Source: an uncultured bacterium
GTDB taxonomy: Bacteria > Bacteroidota > Bacteroidia > Bacteroidales > CAIWKO01
Assembly (NCBI GenBank): GCA_903862465.1
Contig: CAIOYH010000040.1
Span: 1 to 57,040, forward strand
Reading direction: 5' to 3'
Length of the DNA: 57,040 nt
Shown: one piece after another, positions 1 through 57,040 of the stretch
Layout of the letters: each line of letters starts with the position of its first letter
Numbering within the stretch: the stretch's first letter is position 1
Program-made: the position numbers and the translations under genes
The notes under the pieces: generated by a model
The model's input: only the letters and a program-made list of their open reading frames with translations
Told to the model about the DNA's origin: nothing
Databases searched by the model: none

Positions 1-1
1 A

Positions 2-685
2 GGAATAATCAAAGGATGGGATTCAAATTGGTTCGGCGGAAAAAGTTTTGGTAGTAAGTTGATAGAAGATAAAAAAATCAGAACGTATTTAAATGCTCGT
101 CTTTCGAAGGCTAGTATTTCAAAAATCGTTATTGAACGTACTTTGAAACTTATCACAGTTACTATTCATACAGCACGCCCTGGTATTATTATTGGTAAAG
201 GAGGTCAAGAAGTTGATAAGCTAAAGGAGGAATTAAAAAAAATTACCAGTAAAGAAATTCAGATAAATATTAACGAGATTAAACGTCCTGAACTTGATGC
301 TGTTTTAGTTGCTCAAACAATAGCTAAACAAATTGAAGGTAGAATATCTTATCGTCGTGCTGTTAAAACTGGTGTAGCTTCTACTATGCGAATGGGGGCA
401 GAGGGTATTAAGGTTCAATGTTCTGGTCGTATTGGTGGTGCAGAAATGGCACGTACGGAAATTCATAAAGAAGGTCGTATTCCTTTACATACTTTGAGAG
501 CAGATATTGATTATGCTTTAGTGGAAGCGCATACAACTTATGGTCGTATTGGTGTAAAAGTATGGATTTGCAAAGGGGAGATATATGGAAAAAGAGAACT
601 TGTTCCAACTTCAAACACTTTGAAAGTTAATAACCAAGAAGCTTCCAATAGCAAAGATCAAGCAAGAAGAAGAAAAAGAAAATAA
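2..685 (+). CDS. rpsC: 30S ribosomal protein S3 (5' truncated by window edge)
   Basis: Open frame continues upstream of the listed ORF to the window edge ([30 protein letters not shown]); KH domain [12 protein letters not shown]; first gene of the ribosomal operon. Confidence 0.97.
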
Positions 686-724
686 ATTAGTAATTTTAGT
701 GTTTAATTAAAAATATATACTGTA

Positions 725-1147
725 ATGTTACAGCCAAAGAAAACGAAATATAGGAAAATGCAAAAGCAGCGCATGAAAGGTACTGCCCATAGAGGGCATC
801 AGATTTCATTTGGTTCTTTTGCAATAAAAACACTGGAGGAATATTGGATAACTGGTCGACAAATAGAAGCCGCTCGTCAAGCCATTACTCGTTACATGAA
901 GCGTGAAGGGCAGTTGTGGATTAGAATTTTTCCAGATAAACCTGTAACTAAAAAGCCTGCCGAAGTACGTATGGGTAAAGGTAAAGGTGCATTAGAATAT
1001 TATGTAGCACGAGTAACGCCTGGTAGAATATTGTTTGAAATTGATGGGGTTTCTTTTGATATTGCTAAAGAGGCTTTACGGTTAGGAGCGCAAAAAATGC
1101 CTGTTGATACTAAATTTGTAATTAGAAGAGATTACGTTGAAGAATAA
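725..1147 (+). CDS. rplP: 50S ribosomal protein L16
   Basis: [19 protein letters not shown], canonical L16 and order. Confidence 0.98.
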
Positions 1148-1158
1148 AATTTAAATAA

Positions 1159-1392
1159 ATGAAACAGCAAGTAATCAAAGAACTTTCTACAAGTGAGCTT
1201 AAAGAAAGATTAATCGAAGAAAAAAAACAATATTTGAAACTGAAAATGAATCATGCAGTTTCTCCTCTTGAGAATCCTATGAAGATAAAGGATTATCAGA
1301 AAACTATTGCTCGCATGCATACAGAATTTCGCAGTAGAGAAATACATGGAGAAAACCAAACTGTTGATTTAAGTAACAGCAAAAAACAGTAA
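1159..1392 (+). CDS. rpmC: 50S ribosomal protein L29
   Basis: Size, L29-like ELKERLIEEKKQYLKLKMNHAVSPLENP, order. Confidence 0.95.
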   Translation: MKQQVIKELSTSELKERLIEEKKQYLKLKMNHAVSPLENPMKIKDYQKTIARMHTEFRSREIHGENQTVDLSNSKKQ

Positions 1393-1398
1393 ATCGTT

Positions 1399-1653
1399 AT
1401 GGAACGTAATTTAAGAAAAGAAAAAACAGGTGTTGTAGTTAGCAATAAAATGCAGAATACAATTGTTGTTAATGTGGAAAGAAAAGTGATGCACCCTAAG
1501 TATGGTAAATTCGTGAAAAAAAACACGAAATTTATGGCTGATGATGAGAAAAACCAATGTAATATAGGAGATGTGGTTCTCATTTCTGAGACGAAGCCAT
1601 TAAGCAAAAATAAATGTTGGCGCCTAGTAGAAATTATTGAAAGAGTTAAATAA
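1399..1653 (+). CDS. rpsQ: 30S ribosomal protein S17
   Basis: [36 protein letters not shown]. Confidence 0.97.
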
Positions 1654-1655
1654 CT

Positions 1656-2024
1656 ATGATACAGCAAGAATCAAGATTAATTGTAGCTGACAACAGTGGT
1701 GCCAAAGAGGTACTCTGTATCAGAGTGCTTGGCGGAACTAAAAGAAGATATGCTTCAGTGGGCGATAAAATTATTGTGACTGTTAAGAGTGCTATTCCTT
1801 CAGGCAACATTAAAAAAGGTACAGTAAGTAAAGCTGTTATTGTTAGAACGAAGAAGGAAGTTAGAAGAAATGATGGATCTTACATTCGCTTTGATGATAA
1901 TGCAGTAGTATTGTTAACTGCAACTGATGAGTTACGGGGTACTCGTATTTTTGGACCAGTTGCTAGAGAGCTTAGAGAAAAGCAATACATGAAGATTGTT
2001 TCATTGGCACCTGAGGTGCTTTAA
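1656..2024 (+). CDS. rplN: 50S ribosomal protein L14
   Basis: [27 protein letters not shown]. Confidence 0.98.
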
Positions 2025-2035
2025 AATTAAAGGAT

Positions 2036-2365
2036 ATGCGACCGAAATTACATATAAAAAAAGGAGACACAGTAACTGTAATAGCAGGAGATTCGAAAGG
2101 TCAACAAGGCAAAGTGCTGAAAGTTGTCATTGAAAAGAACAAAGCTATTGTTGAAGGGGTTAACTTAATTACAAAACATAGTAAACCCAATGCAAAAGAC
2201 ACGAAAGGTGGAATTATAAAGAAAGAATCTTTTGTTCATGCATCAAACCTAATGGTTCATGATTCTTCTGGAAAACCGACAAGAATTGGAAGAAAGATTG
2301 ATGAAAAGACCAATAAATTAGTAAGATATTCAAAAAAATCTGAAAAAAAGGAGATTATTAAGTAA
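2036..2365 (+). CDS. rplX: 50S ribosomal protein L24
   Basis: KOW motif [25 protein letters not shown]. Confidence 0.97.
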
Positions 2366-2919
2366 TGGACTATCAACCAAGATTAAAAGAAAAGTATCAT
2401 AAAGAAATTGTATCAAGTTTAAAAGAACAATTTCAATATAAAAATGTAATGCAGGTTCCAAAGTTATTGAAAATATGCCTTAATCAAGGCGTCGGAGGTG
2501 CAATTGCTGATAAAAAAATATTAGATATTGCTGTTGAAGAAATGGCTATGATTTCTGGTCAAAAAGCTGTACAAACCAAATCAAAAAAAGATATTTCAAA
2601 TTTTAAACTTAGAAAAGGTATGCCGATTGGTGTTAGAGTTACGCTTCGAAGCGAGAAAATGTATGAATTTCTTGATCGCTTGATTTCGGTTACAATACCA
2701 CGTATTAGAGATTTTCGTGGTATTAATGACAAAGGATTTGATGGTAGAGGGAATTTTTCTTTTGGTATTACGGAACAAATTATTTTTCCTGAAATTAATA
2801 TTGACAAAATTAATAAAATTAATGGATTGGATATTACTTTTGTAACTTCTGCTCCAACAGATAAAGAAGCTCATGCTTTATTAAAAGAATTTGGATTACC
2901 ATTTAAAAATCAAAAATAA
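2365..2919 (+). CDS. rplE: 50S ribosomal protein L5
   Basis: [11 protein letters not shown]...[11 protein letters not shown]...PRIRDFRGI. Confidence 0.98.
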
Positions 2920-2920
2920 T

Positions 2921-3190
2921 ATGGCAAAAGAATCAATTAAGGCTCGTGAAGTAAAAAGGGAAAAACTTCATGAAAAATATAAAGAGAAAAGACTTGAATT
3001 AAAAAAAGCAGGAAATTATTTAGAATTGCAAAAATTACCTAAGAATTCATCTCCTGTGCGTTTGCACAATAGGTGTCAGATTACTGGACGACCAAAGGGA
3101 TATATGAGACAGTTTGGTATTTCGCGCATAAATTTTCGTGAAATGGCTTTATCCGGACTTATTCCAGGTGTAAAAAAAGCAAGTTGGTAA
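2921..3190 (+). CDS. rpsN: 30S ribosomal protein S14 (start trimmed to [13 protein letters not shown])
   Basis: C-terminal [43 protein letters not shown]. Confidence 0.97.
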
Positions 3191-3225
3191 TATAAAAAGA
3201 AATAATAACAATTAATACGACGTAA

Positions 3226-3624
3226 ATGAATACTGATCCAATTTCAGATTATTTGACAAGAATTAGAAATGCCGTGATGGCAAACCATAGGTTGGTAGAG
3301 ATACCTGCTTCAAATATAAAGAAAAGTATAACGAAAATTCTTTTTGAAAAAGGATATATTTTAAACTTTAAATTTGAAGACGATACTAAACCAGGTATTA
3401 TAAAAATTGCATTAAAGTATCATCCTACATCCAAAACTTCTGCAATTTCTACATTAAAAAGAATAAGCAGCCCAGGATTAAGACAATATGTTAATGCTGA
3501 TGAACTCCCACGGGTACTTAATGGACTTGGAATAGCTATAATTTCTACTTCAAAAGGAGTCATGACAGATAAAGAAGCTCGAAATTTAAAAGTTGGTGGA
3601 GAAGTAATTTGTTACGTTAGTTAA
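3226..3624 (+). CDS. rpsH: 30S ribosomal protein S8
   Basis: [16 protein letters not shown]...[25 protein letters not shown]. Confidence 0.98.
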
Positions 3625-3642
3625 TAATTTAAGGAGAAATAA

Positions 3643-4194
3643 ATGTCACGTATAGGAAAATTGCCAATTGCAATACCGCAACAAGTAACACTTACCGTTT
3701 CTGATAGTAATGAAGTTAGTGTGAAAGGACCAAAAGGTACATTAAAACAAATGATAGATCTTGGTATAACTGTAAAAGTTATTGGCGATAATATCATTGT
3801 TGAAAGAGTAGATGATAGTGTAAGGGCAAAACATGGTTTGTATCGTTCTTTAATTGCTAATATGGTTCAAGGGGTGTCGGAAGGATTTAAAGTTGAACAA
3901 GAATTAATTGGTGTTGGTTATAAAGCAGATGCTCAAAATAATGTGTTAGAACTAGCACTTGGATATTCACATAATTTTTTTATTGAATTGTCATCTGACG
4001 TTAAAGTTTCCACTATTAATGAAAGGGGTAAACCACCAACAATTATTTTGGAATCGAACGATAAACAGTTAATTGGGCAAGTTGCTGCCAAAATTCGTTC
4101 TTTAAGAGCACCAGAGCCGTACAAAGGAAAAGGGATTAGATTTAAGAATGAGGTTGTTAGAAAGAAAGCCGGCAAATCTGCCGTTCAAAAATAA
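3643..4194 (+). CDS. rplF: 50S ribosomal protein L6
   Basis: MSRIGKLPIAIP...PEPYKGKGIRF. Confidence 0.98.
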   Translation: MSRIGKLPIAIPQQVTLTVSDSNEVSVKGPKGTLKQMIDLGITVKVIGDNIIVERVDDSVRAKHGLYRSLIANMVQGVSEGFKVEQELIGVGYKADAQNNVLELALGYSHNFFIELSSDVKVSTINERGKPPTIILESNDKQLIGQVAAKIRSLRAPEPYKGKGIRFKNEVVRKKAGKSAVQK

Positions 4195-4221
4195 ATGTAT
4201 AAAAATTAAACTCTTCAAATA

Positions 4222-4584
4222 ATGGCAATTAAGAATTTTAAAGAATACAGAAGATTACGTATAAAGCATAGGATTAGGAAGGTCGTGAAAGGAACTGCAG
4301 AACGTCCTAGAATGTCTGTCTTTAGAAGCAATACAAATATTTATGTCCAATTAATCGACGATGTCGCAAAAAAAACAATTATTGCAGCATCCTCAATGGA
4401 GGCGGAAATTGCTACTGTAAAAGTAAGCAAAATTGAAAAATCCAAATTAGTTGGAAAAACATTTGCACAAAAAGCAATTGAATCAGGTATTACGACTGTT
4501 ATATTTGACAGAGGCGGATATTTGTATCATGGTAGAGTAAAATCATTAGCCGATTCAGCTAGAGAAGCTGGTTTAAAATTTTAA
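4222..4584 (+). CDS. rplR: 50S ribosomal protein L18
   Basis: [20 protein letters not shown]...[26 protein letters not shown]. Confidence 0.97.
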
Positions 4585-4590
4585 GAAGAT

Positions 4591-5109
4591 ATGTCAAACG
4601 CAAATATCAAAAGAGTTAAGTCAAGCGAAATCGAGTTTAAGGACAGATTAGTAAGCATTCAAAGAGTTACAAAAGTAACTAAAGGTGGTAGAACTTTCAG
4701 TTTCTCAGCTATCGTAGTTGTTGGAAATGAAAATGGAGTTGTAGGGTATGGTTTAGGGAAAGCTAAAGAAGTTACTGCGGCTATTGCGAAAGGTATTGAT
4801 GATGCCAAAAAGAATCTAATAAAGGTTCCCGTATTTAATGGCACTGTTCCTCATGAACAATATGGAAAATATAGTGGTGCATACATTTTTCTGAAACCAG
4901 CAGCTCCAGGAACTGGAGTTATTGCGGGTGGAGCTATGCGTGCAGTATTAGAAAGTGTTGGAGTTAAAAACGTGTTGGCTAAATCAAAAGGATCTTCAAA
5001 TCCTCATAGTGTTGTAAAAGCTACTATGGATGCATTAGTTAAAATGAAGGATCCTTTTACCATCGCACAATTACGTGGGATATCATTATCTAGAGTTTTT
5101 AACGGTTAA
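4591..5109 (+). CDS. rpsE: 30S ribosomal protein S5
   Basis: [29 protein letters not shown]. Confidence 0.98.
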
Positions 5110-5132
5110 TCGCTTTAGGAAAAATAGAAAAC

Positions 5133-5315
5133 ATGAGAAAGTTAAAAGTAACACAAGTCAAAAGTGGTATTGACAGAAAAGCTGATCAGAAAAGAACGCT
5201 AATTGCATTAGGAATAAAAAAAATGCAACATTCTGTTGAAGTAGAAGCCACACCTCAGATAGAAGGGATGATTAGAAAGATCAGCCATTTGTTAACTGTT
5301 GAAGAAATTAATTAA
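5133..5315 (+). CDS. rpmD: 50S ribosomal protein L30
   Basis: [34 protein letters not shown], order. Confidence 0.96.
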
Positions 5316-5336
5316 AGATATTAAATTATAAACAAA

Positions 5337-5783
5337 ATGGACTTAAGTAATCTGAAACCAGCAAAGGGATCGACAAAAAAAAGCAAAAGAATTGGTAGAG
5401 GTCAAGGTTCCGGTAGAGGTGGTACTTCAACTAGAGGAAATAAAGGTGCTCAATCAAGATCTGGTTATTCAAGAAAATTAGCTTTTGAAGGCGGTCAAAT
5501 GCCTTTAATAAGAAGAATTCCAAAGTTTGGATTTACTAATTTCAATAGAGTTGAATATAGTGGTATTAATGTTGACACACTTCAAAAACTTGCTGAAGCA
5601 AAAAATCTTACAACAATTAATATAAAAACACTTATTGATAATGGACTATCTTCTAAGAGTGATTTGATAAAAATTCTTGGAAGAGGTGTTTTAACTGTCA
5701 AATTGGATGTTACAGCGCATGCATTTTCTGCTACTGCAATTAAAATTATCGAGGCTCAAGGTGGAACCGCAACAAAACTTTAA
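5337..5783 (+). CDS. rplO: 50S ribosomal protein L15
   Basis: KRIGRGQGSGRGGTSTRGNKGAQSRSG. Confidence 0.98.
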   Translation: MDLSNLKPAKGSTKKSKRIGRGQGSGRGGTSTRGNKGAQSRSGYSRKLAFEGGQMPLIRRIPKFGFTNFNRVEYSGINVDTLQKLAEAKNLTTINIKTLIDNGLSSKSDLIKILGRGVLTVKLDVTAHAFSATAIKIIEAQGGTATKL

Positions 5784-5786
5784 TGG

Positions 5787-7154
5787 ATGAAACGGCTAAT
5801 TGAAACAATAAAGAATATATACAGAATTGAGGATCTTCGTAAAAGAATTATCTTTACTTTAGGTATTATTTTGATTTACCGACTTGGTTCTTATATCGTA
5901 TTACCTGGTATTGATCCTCATATGTTGGGAGCTTTGCATAAACAATCTAGTGATGGATTGCTTGGATTGCTTAATATGTTTTCCGGTGGAGCATTTTCTA
6001 ATGCATCTATTTTTGCATTGGGCATTATGCCGTATATTTCTGCTTCTATTGTTGTTCAATTATTGGGGATGGCGATACCTTATTTCCAGAAACTTCAGAA
6101 AGAGGGCGAATCAGGCAGGAAAAAGATAAATCAAATTACTCGTTTTTTAACCGTAATTATTACTGCAGCTCAAGCACCCGCGTATATTGGAAATATAACA
6201 AGTCAGTTACCAAGTGAAGCTATTTATCCATTTTTACCTGAAGTGGCGCCGTCAATGTTTTTTTGGTTGTCATCAGTAGTTATCCTTGTTTCAGGCACCA
6301 TGTTTGTCATGTGGCTCGGAGAAAAAATAACGGATAAAGGCATTGGTAATGGGATATCGCTTATTATTATGATTGGTATTATTGCCCGTTTGCCCTTTGC
6401 ACTTGTTGGTGAATTTGTATCACGGATGGAACAACAAGGTGGTGGTTTAATAGTCTTTGTATTAGAATTGGTTGTTTTAGTTGTTGTTATATTAATTTGT
6501 ATTTTGTTGGTGCAAGGAACAAGGAAAATCCCGGTACAATATGCAAAACGTATAGTAGGCAACAAACAGTATGGTGGAGTACGTCAATATATTCCATTAA
6601 AAGTAAATGCTGCTGGTGTTATGCCGATAATTTTTGCTCAAGCAATTATGTTTATTCCAATTACATTGGTTGGATTTACTAATATTGAAGCGCTATCAGG
6701 TATCGCTCGAACATTTTCGGATTTTAATGGATTTTGGTATAACTTTACTTTTGCATTATTTATTATTGCATTTACGTATTTCTATACTGCAATCACAATT
6801 AATCCGAATCAAATGGCGGATGATATGAAGAAAAATGGAGGCTTTATTCCTGGTATTAAACCAGGTAAAAAGACTGGAGAATTTATAGATAATGTAATGT
6901 CGAGAATAACATTGCCTGGTTCCATGTTTCTTGCTTTTGTTGCAATTATGCCAGCTCTTGTTAGATTAATGGGGGTGAACTCGCAATTTGCACAATTTTT
7001 TGGTGGAACGTCCCTTTTAATTTTGGTGGGGGTTGTGCTAGATACTTTGCAACAGATTGAAAGTTATTTGTTGATGCGTCATTATGACGGATTGACAAAA
7101 TCTGGAAGAATAAAAGGTCGTAGTTCTGCTGGTTATGGACAATCATCATTATAA
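5787..7154 (+). CDS. secY: Protein translocase subunit SecY
   Basis: Multi-TM, LGIMPYISASIVVQLL, GIGNGISLIIMIGI, order. Confidence 0.98.
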   Translation: MKRLIETIKNIYRIEDLRKRIIFTLGIILIYRLGSYIVLPGIDPHMLGALHKQSSDGLLGLLNMFSGGAFSNASIFALGIMPYISASIVVQLLGMAIPYFQKLQKEGESGRKKINQITRFLTVIITAAQAPAYIGNITSQLPSEAIYPFLPEVAPSMFFWLSSVVILVSGTMFVMWLGEKITDKGIGNGISLIIMIGIIARLPFALVGEFVSRMEQQGGGLIVFVLELVVLVVVILICILLVQGTRKIPVQYAKRIVGNKQYGGVRQYIPLKVNAAGVMPIIFAQAIMFIPITLVGFTNIEALSGIARTFSDFNGFWYNFTFALFIIAFTYFYTAITINPNQMADDMKKNGGFIPGIKPGKKTGEFIDNVMSRITLPGSMFLAFVAIMPALVRLMGVNSQFAQFFGGTSLLILVGVVLDTLQQIESYLLMRHYDGLTKSGRIKGRSSAGYGQSSL

Positions 7155-7172
7155 TAATTTAGTTATTGTAAG

Positions 7173-7964
7173 GTGATACATCTTAAATCAGAAGAGGAAA
7201 TAGAATTAATAAAAATCAGTTCTTTGCTTGTTGGAAAAACTTTAGCTGAGGTAGCTAATTATCTAAAACCTGGAGTTAAAACAAAATACCTTGACAGTAT
7301 TGCTGAGGATTACATTAGATCAAATGATGCAATTCCAGGATTTAAATTTTATCGAGGTTTTTTAGGAACATTATGTATTTCTGTGAATGATCAGGTAGTG
7401 CATGGAATTCCTGGTAATAAAGAGATTCTTGATGGAGATATCGTTTCTATTGATTGTGGGGTTGTAAAAAATGGATATTATGGAGATTCTGCCTACACAT
7501 TCGCTCTTGGAGACGTTAAACCCGAAGTTGTACATCTACTTCGAATTACCAAAAAGTCATTGTACAAAGGTATTGAAATGGCTGTTGCAGGAAATAGGGT
7601 TGGTGATATTAGTTATGCTGTTCAAAATTTTGTAGAAAAATACGGTTATACTGTGGTAAGAGAATTAGTGGGGCATGGAATCGGAAAGAATTTACATGAG
7701 GATCCTCAGATACCTAATTTTGGATCAAGAGGTTCAGGAGCAAAACTGTCAGAGGGTCTTGTCATTTGTATTGAGCCTATGATAAATTTGGGGAAAAAGG
7801 AGGTAGTACAGGAAAATGATGGATGGACCATTAGAACCAAAGATTCTAAACCTTCTGCTCATTTTGAACATCAGGTAGTTGTTAGAAAGAATCAATGTGA
7901 AGTTTTATCAACATTTGAGTATATAGAAAAGGTTAAAAACGAAAATATAAAAGTAATTTATTAA
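7173..7964 (+). CDS. map: Methionine aminopeptidase type I
   Basis: VNDQVVHGIPG, VSIDCGVVKNGYYGDSAYTFALG, GHGIGKNLHEDPQIPN. Confidence 0.97.
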   Translation: MIHLKSEEEIELIKISSLLVGKTLAEVANYLKPGVKTKYLDSIAEDYIRSNDAIPGFKFYRGFLGTLCISVNDQVVHGIPGNKEILDGDIVSIDCGVVKNGYYGDSAYTFALGDVKPEVVHLLRITKKSLYKGIEMAVAGNRVGDISYAVQNFVEKYGYTVVRELVGHGIGKNLHEDPQIPNFGSRGSGAKLSEGLVICIEPMINLGKKEVVQENDGWTIRTKDSKPSAHFEHQVVVRKNQCEVLSTFEYIEKVKNENIKVIY

Positions 7965-7973
7965 ATATACAAT

Positions 7974-8192
7974 ATGTCAAAACAAAGTTCAATTCAACAA
8001 GATGGAACGGTTCTCGAGTCGCTAGGGAATGCTATGTTTCGTGTTGAATTGGAAAATGGACATGTTATTATTGCGCATATTTCAGGCAAAATGAGAATGC
8101 ATTATATTAAAATATTACCTGGCGATAAAGTAAGAGTTGAAATTTCGCCATATGATTTAACAAAAGGAAGAATTACATTCAGATATAAATAA
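7974..8192 (+). CDS. infA: Translation initiation factor IF-1
   Basis: 72 aa, [31 protein letters not shown]. Confidence 0.98.
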
Positions 8193-8200
8193 ATAAGAAG

Positions 8201-8317
8201 ATGAAAGTACGTGTTTCAGTTAAGAAGAGAACCCCTGATTGCAAAATTATCAGAAGAAATGGACGGGTTTATGTTATTAATAAAAAGAATCCTAAATACA
8301 AACAAAGACAGGGTTAA
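8201..8317 (+). CDS. rpmJ: 50S ribosomal protein L36 (38 aa, absent from the supplied ORF list)
   Basis: My translation [38 protein letters not shown]; position between infA and rpsM. Confidence 0.96.
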
Positions 8318-8346
8318 TATTTTTGAACAATATTAAAAAGTAATAT

Positions 8347-8727
8347 ATGGCAAGAATTGCAGGTATTGATTTACCAAAAAATAAAAGAGGCGTTATCGGC
8401 TTAACCTATATTCTAGGAATTGGCAATAGCAGTGCACAAAAGATATTATTAGAAGCGGAAATTGATTTTAATAAGAAGGTTAGTGATTGGACAGATGCTG
8501 AACAAACTACGATTCGTAATATTATAAACGAAAAATATAAGGTAGAAGGCAATTTAAGATCTGAAGTGCAGATGAATATTAAACGATTGATGGATATCGG
8601 ATGTTATAGAGGTATTAGACATCGTGCCGGTTTGCCAACAAGAGGACAGAGTACGAAAAACAATGCACGCACACGTAAAGGAAAGAGAAAAACTGTAGCT
8701 AATAAGAAAAAGGCTGCTAAAGGTTAA
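8347..8727 (+). CDS. rpsM: 30S ribosomal protein S13
   Basis: [26 protein letters not shown]. Confidence 0.98.
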
Positions 8728-8767
8728 GAATTAATTATTATATAATCAAAGAAACCTATTATAAATT

Positions 8768-9160
8768 ATGGCAAAAACTTCTGCTAAATCAGCAAAGAAA
8801 AGAGTAGTTAAAGTTGACGCAATCGGTAGAGCTTATGTCTTCGCTTCGTTCAATAATATAATTATTTCGCTAACAAATATGAATGGACAAGTAATTTCAT
8901 GGTCTTCAGCAGGGAAAATGGGATTTAAAGGATCTAAAAAGAATACTCCTTATGCAGGTCAGATGGCTGCGGGCGATTGTGCTAAGGCTGCTTATGATTT
9001 TGGATTACGAAAAGTTAAAGTGTATGTGAAAGGTCCTGGAGCTGGTAGAGAATCATCTATCAGATCAATTAGTGCTGCCGGAATTGAAGTAACAGAAATT
9101 ATTGATGTTACACCTTTACCACATAACGGTTGTCGTCCGCCAAAAAGAAGAAGAGTATAA
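8768..9160 (+). CDS. rpsK: 30S ribosomal protein S11
   Basis: C-terminal [16 protein letters not shown]. Confidence 0.98.
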
Positions 9161-9184
9161 ATTTATCCAATAATATAATTAGAT

Positions 9185-9790
9185 ATGGCAAGATATATTG
9201 GTCCGAAAACAAAGATCGCAAGAAAATTCAAAGATGCTATTTATGGTCCTGATAAGTCTTTTGAGAAAAAGAATTATCCTCCCGGACAACATGGTCAGAC
9301 GAAGAAAAGAAAAAAACAATCTGAATACGGTGTTCAGTTACAAGAAAAGCAAAAAGCGAAATTCACTTATGGTATTCTTGAAAAACAATTTAAGATTACT
9401 TTCGAGAAAGCTAGTCGTAAAAAAGGTATCACAGGTGAAGTATTATTACAGCTCATTGAGGCTCGTTTAGATAATGTCGTTTATCGTTTTGGTATTTCTC
9501 CTTCACGCAGTGGTGCAAGACAATTGGTTTCTCACGGACATATAGAAGTTAACGGTAAAGTTGTTAACATACCTTCATATAGTTTGAAAGCCAACGACAT
9601 CGTTTCTGTTAGAGAAAAATCAAAGTCTCTTGAAGTTATTAATGAGGCATTGGAAAAACACTCAAACCGATTTAATTGGTTAGAGTGGGATCAGGAGCAA
9701 ATGACTGGTAAGTTTATGAGTTATCCTGAGCGCGATCAGATTCCTGAAAATATTAATGAGCAACTTATCGTTGAGTTGTACTCGAAATAA
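9185..9790 (+). CDS. rpsD: 30S ribosomal protein S4
   Basis: [16 protein letters not shown]4 domain [10 protein letters not shown]. Confidence 0.98.
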
Positions 9791-9819
9791 GATTTAAATA
9801 AACAATTGAAATAATATAT

Positions 9820-10812
9820 ATGGCAATATTAGCTTTTCAAAAACCGGACAAGGTTGTAATGTTGGAGTCGGACGATTTCTTTGGAAAATTCGAATTTCGT
9901 CCTCTCGAACCCGGCTATGGTACAACTGTTGGGAATTCATTAAGAAGAATTCTTCTTTCTTCTCTAGAAGGATTTGCTATAACCAATATTAAAATTGAAG
10001 GTGTTGAACAAGAGTTTGCTTCGATGGAGGGAGTTTTAGAAGATATTCCGGAGATTATTCTTAACCTTAAGAAAATCTGTTTCAAAAGACAGATCGATTC
10101 TGTAACGAATGAAAGAGTTATCATTACAGTTTCAGGAAAAGATGTTTTTAAAGCTGGAGATATCAATACGTTCCTTTCAGGATTTCAAGTGATAAACACT
10201 GAAGATGTGATTTGTCATTTAGAGCCCAATGTCAAGTTTGTTATGGAGATAACTATTGACAAGGGTAGGGGTTATGTACCTGCAGAGGATAACAAAGTTG
10301 CTACTGCAACACTCGGCACTATTTCTATTGATTCGATTTTTACGCCAATTCGCAATGTGAAATTCGTTGTTGAAAATTATCGCGTTGAACAAAAAACTGA
10401 CTACGAAAAATTAGTTCTTGATATAACGACCAACGGTTCTATTCAACCAAAAGAAGCTTTGAAAGAAGCTGCAAAAATACTTATACACCATTTTCTACTT
10501 TTCTCAGATGAGAAAATTACGATGGATACAGAAGAAAAAGCTGTTGTGGAAGAGTTCGACGAAACCTCCCTGCACATGCGTCAATTATTAAAAACAAAAC
10601 TTGTTGATCTGGACTTATCCGTTAGAGCTTTGAATTGTTTAAAAGCTGCTGATGTTGAAAGTTTAGGTGACTTGGTATCATATAACAAAAACGACCTGCT
10701 GAAATTCAGAAACTTTGGCAAGAAATCATTGACCGAATTAGAAGAACTTGTGAAGGCTAAAAGCTTGCAATTCGGTATGAACATCTCCAAATACAAATTA
10801 GATAAGGATTAA
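9820..10812 (+). CDS. rpoA: DNA-directed RNA polymerase subunit alpha
   Basis: [31 protein letters not shown]; alpha-[23 protein letters not shown]. Confidence 0.99.
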
Positions 10813-10817
10813 AAGAA

Positions 10818-11435
10818 ATGAGACACAACAAAACCATTAATCAATTAGGAAGAACATCTTCACATAGAAAAGCGATGCTTTCAAATATGGCATCGTCACT
10901 CATATTACATAAAAGAATTGCTACCACTGTGGCAAAAGCTAAAGTATTGAGAGGATATGTGGAACCATTAATTACCAAATCAAAAGATGATTCTACACAT
11001 TCTCGTAGAACTGTTTTTAGTTATTTGGGCAATAAAGAAGCCGTTAGTGAACTCTTTAGAGAAGTATCGAAGAAAATCATGGATCGTCCTGGTGGCTACA
11101 CACGTATCTTAAAAACAGGTGCACGTTTAGGTGATAATGCTGAAATGTGTATCATTGAATTAGTTGACTATAACGAATTGATGTTAGGTACAAAAGATGC
11201 TAAAGCAGGCAAAACTGGTGCTCGTCGTCGTCGTGGAAGCGGTTCTACGAAAGCGGCAGGAGATGTTGTTGAAGCAAAAGTAGAAAAGAAGGCAGCTGCG
11301 CCTAAAGTTGTAGAAGCAGCGGCTCCTATTCATACGGAACCTGAAGCATCTGTAGAACCTGAAGTAATTGCAGATTCAGAAGTAGCTGAAGAACCCGAAA
11401 AGAATGAAGAAACAGATACCGCTAAAGAAGAATAA
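10818..11435 (+). CDS. rplQ: 50S ribosomal protein L17 with Ala/Glu-rich C-terminal extension
   Basis: N-terminal L17 ([20 protein letters not shown]) plus ~80 aa low-complexity acidic tail. Confidence 0.96.
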
Positions 11436-11452
11436 GCAGTTATGAAAATATC

Positions 11453-11492
11453 GAAAAGGGATAAAGTTGTTGAAGCTTTATCCCTTTTTTGT
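11453..11492 (+). terminator. Rho-independent terminator after rplQ
   Basis: AAAAGGGATAAAG - loop - CTTTATCCCTTTTTT hairpin with T-run. Confidence 0.85.
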
Positions 11493-11525
11493 TTTAACTA
11501 AATCAAACTTTAATAGATAAAATAG

Positions 11526-12824
<1,299 letters not shown>

Positions 12825-12843
12825 AGAATATCATATCTAATCG

Positions 12844-12875
12844 AAAAGGACTTCAGTTTTGGAGTCCTTTTTTCT
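12844..12875 (+). terminator. Rho-independent terminator after eno
   Basis: AAAAGGACT - loop - AGTCCTTTTTT. Confidence 0.8.
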
Positions 12876-12982
12876 TGCATTATACCATTGAGGCACTGAG
12901 GACACTGAGAAACACTAAGATTTTATATCGCATTGTATTTTATGTGTATAAATCAATAGGCATCACTCTTTGCTGACCATCT

Positions 12983-13765
12983 TCAACACCCGCTACTCCT
13001 CCTAATTTGATATATATTGGAAGAAAGCCGCACCACAGAAATGATGTCGTAGCAACCTTCGTCCATTAGGGCAAGCTCATATTTGCCGTCCTTAAAGGTA
13101 AAAGTTCCGTAGGCTTGTTCAATATATGCGTTTTCTTTCTGTTGCTGTATATTGTATTTGTCGGGATGGTTCTTTACGCTATTAATCACTGTGTCCACAT
13201 CGCTTTTAAAAATAGTGCGAGCAATCAAATAGCACTCCTCTGCCGAGGTGCTTTCGATAGTAAGTGCTACGGAATAGGATTCGTAGCCGAAGCGTTCTTC
13301 GAAAATGATAAAATTACCTTTATAGACGAAAAACTCTAAGGTATCAGCTTCAGGGTTTTCTTCATCAGTGTGGTGATAGGTGTGTTTTTTACCACTTCGC
13401 GAAAAACTCGCTTCAGCATAATCTTTTAGAGAATGATGTTGTAAAGAGGGTGCCGGTAACTTGCCTAGGAAGCCGTCGAACACGAAGCCACACATTGCAC
13501 CATAATTAATTTTAACCCAATTTCCTGAAATACCTTCCACAACATAGCCGAGGTTAGTTTCAGGAACGCCCCACGGTTTTGGGCTAATGATAACACGGTC
13601 GCCATAAGGAACTTTTCCAATAACAGTAGTGCCACCGGGTTGAGAACGGATTTTTAAGCCCGACACGGCTAGGCAGTTTAAGGTGTCGCCGGAATCATAG
13701 CCCGTAATGGCTGAGAGTTTGAACGGCAGGAGCAGGATGAGGAGGAGCAGGAGTTTTATTTTCAT
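12983..13765 (-). CDS. Secreted protein with bacterial SH3-like domain
   Basis: Signal peptide; LKIRSQPGGTTVIGKVPYGDRV...WVKINYGAMCGFVFDGFL. Confidence 0.65.
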   Translation of the reverse strand: MKIKLLLLLILLLPFKLSAITGYDSGDTLNCLAVSGLKIRSQPGGTTVIGKVPYGDRVIISPKPWGVPETNLGYVVEGISGNWVKINYGAMCGFVFDGFLGKLPAPSLQHHSLKDYAEASFSRSGKKHTYHHTDEENPEADTLEFFVYKGNFIIFEERFGYESYSVALTIESTSAEECYLIARTIFKSDVDTVINSVKNHPDKYNIQQQKENAYIEQAYGTFTFKDGKYELALMDEGCYDIISVVRLSSNIYQIRRSSGC

Positions 13766-13810
13766 AGGTAGGAGGGAGGTTGTTTTAATTATTCATTTAT
13801 AGGTTTTATA

Positions 13811-14815
13811 TTAGAAGCCACCATGTTGAAAACAGCAGCCATTTGCATTAGATGTATGTCGTTTGCAGCGTGCGCCTTTCTTTGTGATGCCGAGGCATTG
13901 CGTGCTTAGTGATGCTGTGGCACTTCCTGCTTTGACTTTTGCGCTGCCGGTTTTCGTGCTAGTCCAAGTCCAACAACTTTTACATAAGGTGCTTTCAATG
14001 GTTTTTTCTTGCGCATCGGGTAGGGCAGGGAAGAAGTCGAGTCCTGTGAGTTTCTCCACACTATCAATCGTCACCGCGAAGTTCGAGAGGGAATTGCTAG
14101 AGGCTTGGTTGGGCAGAATGAAGCCAATACCGTTTATACCTGGCTCCGTATAATCCAATATCACTTTAAAGAAATAGTTCGGGATAGCAATTTGATGTGT
14201 GCCTATGGTCGGCAAATTCCCGGAGAGCACCGGACCTGTAACCACATAGATAGCCTTGTAATCATACGCCCAAGTGCGCACCAATTCTTCAAGTTTTTTC
14301 CAAATGCCGCGATTGAATTCGGGGCGCTGCGGACTTACGTTGCTATAGTAGAACGATTCTTTCATGCTGAGGGCTGACCAACCCATGTCGGCGGCGGGCG
14401 CTAGATGTCCTTTGTCGAAGTGAGAGTTTTTGTAGTCTTGGTCGGAGGCAGAAACGGACGTCACATAGGGGTCGGCTACAAATTTTTTGGCACGTTCATA
14501 TACGTTGTTGGTTTCTTCTTTGGTCAATTCATACGCCACCCAATTTGCTTCGTGATATTTGGCATTGTAGGAAATGGTGTAAGCCGCGTGGGTAATAATA
14601 CTTTCGCCTGCCGCCATTTTCGGAAGTTCCAATTTGTTGATGGCGAAGGGTTTGATAGTGTCTAGTGGGGCGCTTCCTGTCATGGTGAGCGGCGTGGCTT
14701 GTGTATTAGACACCAATGCCGATGGAGTGCTGGTGGAGAGTTGTCCGCAGCTCATCAACAATAATAGGAGAAGTATCATGGGGGATATGAGAATGATTTT
14801 TTTTAAACGTTTCAT
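13811..14815 (-). CDS. DNA/RNA non-specific endonuclease (NUC1 family) lipoprotein with Cys/His C-terminal tail
   Basis: Lipobox LLLMSCGQ; catalytic-type DKGHLAPAADMGW...YYSNVSPQRPEFNRGIWKKLE; tail CLGITKKGARCKRHTSNANGCCFQHGGF; start trimmed to MKRLKK. Confidence 0.85.
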   Translation of the reverse strand: MKRLKKIILISPMILLLLLLMSCGQLSTSTPSALVSNTQATPLTMTGSAPLDTIKPFAINKLELPKMAAGESIITHAAYTISYNAKYHEANWVAYELTKEETNNVYERAKKFVADPYVTSVSASDQDYKNSHFDKGHLAPAADMGWSALSMKESFYYSNVSPQRPEFNRGIWKKLEELVRTWAYDYKAIYVVTGPVLSGNLPTIGTHQIAIPNYFFKVILDYTEPGINGIGFILPNQASSNSLSNFAVTIDSVEKLTGLDFFPALPDAQEKTIESTLCKSCWTWTSTKTGSAKVKAGSATASLSTQCLGITKKGARCKRHTSNANGCCFQHGGF

Positions 14816-15029
14816 CAATTCAATTTTACTTGACCAACGAGGCTCACACATCGTCAATCAAAATTATACTACAAAACTACGAAATATTTCTTTACCATTC
14901 CTATTTATTTCAATACATCGTACCTTTTTAGGTTAAGAAAAGCTCCAAATTCTTCGGATAAAAATGAACCACGGAGACACTAAGATCACAAAGGAACACT
15001 AAGTTTGTAGAAAGTGATGAGGGAAAATT

Positions 15030-16241
15030 CTATGACACTTTAATCTTCCCTTTATATAGCTTCGCCTTCCCAAAGCGCAACCCCATCCGAAAACCTATTT
15101 GCCCTGACATGGAAAAATTGCCTCCTTTATACTTATGAGGTGGGTCATAAATCTCTGTATGACTTCCTTCACTATACTGTGTTTTATAAATACTTCGGGT
15201 CACACTACCTCCTCTATACATAAAACCAAATGACATAAAGGCATCGAAAACAAACTTCTTTATCTGAGGCGTCTGCACGCCAAAAATGACATTACATTGA
15301 ATGGAAGCACTCCGTTCCGATTGAAAAGCAAACGATATATTCCTATAATAATCTGAACCGTTTTCATTCACATACGACCATCTATCATCATAATAATAGT
15401 AACGAAAGCATAGCTGCGGACCCACATACAAGTGTTTCTTTTTAGAAAGAAAAAACTTCGGAATGGCTTCCAAAGTGAAACCTTTGCGGTTATAAAAGGA
15501 ATGGTCGAAAATATAGCGACTACCTGACCACAAACTTCCTTCCTTCATGGCGGACAAAACAGTAGCAAAATCATAGCCATCACGATTTTTAGCGTACAAA
15601 ACTCCCACACCAATATCCAAACAGAGATTTCTTTTGATAGGCAATTCAAAAATCAGGTTGATTTCGTTGGTGAGGTCGCGCACTATGTTTGTTTTTATGC
15701 CATAATGCACAGGGCAGGTATCGAGTGCGGCAAATATTGCGTTTCTGCGCTGTTCTTTCTTTTCAAGAATAGAGTCATATTGCTGACTGGTAATATGTGG
15801 AGCAAACGGCTTATTTGGTGGAGGATTTGAAATGGCTAACAGCCTGTCGGCATGCTTTTCATAATCTTCAAAAGACATGAATATAAATTCGCCCGTACTG
15901 TCGGGTACGACTGTAAAAGACGTTTTGGAGAAAGAGGGAAAAGGACCTGATTGCAACATTTTGGATAGCCCAATAATGTCGGAGGGATAAACCTTGAACG
16001 TATCGAGCATCAAAAAATCGGAATTCATGGCTTGAACAACGGATTTATGCTTGACATTATGCTTATCGACCCATTGAATTCTACCTTTTTTAATGTAAGC
16101 AAAATCGTGCTCGTTTGTTTTGCCTCTGCTCTTATAGGTTGTATGAAATACTAAGACCGTATCCCAATTATTCCAATTTTGGGCAAAAGAGAGATCACAC
16201 ATACCTGAAATGAACAGCAGACCGATTAGATACTTTTTCAT
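15030..16241 (-). CDS. Hypothetical secreted/outer-membrane protein
   Basis: Signal peptide (MKKYLIGLLFISGMCDLSFAQ), C-terminal beta-barrel-like alternation; start trimmed. Confidence 0.55.
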   Translation of the reverse strand: MKKYLIGLLFISGMCDLSFAQNWNNWDTVLVFHTTYKSRGKTNEHDFAYIKKGRIQWVDKHNVKHKSVVQAMNSDFLMLDTFKVYPSDIIGLSKMLQSGPFPSFSKTSFTVVPDSTGEFIFMSFEDYEKHADRLLAISNPPPNKPFAPHITSQQYDSILEKKEQRRNAIFAALDTCPVHYGIKTNIVRDLTNEINLIFELPIKRNLCLDIGVGVLYAKNRDGYDFATVLSAMKEGSLWSGSRYIFDHSFYNRKGFTLEAIPKFFLSKKKHLYVGPQLCFRYYYYDDRWSYVNENGSDYYRNISFAFQSERSASIQCNVIFGVQTPQIKKFVFDAFMSFGFMYRGGSVTRSIYKTQYSEGSHTEIYDPPHKYKGGNFSMSGQIGFRMGLRFGKAKLYKGKIKVS

Positions 16242-16428
16242 ATACATACTTTTTAGAAATGACGATTCAATTATTAGCTTCCGAATTGCGCTGAGCAACA
16301 TCTTTGAAGCCAACCGATTGTTTCTTGAATTATAGCAACAAAATCTGCATCAAAGGTACATTATTTTTTCGATTATTATTATTTTTATGCTTCAATATTT
16401 ATAGAAGTTTTAATTAAAAGAAAGAATC

Positions 16429-16848
16429 ATGAAAGAGAAAGTAAAAAAGAAAGAAAAAGTAACAACAAAAGAGAGAATAGAAATGAACGAAAAAGGAATC
16501 TTGATTTTCACAGGTAAGAAAAATAAAGAGCTTGACCACCGCCACCTAGTGCATGTGGAAGCCGACGACCACACCATGTTTGTGAGCAGCAAATACCAAC
16601 CCGAAATAAAAAAGGTGTTTGTCCTCAACCATCTGGAGAAGTTGCTCCCGGAGGATATGTATATGCGCACGCATAAAGCGCATTTGGTAAACTTAAGTTG
16701 TGTTGTTGCTGATACTATGAAAGCATTTGGCAATAAAGGTTTGCTGGTCAATTTGAAATATACCAAGCGCCAAGCCATCGTTTCTGAGCGCAAAGTGCCG
16801 ATTTTTCTTGAAAAGCTAGAAGCTTATAAACAAGGCAATTGCAAATGA
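16429..16848 (+). CDS. LytTR-type DNA-binding domain protein, no receiver domain
   Basis: LVHVEADDHTMFVSS..., FVLNHLEKLLPEDMYMRTHKAHLVNLSCV, LKYTKRQAIVSERKVPIFLEKLEAY: LytTR-like core. Confidence 0.85.
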   Translation: MKEKVKKKEKVTTKERIEMNEKGILIFTGKKNKELDHRHLVHVEADDHTMFVSSKYQPEIKKVFVLNHLEKLLPEDMYMRTHKAHLVNLSCVVADTMKAFGNKGLLVNLKYTKRQAIVSERKVPIFLEKLEAYKQGNCK

Positions 16849-16950
16849 TGAAAAAAATCTTTGCGCGTTCACGAACAAAATCGCTTATCATATTTATTTT
16901 TGATTATAATTTCGCGATGTTAAACAATCATGCTGTTCTTTGTTATTTTG
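16847..16950 (+). repeat. Leader repeat, copy A (homologous to 42845..42948 on minus strand)
   Basis: 29 bp identical AAAAAAATCTTTGCGCGTTCACGAACAAA, then diverged homology ending ACAATCATGCTGTTCTTTGTT. Confidence 0.85.
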
Positions 16951-16991
16951 AAATTAGTGAAAGAAAATTATGAACGTATCTTTTTTGTGAA

Positions 16992-17211
16992 CTTATCATC
17001 ACTGCGAACAAATTAGTTATTGCTGCAAGTGAACAAACTGTTGCTGCTGGGAAATAAGCTGTTGCTGCCGGAGAATAAGCTGATGTTGCTAGCGTAAAAA
17101 CAGGAGTTGCCAGCGTAAAAACTGTAGCTGCCAGCGTAAAAACTGTAGCTGCTAGCGTAAAAACTGTAGCTGCTAGAGAAAAAACTCTTGTTGCCAGAGA
17201 AAAAGCAATTA
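16992..17211 (+). repeat. 21-bp tandem repeat array A (~9-10 units)
   Basis: Unit anchors at 17020, 17041, 17062, 17086, 17107, 17128, 17149, 17170, 17191; core unit ccagcgtaaaaactgtagctg. Confidence 0.9.
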
Positions 17212-17323
17212 CTTACAAATTAGAAGTACGAATATTTTTTTCACATTTTAAAGTAACGAGTCAAAATTGAGAAGTAAAATTATAAAATAACTAAATAAGC
17301 AATAACCATTTAAATGTATCATT

Positions 17324-18055
17324 ATGCCAACAAAAAATTTTATCCCGGGTCCTTATGGAAAGTTCAATGACTTCCAAGCCACATTAATTGCCTTTATTCT
17401 AGCCAATATGGCAGGATGGGGTCTGCCGACGGCGGCTACAGCCGAATTCACATTATTGTCCAACACCGTGGGCAAAAAGAAGCTGCGCTGGGAGGCTATT
17501 TGGGCAATTATTCTTACCAACGTATATACACATCCGCAAGAAGTGGAATTGAAGGCAGCACGCAGAGACTATGAATTCGGACGTAGGGATGATCCAACCG
17601 ATACCAGCATACGTTTGTTTTTAACTCGCTACATTCGCAACAACCCAAGAGTTTCGGATGAACAAAAGGCTGCAATGGGACTTATCGTTCCCGATTTAGT
17701 AAAAACCCTAAGTACGCATGTGTTCGTTGGCAACAACTTGGTAGGTACTGTTAGTTGGGGCGAACATTTGGTGCATCATAATGAAGTTTTGGTTCCGGGT
17801 CAAGAAAGCAAAGCTAAACCTGATGGCGTTGAAAACATTCATGTGTTTATCGCTTTTACGGCTGCTAGCGTGAAGGAAGTTCCCGCATTAGACAAATTTG
17901 TTTATGATGGAATGGTGAAGAATGGAAAGTACGACCGTGAGTTCACTATCGAACAAGAAGCCATGCGTGCGTGGTATTACGTTAAAATGATGATGAAAGG
18001 CAAAAATGGAAAATATAGCCTGCCGAGCGAAATTTGGCAATCGGTGATCATGTAG
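17324..18055 (+). CDS. Conserved hypothetical protein
   Basis: 243 aa, MPTKNFIPGPYGKFNDFQATLIAFILANMAGWGLP; no family assigned. Confidence 0.75.
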   Translation: MPTKNFIPGPYGKFNDFQATLIAFILANMAGWGLPTAATAEFTLLSNTVGKKKLRWEAIWAIILTNVYTHPQEVELKAARRDYEFGRRDDPTDTSIRLFLTRYIRNNPRVSDEQKAAMGLIVPDLVKTLSTHVFVGNNLVGTVSWGEHLVHHNEVLVPGQESKAKPDGVENIHVFIAFTAASVKEVPALDKFVYDGMVKNGKYDREFTIEQEAMRAWYYVKMMMKGKNGKYSLPSEIWQSVIM

Positions 18056-18078
18056 GGAATGAAAAACTAAAAATTAAA

Positions 18079-18105
18079 CCTGCCTGACTGCGTCACGCAG
18101 GCAGG
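18079..18105. repeat. REP-like palindrome copy 1
   Basis: CCTGCCTGACTGCGTCACGCAGGCAGG; 22/27 identical to 46668..46694. Confidence 0.7.
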
Positions 18106-18109
18106 AATG

Positions 18110-18142
18110 AAAAAGCTTGCTCGTTTGGGGCAGGCTTTTTTA
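18110..18142 (+). terminator. Terminator-like hairpin with T-run after 17324..18055
   Basis: AAAAAGCTTGC - loop - GCAGGCTTTTTT. Confidence 0.6.
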
Positions 18143-18172
18143 TTGTTGAATTGTCAGATTGTTGAGGGTTCA

Positions 18173-18278
18173 TCGTAGGGGCAGAAGATTTTCTGCCCCT
18201 GCCGGCAGACTGAATGGTTTTATTGTTGTATTTCTTAGTGTTTCTAAGTGTTCTAGGTGCCTCAGTGGTTTTCTTACC
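18173..18278 (+). repeat. Dispersed composite repeat, left copy
   Basis: cgTAGGGGCAGAAGATTTTCTGCCCCTGccggcag...cttagtgtttctaagtg...cctcagtggttttctta; matches 19608..19734. Confidence 0.8.
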
Positions 18279-18377
18279 TCCGCGTAAATCCGCGCCATCT
18301 GCTGGAAAATCTTCCTTCCTAAAAATAAAAATCCAAAAAAAACCCCTTCGTATCGAAATTTTATGTAATTTTACACC

Positions 18378-19589
18378 ATGAAACCTCTTTCCCTTTTCAT
18401 CGCCTTACTTTTTTCGCTTGCTTTTTATGCGCAGGCACAGGTGAATCTTGTGGTGAATCCAAGTTTTGAATTGTTATACTCTTGTCCAAATTCCACTAAC
18501 CAAATTGATTCAGCAATTGGATGGAGTACTCCTATTGGAGGGGGAGGGGGAAATCCAGACTTATACAATTTTTGTTGCACTGATCCAACAGCCTGTGGGG
18601 TTCCATCGCAAACGCAATTTCATACTTTTCAATATCCTCATTCGGGAAATGGATATGCAGGCACTGATGTAATTTTGAGTGGTGCTCCTGATAATTTTAG
18701 AGAGTATATTCAAAGCAAATTGTCAAGGAAACTTATTGCAGACATCCGATATTGTGTTACCTTTTACTGTAGTTTATCCGACCAATCGAGTGCTTATATT
18801 ACAACATTGGGGTCTTATTTAGATGATGGCAGTGTCTCTGCTCCGACTCTGTTTGGCTTGGCTATAGTTTCACCACAGATATATAATACTGCTCAACCAT
18901 TAAGAGATACAAGCAACTGGATGAAAATAGAAGGCTCTTTTATTGCTACAGGAATAGAAGAATATATTACTATTGGTAATTTTTTTACATATAACCTTTC
19001 AGGAATAGGTATAATTGGTTCTCCTACTTCTTGGTGGTCATATTACTATATTGACGATGTAAGCGTGATAGATGCAAACTTATCCCCATTTGCAGGCAAG
19101 GATACCTTGATACATCCGGGGGATAGTGTTTTTATAGGCAGGCAGCCAGAGGTGGGTTTGGATGAAGATTGCATTTGGTTTGTGGATGGCATAGCCATAG
19201 ATACTAGTGCAGGCTTATGGGTGAAGCCCGATAGCACCACTACCTACATTTTAGAACAAACCATTTGCGGCAATGTGACGCATGACACCATCACGGTTAC
19301 GGTTTCGGGGGTTGGGGTGGATGAATATAGATGGGGAAGAGGATTGGTGAAGGTCTATCCCAACCCAAGTGATGGCGATATCACCATTCAGTACAAATTA
19401 ATGGGCACTGATAAGGGCGAATTCGAGCTATATGATGTCTTTGGCAGAAAAGTCTATGCCCACCCGCTGCCCTCCGATGGCATTTCCTTCATCCTAAACG
19501 GAACATATCTGAGCAACGGCGTGTATTATTATCGCGTCACGCAAGGGCAAAAAAGTATGGGGAAAGGGAAGGTGGTCGTGATTAAATGA
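18378..19589 (+). CDS. Secreted protein with T9SS type A sorting domain
   Basis: Signal peptide; VNLVVNPSFE; C-terminal VKVYPNPSDGDITIQY...LSNGVYYYRVTQGQKSMGKGKVVVIK. Confidence 0.85.
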   Translation: MKPLSLFIALLFSLAFYAQAQVNLVVNPSFELLYSCPNSTNQIDSAIGWSTPIGGGGGNPDLYNFCCTDPTACGVPSQTQFHTFQYPHSGNGYAGTDVILSGAPDNFREYIQSKLSRKLIADIRYCVTFYCSLSDQSSAYITTLGSYLDDGSVSAPTLFGLAIVSPQIYNTAQPLRDTSNWMKIEGSFIATGIEEYITIGNFFTYNLSGIGIIGSPTSWWSYYYIDDVSVIDANLSPFAGKDTLIHPGDSVFIGRQPEVGLDEDCIWFVDGIAIDTSAGLWVKPDSTTTYILEQTICGNVTHDTITVTVSGVGVDEYRWGRGLVKVYPNPSDGDITIQYKLMGTDKGEFELYDVFGRKVYAHPLPSDGISFILNGTYLSNGVYYYRVTQGQKSMGKGKVVVIK

Positions 19590-19607
19590 GAAATGAAAAG
19601 TCCGCTC

Positions 19608-19734
19608 CGTAGGGGCAGAAAATTTTCTGCCCCTACCGGCAGGCTGAATTATTATATTGTTGAATTGGTCTATTGTTCTATTGTTTTTTCTTAGTGAAAC
19701 TTTGTGCTCTTAGTGTCTCCGTGGTTTTTTCTTA
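19608..19734 (+). repeat. Dispersed composite repeat, right copy
   Basis: TAGGGGCAGAAAATTTTCTGCCCCTA (perfect 26-nt palindrome) ccggcaggctgaat...cttagtgtctccgtggttttttctta. Confidence 0.8.
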
Positions 19735-20081
19735 TAAGTACAGAGTAACACAGTGTAAGGAAACAGAGCTACACAGAGGCGTTTAGCGGCATACGTAATT
19801 CGCCTATTCGTAACCTGTCCCGTACATAAAATGTCGGGGTTCGTAGGGCATGCCGAACTCCCCACCTTCTATCCCAACAAAAACCCCCATGACATTTGTC
19901 AATAATTAACCCGTATTTCTCATGCATACGCAAGGGGAATATAATGAATATCGGCTGTAATTCAGCCGTATGCACGCTTGAAGAGGTGTCATGCTTTCGA
20001 TAAGCCATCCCTTCGGAAACAAAAAATATTTTATTGTTGAAATCTGTAGCAAAACTTCAGAAAAAAAACAGAAACCCTTTC

Positions 20082-20089
20082 TACTTTTG
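20082..20089 (+). promoter_or_regulatory. Putative Bacteroidetes -7 element upstream of hemA
   Basis: TACTTTTG matches TAnnTTTG; clear -33 box not seen. Confidence 0.4.
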
Positions 20090-20118
20090 CATCCGAAATA
20101 ACAATAGAAACCATTGAT

Positions 20119-21369
20119 ATGATTGAACTACTCGGATTAAACCACAAATCAGCGCCCATAGAGGTTCGCGAGAAATTTGTATTTTGTGAAGAAGACATCA
20201 AGAGATTCGTGCCTTTGCTCAGAGAAAAGGGGATTTTGGGTGCTGTTATAGTGTCCACCTGCAACCGTACGGAAATCTATGTTGATTTCGACGATGATGG
20301 CGATTTCTCAGGCTTTGAGGTGTTTGAAGAAACCTTGTTCAACTATCGCAAGGTGGACAAATCGCTGCGTACTCACTTCTATCGCAAATCGCAAAACGAG
20401 GCGGCACGCCATCTTTTTCATGTGGTTTCGGGTTTAGATTCTATGGCGTTGGGCGAATATCAAATCGTGGGTCAGGTGAAAGACGCTTACAACATCAGCG
20501 AACGCAACAATTTGATAAGCCCCGTGTTGATACGTTTGTTCAACAAAGCTTTCGAAGCAGGCAAAAAAGTCCGTACCGAAACCTGTATCTCTAAAGGCGC
20601 CGTTTCTATCAGTTATGCCGCTGTTGATTTGGCTAGCAAAAAGTTGGCGTCCTTGTCCTCGCAGCCTGTGTTGTTGATAGGCGCAGGTCAAACGAGCGAA
20701 CTCACCCTGCAAAACCTCATAAAAAAAGGTTGCGACAAGTTCACCATTGTCAATCGCACCTTCGAAAACGCTGTGGAAATGTCCGAAAAATATAACGCCA
20801 CTGCCGAAGACTATAGCAAATTGGAAGAATTGTTGCTTATAAACAACATTGTCATCTCTTCCACAGCATCCAAAAAACCATTAATTACCAAAGAAATGGT
20901 AGCTAACGCGATGACGCTACGCAACAATCGCCCACTCTTTTTTGTTGATTTGTCTGTGCCGCGCAATATTGCTCATGAGGTGGCAGAACTCGAGAACGTA
21001 TATGTTTACGATATTGACAATTTGAACCTTGTGGTGGAAGACACCTTCGGCAAACGTCGCGGCGAAATCTGCGCTGCCGAGCAAATCATCGAGGAAGTGG
21101 TGGTGGATTTTTTCAATTGGCTAGGCTCGCGCACTTTGATTCCTACCTTCCAAAGCATCAGCCATTGCTTCCAAACCATTCATCAAAACGAATTAGAGGG
21201 ATTCATGAAGAACTCTAAAGAAATAGATTATCAAAAAGCCACCGAATATGGCGAGCACATCACCAATAAGTTAATTCGCACTATGATTAGCAATGTGAAG
21301 TCTATCACCGACAATGGCAAAAAACAAGAATACATCAATTTAGTCCATCAATTGTTTAATCAGAATTAA
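20119..21369 (+). CDS. hemA: Glutamyl-tRNA reductase
   Basis: LGLNHKSAPIEVREKF, STCNRTEIYV. Confidence 0.97.
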   Translation: MIELLGLNHKSAPIEVREKFVFCEEDIKRFVPLLREKGILGAVIVSTCNRTEIYVDFDDDGDFSGFEVFEETLFNYRKVDKSLRTHFYRKSQNEAARHLFHVVSGLDSMALGEYQIVGQVKDAYNISERNNLISPVLIRLFNKAFEAGKKVRTETCISKGAVSISYAAVDLASKKLASLSSQPVLLIGAGQTSELTLQNLIKKGCDKFTIVNRTFENAVEMSEKYNATAEDYSKLEELLLINNIVISSTASKKPLITKEMVANAMTLRNNRPLFFVDLSVPRNIAHEVAELENVYVYDIDNLNLVVEDTFGKRRGEICAAEQIIEEVVVDFFNWLGSRTLIPTFQSISHCFQTIHQNELEGFMKNSKEIDYQKATEYGEHITNKLIRTMISNVKSITDNGKKQEYINLVHQLFNQN

Positions 21370-21371
21370 GC

Positions 21372-23084
21372 ATGAAAAACGTTCGCATAGGCACTAGGGG
21401 AAGTAAATTGGCTTTATACCAAGCGTATCGAGTCAAAGAAGAACTAGAAGCCCATTTCCCCAAAATCACCTTCACCATTGAAATCATAAAAACCAAAGGA
21501 GATATCATTCTCGATGTTCCCTTGTCGAAAATTGGCGACAAAGGTTTGTTCACCAAAGAACTCGAAACGGCAATGTTCAACAACGAAATTGACATGGCAG
21601 TGCATAGTTTGAAAGATTTGCCTACCACCTTTCCCGAAGGTGCCACCTTGGGCGCTGTGTTGCAAAGGGGCGATGTGCGCGATGCACTTATCAGCAGCGA
21701 CAACAGAACCATCAGCAGTTTGACCAAGAAGGATGTCATTGCCACTTCGAGTTTGCGCAGAAAAGCACAACTGCTGCGTATCAACAAAGATTTTAAAATC
21801 GTTGAAATCAGGGGCAATGTCAACACACGTATTCGCAAAATGGAAGAAGGTTTTTGCGATGTGATGGTGATGGCAGCCGCCGGCTTGCAACGATTAGAGA
21901 TGCGTTCCTATATCTCCGAATTGATAGCCCCCGAACTGATGATACCTGCTTGTAGTCAAGGGGCTATTGGTGTTGAAATCAGAGAAGGGGATACGTTTAT
22001 CAGCGGATTGCTTTCTAAAATAAATCATGAAGAGACCTTTATTATGACATCTGCCGAACGTGCTTTTCTGAAAACTTTAGAAGGCGGTTGTCAGATTCCT
22101 GTAGGAAGTTATACCCGCATCGAAGACGGTCAGTTTCATATCACAGGTTTCATCTCAAACATAGATGGTAGTGTCTTTTTGAAAGATTCAGCATCGGCTC
22201 CGCTCGACCAAGCCAACCAAGTGGCTATCGAACTTGCCCAAGGGCTGTATAATCATGGCGGAAAAGAGATACTCGAATCCATCAGAAATCATAACTTCAT
22301 AAAGGAGCATTTACGTGTGCCTGTAGGTAACAAATTGGTGATTTCCACACGAGCACTTGATTCAGGAGACACCTTAAATGATATGCTTCAGAAACACGGT
22401 ATAAAAACCCTTGCTTTACCGATGATAGAAATTGTCCCCACGGTGTTGACGGAAGAGGGCATTGATTTAGTCCAAAGCCTAACGCATTTTGAATGGATAT
22501 TCTTCACGAGCAGAAATGGGGTGCTGCATTTCTTTAAACATTTGTTGGATGTAACGGGCAGCACCTTCTTGCCCAAAAGGATAAAGATAGCCACCATAGG
22601 CACTAAGACGGCTGCCGAATTGGAATATTACGGTTATGCTCCCGACTTCCTGAGCGGTGGAAACAATGCTGAAGAATTGATCGATAATTTTTCCAAGATA
22701 TATAATCCCCAAAACAAGAAAATCTTTCTCGCATTGGGCAATCTAGCCGGCGACACACTCAATAACAACTTGTGTAATGGAAATTATGTGAAACGGCTCA
22801 ATGTGTATAACACACTCAAACCAAAATTCGTTGACCCTGCCATTCTTGAAATCATAAAACTCAAACGCTATGATTTTATGGTGTTCACTAGCCCGTCAAC
22901 GTTTTATAACTTTTGTGCATTACAAAACGATATTGAACTCCATTCCTTGAAGATTGCAAGCATTGGAATCACCACCACCAAAGTAATTCGCAACGCAGGT
23001 ATTGAACCTGTTCTTACAGCAAAAAAGTCAACAGCCGAAGGACTTGTTGACGACATTATAGCATATTTTGATAAACATAAATAA
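21372..23084 (+). CDS. hemC: Porphobilinogen deaminase / uroporphyrinogen-III synthase fusion
   Basis: N-terminal HemC (IGTRGSKLALYQA, GDKGLFTKELE, EGGCQIPVG) and C-terminal HemD-like (LPMIEIVPT...WIFFTSRNGVLHFF), 570 aa. Confidence 0.93.
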   Translation: MKNVRIGTRGSKLALYQAYRVKEELEAHFPKITFTIEIIKTKGDIILDVPLSKIGDKGLFTKELETAMFNNEIDMAVHSLKDLPTTFPEGATLGAVLQRGDVRDALISSDNRTISSLTKKDVIATSSLRRKAQLLRINKDFKIVEIRGNVNTRIRKMEEGFCDVMVMAAAGLQRLEMRSYISELIAPELMIPACSQGAIGVEIREGDTFISGLLSKINHEETFIMTSAERAFLKTLEGGCQIPVGSYTRIEDGQFHITGFISNIDGSVFLKDSASAPLDQANQVAIELAQGLYNHGGKEILESIRNHNFIKEHLRVPVGNKLVISTRALDSGDTLNDMLQKHGIKTLALPMIEIVPTVLTEEGIDLVQSLTHFEWIFFTSRNGVLHFFKHLLDVTGSTFLPKRIKIATIGTKTAAELEYYGYAPDFLSGGNNAEELIDNFSKIYNPQNKKIFLALGNLAGDTLNNNLCNGNYVKRLNVYNTLKPKFVDPAILEIIKLKRYDFMVFTSPSTFYNFCALQNDIELHSLKIASIGITTTKVIRNAGIEPVLTAKKSTAEGLVDDIIAYFDKHK

Positions 23085-23102
23085 ATAGTAAAACATATAA
23101 AA

Positions 23103-24080
23103 ATGGACTTTCCAATAACAAGATTAAGAAGATTACGCTACAATAGTGTATTGCGTCAAATGGTGACCGAAACCAAACTTTCGGTAGATGATTTTGTGAT
23201 GCCTTTGTTTGTGTGCACAGGCACCAATGTTCGGAATCATATCAATTCTATGCCGGGCAATTATCAACTCTCCGTTGAAAACACCGTGGAAGAATGTAAG
23301 AAAATATATGCATCGGGTGTGAAAGCAGTATTGCTTTTTGGCATTCCTGCTCACAAAGATGAAGATGGCAGTGTGGCTTGCGAACATGATGGCATCGTGC
23401 AACAAGCGATACGTGCTATAAAAAAAGATGTCCCCGGCATGTATATCATTGCCGATGTGTGCAATTGTGAATACACCACGCATGGTCATTGCGGAACTAT
23501 TATTGATGGAGATGTTGACAACGATACCACCTTGGTAACCTTGGCAAAACAAGCCGTTTCATTGGCAGAAGCCGGAGCAGATATGATAGCACCAAGCGAT
23601 ATGATGGATGGCAGAGTGGGCAGAATACGTGAACAATTAGACAAACATCATTTTGAGAAAATTCCTATCATGTCGTATGCTGCCAAATATGCTTCGGGAT
23701 TCTATGGTCCTTTCAGAGAAGCGGCAGAGAGTGCTCCCAAATTTGGCAACAGAGCCACCTATCAAATGAATCCTGCCAACTCAAATGAAGCCCTGCGCGA
23801 AGTGGAGCTCGACATTATGGAAGGCGCCGACATCGTGATGGTGAAACCTGCCCTCAGCTATTTGGATGTGATTTATCGAGTGAAAAATGAATTCCGTATG
23901 CCCGTGGCTGCTTACAATGTGAGTGGAGAGTTTTCGATGGTGAAAGCTGCCGCCCAAAACGATTGGATAGATGGCGAACGCGTGATGATGGAAATTTTAA
24001 CCTCCATCAAAAGAGCCGGTGCCGATATCATTATCACCTACCATGCTGTTGAAGCAGCCAATGTGTTGAACAGAAAATAA
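23103..24080 (+). CDS. hemB: Delta-aminolevulinic acid dehydratase
   Basis: RLRRLRYNSVLRQMVTET; MVKPALSYLDVI. Confidence 0.98.
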   Translation: MDFPITRLRRLRYNSVLRQMVTETKLSVDDFVMPLFVCTGTNVRNHINSMPGNYQLSVENTVEECKKIYASGVKAVLLFGIPAHKDEDGSVACEHDGIVQQAIRAIKKDVPGMYIIADVCNCEYTTHGHCGTIIDGDVDNDTTLVTLAKQAVSLAEAGADMIAPSDMMDGRVGRIREQLDKHHFEKIPIMSYAAKYASGFYGPFREAAESAPKFGNRATYQMNPANSNEALREVELDIMEGADIVMVKPALSYLDVIYRVKNEFRMPVAAYNVSGEFSMVKAAAQNDWIDGERVMMEILTSIKRAGADIIITYHAVEAANVLNRK

Positions 24081-24092
24081 TACATACAAGAC

Positions 24093-25382
24093 ATGCAATT
24101 CACAAAAAGCATTGAAGCTTTTAAAAAAGCTCAAGAACTGATTCCCGGCGGAGTGAACTCTCCCGTCAGAGCCTTTAAAAGCGTGAAACTAAACCCGCTC
24201 TTTATTAGTAAAGGTAAAGGCGCTCACATCACGGATATTGACGGCAACCAATTTATAGACTTCGTGGCATCATGGGGACCGCTAATCTTTGGTCATGCTC
24301 ACGACACTATTTTGGCAGCCATAAACGAAGCCGCGCAAAAAGGCACGAGTTATGGTGCGCCTACCGAATACGAAACCGAAATGGCAGCACTCATCGTTGA
24401 GATGGTTCCTTCTATTGAAAAAGTGCGCATGGTGAACTCCGGCACGGAAGCCACCATGAGCGCCATCCGATTGGCTCGTGGATACACCAAAAGAGAATGT
24501 ATTCTTAAGTTCGCAGGCAATTATCACGGGCATGGCGACAGCTTTTTAATCAAAGCAGGCTCAGGTGCCATCACCTTGGGTTTGCCCGATAGTCCCGGCG
24601 TTACATCGAGTACGGCAAAAGATACCCTGATTGCTGAATACAACAACCTTGATTCTGTACGCGCTTTGTTTCAAGAAAAGGGTGGAGAAATCGCGGCTAT
24701 CATTGTTGAACCTGTGGCAGGTAACATGGGCGTGGTGCCTCCTGCTAAAGGATTTTTGGAAGGCTTACGCGAAATAGCTACGCAATATGGTGCTTTATTG
24801 ATATTTGATGAAGTCATCACCGGGTTTAGATTGGCAAAAGGTGGCGCACAAGAATATTATAATGTTATGCCTGACCTAACAACGCTAGGCAAAATCATCG
24901 GTGGTGGTCTGCCTGTCGGAGCTTATGGCGGCAGGAAAGAAATCATGGATATGTTGGCGCCCATCGGACCTGTCTATCAGGCGGGAACTCTATCGGGAAA
25001 TCCGCTTGCCATGTCGGCGGGCATTGCCATGCTGAAGCTTATCAAAAATACGCCCGACTTTTATACGGAATTGGAACGCAAAGCTTCTATCTTAGAAAAA
25101 GGGATACTGAACAATATGCAGTTGGCCGGCGTAAAAGGTCTCATCAACCGCGTTGGCTCCATGATGACTTTCTTCTTCACTAAAGAAAAGCAAATTACTT
25201 CCTTCGAGGAAGCTATGAAATCGGACTCCGACACTTATGCTCGCTACTTTAAACTATCTTTGGAAAGCGGCATCTATCTAGCACCATCGCAATATGAATG
25301 TTTGTTTATTTCTTATGCACATAGCAATAAAGATATTGAAACGATTATTGCCGCCAACCTACAAGCACTCAAGAATCTTTAA
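24093..25382 (+). CDS. hemL: Glutamate-1-semialdehyde 2,1-aminomutase
   Basis: [50 protein letters not shown]. Confidence 0.98.
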
Positions 25383-25442
25383 CACGACCTGATACATTAC
25401 ACACGCCATAATGGCGAAATAGAAATTAAACAAAACTCCATA

Positions 25443-26477
25443 ATGAACAACAATATATTTATCAAAACGCTGAAAGGCGAGACTACCAACCGCCCTCCCG
25501 TTTGGTTTATGCGACAAGCAGGGCGCGTGTTACCTTCCTATTTGGAAATGCGTCAACATCATTCTTTCTCTGAGCTAATGAAGTCACCCGAGTTGGCAGC
25601 CAAAGTCACGCTGCTGCCTATCTATGATTTGGGTGTGGATGCTGCCATTCTTTTCTCCGATATATTGGTGATTCCTGAAGCCTTAGGCATGGAACTTACC
25701 TTTACGGATTCAGGTCCACGTTTTGCCACAGCGCTTAAAGACGTCAACAATCCTATGAGTATCATAAAAGCCGACGCTTCCAAACTCAATTATATTTACG
25801 AAGTTATTGACGAGATCCATAAAACCACACAATCGGGAACGCCTTTGATTGGTTTCTGCGGAGCACCCTTCACTACCTTATGTTATATGATGCAAGGCTT
25901 GGGTACCAATCATACCTTCCCGGATGCTGTTGCGTTGCTCTATAAAGATAAGGTGTTAGCCCATAAACTTCTCAGTGCTATCACCGAGCTGTCCATTGAG
26001 TATGCAACTCATCAGGTGAAACACGGGGTGGCTGCCTTCCAAATCTTTGAAACTCACGCAGGACTCATTCCTTCGGATGTGTATTTCGAGATGGTGATGC
26101 CGTATGTTCGCAAGATATCTGCTGCTGTTATGCAGACAAATACCCCTGTCATCTTCCTGCCGAAAGGCTTGGGATATGGTATCAAGCATATCACCCCGGA
26201 AGACACCGACTACCTGAGCGTTGATTGGCAAACATCCATATATGAGGCACGCGAACTTGTGCATCATAACATTGGGCTGCAAGGCAATCTCGACCCGCGA
26301 CTTCTTATGGCGGATACCGATACCATATTGACCTATTTGGAGAAATATAAGTTCTTTGGGTCGGAGTATCAAAATTGGATATTTAATCTTGGGCATGGGT
26401 TCATTCCGGGCATCCCTTACGAAAATGCTAAATTTGTTGTTGACTGGGTGAAGCAAACGGATTGGCAACGTAATTAA
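25443..26477 (+). CDS. hemE: Uroporphyrinogen decarboxylase
   Basis: RPPVWFMRQAGRVLPSYLEMR. Confidence 0.98.
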   Translation: MNNNIFIKTLKGETTNRPPVWFMRQAGRVLPSYLEMRQHHSFSELMKSPELAAKVTLLPIYDLGVDAAILFSDILVIPEALGMELTFTDSGPRFATALKDVNNPMSIIKADASKLNYIYEVIDEIHKTTQSGTPLIGFCGAPFTTLCYMMQGLGTNHTFPDAVALLYKDKVLAHKLLSAITELSIEYATHQVKHGVAAFQIFETHAGLIPSDVYFEMVMPYVRKISAAVMQTNTPVIFLPKGLGYGIKHITPEDTDYLSVDWQTSIYEARELVHHNIGLQGNLDPRLLMADTDTILTYLEKYKFFGSEYQNWIFNLGHGFIPGIPYENAKFVVDWVKQTDWQRN

Positions 26478-26523
26478 ATACAATAACATGGATATCGAAT
26501 AGGGTATCTTATAAAAAAGAAAA

Positions 26524-27903
26524 ATGAACATCACAACAGAGTTTTTAGATAAACATAATGTGTCAGGTCCGCGATACACGAGCTACCCACCGGCAAATTT
26601 CTTCCATACCAAGTTTACTTCTAAAGATTATATCGAACAATTAATCGCTTCTAACGACCAACAACCGGAGAACATCTCTCTCTATATCCACATTCCTTTC
26701 TGTCCGCAACGCTGCCATTTTTGTGGCTGCAATACCGAGACAGGACAAAAGAAGTCCGTTTTGGAACGCTATATACAAGCAGTGAAACAGGAGATTAGGA
26801 ATGTTTCGTCGCACCTGAATGTCACCACGCGCAAGGTAACTCAAATCCATTGGGGCGGCGGCACTCCCAATGCCATCGCCATGCATTATATCGAAGATAT
26901 CATGAATCTGATTAAAGAGAGATTCATCATAGATCCTCATGCCGAAATCGCCATCGAATGTAGCCCTGCGTATTTGGAATTTGCCCACATCGACCAAATG
27001 GCGGCTATGGGTTTCAATCGGATGAGCCTCGGCATACAAGATTTCAGAGAAGATGTGCTGAAAGTGGTGAATCGTCAGGCGCCGAAGCATCCTGTCAAAG
27101 AAATTGTGGATTATCTGCGCAGCAAAGGTTTCAGTGGAATCAATCTCGATTTTATCTACGGACTGCCGCTACAAACCCTTGAAAGTGTTTCCGATACCAT
27201 CGCGAAAGCCATCGAAATAAAACCCGACAGAATCGTCACCTTTTCCTATGCTCATGTCCCTTGGGTGAAAGAAGAACAGTTGAAGCTCGAAAAGATTGGT
27301 CTGCCCCAACCAAAAGATAAGATGCAAATGCTCATCCAAAACATAAAACAATTGCAAGATGCAGGCTACGTCGCCATCGGCATTGACCATTTTGCGCATC
27401 CCGACGACCAATTGACGAAGGCTTTTATGAGCAATCGTTTGCATAGAAACTTCCAAGGATACTGCACTTTGGAAACCACAGGGCAGGTGTATGCCTTTGG
27501 CTCGTCCTCCATCAGTCAGCTTTGGGGCGCTTATGCTCAGAATCATAAGAATATCAATAATTATATGGATGCCATAGCGTCCACCGGTTTTGCCATCGAA
27601 AGAGGCTACACCATGACCCTCGGACAGCAAGTGGTTCGTTCCGTCATCAACAGTATCATGTGCAATGGTCTATTATTATTTGAAGAAATCGCTGCGCAAT
27701 TCGCGATGTCTGTGGCTGAAATAAAAGAAATTGTGCAGTATGATGCGTCGAAATTGGCTGACTTCGAGAAAGATAATCTGATCAGCATCAGCGCGGAAGG
27801 CATCAAGATTAGCAACAGTGGACGCATGATTGCGCGCAACATCGCCATGGCTTTTGATCCTGATTTGAAACAAGGTGACACGATATATTCTAAAACCGTA
27901 TGA
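26524..27903 (+). CDS. hemN: Oxygen-independent coproporphyrinogen III oxidase
   Basis: Radical-SAM CPQRCHFCGCNT; GPRYTSYPPA N-terminus. Confidence 0.97.
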   Translation: MNITTEFLDKHNVSGPRYTSYPPANFFHTKFTSKDYIEQLIASNDQQPENISLYIHIPFCPQRCHFCGCNTETGQKKSVLERYIQAVKQEIRNVSSHLNVTTRKVTQIHWGGGTPNAIAMHYIEDIMNLIKERFIIDPHAEIAIECSPAYLEFAHIDQMAAMGFNRMSLGIQDFREDVLKVVNRQAPKHPVKEIVDYLRSKGFSGINLDFIYGLPLQTLESVSDTIAKAIEIKPDRIVTFSYAHVPWVKEEQLKLEKIGLPQPKDKMQMLIQNIKQLQDAGYVAIGIDHFAHPDDQLTKAFMSNRLHRNFQGYCTLETTGQVYAFGSSSISQLWGAYAQNHKNINNYMDAIASTGFAIERGYTMTLGQQVVRSVINSIMCNGLLLFEEIAAQFAMSVAEIKEIVQYDASKLADFEKDNLISISAEGIKISNSGRMIARNIAMAFDPDLKQGDTIYSKTV

Positions 27904-28835
27904 AAGGCGTATTGCTTGTTGACATGGGTGGTGCTAAATCGCCACGAGAGTTGAAGCTCTTCTTGAAGCGTATGTTTAAAGATCCTTATATTCTACCTTT
28001 AGGAAAATTAGGACGCCAATTTCTATCTTATTATATCAGCAACACTCGTTATAGGAAGTCGTGGAAGAAATATAAGTTGATAGGCGGTTCGCCCATCATG
28101 GAAGCCACGCATCAGACGATGCTCGCCTTGCAAGAGAAACTGCCCGAGGATTTTAAAGTTCGCTATGCTTTCTCCTATTCAACCCCATTGATAAAGGAGA
28201 GTATGGACGCCTTCATGGCAGAAGGAATTCATGAAATTACGGTGCTGCCCTTATATCCGCAAGGATGTTTTTCTACCACCAAGAGCGTGGAGCATGATGT
28301 GAACAAGGTGGTTGCGAAAAATCCTCAGCTTAAGATACACATCATTAAAGAGTTTTATCAAAATAAAGACTTCGTTGACTATTGGTCAAATCTCATTTTG
28401 AATCATGCCTATCAACACTACCTCGACAAACCCCTTTTGTTGTTCAGTGCCCATTCCATTCCAACCTATTTGGTAGAAAAAGGCGACACCTATCCCGCTG
28501 CGATAGAAGCAAGTGCAAAGGCAATTGCCAATCATTTGGGCTTCGAATATGAGGTGGCTTATCAATCGGGCATGAAGCGAGGCACGTGGCTGACGCCTGA
28601 TATCGATACCGTTTTGCGCCAATTAGCTGTGAAATGGAAGGATCAAATTGTAATTATTCCGATAAGCTTTCTGAACGAAAACCTAGAAACACTTTATGAT
28701 ATTGACCACGAGATAGTTCCCTTTGGAAAGAAATTCTTAAGGTTCTCCCACATTTCACGCGTGGCGCTACCTGTGGCGGATTGTTTGTTAATCAAGATGT
28801 TCACCGATTTAGTTTTGTCAAATATTTCATCATGA
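27900..28835 (+). CDS. hemH: Ferrochelatase
   Basis: LVDMGGAKSPRELKLFLKRMF; LFSAHSIPTYLVEKGD; ATGA overlap with hemN. Confidence 0.96.
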   Translation: MKGVLLVDMGGAKSPRELKLFLKRMFKDPYILPLGKLGRQFLSYYISNTRYRKSWKKYKLIGGSPIMEATHQTMLALQEKLPEDFKVRYAFSYSTPLIKESMDAFMAEGIHEITVLPLYPQGCFSTTKSVEHDVNKVVAKNPQLKIHIIKEFYQNKDFVDYWSNLILNHAYQHYLDKPLLLFSAHSIPTYLVEKGDTYPAAIEASAKAIANHLGFEYEVAYQSGMKRGTWLTPDIDTVLRQLAVKWKDQIVIIPISFLNENLETLYDIDHEIVPFGKKFLRFSHISRVALPVADCLLIKMFTDLVLSNISS

Positions 28836-30193
28836 AGAATGTAATCATCATAGGCGCAGGCATTACCGGGCTTGCCACCGCGCATCACATCCATAAAGCA
28901 GGCAGTAATTTCTTGGTGTTGGAACAATCCGATCGTGTTGGAGGCGTCATCAATACCAACAAGGAGAAGGGATATATGTATGAAGAAGGTCCCAATTCGG
29001 GCGTGATTGGCAACGCTGAGGTCATCAATCTTTTTGAAGATTTGAAGGAGTTGTGCTCCTTAGAGGAAGCTAACGAGAATGTGAAACGTCGCCTGATTTT
29101 GAAGAATGGGAAGTGGGAGGCATTGCCTTCGGGGCTGAAGGCGGCTGTCAAAACGCCTTTGTTTACGCTCAACGATAAGTTCAGAATATTGGGCGAGCCT
29201 TTTCGCTCTCGTGGCAAGAATCCGCATGAGACGCTTGCCGACTTGGTGAAACGCCGACTTGGACAAAGCTTTTTGGATTATGCTATCGACCCGTTCATCA
29301 TCGGCGTGTATGCAGGCGATCCGAATCGTTTGGTGCCCAAGTATGCGCTGCCCAAGCTCTATAATTTGGAGCAGGACTACGGCAGCTTCATCGGGGGAAC
29401 TATCAAGAAAAGTTTCGCTAAAAAGACAGAGGAAGCCAAGAAGGTGACGCGCGGCGTGTTCTCGGTGAAGGGCGGTTTGTCGTCTTTGATTGATGCGCTG
29501 TATCAAAAGATTGGCAAGGGAAATGTGGTGCTCGAATGTTCGGATATCGAGGTGATGCCGAGGAATAATCATTTCATTGTTTCCTATAAAGATAAAAACG
29601 GAAAGACCATCGAAATTGAAACTAACAAGGTGATTTCAACCGTTGGAGCTTATCAAATTGATAAGATTGCACCCTTCATCCATCAAGATACTATTAAGAA
29701 AATCAAAGCTTTGCACTATACCAAAGTGATTGAAGTGGTGTTGGGATTTGATACATGGAACGGCATCCCCTTGGAGGCTTTTGGCGGTTTGATTCCCTTC
29801 AAAGAACAGCGCGACCTGCTTGGGGTGCTTTTTATGTCATCGCTTTTCAGCGATAGAGCACCCAAAGATGGCGCTTTGTTTTCCATTTTTCTCGGAGGCG
29901 TTCGTCGTCAGGAAATTTATAAAATGAACGATCAAGAGATAGAAGCCATTTTGAAACGCGAGATGTGCGATTTGATGCAGATCAAAGATTATAAACCTAA
30001 TCTATTGAAAATCATCCGTCACGAATGGGCAATTCCACAGTACGAGGCAGACAGCGGCAAGCGATTCAAGGCGATAGAAGCAGTTGAGCAACAATATCCG
30101 GGCTTCGTCATAGGCGGAAATCTTCGCAACGGTATAGGTATGGCTGACCGTATTCTCCAAGCCAAAATGTTGGCAGATGCGGTGCTTATATAA
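28832..30193 (+). CDS. hemG: Protoporphyrinogen oxidase (FAD, HemY type)
   Basis: MKNVIIIGAGITGLATAHHIHKAGSNFLVLEQSDRVGGVINT; start trimmed, ATGA overlap with hemH. Confidence 0.95.
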   Translation: MKNVIIIGAGITGLATAHHIHKAGSNFLVLEQSDRVGGVINTNKEKGYMYEEGPNSGVIGNAEVINLFEDLKELCSLEEANENVKRRLILKNGKWEALPSGLKAAVKTPLFTLNDKFRILGEPFRSRGKNPHETLADLVKRRLGQSFLDYAIDPFIIGVYAGDPNRLVPKYALPKLYNLEQDYGSFIGGTIKKSFAKKTEEAKKVTRGVFSVKGGLSSLIDALYQKIGKGNVVLECSDIEVMPRNNHFIVSYKDKNGKTIEIETNKVISTVGAYQIDKIAPFIHQDTIKKIKALHYTKVIEVVLGFDTWNGIPLEAFGGLIPFKEQRDLLGVLFMSSLFSDRAPKDGALFSIFLGGVRRQEIYKMNDQEIEAILKREMCDLMQIKDYKPNLLKIIRHEWAIPQYEADSGKRFKAIEAVEQQYPGFVIGGNLRNGIGMADRILQAKMLADAVLI

Positions 30194-30280
30194 TATAAGG
30201 TAGAAAGTTTCGAGTTCATAGTTCGGAGTTACGAGTTTCATAAATCAAAAATTCACAAATCATAAATCTAAAATCAAAGT

Positions 30281-30745
30281 ATGCTTATTGATATTGCGCC
30301 CACAGAAGGATTCTCCGTCATCAAACTTGTTCATACTGCGGTGAGTCTCACCTTTCTAGTGATTACCGTTTGGCTTTTCACGCGTTCCTTCAAGGGATAT
30401 TTCAAAGGCAAACCGTTTCTGCGCACCGACAAGCTCCTCTCCTTTGGGTTCATCATAAGTCTCTATACCCAATTGATTTTCGGGCTGATACTGTTCTCAA
30501 ACCTTGGGTCAGGCGTGGGCTATAACTATTGGGGCATAGCCGATTCCGTGAAGGTGGTGTCTAAACGCTTGTGGCCCGTAGAACATATTGTCTTGATGTT
30601 GTTTGCGCTCTTCATTGCCAATCTTGGATTAATCATCTCCATCAACACCAAGTCCGATAAAAATAAACATAAAAATATATTGGTCTATTACTCGATAGCT
30701 TTAGGCTTGATAATCTTTTCGTTGAGTGCTATCTATTTGTTTTAA
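30281..30745 (+). CDS. Four-TM integral membrane protein at 3' end of heme operon
   Basis: 154 aa, hydrophobic segments, His in KLVHTAV and WPVEHIVLM. Confidence 0.7.
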   Translation: MLIDIAPTEGFSVIKLVHTAVSLTFLVITVWLFTRSFKGYFKGKPFLRTDKLLSFGFIISLYTQLIFGLILFSNLGSGVGYNYWGIADSVKVVSKRLWPVEHIVLMLFALFIANLGLIISINTKSDKNKHKNILVYYSIALGLIIFSLSAIYLF

Positions 30746-30961
30746 GAAATAAATTCTTCGTAGGCAGTGCGCTGTCAAGCATTTTTAATTTTTTCCTTGG
30801 CGGGATAGGGTGCACGTCCATTATTTCGAAAAGTCTTTTTGAAAATACAGGACGTTTTGCTAGGGTGAAAAAATTTTATTTTTCTTTAGAAAGAAGAAGC
30901 ATGATGGTGATGCAAAAACGCATAGATGGCATACTCCGCATGAAGATTATGTTAAAAAGAT

Positions 30962-31420
30962 TGCTTTTAAATACCCTCGACGCATCGAAGCATACTAAAA
31001 GTGAGATTTTATATACCTGCGCAGCATCGAGTGTATCATAAATTCAACTTTTATATACCCTCGACGTATCAAAGGTTATATATATTTCATAATATATAAT
31101 ACTCTGCGCATCGAAGGTTATATAAAATGAATATTTACATACACTCTGCATATCGCCTATGTTAAAAAAATAAAAATATAATATCCTCGACACGTCGCAT
31201 ATAATAAAAATAGCATATTTCAATACCCTCGGCGCATCGAGGGTATTGTAAAAATAACTTTTTATAATACGCTGCACATCGAATAGTAGAAATAAATTCA
31301 ATTTATATATAATCGATGTATCGCTATTAGTGTTTAATTCATTTTATATAATACTCGACACATCGAAGCTAATGTAAAGTGGATTTTCTATAACACATTG
31401 CACGCGGAGTATTATTAAAG
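30962..31420. repeat. 42-bp phased degenerate repeat array C (11 units)
   Basis: Core (cat/tat/cgt)cg at 30983, 31025, 31067, 31109, 31151, 31193, 31235, 31277, 31319, 31361, 31403: exact 42-bp spacing; dyad ctcgacgcatcgaag. Confidence 0.92.
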
Positions 31421-31861
31421 ATTTTAGTTTATGTATAAAATGTATGATGATGATAGTATAAAAATAATTTTCGTAGCATATTTTGATTGACGGTACAGTA
31501 GATTATTTGTTTTGTATTCTCTCGTTATATCACTATTGATTTAGAAAATTAAAAGAAGAGATAAGTTCGAGTTGACAGTTAATTTGAAATGATTTTCAAT
31601 TGCAATGATAGCCTAGCTGTTTTATTCATTTTTGCTTTATGGATAATGCGCCATTCTAATTCCTTAGAAAAAACTTTTTCCAGAAAGGAAATACATGGGT
31701 GAAATTTTATTTTTAAAATTAGTGAAGAATATTCGATTAAAAATTTTCTAGAAAAATACAGCTTCATTTAATAATTTTGTGTAACTTTGTATAAAATTTC
31801 AGACCCCATTGCGGTATGGAAAATATTAATATTTGAAAGAATCAATAAAGCATAATCATTC

Positions 31862-32467
31862 ATGAAAAAATATATCGTACTATTTCTTTTTCTTTTTTAT
31901 TTCGCAGGGGCGTATGCACAGAAATTTAAAGGCGGATTATTTACAGGCATCGCTGCATCACAAATTTCCGGCGATCAACTCTCGGGATTCAACAAACCCG
32001 GATTGTTTGCAGGCGCTTTCACCAACATCGTATTCAAAGAAAAATATGGATTGCAATTGGAATTGTATTACATACAGAAGGGGAGCCGCAAAGTGTCGAA
32101 AAGTAATAGCATTGCTACTTACAAATTGAATCTTCAATATATTGAAATGCCCATTCTATTCAAATGGCAAATCGTAAAACGTTTTTATATAGAATTCGGA
32201 CCTGCCATAGGCGTGCTGATGAAAAATACGGGAGTGGAGAAAGATGGTTACGGAGTGGTGCCCAACTCTCAACGCCCAAAGTTCAATCGCTTTGATTATT
32301 GTGCTATTGGCGGGATAGGGGTGAACATCAGCAAACATTTTAAAGTCAATCTTCGCGGTGAAAGTTCTTTCATTCCCGTGCGTGTACCTCAAGTTGGCAC
32401 CTCATGGCGCTTAGACCGGCTGCAATATAACTCATCAATTTTATTATCTTTAATCTACGAAATCTGA
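31862..32467 (+). CDS. Outer-membrane beta-barrel protein (porin/PorT-like)
   Basis: Signal peptide; FKGGLFTGIAASQISGDQLSGFNKPGLFAGAF; LQLELYYIQKGS. Confidence 0.75.
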   Translation: MKKYIVLFLFLFYFAGAYAQKFKGGLFTGIAASQISGDQLSGFNKPGLFAGAFTNIVFKEKYGLQLELYYIQKGSRKVSKSNSIATYKLNLQYIEMPILFKWQIVKRFYIEFGPAIGVLMKNTGVEKDGYGVVPNSQRPKFNRFDYCAIGGIGVNISKHFKVNLRGESSFIPVRVPQVGTSWRLDRLQYNSSILLSLIYEI

Positions 32468-33036
32468 TGAAAAAGAAAATCGTGATAGGTGTAACAGGAG
32501 CTAGTGGCTCTATTTACGCTTTGAAATTATTTGAGAAGCTCGACACCCTCAAAGATTCGATTTCCGCCTGTGGCGTGGTGTTCTCTTCTAGTGCCGAAAC
32601 CGTTTTGGAATATGAATTGCAAAAGAAAAAACATGAAATAACGTCTTTTCCTATATACGAGAACACGGACTTCTTTGCTCCTTTCGCTTCAGGGTCTGCC
32701 AACTACGACACTATGATCGTTTGTCCCTGCACTATGGGCACCGTCGGCAGAATTGCACACGGCTTTGCCAACGACCTCTTGACGCGCGCCGCCGATGTAA
32801 TGTTGAAAGAAAAAAAACAATTGGTGTTGGTGGTACGTGAAATGCCCTACAACCTAATTCACATAGAGAACTTTAAGTCGCTAATCTCCGCAGGAGCTGT
32901 CATTTGTTCGGCGTCGCCTTCCTTTTATTCAAAACCACAAACCATAGACGCCTTAATCGAAACGGTCATCAACAAGGTGTTGCACCTTGCGGGCTTCTCT
33001 CACAAGTCCTATGAGTGGGGCGCAGAAGAAGCATAA
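32467..33036 (+). CDS. ubiX: UbiX-type flavin prenyltransferase
   Basis: IGVTGASGSIYALKLFEKL; CPCTMGTVGRIAHGFANDLLTRAADVMLKE. Confidence 0.93.
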   Translation: MKKKIVIGVTGASGSIYALKLFEKLDTLKDSISACGVVFSSSAETVLEYELQKKKHEITSFPIYENTDFFAPFASGSANYDTMIVCPCTMGTVGRIAHGFANDLLTRAADVMLKEKKQLVLVVREMPYNLIHIENFKSLISAGAVICSASPSFYSKPQTIDALIETVINKVLHLAGFSHKSYEWGAEEA

Positions 33037-33056
33037 ACGACCGACTTTGTTTTTAA

Positions 33057-33383
33057 TTAAAAGAAATCGTCTTCATCCGACTTTCTCTTCTTAGGCTCAT
33101 CTTCCTCATCGGAAGCCTTCATCTCAGGATCCATAATATCTTGATGAGAAAACAATTGCTCATCAATCTTGTCGTTGGTGGCGGTGTCAATTTTTACATC
33201 CACTTTAATCAAATAGCTAGTATCTTGCGTATCCACAGTGATAGCGTAGAAAAAATCCTTGTTAGGTTTCGTCACTTTAAAAACATGATGTTGAAACCCA
33301 TCAGGGTATTTCTCATTCAAAGCTTCCTGTACTTCCTGCGAGATATTGCTGATATGAACAATAACATTTTTTTTATTTTCCAT
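33057..33383 (-). CDS. Hypothetical protein with acidic/basic C-terminal tail
   Basis: 108 aa; tail ASDEEDEPKKRKSDEDDFF. Confidence 0.6.
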   Translation of the reverse strand: MENKKNVIVHISNISQEVQEALNEKYPDGFQHHVFKVTKPNKDFFYAITVDTQDTSYLIKVDVKIDTATNDKIDEQLFSHQDIMDPEMKASDEEDEPKKRKSDEDDFF

Positions 33384-33544
33384 GATAGCGTAAAATATTT
33401 AAGTTCCTTATTAAAACGTTTCCACTAATCAAAAAATGTGCCGAATTACAATAAATTCAAAATAAATCGGCAATATTTTTTTTCAATTTTTTGCAAAAAT
33501 AAATCCATTTGTATTTAAAAACAAATTATTTTACATAAATATGA

Positions 33545-34060
33545 CTATTCAGATTTCCGATTGAAAAATAAATACTGCGAAATGATGATGAAAACCATGG
33601 TAAACACCACATTATAAAGTGCATGCTTCAAGGTCTCAAAGAAATCTGTGAAACGGAATATTTCCAGATAGAACAAGCAAACATGATGGGCTGTTGTCAG
33701 TATCAAAGCATATAGGAAAAACCATTTGAACCCGGAGTTTTGAATTCCGGGTTGCGTGCCTGCCTCATTGTCCGATTTCGTAGAAACTACATTCTGTGCC
33801 CATGGACTCAGGTAGGCAATTAAAACAGTTGCCGCGGTGTGTATCCCTCCAGAATTTGAAAAAATATCTATGCATAACCCCAGCAGAAAACCGGAAATAA
33901 GAATTATCCAACGTGGTGTGTTAAAAGGCAACAACAGGATAAACAAAATATAGATAAACGGAGTGATGAATGAAAATACTTCAATATTATTGAATACCAG
34001 TACTTGCAGTAATACAAGCCCGATAAATCTTATAATATTTCTGATAATAAGGTTATTCAT
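33545..34060 (-). CDS. mreD: Rod shape-determining protein MreD-like
   Basis: Hydrophobic 171 aa, adjacent to mreC with 8-bp overlap. Confidence 0.85.
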   Translation of the reverse strand: MNNLIIRNIIRFIGLVLLQVLVFNNIEVFSFITPFIYILFILLLPFNTPRWIILISGFLLGLCIDIFSNSGGIHTAATVLIAYLSPWAQNVVSTKSDNEAGTQPGIQNSGFKWFFLYALILTTAHHVCLFYLEIFRFTDFFETLKHALYNVVFTMVFIIISQYLFFNRKSE

Positions 34061-34883
34061 TCTGTGAGCGTTTTTCTAGTTCGTTTAATTCATCTTTCAT
34101 GAGATTATTAATAACATAAACGTAAGAGATATTGTTGAAGTCATTAAAAAGTTTGACTCGAATCTCATAGAAATCTTTACCTTTATTAATCTCATACGAA
34201 TAAATAGACCCGATTAAGATCCCCTCAGGAAACATCATCGAATAGCCACTGCTGATGATGGTGTCTCCTACAGAAATCTTTACGTGGGCAGGAACATCTT
34301 TCAAGGTAACCACGCGATAGTCATCACCTTTCCAGATGATGGTGCCGACATTATCATTTTTCTTTATTTTAGCCGATATCTTTGTCTTTGAATGCAAGAG
34401 AGACGTAACAGAACAGAAATTATCCGACACGTCTTTTACAATACCAATTATCCCTTGAGAAGAAATAACGCCCATATTCTTTTTTATGCCATGCTTTAAT
34501 CCTTTGTTGAGGGTGAGATAATTATTTGCTCTATTGGATGTATTTGATATAACCTTTGCGCTGAAATAAGTGTATTGTTGTTGGTAAAGTGTGTCGTTCA
34601 CAACAAAAACTTTGTTGTTGGTCTTAATAAATGAACTCTTTTGAAGACTTAGCAAATGAGCATTTTCATCTGCCAAAGTTTTATTAATACTTGTCAATCC
34701 AATATAGTCAGTGATGCCACTTGAAAAACCATATATACCTCCAGAAATAGCATTTGCAGCAGAGAGTATGGAGGATTGTTGATAATAGCTATTTTGATAG
34801 ATGATAAGAAATGCAAAGAACTCCAGTAAAAGAAACAGGAAGAAATTATAATACTTAAATAAAAATTGAAGTAGAGGGCGCAT
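34053..34883 (-). CDS. mreC: Rod shape-determining protein MreC
   Basis: LTLNKGLKHGIKKNMGVISSQGIIGIVKDVSDNFCSVTSLLHSKTKISAKIKKND. Confidence 0.93.
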   Translation of the reverse strand: MRPLLQFLFKYYNFFLFLLLEFFAFLIIYQNSYYQQSSILSAANAISGGIYGFSSGITDYIGLTSINKTLADENAHLLSLQKSSFIKTNNKVFVVNDTLYQQQYTYFSAKVISNTSNRANNYLTLNKGLKHGIKKNMGVISSQGIIGIVKDVSDNFCSVTSLLHSKTKISAKIKKNDNVGTIIWKGDDYRVVTLKDVPAHVKISVGDTIISSGYSMMFPEGILIGSIYSYEINKGKDFYEIRVKLFNDFNNISYVYVINNLMKDELNELEKRSQNE

Positions 34884-34948
34884 AATATCAATATATTTCA
34901 GCTACTATATTTTTCGCTGATAATCCCTGCAAAGATAACCAAAAAATA

Positions 34949-35971
34949 TTATTTAATAAGGAATGGAAACTTATCAAAATTCTTCAAAGCAATAGCAGTA
35001 CCTCTAGCAACCGCTTTGAGGGGATCTTCTGCAATATGAACAACAAGTTTTGTTTTCAGATGCAAACGTTTATCCAATCCACGTAACAAGGCACCGCCGC
35101 CTGCCAGATAAATTCCGGTACGATAAATATCGGCAGAAAGTTCCGGTGGAGTCATTTCCAAAGCATTAAGGACGGCGGTTTCTATCTTAACGATGGATTT
35201 GTCAAGGGCATGAGCAATCTCTGCATAGTTAACCATAATTTCTTTTGGAATACCCGTCAGCATATCTCGTCCATGAACTGCAAAGTCAGGAGGTGGATTG
35301 TCAATATCAGGAGTAGCAGCACCAACTTCAATCTTTATACGTTCTGCGGTACGTTCGCCTATATTAATATTGTGTTGTTTACGCATGTACTCCTCTATAT
35401 CTGCATTAAAGTCATCGCCTGCGATGCGAATAGATTTGTTATTCACAATGCCGCCAAGAGCAATAACTGCAATTTCGCTTGTACCGCCACCGATATCAAT
35501 AACCATGTTACCATTTGGCTCAAGTACATCAATACCAATACCAATAGCAGCTGCCATAGGTTCGTGTATCAAACGAACTTCTTTCGCACCGGCTTGTTCT
35601 GCTGAATCGCGCACCGCACGTTCTTCCACTTCGGTGATACCGGAAGGAATGCTAATAACCATTTTTAGAGCAGGCGGAAACAACACCCTTTTAGAGTTAA
35701 TCATTTTTATAAATGCCTTAATCATGATTTCTGCAGAGTGAAAATCAGCAATAACACCATCACGTAATGGACGAATCGTCCTGATATATTGATGTGTTTT
35801 GCCATGCATCATCATAGCTTTTTTTCCGACGGCTTCGGTTTTTCCTGTGATAAGGTTGATGGCAATAATGGAAGGTTCTTCCACAACGATCTTATCATTA
35901 TGAATAATAATAGTGTTGGCTGTCCCAAGGTCAATTGCGATTTCTTTAGTAAATAGTGACAAGAATCCCAT
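34949..35971 (-). CDS. mreB: Rod shape-determining protein MreB
   Basis: IAIDLGTANTIIIHNDKIVVEEPSIIAIN; MVIDIGGGTSEIAVIALGG. Confidence 0.98.
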   Translation of the reverse strand: MGFLSLFTKEIAIDLGTANTIIIHNDKIVVEEPSIIAINLITGKTEAVGKKAMMMHGKTHQYIRTIRPLRDGVIADFHSAEIMIKAFIKMINSKRVLFPPALKMVISIPSGITEVEERAVRDSAEQAGAKEVRLIHEPMAAAIGIGIDVLEPNGNMVIDIGGGTSEIAVIALGGIVNNKSIRIAGDDFNADIEEYMRKQHNINIGERTAERIKIEVGAATPDIDNPPPDFAVHGRDMLTGIPKEIMVNYAEIAHALDKSIVKIETAVLNALEMTPPELSADIYRTGIYLAGGGALLRGLDKRLHLKTKLVVHIAEDPLKAVARGTAIALKNFDKFPFLIK

Positions 35972-35985
35972 GCTAGTTTTATTTA

Positions 35986-37503
35986 TTAGTGTTTAAAATG
36001 TCTAATTCCGGTTAATACCATTGAAACCCCGTTTTGGTTACAAAAATCAATGGATTTTTTATCATTTATTGAGCCCCCAGGTTGAATGACAGCTTTGATG
36101 CCTTCATGATATGCAATCTCAACACAATCAGGGAAAGGGAAGAAAGCATCGGATGCCATAACGGCATTATTCAAATCCTTGCCGAATTCTTTAGCTTTTT
36201 CAATGGCTTGTTTGAGTGCATCCACGCGCGAAGTTTGTCCTGTGCCATTCCCTAAAAGTTGTAGATTCCTTGCAAGTACAATAGTATTTGATTTCGTATG
36301 TTTTGAAATTTTGTTTGCAAATAGCAAATCTTCTATCGTTTTTGCATCGGGTACTGTCGATGAAACAATGTGAAGGTCTTCGGGTTTTTCAATGATACTA
36401 TCTTTATCTTGTTTGATAACTCCGTTCAGTATAGACTTAAACTGTATGGTGGGAAAACTAAATAGCTTTTGCTTTAATATGATTCGATTTTTCTTTTGAC
36501 TAAGTAATTCAATAGCTTGAGGTTGATAATCAGGAGCAATAATAACCTCAAAGAATAAGTTGTTGATTTCATTCGCGGTTTCAACATCCAAAGTTATATT
36601 GGTCACCAACACGCCTCCAAAAGCAGAGACAGGATCCCCAGCCAGAGCATCTTTCCATGCATCAACAAGTTTTTCGCGGCTTGCAATTCCACAAGCGTTT
36701 GTATGTTTCAATATAGCAAAAGTGGTGTCCGAAAAGTCAGCAATAAGATTTACGGCAGCTTCAATATCCGCAAGATTGTTGTAGGAAATACTCTTGCCGT
36801 TAAGCTGTTCAAATACTTCATCAAGGTTACCACAGAAAACTCCTTGTTGATGGGGATTTTCGCCATAACGAAGCCAAAGGTTGGTATCGTAACTTTGCTT
36901 GAAAGTAGGTATTTGGTTTTCTGAATTAAAATAATTGAATATAGCAGTATCATAGCTTGAGGAAACATTGAAGGCATGTGCAGCAAAGTTTTTTCTATCG
37001 GCTAAGTCGGTGCAGCCGTTTTTTTCTTTCAAGAGGTTCGCTAATGTTGCATAGTGTTTAGCCGAAGGGACTATCACCACATCGTTGAAGTTTTTGGCAG
37101 CAGCTCTAATCAAGGATATGCCACCAATATCAATCTTTTCAATGATATCTTCATCGGGAGCACCCGAAGCGAGGGTTTGTGCAAAAGGATATAAGTCAAC
37201 AATTACTAAATCAATCGGAGGAATAGCGAACTCTTTGGCTTGTTGTTGGTCGTCAGCATTGTCACGACGATATAAAATGCCTCCAAAGATTTTGGGGTGT
37301 AATGTCTTTACTCTACCGCCAAATATAGAAGGGAAAGAGGTCAGAGATTCCACAGCAATAGCATCTACACCAAGACTTTTAATATAGTCGAGCGTACCAC
37401 CTGTGGAGTATATTTGAATGTTCAGTTTTTGAAGTTCGCCAATGATATCGTCAAGACCGTTTTTGTGATAAACCGATATCAATGCGCTGCTAATCTTTTT
37501 CAT
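35986..37503 (-). CDS. purH: Bifunctional AICAR transformylase/IMP cyclohydrolase
   Basis: SALISVYHKNGLDDIIGEL; GGRVKTLHPKIFGGIL; LRYGENPHQQGVF. Confidence 0.97.
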   Translation of the reverse strand: MKKISSALISVYHKNGLDDIIGELQKLNIQIYSTGGTLDYIKSLGVDAIAVESLTSFPSIFGGRVKTLHPKIFGGILYRRDNADDQQQAKEFAIPPIDLVIVDLYPFAQTLASGAPDEDIIEKIDIGGISLIRAAAKNFNDVVIVPSAKHYATLANLLKEKNGCTDLADRKNFAAHAFNVSSSYDTAIFNYFNSENQIPTFKQSYDTNLWLRYGENPHQQGVFCGNLDEVFEQLNGKSISYNNLADIEAAVNLIADFSDTTFAILKHTNACGIASREKLVDAWKDALAGDPVSAFGGVLVTNITLDVETANEINNLFFEVIIAPDYQPQAIELLSQKKNRIILKQKLFSFPTIQFKSILNGVIKQDKDSIIEKPEDLHIVSSTVPDAKTIEDLLFANKISKHTKSNTIVLARNLQLLGNGTGQTSRVDALKQAIEKAKEFGKDLNNAVMASDAFFPFPDCVEIAYHEGIKAVIQPGGSINDKKSIDFCNQNGVSMVLTGIRHFKH

Positions 37504-37685
37504 GTATGACTGTGTCAAAAAATTTGTGCAAAGTTCGTAAAAATAAATGGATTAAATGAGTTTCTTAGTGAATTTTTTATTTGAAAGATAATTTCTCTAT
37601 GCAGCAGCGCAAAAAAGCAGTGGTTTCAAAGCATATTTTCTAGCAATAATTCAGCTGAAAGAGAGACAGAAACCTTCTTAAACCA

Positions 37686-38339
37686 TTACATTTCTTTGAC
37701 ATTTGGTATCACCTTTTTGGGATAGAGCGGCGATTCGACTATGCTTTTCAAATTAAACAGATTATAATAGGGCGTATCGGTGATGTAAGCATTTACAATA
37801 GAAGCCGGCACATAGCCTCCCGATTCGCAATGAACTTGATAAATTACTTTTGTTACTCCTTTTGCCATAGGGATTAACTGCCAAAATCCTGTAATGGCGG
37901 GTACTCTAATGGTGCCATCTTTGAGGGGCATGTAGTCTTTAATTCCTGTGAGTGCTATGGTGACTATCTTTGTTGCTGTGTCTTGTTTTACGGTGTAATA
38001 CGTACAAATATCCCTATCGGAAACGGGCCAAGTTGATTTGATTATCGTGTAGGTGTAGCCTATGTCGCGACTGATTTTCTTTGGTCGGCTAGCATAGGTG
38101 ACATTATACATCCATTTGGGGTATTCCGAAACACTGTCGATAAGCGCTAATATACTTCCCATATTTGACTTGACAGTGATTTCTCCTCTGAACTCTCTAA
38201 CATTAGAGCCTGCAAATGGCCGGGTATATACCGTTACACCATTTTTTTCTAACTTCAATTCCCAATTCTGAGAAAAAGAATAGGAACAAAACATAAAGGA
38301 AACTAGTAGGAATAATAAATATTTCTTAGTGTTCATCAT
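37686..38339 (-). CDS. START-domain secreted protein
   Basis: Signal peptide; WELKLEKNGVTVYTRPFAGSNVREFRGE...WPVSDRDICTYYT. Confidence 0.75.
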   Translation of the reverse strand: MMNTKKYLLFLLVSFMFCSYSFSQNWELKLEKNGVTVYTRPFAGSNVREFRGEITVKSNMGSILALIDSVSEYPKWMYNVTYASRPKKISRDIGYTYTIIKSTWPVSDRDICTYYTVKQDTATKIVTIALTGIKDYMPLKDGTIRVPAITGFWQLIPMAKGVTKVIYQVHCESGGYVPASIVNAYITDTPYYNLFNLKSIVESPLYPKKVIPNVKEM

Positions 38340-38522
38340 AGTAAGGTTTTTGCTTTTTAGAAATTGTGTACAAAAATACACAAATAATGTCATCCAAATA
38401 CGCTATCTTCAAAAATAGTTGTATCTTTGATGCTGAATTTCTTTAAACCCATAAAATGAAAAGCAAATTCTGAAGGCAAGTATCTCGTATGGATTCATAA
38501 AACAAACTTAAACACAAAGATT

Positions 38523-38921
38523 ATGGCAACACTAACACAAGAAATGAAAGACATGATTGCAACACAGCAATGTTTTGTAGGCACCGTGAATGCTGATGGC
38601 ACACCCAATGTGGCACCCAAACGTTCCACGCGCGTTTTGTCGGATGACACACTTATTTTTACAGAAGGCACCGGCGGCGCCACTTATACTAACATCAAAA
38701 GGGGCTCAAAAGTGGCAGTATCTATTGTGAATCGCGATACATTGGACGGATATCGCTTTATTGGCCGCCCAACAATACAAGACAGTGGCGACTTATATGA
38801 TATGGCAGCCGCCATGTCGGAAAAGATGGGCATGCGCAAACCCTACGCAGTGGTGGTGATTCAGATAGATGAAATCCATTCGCTGAAACCGGGTCCTACA
38901 GCAGGAAAAAAAATAGGCTAA
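38523..38921 (+). CDS. Pyridoxamine 5'-phosphate oxidase-like FMN-binding protein
   Basis: FVGTVNADGTPNVAPKRSTRVLSDDTLIFTEGT...AVSIVNRDTLDGYRFIGRP. Confidence 0.8.
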   Translation: MATLTQEMKDMIATQQCFVGTVNADGTPNVAPKRSTRVLSDDTLIFTEGTGGATYTNIKRGSKVAVSIVNRDTLDGYRFIGRPTIQDSGDLYDMAAAMSEKMGMRKPYAVVVIQIDEIHSLKPGPTAGKKIG

Positions 38922-38996
38922 GGCATCGCAGTTGAAAATCATCCATTGTGTCGAATTGAATTTGCACAGGGTGACAACAAAGGGGGTAAATTCTCG

Positions 38997-39026
38997 TTTG
39001 TAGCTTCATAATTTTGCTTACTTTTG
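38997..39026 (+). promoter_or_regulatory. Putative Bacteroidetes promoter (TTTG-N18-TACTTTTG)
   Basis: -33 TTTG 38997..39000 and -7 TACTTTTG 39019..39026, 17 nt before the ATG at 39043. Confidence 0.6.
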
Positions 39027-39042
39027 TTTCAAATTTCTGCTT

Positions 39043-39798
39043 ATGCGCTTTATTACTTTTTTGATTGCTTTATTTTTGTTACACTGCAGTGTGCAGGCAC
39101 AAGTGAATGTGCGCGATTCTGCCATGAATATTCCTATGTTTTATGCCACCTACGCTTATCAGGTTAGCAAGGGCGATGCAGGCAAGCGCTTCGGCAACAA
39201 CCAATCCATTGGGGGCGGATTTCAATATAAAATAAAGAAGAATTGGCTGTTTGGCGCCGAATTCAATTATATGTTTGGCGGCAGAATTAAGAACCAAGAA
39301 AGCATTTTGTCGTCTATCGTTAACTCGGATGGCGCCTTAATCACCTCATCGGGAGAATATGCTCAAGTGAATTTTACGGAAGCCGCTTATAACTTTAGTG
39401 TGAAGTTCGGAAAGATATTCCCTGTGTTTGGTTCCAATCCCAATTCGGGGATTTATATTTCCTTGCAGCCCGGATTTTTACAGCATAAGATAAAAATCAA
39501 CAACCCAAACAATACCGCTCCCCAATTGGCAGGCGACTATAAATATGGTTACGACGAAATGGCTAGTGGCTTTTGTGCAACAGAATTCTTAGGTTATATG
39601 TATATGGGCAACCACCGCTTACTTTCTTTTTATGCAGGCATTGAATGTACCCAAGCCTTTACGGTGAATCGGCGAGCCTATAATTTCAATACTATGACGC
39701 ACAACAGCGGTCAGAATCATGATTATTACTATTCGTTTCGCTTTGGATGGATAGTTCCTTTGTATAAAAGAACTCCCGTAGGCTATTATTTTAAGTAA
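39043..39798 (+). CDS. Hypothetical outer-membrane protein
   Basis: Signal peptide; beta-barrel-like IGGGFQYKIKKNWLFGAEFNYMFGG. Confidence 0.6.
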   Translation: MRFITFLIALFLLHCSVQAQVNVRDSAMNIPMFYATYAYQVSKGDAGKRFGNNQSIGGGFQYKIKKNWLFGAEFNYMFGGRIKNQESILSSIVNSDGALITSSGEYAQVNFTEAAYNFSVKFGKIFPVFGSNPNSGIYISLQPGFLQHKIKINNPNNTAPQLAGDYKYGYDEMASGFCATEFLGYMYMGNHRLLSFYAGIECTQAFTVNRRAYNFNTMTHNSGQNHDYYYSFRFGWIVPLYKRTPVGYYFK

Positions 39799-39807
39799 GG
39801 TTTTTGC

Positions 39808-41043
39808 ATGCCGTTTCTTTATAGCTTCTTAATATCGTTCTATACGGCTCTGATAAAACTCGCTGCCCTATTTGATGCAAAAGCGCGAAAATGGGTAGTC
39901 GGCAGGAAGCATCTTTTCTCACATATTGAACAACAAATTGACCGAAGCCAATCCTACGTTTGGTTTCATGCGGCATCTTTGGGCGAGTTTGAGCAAGGAC
40001 GCCCTGTGATGGAAGCATTCCGCAAACACTATCCGCAATATAAAATAGTGCTCACTTTCTTTTCTCCTTCGGGATATGAAATCCGCAAGAACTATGAGGG
40101 CGCAGACCATATTTGGTATTTGCCTGCCGATACGAAGCGGAATGCGCGCAAGTTTCTCGCCTTGGTGAATCCTCGCATGGTGTTCTTTATTAAGTACGAA
40201 TTTTGGTTCAACTATATCCGTCAGATACATAAAAAGAATATCCCCTTGTATTTTTTCTCGGTGAAGTTTCGTCCCGATCAGTTCTTTTTCGCTTGGTATG
40301 GCGGATGGTTTCGGAAAAACCTGCAGAAGATTAGTTGGTTTTTTGTGCAGGATGCGGCATCTTTAGGCTTGCTTGAAAGCATCAAACTAGGACAATGTAA
40401 CCTATCGGGCGATACACGTTTCGACCGAGTGCGCAGTGTGGCAATAGCCAAAAAAGAGTTTCCCTTGGTGGCAAAATTCTCTGCCAATGCTCGCGTGCTT
40501 ATCGCGGGAAGCACTTGGCAACCCGATGAGGAGTTTTTGATACAATTTATCAACCAAAAGCCCTTGCAAATGAAATTTATCGTGGCACCACACGAGATAC
40601 ATGAAGACCGGATGGCTTCGTTTCAGGCACGCATTCAGGCTAAGTCTGTTCGCTTTTCGGAGCTTAACGACCAAAATGCAACAGATGCGGATGTGCTCAT
40701 CATTGACAATATCGGCATGTTGCTGCATCTGTATCAATATGCGCAGGTGGCATATATCGGCGGCGGCTTTGGCAAAAGCATACACAATATTTTGGAGGCA
40801 GCCACTTTTGGCAAACCTGTGGTGTTCGGTCCTGCATACCATAAGTTTCAAGAGGCTTTGGATTTGATTGCCTTAGGCGGTGCTTTCCCCGTGAATACTT
40901 ACAAAGAATTTGATACTATCGTGCAGCGGCTTTTCGATGAAGACGATTTTCTGCACGAGACATCAAACATTTGCAGCACCTTCGTCATCGAACATTCGGG
41001 CGCTACGGCTATCATCATGGATAAGATTGCCACGCAGATTTAG
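39808..41043 (+). CDS. waaA: 3-deoxy-D-manno-octulosonic acid transferase
   Basis: VWFHAASLGEFEQGRPVMEAF; VAYIGGGFGKSIHNILEAATFGKPVVFGP. Confidence 0.95.
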   Translation: MPFLYSFLISFYTALIKLAALFDAKARKWVVGRKHLFSHIEQQIDRSQSYVWFHAASLGEFEQGRPVMEAFRKHYPQYKIVLTFFSPSGYEIRKNYEGADHIWYLPADTKRNARKFLALVNPRMVFFIKYEFWFNYIRQIHKKNIPLYFFSVKFRPDQFFFAWYGGWFRKNLQKISWFFVQDAASLGLLESIKLGQCNLSGDTRFDRVRSVAIAKKEFPLVAKFSANARVLIAGSTWQPDEEFLIQFINQKPLQMKFIVAPHEIHEDRMASFQARIQAKSVRFSELNDQNATDADVLIIDNIGMLLHLYQYAQVAYIGGGFGKSIHNILEAATFGKPVVFGPAYHKFQEALDLIALGGAFPVNTYKEFDTIVQRLFDEDDFLHETSNICSTFVIEHSGATAIIMDKIATQI

Positions 41044-42437
41044 CGCTGCATACTAAACGCGCGACTGATACTTTCTGACATTTCTTTGGGAGAATAGGGA
41101 TGCGCCACTATGGTTTTCTGCGCATCGAGAACAAAAAAGGTGGGGGTGCTATACGCATTATAGTTTTCGATGGTAGGACTTTGGAACCCCAACAAATCGC
41201 ACACATTGATCCACGTCATTTTGTTTTTGCGGATGGCTGCCGCCCATTTGGCTTTGTCGGTATCAGCCGAAACACCATAAATCTCTAGTCCGGAGGCTTT
41301 ATAAAGGTCGTACAACTGACAAATTTGCGCCATCACTTCTTCGCAATGCGGACATTCGGACGACCAAAATATCAGCAACACCACTTTCGATTTCAGTTCA
41401 AACAAACTGCGCGGTTTGCCTTCGGCATCGTTCATTACGATTTCGGGAGCAGGATTGCCGGCTTTAAGTTTTTTGATGACCGCGGCTCGTTCGCTCATCG
41501 TTTTGTTGTGAGGCGTTTGGTCGCAGGTGTTTTTTTCGAGATAAGTATCCACCAAATGCACAAAAGTGCCTTCCCACTCCGTGTCCGAAAAGGTGTTCAC
41601 CAAAAGGTTGAGGATATAAATATATATAGGTGAATTTTCGGCAGGGCGGCGCATAATAAAGTCAACCGCTTGGATGAAATTCGAGTCGGAAGGCACTGCC
41701 ACATAGTCGGTGAGATAGTCGGTACACGACACATAGAAGATTTCGGAATACAAGAGTGTGGTGTCGGCAAAGTCAATATTGTCGAAAAAATGCGCACGTA
41801 GAAAATCGCTGCGTTTTTTGTAAGGCTGAGCGTTCGGAAGCTTTTTATAGGCTTCCCAATCGGGCTTCAGATAAGCTTTCAGCAATTTGTTCACATACAT
41901 GCCTGTCGATTTTTGGATAAGCTGCTGCGTGAATGCATTCAAGGTTTGGGTGAGTTGATAGGCTTTGCGCGCCATAGAATCCAAGTCGGAAGTCATCACA
42001 TGTTGGCTCGATTGATAAATCTTATCGCCCAAGACCGAAATCGTGTGTATGGAGTCGTTGATATAGCTCGACAACCGCCAATAGGAATAATAGAAAGCGT
42101 TTTCGTGAGATTCCTCCACGTTCATATTGTCGAGCAAATTGTTCATATCATTGGTCATGACGACGTTTTCGTGGTTGAGTATCACATCCGTAAACAAACT
42201 GTCGGCAAACACGATGCGATACACCCCCACTGGCATCGCAGCAGTAACGTTGAATTTGATGTCGCCATTTTTCGCTAGGCACGAATCCACCGGCACATAG
42301 CGGCTGCCTCTAACCGAGGTGAGATAGACCTTAGAGTTGGGCAGGTTTTTCAAGGTATAATGTATGGAATACTGCGCAAAGGTATCCGCCAAAGGCATCA
42401 ACAGCATACACAGCGCAAGGAGAATGAGTTTCTTCAA
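41040..42437 (-). CDS. TlpA-family thioredoxin-like protein
   Basis: LLIFWSSECPHCEEVMAQI; C-terminal thioredoxin fold; N-terminal signal and beta-rich domain. Confidence 0.8.
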   Translation of the reverse strand: MKKLILLALCMLLMPLADTFAQYSIHYTLKNLPNSKVYLTSVRGSRYVPVDSCLAKNGDIKFNVTAAMPVGVYRIVFADSLFTDVILNHENVVMTNDMNNLLDNMNVEESHENAFYYSYWRLSSYINDSIHTISVLGDKIYQSSQHVMTSDLDSMARKAYQLTQTLNAFTQQLIQKSTGMYVNKLLKAYLKPDWEAYKKLPNAQPYKKRSDFLRAHFFDNIDFADTTLLYSEIFYVSCTDYLTDYVAVPSDSNFIQAVDFIMRRPAENSPIYIYILNLLVNTFSDTEWEGTFVHLVDTYLEKNTCDQTPHNKTMSERAAVIKKLKAGNPAPEIVMNDAEGKPRSLFELKSKVVLLIFWSSECPHCEEVMAQICQLYDLYKASGLEIYGVSADTDKAKWAAAIRKNKMTWINVCDLLGFQSPTIENYNAYSTPTFFVLDAQKTIVAHPYSPKEMSESISRAFSMQR

Positions 42438-42614
42438 AATATTTTTTATGCAAAATTACAAAAAGCTGCGGAGATACGCTTCATTGGTATGCAGATTTTT
42501 TTTAAAAGGGATATGGCTAATCCAAAAGCAAGGCTGCGAACCCTTCTATTATTCTTTAAGCAATGCTTGTAACCATAAGAAAAAACCACAAAGACTCCCG
42601 ACCTCTGGGCATTT

Positions 42615-42831
42615 AAACATTTCTTGCTCCCGCTGCAAAGTTTCCTGCTTGCGCTTGAAAGTTTCCTGCTTGCCTTGAAAGTTTCCTGCTTGCGCTTGAA
42701 AGTTTCCTGCTTGCGCTTGAAGGTTTCCTGCTTGCGCTGCAAAGTTTCATGCTTGCGCTTGAAGGTTTCCTGCTTGCGCTGCAAAGTTTCATGCTTGCGC
42801 TTGAATGTTTCCTGCTTGCGCTAGATTTCAA
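42615..42831 (-). repeat. 21-bp tandem repeat array B (10 units)
   Basis: Anchors at 42623, 42644, 42665, 42685, 42706, 42727, 42748, 42769, 42790, 42811 (one 20-bp step); minus unit cagcgcaagcaggaaactttg. Confidence 0.92.
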
Positions 42832-42844
42832 CCTTTTGAAGTTT

Positions 42845-42948
42845 TTATCAAACAAAGAACGTCATAATTGTTTCATGGTGCGCAATGATTTTCAAAAACA
42901 ATTTCAACAATGGATTTGTTCGTGAACGCGCAAAGATTTTTTTATCAT
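42845..42948 (-). repeat. Leader repeat, copy B
   Basis: Reverse complement GAATGATAAAAAAATCTTTGCGCGTTCACGAACAAA...ACAATTATGACGTTCTTTGTT matches 16847..16950. Confidence 0.85.
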
Positions 42949-43066
42949 TCGCATTTATCTCTTTTATAGTCTTCTAATCTTTTGAAAAAATCAGTACTTT
43001 GCGGTTGTAAACAATAGCATGGCTTTTGGAGTACTTCAACCTGCGTATTCATTTGTTGGATAAATG
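42946..43066 (-). pseudogene. Decayed 3' remnant of a LytTR-domain gene
   Basis: Minus-strand LKYSKSHAIVYNRKVLIF, then (frameshift) KRLEDYKRDKCE* vs LKYTKRQAIVSERKVPIF-EKLEAYKQGNCK* at 16429..16848. Confidence 0.8.
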
Positions 43067-43154
43067 AGAAATAAACTTTCGAGAATTATTTATGGGCTAG
43101 GTGTTATTATCCTAAAATTTTCACCGAAACTATCCTACTTTACCGAAAAAGTTG

Positions 43155-43162
43155 TACCTTTG
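43155..43162 (+). promoter_or_regulatory. Putative -7 element (TACCTTTG) upstream of amidase
   Basis: TAnnTTTG match 25 nt before ATG at 43188. Confidence 0.4.
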
Positions 43163-43187
43163 AACTCAAATTTAAAAACGAAATACT

Positions 43188-43787
43188 ATGGTAAATATTT
43201 TTTTATGGATTTTAGACAATGGACATGGCAAAGCAACGCCCGGAAAGCGTTCGCCGGTCTTAGCAGATGGCAGACAATTACTCGAATACGAGTTTAATCG
43301 GGATATAGTCAGTCGGCTAATCGTTAAACTTAACGGTGCAGGAATTGCAAGTCACAATCTTGTGCCGGAGATTGCAGGCGATATTTCGCTTACGCAACGT
43401 GTCAATAGAGCAAATAACTTGGCATCGCCGCTAACGAAGTTATTCATTTCCATTCATGCCAATGCCACAGGAAAGGGTGGATGGGTGAAAGCTTCAGGCA
43501 CCGAAACCTATTGTTATAAACTTGGCGGAAAATCAGAACGATTGGCAAAGTATTTTCAACAGAAACTTGTTGCAAGCCTTGGATGGAAGGATAGGGGAGT
43601 CAAAACGGCTGATTTCACGGTGATTCAAAAGACCTCTATGCCCGCAATTCTCATCGAGCATGGCTTTTATACCGATCCCGATGAGGTGTTGAAATTGCTC
43701 GACCCTGCTTGGCGCGAAAAGATTGCCGAATCGCATTTTCAAACCATAAAAGAGATTGAACAGGCGGGGCTTACCTTTTTTAAATAA
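43188..43787 (+). CDS. N-acetylmuramoyl-L-alanine amidase (Amidase_3)
   Basis: WILDNGHGKATPGKRSP...FISIHANATGKGGWVKASGTETYC...PAILIEHGFYTDPDE. Confidence 0.93.
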   Translation: MVNIFLWILDNGHGKATPGKRSPVLADGRQLLEYEFNRDIVSRLIVKLNGAGIASHNLVPEIAGDISLTQRVNRANNLASPLTKLFISIHANATGKGGWVKASGTETYCYKLGGKSERLAKYFQQKLVASLGWKDRGVKTADFTVIQKTSMPAILIEHGFYTDPDEVLKLLDPAWREKIAESHFQTIKEIEQAGLTFFK

Positions 43788-43790
43788 CAG

Positions 43791-44153
43791 ATGGCTGAAC
43801 ATAACGAACTCGGGAAGCAAGGGGAAGATGCCGTAGCCGTTTATCTCATAGAAAACGGATATAAAATCTTGCATCGCAATTGGCGTTTTGGGAGCGACGA
43901 ACTCGATATTGTTGCCGAAACAGATAAGTATATTGTGTTTGTTGAAGTGAAAACGAGAACCAATACTGTTTTCGGAACACCGGAAGAAGCAGTCAACAAA
44001 AAGAAGCAAAACTTCCTGATTCGGGCATCAAATGTCTATCTCGACAAAAATAATTGCACAAAAGAGGCGCGGTTTGATATAATATCCGTAATTTTGCCGT
44101 CGCAGCCTTTATTAATAAACCATATTGAGGATGCATTTTATCCTACTCTTTGA
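43791..44153 (+). CDS. YraN/UPF0102 family endonuclease-like protein
   Basis: LGKQGEDAVAVYLIENGYKILHRNWRFGSDELDIVAETDKYIVFVEVKTRT. Confidence 0.92.
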   Translation: MAEHNELGKQGEDAVAVYLIENGYKILHRNWRFGSDELDIVAETDKYIVFVEVKTRTNTVFGTPEEAVNKKKQNFLIRASNVYLDKNNCTKEARFDIISVILPSQPLLINHIEDAFYPTL

Positions 44154-44164
44154 AAATTTGAATC

Positions 44165-46069
44165 ATGAAAAGTTCCGGCAAAGCACCGAAAAAGTCCAGC
44201 GAAAAGCGCACTCCCACCCGTAAACCATCCGAAAGAAAAAGTTTCGACAAACCGAAGTTTACTAAAACTTCCGACAGAAAGTCTGCATCATCAGGCGATG
44301 AATCTGAATATAAAAAACCGCGCTATGCTGATAGGAACGCTTCGGATGACACCAAATCATCGGATAGAAAGCCTTATAAGTCGCGCACCACGGATCGTGA
44401 TGATTCGGATAAGCCTCGCAGACGTTATGATGATAACGGGAGTCGCGATGAGAAAAAACCTTACGAAAGGAAACCCTATGCTTCACGTGATACCGACAAA
44501 AGCAGTTCGGATAGACCGCGAGAACGATATAACGATAATAGAAATCGTGACGATAACAAAACCTCAGATTGGAAACCTTATAATACAAAGGATACAGAAA
44601 GAAGCGATTCGGACAGACCGCGCGGACGTTATGATGATAAACGCGGTAGGGATGACAGCAAGTCTTACGAAAGGAAACCTTACAAATCAAGAGATACAGA
44701 CCGAAGCGATTCGGATAGACCTCGCGATCGCTATGATGATAGACGCGGTAGGGATGATAGCAAGTCTTCTGAAAGGAAACCTTATAAATCAAGAGATACG
44801 GAGAGAAACGATTCCGACAGACCTCGCGACCGTTATGATGACAAACGCGGTAGGGACGACAGCAAGTTTTCTGACAGGAAACCTTACAAATCAAGAGATA
44901 CAGACCGAAGCGATTCCGACAGACCTCGCGACCGTTATGATGATAGACGCGGCAGGGATGACAGCAAGTTTTCTGATAGGAAGCCTTATAAATCACGTGA
45001 TACGGAACGCGGTGGCTCTGATAGACCGATTGAACGTTATACGGATAAGCGGAATCGTGATGATGACAAATACGCGGATAAAAAACCGTATAAGTCGAGG
45101 GATGATGAGCAAAACGACTCGAACCGTCCTATCGAAAAATATGTGGATAGAAGAACTCAGGAGGAAAAAGATCGCATATCGTCAAAACCATATAAACGTT
45201 TTGAGGATGACAAAAACGCTTCTGAGGGTGATAAACGCAAACGTAATCGAATCGTGGAGGAAAAAACCTATCAGGCTAAAGCTCGCGAACGCAGAGACCT
45301 TGTGGATATCTTGGTGAAAGATAACACCTATTCTAAGCGTCCTTCGTTTAAAAAGTCAGCAGATGGCGGCATTCGTCTGAATAAGTTTATCTCAAATGCG
45401 GGTGTTTGTTCGCGCAGAGAAGCCGACACTTTGATTGAAACAGGGGCAATAACTATAAATGGCAAAATTATCACGCAATTGGGCACGAAAGTGATGCCGA
45501 ATGACGAGGTGCGTTTAGGCGATCAGCTGTTGCGCGGCGAGCAATTGCAATATCTGTTGTTGAACAAACCAAAAGGATATATCACCACAACGGATGATCC
45601 CCAAGAGCGCAAGACCGTGATGTTGATTGTGGAAAAGGCATGTAACGAACGCATTTATCCTGTCGGCAGGTTGGATAAAAACACTACGGGTTTGTTGTTG
45701 TTTACCAATGATGGCGACATGGCGAAAAAGCTTACGCATCCGAAACATCGGATTGAAAAAGTGTATCATGTGGAGTTGGATAGGGTTTTGACTAGCACAG
45801 ATATGCAAAAAATAGCGGACGGTGTGGAGCTTGAAGATGGATTTATTCAAGTGGACGGCATAGCGTATGGCGACACGAAAAAGGAATGTGGCATCGAACT
45901 TCATTCCGGCAAGAATCGCATTGTCAGACGCATCTTCGAAAGCTTGGGTTATGATGTGGTGAAGCTCGATAGGGTGGTGTTTGCAGGATTAACCAAGAAA
46001 GAATTGCCACGCGGCAAGTTTAGATTCTTAAGTGAAGCCGAAGTAAACATCTTGCGAAGGATACAGTAA
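44165..46069 (+). CDS. RluB/RsuA-family rRNA pseudouridine synthase with long repetitive N-terminal extension
   Basis: C-terminal S4 (IRLNKFISNAGVCSRREADTLI) and PUS (YPVGRLDKNTTGLLLFTNDGD) domains; N-terminal ~8 x 34-aa repeats. Confidence 0.92.
   Translation: MKSSGKAPKKSSEKRTPTRKPSERKSFDKPKFTKTSDRKSASSGDESEYKKPRYADRNASDDTKSSDRKPYKSRTTDRDDSDKPRRRYDDNGSRDEKKPYERKPYASRDTDKSSSDRPRERYNDNRNRDDNKTSDWKPYNTKDTERSDSDRPRGRYDDKRGRDDSKSYERKPYKSRDTDRSDSDRPRDRYDDRRGRDDSKSSERKPYKSRDTERNDSDRPRDRYDDKRGRDDSKFSDRKPYKSRDTDRSDSDRPRDRYDDRRGRDDSKFSDRKPYKSRDTERGGSDRPIERYTDKRNRDDDKYADKKPYKSRDDEQNDSNRPIEKYVDRRTQEEKDRISSKPYKRFEDDKNASEGDKRKRNRIVEEKTYQAKARERRDLVDILVKDNTYSKRPSFKKSADGGIRLNKFISNAGVCSRREADTLIETGAITINGKIITQLGTKVMPNDEVRLGDQLLRGEQLQYLLLNKPKGYITTTDDPQERKTVMLIVEKACNERIYPVGRLDKNTTGLLLFTNDGDMAKKLTHPKHRIEKVYHVELDRVLTSTDMQKIADGVELEDGFIQVDGIAYGDTKKECGIELHSGKNRIVRRIFESLGYDVVKLDRVVFAGLTKKELPRGKFRFLSEAEVNILRRIQ
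44388..45210 (+). repeat. Coding 102-bp tandem repeats (~8 units)
   Basis: 34-aa unit DRSDSDRPRDRYDDRRGRDDSKFSDRKPYKSRDT. Confidence 0.92.
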
Positions 46070-46143
46070 AAGTTTTTTGTTGTTTTATCAGCGCGAATTT
46101 GCGTGATTCAAGGTGCATTTTGGCTTTGTTTTTTGTGTTTCAT

Positions 46144-46163
46144 AGCCTCAAGAGGCTTTTTGG
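46144..46163 (+). terminator. Short terminator-like hairpin downstream of pseudouridine synthase gene
   Basis: AGCCTC aa GAGGCTTTTT. Confidence 0.6.
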
Positions 46164-46232
46164 AGTGATATTATGTATAATATACTTTAAATGTCTTAAT
46201 TTTAATGGCATCTGTTATTGAATGTGTTAGCA

Positions 46233-46490
46233 ATTTACAGTATGTATAATCACATGATTATAGTAATTGTAATTTTTTACAATATATGGAAACACATGAT
46301 TATAGCTATTGTAAATTTTTACACTAGATATAATCACATGATTATGGTTATTGTTTTTTTTTACACTATATAAAATCACATGATTATGGTTATTGTTTTT
46401 TTTTACACTATATATAAACACATGATTATAGCTATTGTTTTTTTTTACTATAGATAAAAACACATGATTATAGCATCAGTAAATTTTTTC
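46233..46490. repeat. 42-bp phased repeat array D (6 units)
   Basis: cacatgatta at 46251, 46293, 46335, 46377, 46419, 46461, exactly 42 bp apart; dyad TATAATCA-CA-TGATTATA in unit 1. Confidence 0.95.
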
Positions 46491-46667
46491 TATAGTGCAA
46501 AACACTTTTTTGATATTAATGTTTATTGGGGGGAGGTAAAAAACATGTGTTATGGGAGTATAAAATCAAAAAAATATAATCAAAAATCAATCTTTCTTAG
46601 TGTATTTGGTTCCTAGTGTTTTATTGCCTAGGTGCAACAATCATCCTGACGTTGGGCACTTTAAATA

Positions 46668-46694
46668 CCTGCCCGACTGCATCAGTCAGGCGGG
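46668..46694. repeat. REP-like palindrome copy 2
   Basis: CCTGCCCGACTGCATCAGTCAGGCGGG. Confidence 0.7.
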
Positions 46695-46744
46695 CTTTAG
46701 GCACTTGAAGTACTTTAGGCACTCTAAGTACTAGATTCACTTCC

Positions 46745-47674
46745 TCAATGCGTATCCAAATTGTGCAGCATAAAAATCAAATGCTCCAACACTTTATGGA
46801 TTTCGGTCATATATTCTTCCACAGCTTTCACACTGCCGGGCAGACAAAACACTAAAGTGTTCCCAATCACTCCTGCAATGGAACGGCTTATCAGTGCATT
46901 GGGCTTTTCTTGCCCATACTTCATGCGAATCATATCCATAATGCCCGGAATTTCTTTTTCCAAGAGAGGTTTCACCACGTCGGGCGTAAAGTCTTTCGGA
47001 CCTATACCTGTGCCGCCTGTTGTTATAACGATATCATAGTTATTAGCTGAGGCGTTTATCAGTTCTTCAAGCATTTTCGGATCATCCGGAATAAGAGTCT
47101 TCTCGATTTGATGTTTTCGTTTTTTTGAATCGAAATACAGTTCAGTCATCTCTTGAATGCGTTGTCCACTGCGGTCGGGATAGATGCCTTTGCTAGCACG
47201 ATCACTCAGTGTGATGACATGCACTTTGAAAACTTTAGGCAGATAGGTTCCCTGAACGCCCGATGTAATAATTCCGCCTTGCATCACGCGACAGAAAATG
47301 CCTTCTTTTGGCATCACGCAATTGCCAACTTCGCGAAAAATAGCACAATTGTCTCCATGGCATTTTTTGCCGATTTGTGTTACTTCTAGAACTACATCAT
47401 CAATTTCAAACGTGTCGAGTGGTGCGGTGTTGATAAGGTTCATGCCTGTGATGGTTAGGTTCTCCGCAAATTCGCCGGGTTTAATTACGCGATTGGCTTG
47501 TTGCGCGAATTTTGCAATGCTTTCCGTTGAGAGCATACTCACTTGCCGATGCCAATCACCGGCATGCGCATCATGTTCAACGCCATTTTCATTAATAGTG
47601 ATATGCGGAACAGCAAGCTTTACGGTTCCTTTTTTCTCGGATATGTTTACCGAATCAATTGTAATTGTTATCAT
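46745..47674 (-). CDS. MOSC domain - MogA/MoaB-type molybdopterin adenylyltransferase fusion
   Basis: N-terminal MOSC-like (GEFAENLTITGMNL, EVTQIGKKCH); C-terminal VITLSDRASKGIYPDRSG...DIVITTGGTGIGPKDFTPD. Confidence 0.88.
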   Translation of the reverse strand: MITITIDSVNISEKKGTVKLAVPHITINENGVEHDAHAGDWHRQVSMLSTESIAKFAQQANRVIKPGEFAENLTITGMNLINTAPLDTFEIDDVVLEVTQIGKKCHGDNCAIFREVGNCVMPKEGIFCRVMQGGIITSGVQGTYLPKVFKVHVITLSDRASKGIYPDRSGQRIQEMTELYFDSKKRKHQIEKTLIPDDPKMLEELINASANNYDIVITTGGTGIGPKDFTPDVVKPLLEKEIPGIMDMIRMKYGQEKPNALISRSIAGVIGNTLVFCLPGSVKAVEEYMTEIHKVLEHLIFMLHNLDTH

Positions 47675-48812
47675 GATTTGTAGTGAATTCTTTAATGATT
47701 GATTTTAAAATGTATTGAAAAGCAGGCATATCTCCCTTGGGTTCTTTCTTCTTACCCAAACGAACTGCCACCATATTTTGTGATGGAATAACAAAAATAA
47801 ATTGTCCTAAAATGCCTTGTGCATAATAGATCTTCTCTCCATTTATATCTGTCAGCCACCATGAATAGCCATAGCAATCGGATTTTATACTTGCTTCATC
47901 TAGTAAGTTGGCAGGCTCAATGGATTCCTTCACATAGTGTTCGGAAACGATTTGATGATTGTTAAAGTATCCATTATGTAAAAATAAAGTCCCGAGGCGC
48001 GAAAAATCGCGGGCGTTGGAATTGAAACAACAATACGCTTTTTCCATGCCATTTTTTCTATCCAAACTCCAAGTCGCATCGTTTTTTGCCCCTAAAGGTT
48101 TCCAAAGTTTTTCGGAAGCATATTCGCTCAAGGTTTTTCCGCTAACTTTCTCGAGGATATAAGCCAACACAAGATGATTGCAACTCTGATAATTGAATTC
48201 CTTTCCGGGGGTTTTTATGACCTGTAGATGTAGCAGCAAATCTTGCAAATCACTTCCATAATATGCCTTTGTGGTGGCAGAAAACAAACTAGCATAACTC
48301 TCATCATAATCAAAACCGGCACTCATGGTGAGCAAATGTTTTATGGTGAGCGAGGCATTCAATCCTCTATTATACTCGGGGATGAAATCAGCCACTTTCT
48401 GATCCACGCTTTTTATCTTACCTTCATCTATGGCAATGCCTATCAAAATACTTACAATAGTTTTCGACACAGAAAATGAACTCGAATACGAATCCTGCCC
48501 ATAAGCATCCCAATATTCTTCATAACATACGGAATCGTTCTTCAAGACAAGAAAAGCCGTCGTTTGTATTTGAATCAGATAGTTGCGGAACTCCTCTAAT
48601 AAATGGGTTTTGTTATAGGCAACAGCATCAGGAATAGGAATGAAGGTGCCTGCTTTCACGGTCCTGTTTTCAAAGTGTTTGTAATCGTCAATGCCGGCAT
48701 ATTGATAAATTAATGCCTTATACATATAGCTATTTCCCGTGACAACAATGAAGAGGTTTATCGCAAGGATAAGTAAGAAAAACCAAAGCAGTATTTTTTT
48801 AACGATTCTCAT
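47655..48812 (-). CDS. Serine hydrolase (beta-lactamase/class C-like)
   Basis: SSFSVSKTIVSILIGIAIDEGKI; YQSCNHLVLAYILEKVSGKTLSEYASEKLWKPLGA. Confidence 0.88.
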   Translation of the reverse strand: MRIVKKILLWFFLLILAINLFIVVTGNSYMYKALIYQYAGIDDYKHFENRTVKAGTFIPIPDAVAYNKTHLLEEFRNYLIQIQTTAFLVLKNDSVCYEEYWDAYGQDSYSSSFSVSKTIVSILIGIAIDEGKIKSVDQKVADFIPEYNRGLNASLTIKHLLTMSAGFDYDESYASLFSATTKAYYGSDLQDLLLHLQVIKTPGKEFNYQSCNHLVLAYILEKVSGKTLSEYASEKLWKPLGAKNDATWSLDRKNGMEKAYCCFNSNARDFSRLGTLFLHNGYFNNHQIVSEHYVKESIEPANLLDEASIKSDCYGYSWWLTDINGEKIYYAQGILGQFIFVIPSQNMVAVRLGKKKEPKGDMPAFQYILKSIIKEFTTNHDNNYN

Positions 48813-48815
48813 ACG

Positions 48816-49271
48816 CTATATAACGTCTTTCTTTTCCTTACTCATCAATGTCACATCGCCAATCACCATGGTTTTGTCTACGGCTTTACACATATCGTAA
48901 ATGGTGAGCAAAGCAACGCTAACAGCCGTGAGAGCTTCCATTTCAACCCCGGTTTGTCCGATACATTTCACCATGCTTTCAGCTTGAACGCCGCTTTCAA
49001 TTAGGGTGCATTTCACCTCTACTTTGGTAAGCATCAAGGTGTGGCAAAGTGGAATCAACTGAGGGGTTTGTTTGGCAGCTTGTATGCCTGCAATTTCAGC
49101 AATCGTAAGGACATCTCCTTTTTTAATCAGGTTTTCATGGATGAGTTGTAGTGTTGCAGCTTGCAAATATATGATTCCAATTGCTTTTGCAATACGAATT
49201 TGTTGAGGTTTGTCGCCTACATCCACCATGTTGGCTTTCCCTTTCGACGTAGTATGAGATAATTTTGACAT
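48816..49271 (-). CDS. moaC: Cyclic pyranopterin monophosphate synthase accessory protein
   Basis: MVDVGDKPQQIRIAKA; IPLCHTLMLTKVEV; TGVEMEALTAVSVALLTIYDMCKAVDK. Confidence 0.96.
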   Translation of the reverse strand: MSKLSHTTSKGKANMVDVGDKPQQIRIAKAIGIIYLQAATLQLIHENLIKKGDVLTIAEIAGIQAAKQTPQLIPLCHTLMLTKVEVKCTLIESGVQAESMVKCIGQTGVEMEALTAVSVALLTIYDMCKAVDKTMVIGDVTLMSKEKKDVI

Positions 49272-49592
49272 TGAATGAAATTAATAAAGTTCAAAATTAG
49301 TAAATATTTTGATACGTCCTGATTTTAGATTTTAGATTTTAGAATTTAGATTTTGCATTAGGATGTGTTTTTATAATAATATCAGGACTTTATATCGGAT
49401 AATTATTATTACACATATTCTATAAAATTAATTCAAATTAATATTGGCGATAAAATTTAGCATTATAAAAAAGGGGGGTATGTTCATTTGCGCTTGAAAT
49501 AATAGGGCAATGGATTATGTACGCAAGCCTATCATAAACCATTCGTAAGTAAGAAAAATAGCGCACAATATATTCATGTGAAAATTTCTTTG

Positions 49593-49600
49593 TATATTTG
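49593..49600 (+). promoter_or_regulatory. Putative -7 element (TATATTTG) of TA locus
   Basis: TAnnTTTG match 14 nt before ATG. Confidence 0.4.
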
Positions 49601-49614
49601 TAGAAAAATTTGAA

Positions 49615-49851
49615 ATGGACTTACAAACTCGCAAACAAAACATCATTGAATATCTTATAGGTCTTGATGACGACACTTTATTTAGCAAGATTGAATCGGC
49701 TATTTATGAAACTCAAAAACAAGAAGCTGTTAATCTTAAATCACTTACTGAGGAAGATTTAATAGAGAGGGCGAAACGTTCCTCGGCGGATTATAATGCT
49801 GGCAGGGTGAAAACTCAAAACCAATTAGAGGAAGAATCTGAAAGTTGGTGA
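49615..49851 (+). CDS. Antitoxin-like small protein (partner of ParE-type toxin)
   Basis: 78 aa, 4 nt upstream of ParE-like frame. Confidence 0.6.
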   Translation: MDLQTRKQNIIEYLIGLDDDTLFSKIESAIYETQKQEAVNLKSLTEEDLIERAKRSSADYNAGRVKTQNQLEEESESW

Positions 49852-49855
49852 TGTT

Positions 49856-50173
49856 ATGAGGATTCTTTGGTCAGATTTTGCCTCTGAAACGTTACGCGAT
49901 ATCTACAAATATTATAAGACCGCGGCAGGTATTCCTATTGCTAAAAAGATTAAAACAGAAATATTTTTAGCAACCAAACAATTAATAGCGCAACCTGAAT
50001 CCGGTCAAATAGAAATCTCTTTGGAGAAAATCAATGAAGGACACAGATAAATCGTGGAGGGAAATTATAAAATCGTATATAAAAAGGTTCAAGAAGGGAT
50101 TTTAATAACGGATGTGTTTGATGCACGACAAGATCCCTTAAAGATAAATAATCCGAAAAGAAAACTTGGTTGA
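49856..50173 (+). pseudogene. ParE/RelE-type toxin interrupted by in-frame TAA at 50048..50050
   Basis: MRILWSDFASETLRDIYKYYKTAAGIPIAKKIKTEIF...QPESGQIEISLEKINEGHR*IVEGNYKIVYKKVQEGILITDVFDARQDPLKINNPKRKLG*; same frame continues after stop. Confidence 0.8.
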
Positions 50174-50308
50174 CAAACACCTAAGCACCTCACAATCTTG
50201 CTCTCGATTGAAAGCCTTGTGTAATTTTTCTAAGAAATAAATTCTTACAGTTTAAGGGGTAATTGAAGGTATTTGAAAAAAAGTATGCACTCAACAATGT
50301 AAATTTTG

Positions 50309-50316
50309 TAAATTTG
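50309..50316 (+). promoter_or_regulatory. Putative -7 element (TAAATTTG) of sucA
   Basis: TAnnTTTG match 26 nt before ATG. Confidence 0.35.
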
Positions 50317-50341
50317 CATTTCTCATAAATAAACTAATGAC

Positions 50342-53140
50342 ATGGACACTCTTTCCGATATATACAATTTAGATTTTTCTGTTCTTGAGGATTTGTATGC
50401 GCAATATGTTTCAGATCCCGAAAGCGTTGATGCAAGTTGGAGATTTTTCTTTAAAGGTTTCGAACTTGGGCAAGCAAATTATAAAAAGCCTACAGCAATA
50501 AATACTGAGAACTACCAAGCTGTTCCCGATGAGTTTAAGGTAATCAATCTTATCAATGGTTATCGGGAACGTGGACATTATTTCACTTTGACAAACCCGG
50601 TTCGCACCCGCAGGAAATATACTCCTACACTCGACATAGAGAACTTTGGATTAAACGATTCTCATTTAGAACAACAGTTTCATGCAGGCAATGAAATTGG
50701 CATCGGCAAAGCAAAGCTATCCGAAATTATTGCTACACTCAAGCAAACCTATTGCCAATCGGTGGGCGTGGAATATATGTATATCCGCAAACCTGAAGCC
50801 GTAAATTGGCTAAAGAATAAAATGGAAGGGTGCAAAAACACCCCTGCATTTTCAAAAGCTAGAAAGAAACAATTGCTGAAAAAAATTGCACAGGCAGTTG
50901 ACTTCGAGAAATTCATTCATACCAAGTTTCCCGGGCAAAAGAGTTTTTCTTTGGAAGGTGCTGAAGCGCTTATTCCCGCTCTTAATGCCATTATTGACAA
51001 AGGGGCAGGATTGAATTATAAGGAATTTGTTATCGGAATGCCGCATCGCGGCAGGCTTAGTGTGTTGGCAAATATCTTTCACAAACCTTACGAAGAGATT
51101 TTTGCAGAGTTTGAAGGCAAGCCCTATAGCGATGAGAGTTTGTTGGGCGATGTGAAATATCATTTGGGATATTCTTCCGATTATTTGAATGCTGACGGCA
51201 AGAAAATCCACTTGACCTTAACGCCCAATCCATCGCATCTCGAAGCGGTGAATCCTGTGGTGGAAGGCATCGTAAGAGCTAAAAATGATATTCAATATAA
51301 AGGTGATGGCAATACAATCCTCCCAATTTTGATACATGGGGATGCTTCGGTAGCCGGACAAGGTATCATTTATGAAGTGTTGCAGATGTCAGAGTTGGAT
51401 GCTTTTAAAAATGGCGGCACGGTTCATCTTGTGGTGAATAATCAAATAGGCTTCACAACCAATTATCTCGACGCACGTTCGAGTGTGTATTGCACCGACG
51501 TTGCTAAAATCATACAATCGCCCATTTTTCACGTGAATGCGGATGATTTGGAGGCAGTGGCATATACTATTCTTCTTGCTATGGACTATCGTCAGGAGTT
51601 TCATAAAGATGTGTTTATTGATTTGTTAGGTTATAGAAAATATGGGCATAATGAAAGTGATGAACCGCGCTTTACGCAACCTATACTATATAAAATCATC
51701 GAGAAACATCCTGATCCTTTAAAAATATACTCAGGGAAATTGCAATCGGAGGGAGTTATTACGGCTGAGGAGGTGAAAGAATTGGAAAAGAACTTTTATG
51801 AGAACTTGGAAACAAATCTTGTTTCGGCAAAACAAAAGATTAATGCAAGCATCACACCCTTTTTAAGCGATTTGTGGAAAGATATTCGCAAAGCTGTTGC
51901 CGAAGATTATGATAGCCATCCTGCTTTTCCGATTACGAAGGAGACTATTTTCGAGCTCGGCACTAAATTAACTATCTTGCCATCTGATAAAACATTCTTT
52001 CGGAAGGTGGTGAAATTACAAGCCGATCGTCATGATATGCTTTTTACAACGAATAAGTTGGATTGGGCGATGTGTGAGTTGTTGGCTTATGGGTCCTTGT
52101 TGACGCAGCAAATTCCTGTCCGCTTGTGTGGACAAGATGTGAAGCGGGGAACCTTTTCCCATCGTCATGCCGTGTTGACGGTTGAAGATTCGGAGGAGGA
52201 ATATGTACCTTTACGGAATCTGCATCCTGAGCAAGCCAATTTTAGTATTTATAATTCCCTCTTGTCGGAATATGGTGTATTGGGTTATGAATATGGTTAT
52301 GCTTTGGCAGCACCTAAGACTCTTGCTATTTGGGAGGCGCAGTTCGGTGACTTTTTTAATGGCGCTCAAATCATCATTGACCAATTTCTTTCGTGTGCGG
52401 AAGAGAAATGGAAAGTGTTTAATGGTTTGGTGATGTTGCTCCCCCACGGTTATGAAGGACAAGGCTCGGAACATTCAAGTGCGCGGATAGAACGTTTTCT
52501 GACCTTGTGCGCCGATAACAACATACAAATCGCTAATTGCAGTACGCCTGCAAACTTCTTTCATCTCTTGCGCCGTCAGATGTTGAGAGATTATAGAAAA
52601 CCTTTGATTGTTTTCACACCTAAAAGTCTTTTGCGCCATCCTGCCTGTGTTTCCACGGTGGAAGACCTTTGCGAAGGGGCGTTTAAAAATGTTATAGATG
52701 ATACTGCCACGGATAAATATGCCATTACGAGAATCATATTCTGTACGGGCAAAGTCTATTACGATTTAGCAGAAGAAAAACAGAAAAATCAACGTAATGA
52801 TGTGGCTATTGTTCGCATTGAGCAGTTGTATCCTTTTCCTCTAAATGATGTGGAGACAATTATGTGTGGCTATCCGAATGTAGAAGACTTTTATTGGGTT
52901 CAGGAAGAGCCGGCGAATATGGGTGCTGCTAATTTTATTCGCAATAAAATGCGCGATTTACCATTATTATTTGTTGCACGTTCCGAAAGTGGAAGTCCTG
53001 CAACAGGTTCGAGCCAAATGCACAAACGTACACAAAGAAAAATTGTGGAGAAAGCTTTTGGGATATGCACTTGCGAACGAAAAAATGATGAATGTATGAT
53101 GACTTGCGAACAAGATTTACTCCTCTTGGAGAGAAGATAA
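50342..53140 (+). CDS. sucA: 2-oxoglutarate dehydrogenase E1 component
   Basis: FVIGMPHRGRLSVLANIFHK; YHLGYSSDY; LPHGYEGQGSEHSSARIERFL. Confidence 0.98.
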   Translation: MDTLSDIYNLDFSVLEDLYAQYVSDPESVDASWRFFFKGFELGQANYKKPTAINTENYQAVPDEFKVINLINGYRERGHYFTLTNPVRTRRKYTPTLDIENFGLNDSHLEQQFHAGNEIGIGKAKLSEIIATLKQTYCQSVGVEYMYIRKPEAVNWLKNKMEGCKNTPAFSKARKKQLLKKIAQAVDFEKFIHTKFPGQKSFSLEGAEALIPALNAIIDKGAGLNYKEFVIGMPHRGRLSVLANIFHKPYEEIFAEFEGKPYSDESLLGDVKYHLGYSSDYLNADGKKIHLTLTPNPSHLEAVNPVVEGIVRAKNDIQYKGDGNTILPILIHGDASVAGQGIIYEVLQMSELDAFKNGGTVHLVVNNQIGFTTNYLDARSSVYCTDVAKIIQSPIFHVNADDLEAVAYTILLAMDYRQEFHKDVFIDLLGYRKYGHNESDEPRFTQPILYKIIEKHPDPLKIYSGKLQSEGVITAEEVKELEKNFYENLETNLVSAKQKINASITPFLSDLWKDIRKAVAEDYDSHPAFPITKETIFELGTKLTILPSDKTFFRKVVKLQADRHDMLFTTNKLDWAMCELLAYGSLLTQQIPVRLCGQDVKRGTFSHRHAVLTVEDSEEEYVPLRNLHPEQANFSIYNSLLSEYGVLGYEYGYALAAPKTLAIWEAQFGDFFNGAQIIIDQFLSCAEEKWKVFNGLVMLLPHGYEGQGSEHSSARIERFLTLCADNNIQIANCSTPANFFHLLRRQMLRDYRKPLIVFTPKSLLRHPACVSTVEDLCEGAFKNVIDDTATDKYAITRIIFCTGKVYYDLAEEKQKNQRNDVAIVRIEQLYPFPLNDVETIMCGYPNVEDFYWVQEEPANMGAANFIRNKMRDLPLLFVARSESGSPATGSSQMHKRTQRKIVEKAFGICTCERKNDECMMTCEQDLLLLERR

Positions 53141-53206
53141 AAGACACAATCATAAAACACGAAAACATTTAAACACAAAGGCACTAAGGCACGAAGACAC
53201 AAAGGT
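53141..53206 (+). repeat. CACAAAGG-type 8-bp periodic repeat (left flank of GxxExxY gene)
   Basis: aaaacacgaaaacatttaaacacaaaggcactaaggcacgaagacacaaagg. Confidence 0.85.
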
Positions 53207-53285
53207 AATAAGATGGAAATAGTCGCATCGAATATAGAATAATAAGTAGCTAAGCTAAAAGCATATAAAGAATAAAATCAATGGA

Positions 53286-53714
53286 ATGACACAAATGAAC
53301 GAGGATACAATTAATTATAAGGATGATTATATGCCTCTATCAGAAGAGGAAGAATATATTGGAAAAGAGATAGTAAATGCAGCATATATTGTGCATAAAC
53401 GTCTTGGACCGGGGCTTTTGGAAAAGGTATATGAAGTCTGTTTTTGCCATGTGTTGAATGAGCAAGGTTTGTTTGTAGAGCGTCAAGTAAAAGTTCCAAT
53501 TGTATTCGACGATTTTGTGTTTGATGAAGGATTACGTCTTGATGTTTTGATAAACGATTTGGTTATTTGTGAGCTTAAAGCAGTTGAAAATACTAATCCT
53601 GTTTGGGCTGCACAATTATTAAGTTACTTAAAACTAACAGGCAGACGTCTTGGATATATTATTAATTTTAATGTTCCATTAATTAAAAACGGTATAAAAA
53701 GAATGATAGTTTAA
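53286..53714 (+). CDS. GxxExxY family protein (PD-(D/E)XK nuclease-like)
   Basis: IGKEIVNAAYIVHKRLGPGLLEKVYEVCFCHVLNEQGLFVERQVKVPIVFDDFVFDEGLRLDVLINDLVICELKAVE; GPGLLEKVY is the GxxExxY signature. Confidence 0.93.
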   Translation: MTQMNEDTINYKDDYMPLSEEEEYIGKEIVNAAYIVHKRLGPGLLEKVYEVCFCHVLNEQGLFVERQVKVPIVFDDFVFDEGLRLDVLINDLVICELKAVENTNPVWAAQLLSYLKLTGRRLGYIINFNVPLIKNGIKRMIV

Positions 53715-54163
53715 ACTTTGTGTTTCTTTGAGTCATAGTGTCTTTGTGGTAAAAATAGGGAGACAAACTTAAAAGAGAAAAATAGCGTTATAAAAAATGG
53801 TCGTATAAACTTTGTGTTTCTTTGTGTCTTAGTGTCTTTGTGGCAAGAATAGGGAGAAAAACTTTATCGAAGATAATAACGTTATAAAAAAATGGTTGTA
53901 TAAACTTTGTGTTTCTTTGTGTCTTAGTGTCTTTGTGGTAAGATGAAAGAAATAAACTTAATAGAAGAAAATAATGTTATAAAAAAATGGTAGTATAAAC
54001 TTTGTGTTTCTTTGTGTCTTAGTGTCTTTGTGGTAAAAATAGGGAGACAAACTTAAAAGAGGAAAAAAGCGTTATAAAAAATGGTTGTATAAACTTTTTG
54101 TTTCTTTGAGTCTTAGTGTCTTTGTGGCAAGATTTGAGAAACATACTTAATAGAAAAGAAAAT
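53712..54163 (+). repeat. ~95-bp tandem repeat array, 5 copies, between GxxExxY gene and sucB
   Basis: Copies start at 53712, 53806, 53901, 53996, 54090 (steps 94, 95, 95, 94): taaactttgtgtttctttgtgtcttagtgtctttgtggtaa...gttataaaaaaatggttgta. Confidence 0.95.
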
Positions 54164-55354
54164 ATGATATTAGAAATTAAAGTTCCAAGTCCGGGGGAGT
54201 CCATTACTCAGGTACAGATTGCCTCTTGGTTGGTGGGAGATGGTGATTTTGTGGAAAAGAACACCGAGATAGCCGAAATTGAATCCGACAAAGCCACTTT
54301 AGCTATCAGTGCGCCCGAGTCGGGGGTGATTTCTATCACCAATAAAGAGGGCGATACGGTTGCCGTTGGGCAAGTTATCGCTACGCTCAACAGTGATTCT
54401 GAAAGACCGCTCGATGTGGAAACTGCTCCGAAAGTTCAAGTTGTTACACCTGCTGAAACTGCTGCAAAAACCCTTCCTATTTCGCCTTTGGCAAAGAAAA
54501 TCATCACAGAAAATCAGGTGGATGTGGCTGCATTGAGCGATACCTTTCAAGGGACACGCATCAGCACCAAAGAAGTGGTCAGTTTTTTATCTAAGAAGGA
54601 CGAAAAACAAGCTGTGAAGCAGGACCGTGAAGGTGTCACGCGCATTAAGATGTCGCCCTTACGCCAAAAGCTTGCCGAACGATTGGTGGCTGTGAAGTTG
54701 AATACCGCCATGCTCACCACCTTTAACGAAGTGAACATGAAAGAGATTCTCAATCTGAAAGCAAAATATAATGAGTCATTCAAATCGAAGTATGGATATT
54801 CTTTGAGTTTCGTTTCTTTCTTTGCAAAGGCTGCAGCTATTGCCATGAGTGAGTTTCCTGTGGTAAATGCCATGATAGAGGGGGATGAAATCGTGTATCA
54901 TGAATTTGTTGACATTAATATTGCTGTCAGCAGTCCGAAGGGTTTGATCACGCCTTTAATTCGTGATGTACATAAGAAGAGTGTTCTCGAATTGGAGTTG
55001 ACCATCAAAGAAATGGGCGCCAAAGCTGCCAAGAATCGCATCGCGCTCGACGATTTGGCTTTGGGGACTTTCACCATCACCAACGGCGGTGTGTTTGGTT
55101 CGATGATGTCCACGCCTATCATCAATCCACCTCAATCTGCCATTTTAGGTATGCACAACATATTGCAACGTCCGATGGCAGTCAATGGGCTTGTGGAGAT
55201 ATTGCCCATGATGTATATCGCTCTCAGCTACGACCATCGTTTGATTGACGGGCGCGAGTCGGTTGGATTCATCGTGAGACTCATCAAACTATTGGAACAA
55301 CCTATAGAAAGCGGCTTGACGACCTACGAAGACTTCGATACGTTTTTGAGTTAG
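54164..55354 (+). CDS. sucB: Dihydrolipoyllysine succinyltransferase (2-oxoglutarate dehydrogenase E2)
   Basis: [48 protein letters not shown]; catalytic [15 protein letters not shown]; start trimmed. Confidence 0.96.
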
Positions 55355-55363
55355 GACAAACGG

Positions 55364-56932
55364 ATGAGAAAACACGTTGATTTTTTGATTATCGGTTCGG
55401 GAATTGCAGGTTTGAGTTATGCTTTGAAGGTAGCAGAAACGGGAACGGTATGCATCGTGACCAAAGCTAAAGCAGAGGAATCTTCTACCAACTACGCTCA
55501 AGGCGGTATTGCAGCCGTGATGTATAAACCTGACTCTTACGAAAAGCATGTTCATGATACGATGATTGCCGGTGCAGGTTTATGCGACGAAAATATTGTG
55601 CGCATCACCATTTCGGAATCCACCAAACGTATCAAGGAACTCATCAGTTGGGGAACGGATTTCGATAAGAACAAATCAGGTAAATACGATTTAGCGAAGG
55701 AGGGAGGACATTCCGAATATCGTGTGTTGCACAGCAAAGACCATACAGGAGCGGAGATTGAGAAGGCATTATTGACCCAAGCTATCAAACATAAAAACAT
55801 TGAGATATTAGAAAACCATTTCGCTGTTGACATCATCACCCAACATCATCACGGGGTGGAGGTGAACAAGCGCACCAACGATATTACCTGCTATGGTGCT
55901 TACGTTTTGAATCCAAACACCAACCAAATTGATACTTTACTTTCGAAAATAACTTTGATAGCGAGCGGAGGTATTGGCAATATGTATAGCAATACCACCA
56001 ATCCTGAAGTAGCAACGGGCGATGGCATCGCAATGGTGTATCGTGCCAAAGGAAAGACTGAACATTTGGAGTTTGTTCAGTTTCATCCCACCGCTTTGTT
56101 CAATCCTAAGGAGCGTCCTTCCTTTCTCATCACTGAGGCTTTGCGCGGTTTTGGCGGTATTCTCAAAACGATTAAAGGAGTGGAGTTCATGCAGAAGTAT
56201 GATGCGCGATTGAGCTTAGCTCCTCGCGATATAGTGGCTCGCGCTATTGACTCCGAGATGAAAATTAGCGGCGACGAGCACGTTTGTCTCGACTGTCGTC
56301 ATCTCAATAAGAACGATTTAATCCTGCATTTCCCAACTATCTACGCCAAGTGTCTCAGCATCGGCATTGATATCACCAAAGAGATGATTCCTGTGGTTCC
56401 CGCGGCGCATTATATCTGCGGCGGCATCAAAATTGATGAACATGGGCGCAGTTCTATTCAAAATTTATATGCTACGGGCGAATGTGCTTGCACGGGTTTG
56501 CATGGCGCCAACCGATTGGCTTCAAACTCTTTGTTAGAGTCTATTGTCTTTTCGCATCGTGCCGCTTTAGATTCCAAAAGTAAGGTGCGCAGCGTGGAAC
56601 ATCATCAGGCAATACCCGATTGGAACTCGGAAGGCACCGTGCTGAACGAAGAAATGATTCTGATTACGCAGACCACGAAAGAACTTCGCGAAATCATGAG
56701 CAATTATGTCGGCATTGTTCGCTCCAATCTCCGTTTGAAACGCGCTATGGACCGCCTCGAAATCCTCTATCGCGAAACCGAAGACCTCTACGACAAAAGT
56801 ATCCTTACGGTGAAGATTTGCGAACTGCGCAATATGATTAACGTTGCCTATCTCATTATCAAAATGGCAACACAACGCAAAGAAAGCCGCGGATTGCACT
56901 TTTCTCTCGATTATCCCGATTTAATAAAATAA
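55364..56932 (+). CDS. nadB: L-aspartate oxidase
   Basis: FLIIGSGIAGLSYALKVAETG; STNYAQGGIAAV; GLHGANRLASNSLLESIVFSHRAA. Confidence 0.96.
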   Translation: MRKHVDFLIIGSGIAGLSYALKVAETGTVCIVTKAKAEESSTNYAQGGIAAVMYKPDSYEKHVHDTMIAGAGLCDENIVRITISESTKRIKELISWGTDFDKNKSGKYDLAKEGGHSEYRVLHSKDHTGAEIEKALLTQAIKHKNIEILENHFAVDIITQHHHGVEVNKRTNDITCYGAYVLNPNTNQIDTLLSKITLIASGGIGNMYSNTTNPEVATGDGIAMVYRAKGKTEHLEFVQFHPTALFNPKERPSFLITEALRGFGGILKTIKGVEFMQKYDARLSLAPRDIVARAIDSEMKISGDEHVCLDCRHLNKNDLILHFPTIYAKCLSIGIDITKEMIPVVPAAHYICGGIKIDEHGRSSIQNLYATGECACTGLHGANRLASNSLLESIVFSHRAALDSKSKVRSVEHHQAIPDWNSEGTVLNEEMILITQTTKELREIMSNYVGIVRSNLRLKRAMDRLEILYRETEDLYDKSILTVKICELRNMINVAYLIIKMATQRKESRGLHFSLDYPDLIK

Positions 56933-56940
56933 ACATAGCT

Positions 56941-57040
56941 TAAAAGACACTTAAACACGAAGATATTTAAACACGAAGGCACGAAGGCACGAAGGCACGA
57001 AGGAACGAAGGCACGAACGCACGAAGGCACGAAGGCACGA
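56941..57040 (+). repeat. CACGAAGG 8-bp tandem repeat running off the window
   Basis: aaagacacttaaacacgaagatatttaaacacgaaggcacgaaggcacgaaggcacgaaggaacgaag... Confidence 0.9.

What the first reader, a model, noticed from the sequence alone, without database searches (positions are those of the whole stretch)
16429..17215. LytTR gene + ~100-bp leader + 21-bp tandem array forms a module that occurs twice in the window
Right after the LytTR-only gene's stop (16846-16848) comes a leader containing AAAAAAATCTTTGCGCGTTCACGAACAAA, then ~40 bp later a 21-bp direct-repeat array (16992-17211). The same order and orientation recur on the minus strand at 43066..42615: LytTR 3' remnant, leader with the identical 29-mer and an ACAAT(C/T)ATG..GTTCTTTGTT end, then a 21-bp array. 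The unit sequences have diverged (GCTAGCGTAAAAACTGTAGCT vs GCAAGCAGGAAACTTTCAAGC) but still look related. A transcription-factor domain, fixed leader and rapidly diverging array moving as one unit is not a module I recognise.
Basis: seen in the sequence. Interest (0 to 1): 0.82.

Follow-up and report, generated by a model that had tools for sequence, protein, structure and literature searches.

The report
Private 21-bp arrays before FN3 genes
The repeat array next to the LytTR gene is one of about twenty in this genome, each lying just upstream of a member of an undescribed protein family and each made of its own 21-base unit; the arrays are probably transcribed but not translated, and nothing like this pairing turned up in the databases or open papers searched.

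Summary
The constant partner of the 21-bp array is the gene downstream (window 17324-18055), a ~243-aa protein with a helical N-terminal half and a fibronectin-III C-terminal half, which I call FIP; it matches no Pfam, NCBIfam, PHROG, PADLOC or PDB sequence family. This genome has 22 FIP homologues, and all 19 with readable upstream DNA carry a 21-bp-period array. Across 18 Bacteroidota genomes 56 of 68 FIP loci do, against 0 of 61 and 0 of 63 control regions. Unit sequences are private to each locus; only the 21-bp period is shared. The arrays look non-coding. About a quarter follow a sense-strand boxA-like motif, the same element found in 16S rRNA leaders of related genomes, which places those arrays inside an antiterminated transcript. 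A LytTR-only gene sits upstream in a minority of loci; other small DNA-binding regulators occur in its place. The 29-mer leader is genus-specific. The second window copy is a decayed module: LytTR remnant, leader, array, no FIP. A sister species with the orthologous LytTR (88% identical) starts a different array. Most likely: regulator, boxA leader, array-bearing 5' leader RNA, FIP. What the array does is inferred, not shown.

The parts
16429..16848 (+). LytTR-only regulator gene (139 aa); optional part of the module
   Evidence: PF04397 E 6.8e-8; orthologue in sister species 122/139 identical; diverged LytTR at the same place in congener locus L016
16851..16879 (+). genus-specific 29-mer after the LytTR stop (holds GTTC-ac-GAAC); candidate LytTR operator (inferred)
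   Evidence: identical in window copy 2 and in sister species G002; core recognisable as CCGCGTTCACGG in L016 and CCGTGTTTACGA in L024
16895..16902 (+). TATTTTTG, match to the Bacteroidota -7 element TAnnTTTG; putative promoter
   Evidence: consensus match only, no good -33 element
16934..16943 (+). TGTTCTTTGT, boxA-like antitermination element
   Evidence: GTTCTTTG is enriched on the sense strand before arrays (10 found, 0.4 expected, 0 antisense) and is present in 16S rRNA leaders of three related genomes
17020..17204 (+). 21-bp tandem array, ~8.8 units, non-coding
   Evidence: stops in all three frames; no copy elsewhere in the genome
17324..18055 (+). FIP gene: 243 aa, helical N-terminal domain plus FN3-fold C-terminal domain, no known family
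   Evidence: AF2 pLDDT 85.8; FN3 hits in PDB fold search; 22 homologues in this genome
42637..42822 (-). 21-bp array of second copy, ~8.9 units
   Evidence: matches the array start of the sister species' orthologous locus 20/21
42915..42943 (-). identical 29-mer of second copy
42945..43040 (-). LytTR 3' remnant (frameshifted) of second copy; no FIP gene follows, next gene is a thioredoxin/AhpC-TSA protein at 42437-41040

Best explanation
The array belongs to a multi-copy gene family of Bacteroidota in which each FIP gene carries, ending a median 103 bp before its start codon, a private tandem array of exactly 21-bp units. The most likely working order in the window: the small LytTR protein acts at a site next to its own stop codon (the 29-mer) on a promoter behind it; RNA polymerase picks up an antitermination complex at boxA, reads through the ~185-nt untranslated array and on into FIP. 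The array is thus part of a long 5' leader RNA. Its fixed 21-unit length with free sequence suggests an evenly spaced, repeated binding platform for a locus-specific partner, possibly FIP itself, that sets or senses FIP production. Shown: the FIP-array pairing, its statistics, the non-coding look of the arrays, boxA enrichment, array turnover. Inferred: promoter position, the 29-mer as operator, transcription of the array, and any partner that binds it.
For: 56 of 68 FIP loci have a best lag of 21 or 42 within 600 bp upstream; 0/61 downstream and 0/63 far-upstream controls; own genome 19/19. Excess autocorrelation 0.63 at lag 21 and about 0.02 at 20 and 22. Units unrelated between loci. No 3-base periodicity of variation and no frame continuous with FIP among the 56 arrays. 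GTTCTTTG boxA: 10 sense, 0 antisense, 0.4 expected, all within about 150 bp before arrays, same element in 16S leaders. boxA lets RNA polymerase pass long untranslated RNA and raises expression of CRISPR arrays when 58-90 bp before the first repeat (PMC7862264, PMC4807359). LytTR-only genes upstream in about a dozen loci, those re-scanned all over the Pfam cut-off. Unit absent elsewhere in the genome.
Against: A recognisable boxA precedes only 14 of 56 arrays. No RNA data. Self-complementarity of arrays is equal on both strands, which gives no sign of sense-strand RNA structure. TAnnTTTG promoters are only moderately enriched and some lie between array and FIP. More arrays have an open sense frame (38) than expected (28), though antisense is the same. 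No partner for the array was identified.
Confidence: 0.5

Rival explanations
1. The array is a DNA operator array: sites phased by two helical turns (21 bp) bound cooperatively by the adjacent LytTR protein or another regulator to control FIP.
For: LytTR direct repeats are typically 9 bp separated by 12 bp, i.e. 21 bp apart (PMC6193735; the 9-bp length is from general knowledge of the family); LytTR is the commonest neighbour; short motifs phased at about 21 bp follow the LytTR gene in L067-L070 and L120 (read by eye); self-complementarity equal on both strands and modestly above chance.
Against: Units show no conserved 9-bp core against a free spacer (3/41 at p<0.05). The same LytTR (88% identical) begins a different array in the sister species. 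Most loci lack a LytTR gene yet keep the 21-bp period. Where boxA is present the array lies inside the transcript.
Confidence: 0.25
2. One reading: LytTR + leader + array is one mobile or duplicating module.
For: Second, degraded copy 26 kb away with the identical 29-mer.
Against: Only two leader copies in the genome; LytTR absent at most array loci; FIP not found on phages, plasmids or viral contigs; FIP and upstream parts are exchanged or diverge separately.
Confidence: 0.05
3. The array is coding: 7-residue repeats translated upstream of, or fused to, FIP.
For: 21 bp = 7 codons; in two loci (L076, L078) the FIP frame runs into the repeats.
Against: Several arrays, the window's included, have stops in all frames; variation shows no codon periodicity and none of the 56 arrays is in an unbroken frame with FIP.
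Confidence: 0.05
4. The array is a passive minisatellite tolerated in FIP leaders, or a length-variable switch for FIP expression without a specific ligand.
For: Unit sequence unconstrained between loci; arrays turn over quickly.
Against: A fixed period of 21 in unrelated sequences across families, with nothing at 20 or 22, is not expected of neutral minisatellites.
Confidence: 0.15

Closest known systems
CRISPR arrays with a boxA-bearing leader
   Same: boxA some tens of bp before the first repeat of a non-coding array of regular units (PMC7862264)
   Different: no spacers, no Cas genes among the neighbouring ORFs examined, units near-identical within an array and private to the locus, no second match of the window unit in its own genome
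LytTR Regulatory Systems and LytTR-only regulators
   Same: small LytTR protein; direct repeats with 21-bp spacing (PMC6193735)
   Different: no LytTR-system membrane partner seen; array has about 10 units without a 9-bp core; LytTR is optional
rRNA leader antitermination (NusB/S10 boxA)
   Same: identical GTTCTTTG element on the transcript
   Different: followed by a 21-nt repeat array and an mRNA, not rRNA
Phased minisatellites / iterons
   Same: tandem units with a helical-turn-compatible period
   Different: iterons share a sequence bound by one Rep protein (general knowledge); here every locus has its own unit and no Rep gene was seen

Membership tests
LytTR family regulator (gene 16429-16848) | LytTR DNA-binding domain over the curated cut-off | tested here: met
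   PF04397 33.1 bits against cut-off 22.6
LytTR Regulatory System (PMC6193735) | adjacent inhibitory membrane protein gene | tested here: inconclusive
   neighbours are an ORF without a Pfam family on the minus strand (15030-16313) and FIP; no membrane partner recognised, transmembrane segments not predicted
LytTR operator array | 9-bp conserved motif with ~12-bp free spacer per unit | tested here: not met
   no conserved 9-bp block in units, 3/41 at p<0.05
CRISPR array | unique spacers between repeats and Cas genes | tested here: not met
   contiguous 21-bp units with no spacers; no Cas family among the window neighbours scanned or the families listed for upstream ORFs (first 25 only)
boxA antitermination element | conserved motif on the sense strand of untranslated transcripts, shared with the rRNA leader of the same group | tested here: met
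   NusB/S10 binding itself not testable
Fibronectin type III domain (FIP C-terminal half) | FN3 beta-sandwich fold | tested here: met
   AF2 model with FN3 domains as top PDB matches, TMt mostly 0.5-0.68 for single FN3 domains over ~105 columns, best E about 1e-3; no Pfam FN3 sequence match
Mobile element / transposon module | transposase or recombinase, multiple dispersed copies, carriage on phages or plasmids | tested here: not met
   transposase genes were not searched for specifically

The most novel reading that the evidence does not exclude
Each FIP protein and its own 21-nt repeat RNA (or DNA) form a cognate, locus-private pair: a new class of boxA-led repeat-RNA/protein system, present in about twenty independent versions in one genome, in which the repeat unit is the identity tag and only its 21-nt length is fixed.
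Probability: 0.3. Interest if true: 0.9.

Novelty: categorically new. Interest (0 to 1): 0.75.

Why it matters
A gene family without a name, in up to about twenty copies per genome, is tied almost one-to-one to non-coding arrays that share a length but no sequence. Such a strict length rule without a sequence rule means something measures 21 bases, and none of the systems compared here explains it. If the arrays are antiterminated leader RNAs, this is a new use of boxA; if they are phased DNA sites, it is an unusual operator architecture. Either can be tested with ordinary transcript mapping.

Tried and rejected
Leader 29-mer as a wide marker: outside the genus the order search (393 genomes) gave only scattered 2-mismatch hits; of these, two were read and have no array. 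An exact 18-mer scan of 84,980 species gave only the sister species, one planctomycete and two Bacteroidales loci in an unrelated coding context. Coding arrays: rejected. Shared unit sequence: rejected. Dyad symmetry as the general rule: only 10/56 arrays. 9-bp LytTR core in units: rejected. Target sites for the window unit elsewhere in the genome: none. Rfam: no match. Copy-number change between two related loci (L063/L065): the length difference is an unrelated insertion. Literature: nine searches of open-access full text found nothing on this pairing; subscription journals were not searchable, so prior description cannot be excluded.

Full report
Observation. The LytTR ORF (16429-16848), the 29-mer after its stop (16851-16879), and the 21-bp arrays (17020-17204 plus strand; 42822-42637 minus strand) are all present. 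The leader core occurs only at these two places in the 4.2-Mb genome. The second copy keeps only the last ~30 codons of LytTR, frameshifted, and has no FIP gene behind its array; the next gene is a thioredoxin-like protein. The two units are not similar beyond chance.

What recurs. A congener (G003, locus L016) has a LytTR gene 31% identical to the window's, then a leader, a 21-bp array of different unit, and then a 245-aa protein 45% identical to the window's next gene, 17324-18055. That downstream gene, called FIP here after its N-terminal motif, proved to be the constant. With profiles built from it, its homologues were found in about 4% of Bacteroidia genomes sampled (14 of 395) and in 4 of 257 phylum-wide, often in several copies. 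This genome has 22 at E <= 1e-3.

Statistics. For 68 FIP loci with readable upstream DNA, the strongest internal repeat in the 600 bp before the start codon has period 21 (42 loci) or 42 (14 loci); one has period 14 and 11 have none over threshold, most of which still have 21 or 42 as their best lag. Downstream (61) and far-upstream (63) control stretches never gave 21 or 42. In this genome it is 19 of 19. Median array length is 212 bp and median distance to the ATG 103 bp. Mean excess autocorrelation is 0.63 at lag 21 and about 0.02 at lags 20 and 22. Units are unrelated between loci: 1596 array pairs look like column-shuffled controls. The threshold of 28 was set by me after seeing the first loci; the controls use the same threshold.

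Nature of the array. It looks non-coding: several arrays, the window's included, have stops in all frames, variation has no codon periodicity, and no array is in unbroken frame with FIP. An open sense frame is somewhat more frequent than expected (38 against 28), but equally so antisense (39). It is modestly enriched in inverted repeats, equally on both strands. It has no 9-bp core with free spacer. The window's unit occurs nowhere else in the genome.

Leader. The most shared 8-mer before arrays is GTTCTTTG, found 10 times on the sense strand within about 150 bp, never antisense, 0.4 expected. The same GTTCTTTGA stands in the 16S rRNA leaders of three related genomes, so it is boxA by position and sequence. 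boxA is known to let polymerase cross long untranslated RNA and to raise expression of CRISPR arrays (PMC4807359, PMC7862264). In those loci the array should therefore lie inside the transcript. A Bacteroidota -7-like element lies between the 29-mer and boxA in the window (16895). Transcription itself was not tested.

Regulators. LytTR-only genes precede the array region in about a dozen loci; the ten re-scanned one by one, other than the window's, are all above the Pfam cut-off. Not all of those loci have a strong array: L063, L067, L070 and L072 are among the eleven below threshold. LuxR-type, HTH_3, Crp-like or no small regulator stand there in others. After several of these LytTR genes there are short motifs at about 21-bp spacing, separate from the main array (read by eye, not tested statistically); these look like ordinary LytTR direct repeats, whose two halves are usually separated by 12 bp (PMC6193735).

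Turnover. Between the window locus and locus C189 of the same genome FIP is 82% identical in DNA and homology begins exactly at the start codon; LytTR, leader and array are unrelated. Between the window and sister species G002, the upstream gene, LytTR and 29-mer are 88% identical, and identity collapses just after the 29-mer; the G002 array start matches the window's second copy 20/21 but the adjacent window array only 12/21. G002's contig ends about one and a half units into the array, so this swap rests on ~30 bases plus its leader.

FIP. AlphaFold gives a helical N-terminal domain and an FN3-like sandwich (pLDDT 85.8, pTM 0.54); the FN3 half is supported by the PDB fold search, and no N-terminal match was noted. 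No family in Pfam, NCBIfam, PHROGs, PADLOC or PDB sequences. No N-terminal signal peptide is evident by eye; localisation was not tested.

Reading. Best supported: regulator, promoter, boxA, transcribed 21-nt repeat leader, FIP. The function of the array remains inferred; the leader-RNA reading is put at 0.5, phased DNA operator at 0.25. The FIP-array pairing itself is put at above 0.95.

Noticed in passing
window 46234-46505: A further array of 42-bp period (CACATGATTATAG core) with no FIP or LytTR gene beside it; period is twice 21.
   Followed up: partly
window 44571-45007: 102-bp repeats inside the ORF 44165-46069.
   Followed up: no
window 53688-54164: 95-bp tandem repeats of about five units, partly overlapping the start of ORF 54116-55354.
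   Followed up: no
L076 and L078: FIP open frames that run upstream into the 21-bp repeats, giving 7-residue repeats at the N terminus.
   Followed up: partly
L063 and L065: Two near-identical loci in different genomes differ by an insertion of about 100 bp between array region and FIP.
   Followed up: partly
L067-L070, L120: Short motifs at about 21-bp spacing directly after the LytTR gene, separate from the main array; likely LytTR sites.
   Followed up: partly
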